Under the pieces are notes generated by a model. That model did not search any database and was not told the DNA's origin. It was given only the letters and a program-made list of their open reading frames with translations. The position numbers and the translations under genes were made by a program. A stretch of DNA of 10,336 nucleotides from Betaproteobacteria bacterium (GTDB lineage Bacteria; Pseudomonadota; Gammaproteobacteria; Burkholderiales; Burkholderiaceae_D), in assembly GCA_015655165.1 (NCBI GenBank), contig JAATFN010000131.1, positions 1-10,336 of the forward strand, in the 5' to 3' direction. This document shows, one piece after another, positions 1 to 10,336 of the stretch (its first letter is position 1; each line of letters opens with the position of its first letter).

Positions 1-148
1 AGTTTAAGTCAGCAAAAACGCTATCTGCGTGATGTCTATTGAGCCTTCAAATGTCAGGGAATGATTGAAGTAATGCAAGTCATACTGGGTATATGGGTTG
101 TTAAGCTGTGTGCAAGTGATAGATACCGACCTTATAATAAAAAACTGT
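1..148. other. Region downstream of nirD, nothing recognised
   Basis: These AT-rich 148 bases follow the nirD stop. A short minus-strand frame crosses from nirD into this region but has no ribosome site and no recognisable protein. No terminator hairpin with a T-run was seen, so the nirBD transcript may continue to the left of the window. Confidence 0.4.
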
Positions 149-520
149 CTATTTCCGCATTGACATATTGATATAGATTTGTTCATCTTTGATGCTAACA
201 GGCCAAGATCTAACACAGGTATCCTTGTATTCTATGCATTGTCCAGTAACAAGAGAGAAATGCTGCTTGTACATTGGCGATGCGACAACCCACTCACCAG
301 CCATATCACCGACAATTCCCCTTGAGAGTACATTGGCGTGGCTAAACGGGTCATGATTATCAAATGCAAAGCACTCATTTTGCGTTCTGAACAAGGCAAT
401 TTGATAGCCGCTCAAGAAAATGCCGACGCCGGAAAATGGCGTAATATCCTGTAGCGAGCACACTATTTGCCAATTATCTTCATGCTGTATTGCTGCTGGA
501 GAAATTGTTGTCATATTCAT
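149..520 (-). CDS. nirD: Nitrite reductase (NADH) small subunit NirD
   Basis: Encodes a 123-residue protein matching the NirD small subunit, the partner of NirB in cytoplasmic six-electron reduction of nitrite to ammonium. The fold is Rieske-like. Recognisable stretches are WQIVCSLQDI near residue 17, FAFDNHDPFSHANVLSRGIV at about 51-70 and VASPMYKQHFSLVTGQC at about 78-94. The Cys/His pairs that bind a [2Fe-2S] cluster in true Rieske proteins are missing, as in other NirD subunits, so the role is structural. The length is close to the usual ~105-120. The start is set by the ATGA overlap with the nirB stop (4 bases shared), which implies translational coupling. An in-frame ATG two codons later is a possible alternative. 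No clear terminator follows the stop. Confidence 0.93.
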   Translation of the reverse strand: MNMTTISPAAIQHEDNWQIVCSLQDITPFSGVGIFLSGYQIALFRTQNECFAFDNHDPFSHANVLSRGIVGDMAGEWVVASPMYKQHFSLVTGQCIEYKDTCVRSWPVSIKDEQIYINMSMRK

Positions 521-3099
521 GCGCTCTCTTTCTCTGTTATTACGTCAATATGCAGCTGCTTTTCTGTCAGTGTGGCCGGGCGTGGTTGATCACGTTCACG
601 GAAATGGATAATGTTTTCGTCGATCTGTTGCGCATCATTGATAAATGTCCGAAACCGTTTCAACGCTTGTTTATCTTCAAGTGTACGTTTCCATTCACAG
701 ACGTAATTGTCAACTAATGACTGCATCTGGTGTTCCAGCTCTTCGGCAAGACCTAAAGAATCATCCAGTACAACTGCCTTCAAATAATCAAGCCCGCCTT
801 CAAGATTTTCTCGCCACACGGATGTGCGTTGCAAGCGATCGGCCGTACGAATATAAAACATCAAAAAACGGTCGATATACTGGACTAGCTGTTGACTATT
901 GATATTGGCAGCCAATAATTCAGCATGACGTGGTCGCATACCACCGTTGCCGCAAACATAAAGATTCCAGCCCTGATCTGTTGCAATAATCCCGATATCT
1001 TTGCTTTGTGCTTCAGCACATTCTCTTGTACACCCTGAAACAGCCAACTTGAATTTATGTGGAGCACGTATGCCACGGTAACGTTGTTCTAGCGCGATCG
1101 CCATCCCTGTAGAATCCTGTACACCATAGCGGCACCATGTACTACCAACACAAGATTTGACGGTACGCATCGATTTCCCGTATGCATGTCCAGTTTCAAA
1201 ACCCGCATCTACCAGCGCATGCCAGATCAATGGCAACTGGTCTAGACGTGCACCAAACAGGTCAATACGCTGTCCACCAGTGATTTTGGTATATAGGTCA
1301 TATTTTTGCGCCACCTGGCCAATCACAATCAGTTTTTCCGGTGTGATTTCTCCGCCAGGAATACGGGGTACAACAGAATAAGTGCCATCTTTTTGTAAAT
1401 TGGCGAGAAAAGCATCATTCGTATCTTGCAAGGTTGCATTCTGTTTTTCCAGAACATAATCATTCCAACATGAAGCCAGGATAGATGCAGTTACCGGTTT
1501 ACAGATATCACAACCATATCCTTTACCAAAACGTGCGAGCAAAGTATCAAAATCGTGAATACGATTGACACGAATTAAATGATACAGTTCTTGTCTACTA
1601 TAGGCGAAGTGCTCGCAGACATGATTGTTAACGATAATGCCCTGGCTTTTTAGTTTGGCTTCCAGCACTTGCTTGACAAGTGCCGAACATCCGCCACAGA
1701 CAGCACTAGCACGTGTTTCCACTTTAAGCATGGCAACAGTCGTACAACCTCGCTCCACGGCAGCACATAAATCACCTTTACTAACATTGCTACAGGAACA
1801 TATTTGTGCTGTATCGGGTAAAGCATCGACGCCGAGTGACGGTTTTTCTGTATCAGACGGCAGAATTAATGCACTGGGGTTTTCTGGTAACGTCATTGCA
1901 TTCAGATAATATTGCAACAGCATACCGTAGTCGCTTGTATCACCAACCAGTATTGCTCCCAATAGATGCTTGCCATCAGCATCAATCACCAGTTTTTTGT
2001 AAATACCTTTAATATTATCTTCGTAAATACATGTGCGACAACCAGGTGTTTTTCCTAGCGCATCACCGATTGAACCAACCTCGACACCCAACAGTTTAAG
2101 TTTGGTACTCATATCCGCACCGTCAAACGACACATCCTCCTGCCCGCCAAGATGTGCAGCACATGTACGCGCCATGTCGTAGCCTGGAGCGACCAAACCA
2201 AAAATCATATTATTCCAGCATGCAGCTTCACCAATAGCATACATATCAGGGTCTGATGTCTGACAGTAATCATTGATGACAATCCCCCCTCGTACACCTA
2301 CTGTCAGGCCAGCATCCTTTGCCAGAGCATCATGGGGCCGAATACCTGCGGAGAATACAACCAGATCAGTATCGAGATGGCTACCATCGGCAAAAAGCAG
2401 ACGGTAACGTGAAACATCTCCCGGAACAATGGCTGTGGTTACTTTATTGGTGTGCACATCAACACCGAGCGCTTCGATTTTTTCACGCAACAGCCGGCCC
2501 CCGCCACTATCTAGTTGGACTGCCATCAAATGGGAAGAAAATTCGACAACATGTGTTTTAAGATTCAGGTCCCGTAATGCCCGTGCCGCTTCCAGCCCAA
2601 GTAGACCACCACCAATGACAACACCGGTATGGCTTGATGTCGCCGAATGTCGAATAGCATCAAGATCTTCTATCGTACGATACGCATGACAGAAATCCTG
2701 ATCGTTACCTGGAATCGGCGGTACAAATGCATAAGAACCTGTTGCAAAAACAAGCTTGTCATAGCTTATTTCGACACCGGCTGCACTTTTTACGCAGCGT
2801 GTCTCCCGATCCACTTGCACAACCGGATCACCACAAAACAACGCAATATTGTGCTCATCAAAAAACTGCTCTGTTACCAAAGACAAATCATCTGCCCCGG
2901 TATGACTAAAATAACTTGTCAGATGGACGCGGTCATATGCCAATCTGGACTCGCCACAAAACACACTAATCTGGTAGCGATGTGATTGTCCAACCAACGT
3001 TTCCAGCAATTGTTGTCCAACCATACCGTGACCAATCACAACCAGTCGCGGTAATGGCTGTGTGACTATAGGCGATGCATTATTATCCGATGCATGCAT
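517..3099 (-). CDS. nirB: Nitrite reductase (NADH) large subunit NirB
   Basis: An 860-residue sirohaem nitrite reductase large subunit, full length for the family (~840-860), acting in the cytoplasm. An FAD site GHGMVG lies at residues 23-28 and an NAD(P)H site GGGLLG near 161. A BFD-type [2Fe-2S] domain begins with CSC near residue 432 and closes with CGGC near 468. A second BFD-like segment follows, running from CEH to GCDIC. The sulfite/nitrite reductase core carries the [4Fe-4S]-sirohaem cysteines as C-x5-C (Cys650, Cys656) and C-x3-C (Cys690, Cys694). All expected cofactor ligands are present. The ATG at 3099 has AGGAG 8 bases upstream (3112-3108). With nirD it forms a two-gene operon. 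The leader points to an assimilatory rather than respiratory role, since it has an RpoN promoter and an antitermination-type leader. An nasB-like name is equally valid. Confidence 0.96.
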   Translation of the reverse strand: MHASDNNASPIVTQPLPRLVVIGHGMVGQQLLETLVGQSHRYQISVFCGESRLAYDRVHLTSYFSHTGADDLSLVTEQFFDEHNIALFCGDPVVQVDRETRCVKSAAGVEISYDKLVFATGSYAFVPPIPGNDQDFCHAYRTIEDLDAIRHSATSSHTGVVIGGGLLGLEAARALRDLNLKTHVVEFSSHLMAVQLDSGGGRLLREKIEALGVDVHTNKVTTAIVPGDVSRYRLLFADGSHLDTDLVVFSAGIRPHDALAKDAGLTVGVRGGIVINDYCQTSDPDMYAIGEAACWNNMIFGLVAPGYDMARTCAAHLGGQEDVSFDGADMSTKLKLLGVEVGSIGDALGKTPGCRTCIYEDNIKGIYKKLVIDADGKHLLGAILVGDTSDYGMLLQYYLNAMTLPENPSALILPSDTEKPSLGVDALPDTAQICSCSNVSKGDLCAAVERGCTTVAMLKVETRASAVCGGCSALVKQVLEAKLKSQGIIVNNHVCEHFAYSRQELYHLIRVNRIHDFDTLLARFGKGYGCDICKPVTASILASCWNDYVLEKQNATLQDTNDAFLANLQKDGTYSVVPRIPGGEITPEKLIVIGQVAQKYDLYTKITGGQRIDLFGARLDQLPLIWHALVDAGFETGHAYGKSMRTVKSCVGSTWCRYGVQDSTGMAIALEQRYRGIRAPHKFKLAVSGCTRECAEAQSKDIGIIATDQGWNLYVCGNGGMRPRHAELLAANINSQQLVQYIDRFLMFYIRTADRLQRTSVWRENLEGGLDYLKAVVLDDSLGLAEELEHQMQSLVDNYVCEWKRTLEDKQALKRFRTFINDAQQIDENIIHFRERDQPRPATLTEKQLHIDVITEKESA

Positions 3100-3132
3100 A
3101 TGGATGACTCCTGTTTTATATCCTGTTTTTAC

Positions 3133-3176
3133 AAAAAAAGGCGCTCACTCCACAATATTGTGAAGTGAGCGCCTTT
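3133..3176 (-). terminator. Intrinsic terminator in the nirB leader
   Basis: A perfect 13-bp inverted repeat (AAAGGCGCTCACT, 3176-3164, against 3149-3137) continues, past one mismatch, into CAC/GTG closing loop AATATT. On the minus strand the 3' arm runs into seven T residues (3139-3133), so this is a strong rho-independent terminator reading towards nirB. It lies only 33 bases before the nirB ATG, inside the transcript from the sigma-54 promoter, so it must be bypassed for expression. It would also stop read-through from msrPQ. Confidence 0.92.
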
Positions 3177-3180
3177 GCTC
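3167..3180 (-). promoter_or_regulatory. Leader hairpin P2 (antiterminator), ANTAR-type hexaloop
   Basis: GAGC (3180-3177) pairs with GCUC (3170-3167) around the hexaloop AAAGGC (3176-3171), which again has A at 1 and G at 4 and matches the P1 loop at five of six positions. The loop plus 3' arm (3176-3167) are the first ten bases of the terminator 5' arm, so P2 and the terminator cannot form together. This is the expected arrangement for ANTAR antitermination: bound protein stabilises P2 and releases nirBD transcription. The 31-base linker from P1 is longer than usual and holds a further small hairpin (UUGAU/AUCAG, loop GCAGCU). Confidence 0.68.
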
Positions 3181-3211
3181 TGATAGCTGCATCAATTCTC
3201 TATTACATCCA

Positions 3212-3235
3212 TACATTATCGCCATTGATAACGTA
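3212..3235 (-). promoter_or_regulatory. Leader hairpin P1, ANTAR-type hexaloop
   Basis: In the nirB leader RNA, bases 3235-3227 pair with 3220-3212 in a 9-bp stem containing one G-U pair, closing a six-base loop AAUGGC (3226-3221). A at loop position 1 and G at position 4 are the conserved residues of RNA hairpins bound by ANTAR proteins such as NasR, NasT and EutV. It begins about 15 bases after the predicted transcription start. Confidence 0.7.
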
Positions 3236-3261
3236 ACCGATATAATTATTCCTCAATACTA

Positions 3262-3276
3262 GCAATCATTGTGCCA
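3262..3276 (-). promoter_or_regulatory. Sigma-54 (RpoN) promoter of nirBD
   Basis: On the minus strand TGGCAC (3276-3271) is followed by AATGA and TTGC (3265-3262). The invariant GG and GC dinucleotides are separated by exactly 10 bases, matching the -24/-12 consensus. The predicted start of transcription is near 3250, giving a leader of about 150 bases before the nirB ATG. RpoN promoters need an enhancer-binding activator. For nitrate/nitrite assimilation genes this is commonly NtrC, which is inference here. Confidence 0.87.
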
Positions 3277-3337
3277 TCCCCATTTTTTATATTTTGTAAT
3301 CATGCAGAGAAAAGAATTCCATATCGGGCAAATAAAA

Positions 3338-3363
3338 TGCACCATAATCGAACGAAACGCACC
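3338..3363 (-). promoter_or_regulatory. Possible activator half-sites upstream of the nirB sigma-54 promoter
   Basis: Two direct copies of GGTGC occur on the minus strand at 3363-3359 and 3343-3339, exactly 20 bases apart (two helical turns). Their centres lie about 65 and 85 bases upstream of the -24 element. GGTGC(A) is the half-site of NtrC operators, but an NtrC operator is normally an inverted pair with a short spacer, and no full inverted site is seen. They could be weak NtrC half-sites, a different activator's site, or chance. Confidence 0.3.
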
Positions 3364-3432
3364 AAAATAGGATAACAGTACGTCTTTGAAGTGCGATAAC
3401 GACAATCTAAATGAAATAATTCCATTGTTGAT

Positions 3433-3462
3433 ACAGGCACAGTTTTCTGCTGCCCTGTTTTT
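3433..3462 (+). terminator. Imperfect hairpin with T-run beyond msrQ
   Basis: ACAGG/CCTGT plus inner CA/TG and CAG/CTG pairs around loop TTTT form a 10-bp stem with two unpaired bases, spanning 3433-3458. On the plus strand it is followed by TTTTT (3458-3462). No plus-strand gene enters it. On the minus strand it sits 8 bases past the msrQ stop but without a U-tract, so it could at most be a weak end signal for msrPQ. Confidence 0.35.
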
Positions 3463-3465
3463 ATA

Positions 3466-4101
3466 TTATCTGTGCTTGTGACCTAACCAAGTTACAATAC
3501 GTATCCCCAATAACATCGTAATAACAACAGTAAACAATATCGGTTCGAATACGAGATTTTTACCTGCTTTCGCCCACCAGAAATGAACTAAAGCTAATGG
3601 AGCAGCCAAATAAACCAAACGGTGGAGCAGTTGCCAACGCCGCCCTCCCAAAAGACGCATCATTGTGCTCCAGCTAGTTATTGCCAACGGAATCAGTAAT
3701 ATAAAAGCTGCCAATCCGACAGCGACAAACGGACGTGTCATCACATCTTGCCAGATTGCTTGCAGATCGAAGAAATGTTCGAACCATATAAAAGCCGTGA
3801 AATGCAGGCATAAATAAAAAAACGACATCAACCCCAGCATGCGACGCATCCTGGCAAGCCAATGCCATCCTGTAAAGTGACGAATCGGTGTCACCGCTAA
3901 CGCAATACACAGTAAATACAATGCCCAGTTTCCGGTATCGCGGGTAATAAATTCAACCGGATTGGCTCCCAAGCCGCCATTACTGCCTAAAATGATCAGA
4001 CGTAAAAATGGTACACATGCGAGTAACAGAAAACAAAACCACAACCCTTGTGTCTGCTGGAATGATAAGGTTTTAAAAGGTAGCTGCATCGAATATCGCA
4101 T
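3466..4101 (-). CDS. msrQ: MsrQ haem membrane subunit of periplasmic methionine sulfoxide reductase (YedZ)
   Basis: A 211-residue inner-membrane protein of the ferric-reductase-like transmembrane family. It passes electrons from the quinone pool or flavin reductase through b haem to MsrP. Six hydrophobic segments are visible, at about residues 18-38, 54-70, 88-108, 122-142, 160-178 and 187-204. Histidines suited to haem ligation sit in HFTGWHW, in LCLHFTAF and in LHRLVYL...ALVHFWW. The length matches the family (~200-215). Its ATG shares one base with the msrP stop (TAATG), so the pair is translationally coupled. An internal ATG at codon 5 is an alternative start. Confidence 0.93.
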   Translation of the reverse strand: MRYSMQLPFKTLSFQQTQGLWFCFLLLACVPFLRLIILGSNGGLGANPVEFITRDTGNWALYLLCIALAVTPIRHFTGWHWLARMRRMLGLMSFFYLCLHFTAFIWFEHFFDLQAIWQDVMTRPFVAVGLAAFILLIPLAITSWSTMMRLLGGRRWQLLHRLVYLAAPLALVHFWWAKAGKNLVFEPILFTVVITMLLGIRIVTWLGHKHR

Positions 4102-5075
4102 TAATAAAACTTTTGAAGATCCATGCCGCTATATAGGCCAGCAACATCGTTATAACCATTAAACAGTATTGTTTTACGTTTTGCGGTAAAAATACCATCT
4201 TCACCGATACGACGTTCAGTCGCTTGGGACCAGCGTGGATGTGGTACTTGCGGGTTAACATTGGAATAAAAACCATACTCCCTGGCCGCATAGCTATTCC
4301 ATGCTGTTTTAGGCTGTGTTTTAATAAACCGGATTGCCACAATCGATTTGGCGGATTTAAAACCATACTTCCACGGCACAATAATCCGTACCGGAGCACC
4401 ATTCTGGTTTGGCAGCACTTCGCCGTACATCCCCATCGTCAATAGAGTCAAGGGATGATTGGCCTCGTCAATACGTAAACCTTCGGTATACGGCCAGTTC
4501 AAGACGTCGCTTGACAACCCTGGCATTTGTTTCGCATCGGCTAGCGTAATAAACTGTACATATTTTGCGTTACCGGTGGGTTCGACTTTCTTAATCAATG
4601 CAGATAAAGAATAACCGATCCAGGGAATTACCATTGACCACCCTTCAACACAACGCAAACGGTAGATACGCTCTTCCAATGGTGCGAGTTTGAGTAAACC
4701 ATCCAAGTCCAGTGTCACCGGTTTATTGACTTCTCCATCCACAGTTACCGTCCATGGCTTGACAATCAGACTGCCAGCAGTTTTAGCCGGATCGGATTTA
4801 TCTGTACCGAATTCATAGAAATTGTTATAAGACGTCGCATCCTCATAGGGCGTACGTTTTTCTGTCGAAGAAAAAGCTGCATTGACCACACCGGTAAGCT
4901 TTGAGCTGCCTTTGCGCTGCGCGAATGCATGATTCGGCAGACCAAGTGTACTACCTGCAATGGCTCCGGCGGCAAGACCACCTATAAATTGACGGCGTGA
5001 CAAATAGATGTTTTGCGGGGTAATTTCTGAACTAGCAGGAATTGCAATCTGATCAGGGAGTATCTTAATCAGCAT
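4101..5075 (-). CDS. msrP: MsrP molybdopterin methionine sulfoxide reductase, Tat-exported (YedY)
   Basis: Catalytic subunit that reduces oxidised methionine in periplasmic proteins using a molybdenum-molybdopterin cofactor. With the ATG at 5075 it is 324 residues, normal for the family. A twin-arginine signal SRRQFIGG starts at residue 26, followed by a hydrophobic stretch and a likely cleavage after AFA (about residue 52). The molybdenum-ligating cysteine is Cys142 in [10 protein letters not shown], corresponding to precursor Cys146 of E. coli MsrP. The reading frame extends two codons further to a GTG at 5081, but AAGGAG (5088-5083) is one base from that GTG and seven from the ATG, which decides the start. 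The gene follows the kinase by 74 bases with no terminator seen, and overlaps msrQ by one base. Confidence 0.94.
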
Positions 5076-5082
5076 AGTCACT

Positions 5083-5088
5083 CTCCTT
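5083..5088 (-). promoter_or_regulatory. Ribosome-binding site deciding the msrP start
   Basis: AAGGAG on the minus strand lies 7 bases before the ATG at 5075 but only 1 base before the in-frame GTG at 5081, so the ATG is the functional start. Confidence 0.8.
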
Positions 5089-5149
5089 ACAAGATGGATG
5101 CGATTAGGTCAGCTGTATCTAAAAAGGCCGACTGAAACTCATTTTACGC

Positions 5150-7006
5150 TTATCTCGTATGGGTTGTTATAGATTCTGTCAACTGATCGTTAAACTGGAA
5201 ATGGGCTTCCAGAATCGTACCTTCATTTGAAGACCTTATCTTGAAATTGCCCCCCAGTTTTTGGACTCTTGCCATCATGCTTTGCATACCGATCCCAATA
5301 CAAGCGGCAGTTATTTGCTTCGCATCAAATCCGATTCCATCGTCGCCGATGGTAACGGATAAGGTTTCATCATTGGCATCTTTATGTGTATGGAGCTCAA
5401 ACCAAACCTGTGAAGCATGGCTATGCTTGATGACATTGGTCAATCCCTCTTCAACAAAGCGCGTTAATTCGATGAGTTTAGCTTGTGTCCATGATTGTGG
5501 CCATAGTGCTGCAACCGACCAGGATGATTGCATTGATAGTTCTTCAAATATATGGGTAAATCTGTGCCTGATCGGTACAATCCATTGTGCAGGCGTGTCT
5601 TTTACCAACTGTGAAGAGTGGCCACTGTTATCGATGACTTGACGCAAATCGTCCCGAATCGATTTCAAAATCGACAGGTAATGCTTTCTTTCAAGATGCG
5701 CTTGCGTTTGTTCGACAAGCGTAATTGACCTCACCAGTGAGCTACCGAAGCCATCATGCAAATCTCTGGCAATTTGCAAACGTTCTTTTAACAATGCATT
5801 TTGCATCTCCAATGCATGCTCTCTTTGCAACGTGTCGGTAAGCTGTACTCTTGTTTCATCTATCGTTATTTTCAAGTCATCTGCAGCGTATTCGATTTTT
5901 TTGATATTGCGTACAAATACCCAGGCAAGCATTAAAGACATGAATACCATGCCAACCAATCCGGACAGCGCGACATACAAAAAATCAGCATGGATCATCT
6001 GCAGCATAACCAATGTTGTATGTACACCAATCACCAGATAAAACAGCAAAGTTACCGCCAGAAGCGTATCTTCTGTTCGACGTACTTTCCATGCATAAAA
6101 CTGGTACAAGATACAATTCCCAAAGAAAACAAGCGTAAAAATCGTACCTGATAGCGCCAGCATATGGATTTGCCATGCCTTTGGTAATACGAGCAAGAAC
6201 ACGACTGATACCGTCGTCAGAAAAAACAGCAATTTTTCCAGTTTCGGGTAATGGCATTGCCCAAAACGCCAGGTAAAAATACAAAAGCAGGCGGTATACA
6301 GGACAAATGCAATGGAATTGAAGACACTCACATCCAGCGAATTACTAAATGGCCAGGTGCTTGTTGCCAATACGTTATAGCCGAATAGTACCCATAGGAT
6401 GCTCATTAAACCATACCAGCCAAACGCTTTTTCACGGCGCCGCATTATCCAGATCAAGAGACAGATACTACCGACTACGCCACTAATGACTTGATTGATC
6501 ATCCAAGCATATTTGTTCATCCAGATAGACCATGTATAAGCCACATCAATCGCCTGATTGTTCCCTGCCTGAACACGCCCCAATCCAGGTGCATGAAAGG
6601 CAAGACCAATTACCTGTATCCAAACGGTATTATTTTTTTCTTGTAGCAAAGCCGCGGGAATTTGCCAGTAACGTTGGGCATTCCAGCTGCGCGACAGTGG
6701 TTCGGTAAGTTGTTCATCGCGCCACAATGGTGTTTGATTGATCCAGACTGCACCGGCCATATTGATGCGTTCGACAAATAGTGCCGCATCTTGTGCATTC
6801 TGGCAGGATTCATCCAGATTCATGCGGTACCAGACAGTCCCGGTATAACCGGGCCATCGTTGTAGCCAGATATCCGGCAAGGTAACACTTACCCAGCCAG
6901 TCTCGGGGCGTACATTACTGTTATTGCCGGCTTTCGCTGCCACAATTGAACCCGGGACAATGGCACAAGACTTGGCCCAGGTAAAAACCGGAAACAAGAG
7001 TGTCAT
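5150..7006 (-). CDS. Membrane sensor histidine kinase, 7TM-DISM-like with HisKA_3 core
   Basis: A 618-residue kinase (from ATG 7006) expected to phosphorylate the adjacent NarL-type regulator. After a signal-like N-terminus there is a periplasmic beta-sandwich region of galactose-binding type (about residues 30-170, with TVWYRMNL and GAVWINQTPLW). About seven transmembrane segments follow (about 180-380), the layout of 7TMR-DISM receptors. A coiled-coil region leads to the HisKA_3 H-box ARDLHDGFGSS with phospho-acceptor His417. The ATPase domain has an N-box (EEGLTNVIKHSHAS, about 520-535), DDGIGFD near 557 and a following glycine-rich GIGMQSM stretch. The ligand is unknown. The ATG has no Shine-Dalgarno sequence. 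An upstream in-frame CTG at 7027 (or ATT at 7030) has GAGG in front and would add an Arg-containing n-region, giving 625 residues. The position before msrPQ suggests oxidative or chlorine-stress sensing. Confidence 0.9.
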   Translation of the reverse strand: MTLLFPVFTWAKSCAIVPGSIVAAKAGNNSNVRPETGWVSVTLPDIWLQRWPGYTGTVWYRMNLDESCQNAQDAALFVERINMAGAVWINQTPLWRDEQLTEPLSRSWNAQRYWQIPAALLQEKNNTVWIQVIGLAFHAPGLGRVQAGNNQAIDVAYTWSIWMNKYAWMINQVISGVVGSICLLIWIMRRREKAFGWYGLMSILWVLFGYNVLATSTWPFSNSLDVSVFNSIAFVLYTACFCIFTWRFGQCHYPKLEKLLFFLTTVSVVFLLVLPKAWQIHMLALSGTIFTLVFFGNCILYQFYAWKVRRTEDTLLAVTLLFYLVIGVHTTLVMLQMIHADFLYVALSGLVGMVFMSLMLAWVFVRNIKKIEYAADDLKITIDETRVQLTDTLQREHALEMQNALLKERLQIARDLHDGFGSSLVRSITLVEQTQAHLERKHYLSILKSIRDDLRQVIDNSGHSSQLVKDTPAQWIVPIRHRFTHIFEELSMQSSWSVAALWPQSWTQAKLIELTRFVEEGLTNVIKHSHASQVWFELHTHKDANDETLSVTIGDDGIGFDAKQITAACIGIGMQSMMARVQKLGGNFKIRSSNEGTILEAHFQFNDQLTESITTHTR

Positions 7007-7023
7007 GATAAAGATGAGCCGGA

Positions 7024-7743
7024 TCAGAATAATAAACCTCGCAAGCGTGCCTCGTTAATTGCTTTCGTGCGTGAAGATACAGATAGCTTTCGGTACATGT
7101 TCTTGACATGACATTCTACTGTGTACTTTGAGATGAACAGTGTTTCTGCAATTTCCCGGTTTGTCAGTCCATCGGCAACGAGATTCAAAATTTCTTTTTC
7201 CCGGTTACTTAATACCATCGCCACATCACTCTCCATGGCAGCAGATGTCGTCACATGAGTTTGCTGTTCGGCTTTAGAAGGAGTTGTGTCGATTAGCGAC
7301 AGGATATGGCGGGCAATGAACGGGTCGATTGGCGCCCCGCCCCGCAATGTACTTCTAATCGAGAGGATGACTTCCAGATCATCGCGCTCTTTTAATACAT
7401 AGCCGTTCGCACCGGCTTTCAACGCTTTTAAAATAATATCTTCGGTACTCCAGGCAGAAATGACCAGAATACTCATTGCCGGATCTGATGTACGTAGCTT
7501 GACGATCAGATCGATCCCGTTACCGTCTGGCAAGCCCAAATCAACCAATGCCATGGCAAATGGTTGATCTTCTATATATGCCGATGCTTGTGCCAAATCT
7601 CCCGCACATACCAATGCTTCATCGGTATACCCCAACTGATTCATTAAGCCATGCAACCGTTTTTGCATCAGCATATCGTCTTCAACGATTAATACCGGTG
7701 CGGGAAGAATCAGATTGCTTGCATTCTGTATGATGTTTGACAT
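7024..7743 (-). CDS. NarL/FixJ-family response regulator
   Basis: A 239-residue cytoplasmic DNA-binding regulator. The receiver domain (about residues 15-135) has acidic VEDD at 20-23, phospho-acceptor Asp68 in LVDLGLPDG, the switch Ser in VISAW and the conserved Lys in VLKERDD. A LuxR-type helix-turn-helix occupies about 178-236, with LSNREKEIL, LTNREIAETLFIS and VECHVKNMYRKL. An open frame runs upstream to a TTG at 7827, but that would add 28 residues before a normal receiver start. The ATG at 7743 is preceded by GAGAGA and gives the usual domain layout. It is followed by the kinase gene with a 17-base gap, or a CTGA overlap if the kinase uses CTG. Likely targets are its own promoter and msrPQ, which is inference from position. 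Confidence 0.92.
   Translation of the reverse strand: MSNIIQNASNLILPAPVLIVEDDMLMQKRLHGLMNQLGYTDEALVCAGDLAQASAYIEDQPFAMALVDLGLPDGNGIDLIVKLRTSDPAMSILVISAWSTEDIILKALKAGANGYVLKERDDLEVILSIRSTLRGGAPIDPFIARHILSLIDTTPSKAEQQTHVTTSAAMESDVAMVLSNREKEILNLVADGLTNREIAETLFISKYTVECHVKNMYRKLSVSSRTKAINEARLRGLLF
7027..7040 (-). promoter_or_regulatory. Candidate ribosome site and non-ATG start for the histidine kinase
   Basis: GAGG (7040-7037) lies 9 bases before an in-frame CTG (7027-7025), which overlaps the regulator stop TGA (7026-7024) as CTGA. An ATT at 7030 is 6 bases from GAGG. The annotated ATG at 7006 has no comparable site. Starting at CTG adds the residues IRLIFI after the initiator, completing a signal peptide with a positive n-region. 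Confidence 0.45.
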
Positions 7744-7984
7744 GCGTCTCTCTAATTCATTAGCACAATTGAATTGATGCAGTACTGCAGATTGGATTGA
7801 TCCGGTATAAGTACTACACAGTAGCAATAACGCTATAGTAGGATAAAACTGCCCTCATTTGATATATCCCTCTCAAAATACCAGTTTTCAGGTATGCCCG
7901 CTTTACAGCGATATTTGTACAATCAGTGACATAGACACGGTTAAAACTATATGACAGCACGTTATCCTAAAGAGGGAATCACTG
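7744..7984. other. Divergent intergenic region between the response regulator and luxE-like genes
   Basis: These 241 bases must carry both divergent promoters. A perfect 12-bp palindrome TGCAGTACTGCA lies at 7778-7789, a second AGTACT core at 7810-7815 with an overlapping CTAC-ACA-GTAG inverted repeat (7814-7824), and ATACC-N8-GGTAT at 7878-7895. A weak sigma-70 candidate for the plus-strand genes is GTGACA (7926-7931), a 16-base spacer and TATATG (7948-7953). No clear promoter was found for the regulator. Confidence 0.5.
7926..7953 (+). promoter_or_regulatory. Weak candidate sigma-70 promoter for the luxE-luxC pair
   Basis: GTGACA matches the -35 consensus at five of six positions. TATATG matches the -10 at four of six, with a short 16-base spacer. 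It is 31 bases before the luxE-like ATG. It is plausible by place but not strong by sequence. Confidence 0.3.
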
Positions 7985-9109
7985 ATGCCATCCGCATCCA
8001 TCCAACAATGTTGCAATATTCGCACACCCTATGCAGCAAGCAATGACCATGATTTTATCAATGCCATGCGTGATATTGTGCGCTGGCATGAAGAACGCTG
8101 TGACTGGTACAAACAGTTTTTACAACAGCACCATATTGTTAGTGCGTCGTTATTAACGCTGGACGACATCATCAATATTCCGCCTGTCCATGCCAATTTC
8201 TTCAAATACCATCAGGTCACATCCGTACCCCAAAATAATATTGTCGCGCATCTGACATCGTCAGGAACCACCGGGCAGAAATCACAAATGTTTTTTGATG
8301 CATTCACAATGGAGTCGGCGCGTCGCATGGTTGATGATTGCATGGCAGCACGCGGTACTATTAGTCCATATCCGGCCAATTATCTGGTCAATGCCTATGA
8401 ACCCTATCCAGGCTTTAAGGTTGGTACATCCAACACCAACCAATATCTGATGCGCTATGCCACACCGTCAAAAACGTTTTGGACATTACGGGCTATCGGT
8501 GATGGCAAACATGAATTCGATATTTTTGGTGCATTGGCGGCTCTTCAGTCCTATGCGCAAAGTGATATACCGGCACGCATTATCGGTTTTCCTGCATTTT
8601 TGCATTTCATCATCGAACGTATGCAACAAATGCAACTGGCGCCGATAAAATTGCCATACGACAGTTGGGTGATCTTTGGTGGAGGCTGGAAAGGTCATGC
8701 AGACAAAGCGATATCGCGCGTTGAACTAGCCAACAATATCCAACATTGGTTAGGCATTCATCCCGACCATATCGTCGAAACTTTTGGTGCAGTGGAACAC
8801 TGTATTCCTTATGTGGGGTGCACACATCAGCATTTACATGTTCCAGTCTGGTCTAAAGTGGTCATTCGTGATGTAAAAACCTTGCAAGCCATAGGTTACG
8901 AAAAATCAGGTTTTCTTTCTTTTATTTCTCCTTATATTACTTCCGTGCCAGCACACAGTGTCGTGATGGGAGATCTGGCAATACTGCATCCACCAGGTAG
9001 CTGTGATTGTGGCAATACGTCAGCATGGTTTGAAGTGTTAGGACGTGCCGGCACCTCTACAAATAAAAGCTGTGCAGCAGCAGCATCAGAATTACTGTCT
9101 AAATCATAA
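7985..9109 (+). CDS. luxE: LuxE-type acyl-protein synthetase
   Basis: A 374-residue protein of the LuxE family (usually ~370-380), related to ANL adenylating enzymes. In luminous bacteria LuxE uses ATP to activate a fatty acid, holds it as a thioester on a C-terminal cysteine, and hands it to LuxC. The adenylate motif SSGTTGQKS is present (SGTTG at 93-97). Further family-like stretches are VIFGGGWKGH near 227-236, ETFGAVEHC near 264-272 and CDCGNTSAWFEVLGR near 338-352. Cys363, eleven residues from the end, matches the acylated cysteine near position 364 of characterised LuxE. The ATG is preceded by GAGGG (7972-7976) at 8 bases. A luxC-like gene follows after 45 bases, so the pair is an operon. 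The true substrate may differ from the tetradecanoate of luminous species. Confidence 0.88.
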   Translation: MPSASIQQCCNIRTPYAASNDHDFINAMRDIVRWHEERCDWYKQFLQQHHIVSASLLTLDDIINIPPVHANFFKYHQVTSVPQNNIVAHLTSSGTTGQKSQMFFDAFTMESARRMVDDCMAARGTISPYPANYLVNAYEPYPGFKVGTSNTNQYLMRYATPSKTFWTLRAIGDGKHEFDIFGALAALQSYAQSDIPARIIGFPAFLHFIIERMQQMQLAPIKLPYDSWVIFGGGWKGHADKAISRVELANNIQHWLGIHPDHIVETFGAVEHCIPYVGCTHQHLHVPVWSKVVIRDVKTLQAIGYEKSGFLSFISPYITSVPAHSVVMGDLAILHPPGSCDCGNTSAWFEVLGRAGTSTNKSCAAAASELLSKS

Positions 9110-9154
9110 CTGGCTACAGACACATTGTCTGCCCTATTTTATCGAGGTTTCATC

Positions 9155-10336
9155 GTGTTAATTCCTCATTCTGACAACGAACGCACCCACTTATGGTTCG
9201 GTGAATCTGTTGATAACCTGAATATACAATTTCATATTGGACAGTTGCGTGACCATCTGGACAATACACTGGTCAAACAGTTTTCAATCGATCATCTGCT
9301 GCGTGCATGCAAGGCTCTATCAGACGACATTGCACAAGAAGACAATGCATTTTTGCAACTGGTCGAGCAAGCGGCCATGGCTGTTGGCGACAAAGCAGCA
9401 CAAAGCGTCGTACACAGTTTGGCTACCATGTTAAAACCCGAATTCTTGCAAACAAAACTGCAATGTGAGCTAGGAACAAGTACGCCAGGCATTCTTGAAC
9501 GACGCTATCCGGAAAGACAATACGAAGCATGGTTGCCAGCCGGTTGTATTGTTCATGTCATGCCATCCAATGTACTCATTGCTGCTGCGATGGGGTTATT
9601 GGAAAGCTTATTGCTAGGTAATATCAACATCGTTAAAGTGGGTGCACGCGATACTGGCTTTACATCTGTATTTGCACGATTATTGATTGCACACGACAGT
9701 AGTGGCCAACTCAAAGACTACATCGCTGTATTACATCTATCATCACAGCATCAAACTGTTTTCAAACAATTATTCCAGCATGCCGATATCATTTCCGCAT
9801 GGGGTGGCGAAGCTGCGATTACAGCAGTCAAACAGCATGCGCCTGCTAGCGCCAAGGTGATTGCGTGGGGACACAAAGTCTCTTTCGGTTATATCGCCAA
9901 CCGATGTATCGATGATCAATCGGTAATTGATGCATTTGCACGCGATATCTGCCGGCTCGACCAACAGGCGTGTTCAAGCCCGCAAACATTACTTGTAGAA
10001 ATTGAAGAACAAGAAAATTTAATGGCTTTTGCACAGCGCATGGCCGAAGCACTAACACGTATTTCACCAACAATTGATCGAACGGTGCCAGATGTATCAG
10101 AACAAGCGGAAATCACGACAACCTTGAGCGTGGCACGCGCGGAAAAAGCATTGGGTTTAACCGATTTGATCGAGGATCCGAATGGTCAATGGCGCATTCT
10201 GGTTGACTATCGACTTGGCTTAAGCCCTTCTCCGCTTTATCGGACAATCTGGATCAAACCGGTGCAACGCAATCGACTAAGCCAATCATTACGTCCGATG
10301 CGCCAATGGTTGCAGACATGTGGTTTAGCTGCCGAC
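9155..10336 (+). CDS. luxC: LuxC-type fatty acyl reductase, C-terminus outside the window
   Basis: The first 394 codons of a LuxC-family reductase (family length ~480), open to the window edge without a stop. LuxC is an aldehyde-dehydrogenase-like enzyme that takes the acyl group from LuxE and reduces it with NADPH to a fatty aldehyde. Family features are WLPAGCIVHVMPSNV near 127-141, followed by LLGNINIVKVGARD, then AWGGEAAI and WGHKVSFGYI, and the catalytic cysteine Cys273 in DQQACSSPQ. The start is a GTG at 9155 with GAGG (9144-9147) seven bases upstream; no ATG is available nearby. It is co-directional with the luxE-like gene 45 bases upstream. The cut at 10336 is the window edge, not evidence of truncation. 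Confidence 0.88.
   Translation, partial: MLIPHSDNERTHLWFGESVDNLNIQFHIGQLRDHLDNTLVKQFSIDHLLRACKALSDDIAQEDNAFLQLVEQAAMAVGDKAAQSVVHSLATMLKPEFLQTKLQCELGTSTPGILERRYPERQYEAWLPAGCIVHVMPSNVLIAAAMGLLESLLLGNINIVKVGARDTGFTSVFARLLIAHDSSGQLKDYIAVLHLSSQHQTVFKQLFQHADIISAWGGEAAITAVKQHAPASAKVIAWGHKVSFGYIANRCIDDQSVIDAFARDICRLDQQACSSPQTLLVEIEEQENLMAFAQRMAEALTRISPTIDRTVPDVSEQAEITTTLSVARAEKALGLTDLIEDPNGQWRILVDYRLGLSPSPLYRTIWIKPVQRNRLSQSLRPMRQWLQTCGLAAD

Follow-up and report, generated by a model that had tools for sequence, protein, structure and literature searches.

How is the transcription of the nitrite reductase genes nirBD controlled in this bacterium, and does the RNA ahead of nirB take part in the control? 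The window (the whole stretch of 10,336 nucleotides analyzed here) carries nirBD on its minus strand. Both genes score over the NCBIfam cut-offs, and they represent nitrate/nitrite assimilation targets, as in the NasR regulon. Between msrQ (end 3466) and nirB (start 3099), the same strand holds a sigma-54 type element, two hairpins referred to as P1 and P2, a terminator, and a possible ribosome-binding site (Table 1). This RNA region at nirBD is very probably an ANTAR antitermination leader, and probably of the NasR type.

Table 1. Positions of the promoter-like elements, leader hairpins, and nirBD genes in the window.
Feature	Position	Strand	Description
Candidate NtrC enhancer half-site TGGTGC	3364-3357	minus	TGGTGCGT; assigned by consensus
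Candidate NtrC enhancer half-site TGGTGC	3344-3337	minus	TGGTGCAT; assigned by consensus
Sigma-54 type -24/-12 promoter TGGCAC-N5-TTGCT	3276-3261	minus	TGGCACAATGATTGCT; assigned by consensus
Antiterminator hairpin P1	3235-3212	minus	UACGUUAUC[AAUGGC]GAUAAUGUA; 9-bp stem; hexaloop 3226-3221
Antiterminator hairpin P2	3180-3167	minus	GAGC[AAAGGC]GCUC; 4-bp stem; hexaloop 3176-3171
Intrinsic terminator	3176-3133	minus	18 perfect pairs 3176-3137, 4-nt loop, then U7 to 3133
Possible ribosome-binding site	3113-3106	minus	CAGGAGTC; upstream of nirB ATG 3099
nirB, NADH nitrite reductase large subunit	517..3099	minus	860 aa; TIGR02374 and NF011565 over cut-off; ATG 3099
nirD, nitrite reductase small subunit	149..520	minus	123 aa; overlaps nirB stop; TIGR02378 over cut-off

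The hexaloops of P1 and P2 each have an A at position 1 (A1) and a G at position 4 (G4), and the two hairpins given in the preliminary description of this DNA are correct to the base. Together, the loop and the 3' arm of P2 coincide exactly with the ten bases that open the 5' arm of the terminator. P2 and the terminator are mutually exclusive, as had been claimed, because these ten bases are common to both. With 9 and 4 bp, the stems of P1 and P2 reach the at least 3 bp required for an ANTAR dual-hexaloop RNA. In folding, the leader piece ending at P2 forms P1 and P2 (-27.1 kcal/mol, z = -4.1). The leader including the terminator folds at -55.8 kcal/mol (z = -8.6), and the terminator prevails when its 3' arm is present. 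In the predicted fold, P1 tops a longer imperfect stem (about 3259-3189); the spacing between P1 and P2 is 31 nt between the perfect stems and about 8 nt if the extended stem forms.

We scanned both strands of the window for pairs of A..G.. hexaloop hairpins in which the second hairpin overlaps a terminator, and the nirB leader is the single place found. Among dinucleotide-shuffled windows, 8/300 contain any match, and none of the 300 combines a P1 of at least 6 bp with a terminator of at least 12 bp. A relaxed scan of 141 records, both strands included, gives 127 matches; the records are the window, L001 (a copy of it), and loci, of which 30 were chosen for their ANTAR genes. The mononucleotide-shuffled control, with two copies per record and one strand, gives 2 matches in 2.79 Mb. 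The scan matches are not all true leaders; those of L097 and L100 look like chance. A strict scan of 109 loci, which demands a perfect terminator stem starting near P2 at most 750 nt from nirB, returns only L062 and a weak match in L139, the latter probably due to chance. The leaders of L061, L063, and L064 are missed by the strict scan and picked up by the relaxed one, while L186 is missed by the relaxed scan because its P1 has one unpaired position.

Dual-hexaloop leaders of this kind have precedents. In Ramesh 2012 (PMC3369931), the ANTAR motif is defined by two hairpins whose stems have at least 3 bp and whose hexaloops carry A1 and G4, P2 overlapping a terminator. In the same paper, EutV of E. 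faecalis depends on P1, P2, A1, G4, and linker length, the distance between P1 and P2 is 5-12 nt in the E. faecalis eut leaders, and nitrite reductase is among the genes below predicted motifs. For nasF/NasR of Klebsiella oxytoca, that paper describes A1/G4 hexaloop hairpins and an intrinsic terminator, with nitrate-responsive read-through into nitrogen-assimilation genes (PMC3369931). The leader of the window falls within the published search definition and has a nitrogen gene downstream. It likewise has A1/G4 hexaloops and an intrinsic terminator, as nasF does, and a protein with NIT and ANTAR domains is present in leader-bearing relatives; the comparison with nasF covers its published description. 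The differences from the textbook cases are small: the position directly before nirB, the sequence of the P2 stem, and a possible extended P1 stem. Counted between perfect stems, the distance of 31 nt is longer than the 5-12 nt given for the eut leaders, and P1 may have an extended stem. In 22 burkholderial nirB leaders the linker is as a rule 39-58 nt long, and across all leaders besides that of the window the scan gives 1-58 nt. Since the mechanism is already known (Ramesh 2012, PMC3369931), we count the leader as an additional member, not as a new mechanism.

The closest NirB proteins to that of the window lie outside the host genus, which is probably Herbaspirillum. L061 (titled Alcanivorax sp. 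MAG) is 71% identical, L062, L063, and L064 (UBA2675 and two Pseudohongiella) are 67-69% identical, and L177, L178, L179, L180, L181, and L186 are 65-71% identical. In a FastTree phylogeny of 139 NirB sequences, the window and these ten loci form a clade with a support of 1.0, which includes none of the 23 genus members; the nodes next deeper are weakly supported (0.27 and 0.59). Eight of the ten clade relatives (L061-L064, L177, L179, L181, and L186, hereafter the eight relatives) carry the leader directly before nirB, and the 5.5-kb loci of L178 and L180 contain no such leader. With a NirB 65-71% identical to that of the window, the eight relatives share its promoter element, loops, terminator, and downstream gene. 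A1 and G4 of both hexaloops are kept in the window and in all eight aligned relatives. The hexaloops and the overlap with the terminator are maintained in the related nirB leaders, with compensatory changes. The P2 stem reads GRGC/GCYC in seven of the eight and AGGC/GCCU in L186.

We also notice that L062 (about 5390-5480, minus strand) has another hexaloop-terminator arrangement, which lies on the opposite strand and recurs at the corresponding places of L063 and L064. The one in L062 immediately precedes divergent ABC transporter genes of the nitrate-transporter type, so that leaders seem to face both ways.

The conservation extends to the promoter-like element. All nine aligned leaders (the window and the eight relatives) begin with TGGCAY-N5-TTGCT, a result that in L177, L179, L181, and L186 is partly by choice, because these leaders were first spotted through that element; in L061-L064, the leader was found before the element, and the alignments were cut from the element onward. 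Beyond it, the P1 loop follows at 45-63 nt and the P2 loop at 90-100 nt. By consensus, we take the element at 3276-3261 to be a sigma-54 type promoter and the TGGTGC half-sites at 3364-3337 to be candidate NtrC sites. Upstream of the sigma-54 site, such half-sites number two in the window, one each in L061, L062, and L063, and none in L064 (the four relatives checked). TGGTGCGT is also found upstream of this site in L061, L062, and L063, and not exactly in L064. The nasF gene of K. oxytoca has a sigma-54/NtrC promoter.

The terminator could alternatively be a mere end signal of an upstream transcript, with the hexaloops there by coincidence. Since msrQ lies on the same strand and its end at 3466 is 290 nt away from the terminator, its transcript could indeed reach it. 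However, the sigma-54 type element common to the relatives sits between msrQ and the terminator, and the hexaloops and stems are conserved and covary, which makes this explanation very improbable.

A translated leader peptide might govern the terminator instead, as in classical attenuation. A frame of 26 codons (MAIMYGCNRELMQLSEQRRSLHNIVE) starts within the P1 loop, with its ATG at 3225, and extends into the terminator, but this ATG is present in only two of the nine aligned leaders (the window and L061), the other P1 loops reading AACGGC, AAAGGC, or AACGAA. The frame also has no apparent run of regulatory codons. We rejected the peptide at ATG 3225 because its start is not conserved among the nine aligned leaders, and we give attenuation of this type next to no chance.

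For the antitermination leader itself, we built a covariance model, R1, from seven nirB leaders (L061, L177, L062, L063, L064, L181, and L186), excluding the window. L179 was omitted because MAFFT placed its P1 loop out of register, and R1 recovers it at 48.7 bits. On the window leader, R1 scores 48.2 bits (E 5.9e-9 in 283 kb), so the covariance search for the leader was successful with a model that had not seen it. Over the window's own genome, the leader has an E-value of 5.2e-8, and no second R1 target was found, since the next place has an E-value of 2.4 (150 of 255 first-look candidates scored). In a sample of 22 burkholderial loci, R1 reaches at most 20.8 bits (E 0.019), versus 48.2 for the window; the window leader is therefore of the gammaproteobacterial subtype. 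Among the loci tested, the best match outside the NirB clade (E 0.0021) is in L075, where some 4.4 kb separate it from nirB. An Rfam search matched no family, giving two matches only, both far below the gathering scores.

Aligning the orthologous nirB leaders revealed covariation in both the hairpins and the terminator of the seven relatives. For the antiterminator, 98.4% of 63 cells are paired, 9 cells are changed on both sides versus 3.3 in shuffles, and the covariation score is reached by none of 500 shuffles. The number of pairs changed on both sides is a less distinctive measure (reached by 35/500 shuffles), and further pair types are not distinctive (405/500). For the terminator, 92.4% of 119 cells are paired, with 15 cells changed on both sides versus 4.9 in shuffles; again no shuffle of 500 reaches the covariation score, and further pair types do not stand out (134/500). 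Pairs with changes on both sides number three in P1, one in P2, and eight in the terminator. When the partners are slid by 1 to 3 columns, the covariation score drops markedly every time. Because the seven leaders are few and related (L062 and L063 are near-identical), we treat these counts as supportive and not as independent events. R1, the conserved hexaloops, and the compensatory changes support the claim of the preliminary description that an ANTAR-type antitermination leader controls nirBD.

Which protein would read the leader? The preliminary description had predicted an ANTAR gene elsewhere in the genome. None has been found so far: in the own genome, whose assembly is 63.7% complete in 453 contigs, no ANTAR gene was detected with Pfam ANTAR (PF03861) or with a full-length NIT-ANTAR query, and no counterpart of the K. 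oxytoca protein NasR was found in this incomplete genome. The ANTAR search works, as it gives many matches in relatives despite none in 14 control genomes in any of the ANTAR searches. Of the 100 genomes searched, the own genome among them, 72 have the domain (PF03861), and so do 33/33 congeners. We do not take the missing gene as a refutation, because the assembly is 63.7% complete and all 33 congeners have an ANTAR gene, and we infer that an ANTAR protein is present in this organism.

In the genomes of all eight relatives, Pfam identifies a protein with both NIT and ANTAR domains. The preliminary description had invoked the logic of either NasR or NasT/NasS; this result supports the former and leaves NasS/NasT less favored. 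Seven of the eight carry the NIT-ANTAR gene and nirB on one contig, with the former some 4-7 kb upstream of the latter. The window, by contrast, extends 7.2 kb upstream of nirB and has other genes there, namely msrPQ, a two-component system, and a LuxE-like gene. In a 30-genome set, an ANTAR match at E 0.001 was found in 22 genomes and none in 8. Eight of the 30 have a NIT-ANTAR-sized protein (seven Pfam-confirmed; L223 was judged by length and sequence only). The leader is present in 5/8 genomes with such a protein versus 0/22 others (Fisher p 4e-4, relatedness not removed), and in 0/8 genomes without ANTAR. In a 20-genome set, 6/20 lack ANTAR, and R1 finds no match up to E 1 in their six loci.

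On the other hand, the same leader may be read by a receiver-ANTAR protein of the NasS/NasT kind. At the best ANTAR match, 20/33 congeners have an open reading frame of 195-265 residues (receiver-ANTAR size), versus 12/33 with 421-470 residues (NIT-ANTAR size, shown by Pfam in L058) and one with 326. If the leader arrived by transfer, the resident protein may be of the other kind. Against this stand the NIT-ANTAR proteins in 8/8 genomes bearing the leader type of the window and the co-occurrence in the 30-genome set, from which relatedness was not removed. We consider a receiver-ANTAR reader unlikely.

On the basis of these results, we propose with high confidence that nirBD undergoes nitrate/nitrite-dependent ANTAR antitermination, most likely by a NasR-type protein, on a sigma-54, probably NtrC-activated, promoter. 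Transcription of nirBD would be initiated near 3250 from this promoter, probably with NtrC as the activator. By default, RNA polymerase would halt at the terminator, just ahead of nirB. In the presence of nitrate or nitrite, both hexaloops would be bound by an ANTAR dimer; the protein is most likely a NIT-ANTAR protein of the NasR type whose gene lies elsewhere in the genome. The bound P2 would be stabilized and would withhold the first ten bases of the 5' arm of the terminator, allowing read-through into nirBD. Antitermination would thereby act on top of nitrogen-controlled initiation.

In Burkholderiales, the host genus included, dual-hexaloop leaders are common and belong to a subtype other than that of the window. 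A dual hexaloop overlapping a terminator is present in 24/29 nir/nas loci of this group (L002-L030), and 21 of these 24 belong to the 23 genus loci. Their P2 is mostly GGAC[AAnGGC], with linkers of 1-58 nt; the P2 stem is GGAC/GUCC in the genus versus GAGC/GCUC in the window. In 22 of the 24, the leader lies about 1.4 kb before nirB, and in two (L004 and L008) directly before it, like that of the window. By scan, L002-L030 have a leader at most 300 nt from nirB in 2/29, only farther upstream in 22/29, and none in 5/29. The corresponding counts are 26/80 (L061-L064 and 22 burkholderial loci), 25/80, and 29/80 for L061-L140, and 4/30, 0/30, and 26/30 for L177-L206. The position directly before nirB is thus not special to the gammaproteobacterial leader type, being found also in 22 burkholderial loci and two of the genus. 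A pair of distinct dual-hexaloop leaders, both upstream of nirB and on its strand, is present in L070, L079, L083, L085, L088, L107, L109, L114, L121, L129, and L135; L072 also has a second match, which looks like chance. Loci with two leaders hint at larger ANTAR regulons.

NirB of the window shares 61-63.5% identity with those of 23 congeners, whereas the congener proteins share at least 79.6% with each other. LysS, whose gene sits on a different contig of the own genome, shares 85-88% identity with its counterparts in 32/33 congeners (one without a match) and 74-84% in 7/8 genomes from other genera of the family (one without a match). For MsrP of the window, the best match is 67-76% identical in 31/33 congeners (two without a match); three further members of the family reach 68-72%, and the other families 54-65%. 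Because NirB and the leader are unlike those of the genus while LysS and MsrP are host-like, the comparison suggests that nirBD and the leader were acquired from a gammaproteobacterial lineage and now adjoin native genes. The segment 517-3276, with its gammaproteobacterial-type nirB and leader, would be a probable horizontal transfer of genes together with an RNA switch. The GC content of the window is 44.6%, close to the 45-50% in 18 readable stretches of the bin's other contigs and unlike the 56-65% of ten congener nirB loci. Contamination of the bin by this contig is unlikely, given this GC content near that of the bin and the MsrP identity in 31/33 congeners. A chimeric contig is possible.

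We speculate that nirBD, as a self-contained cassette with its sigma-54 promoter and ANTAR leader, passed to a Herbaspirillum-like host from a gammaproteobacterium, without the cognate NIT-ANTAR gene, and that a resident ANTAR protein now reads the foreign leader. This scenario is conceivable, though we lean against it.

The surroundings of nirBD provide further observations. Upstream of msrPQ, the span 5150-7827 encodes a 7TM-DISM sensor kinase and a receiver/LuxR-type response regulator, in the span that contains the NIT-ANTAR gene in seven leader-bearing relatives. This two-component pair is possibly a local regulator with a DNA-binding output. The span 7985-10336 contains a LuxE-like acyl-protein synthetase gene (Pfam LuxE over the cut-off, NCBIfam LuxE far below it), after which DNA of coding appearance runs to the end of the contig. 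Going by the usual pairing of such genes, this DNA may encode a LuxC-like reductase. With the nitrate reductase of L062 as the query, no enzyme of the NasA/NasC kind was found in the own genome (G000), where the search returned two short matches and, on C374, a molybdenum enzyme that is only distantly similar (27% identity). The assimilatory nitrate reductase is either missing or lost in the incomplete assembly.

Taken as a whole, the leader is a well-supported candidate for a nitrate-responsive antiterminator directly before nirBD, another case of a mechanism described before. R1 provides a covariance model for the gammaproteobacterial leader type, for which the Rfam search returned no family. 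Our findings suggest that a promoter, a leader, and a gene can travel jointly from one bacterial class to another, so that it becomes possible to test how specific ANTAR proteins are toward foreign leaders. If it is true, the cassette transfer would be a natural test of how few features an ANTAR domain requires in addition to A1, G4, and the closing C-G pair.
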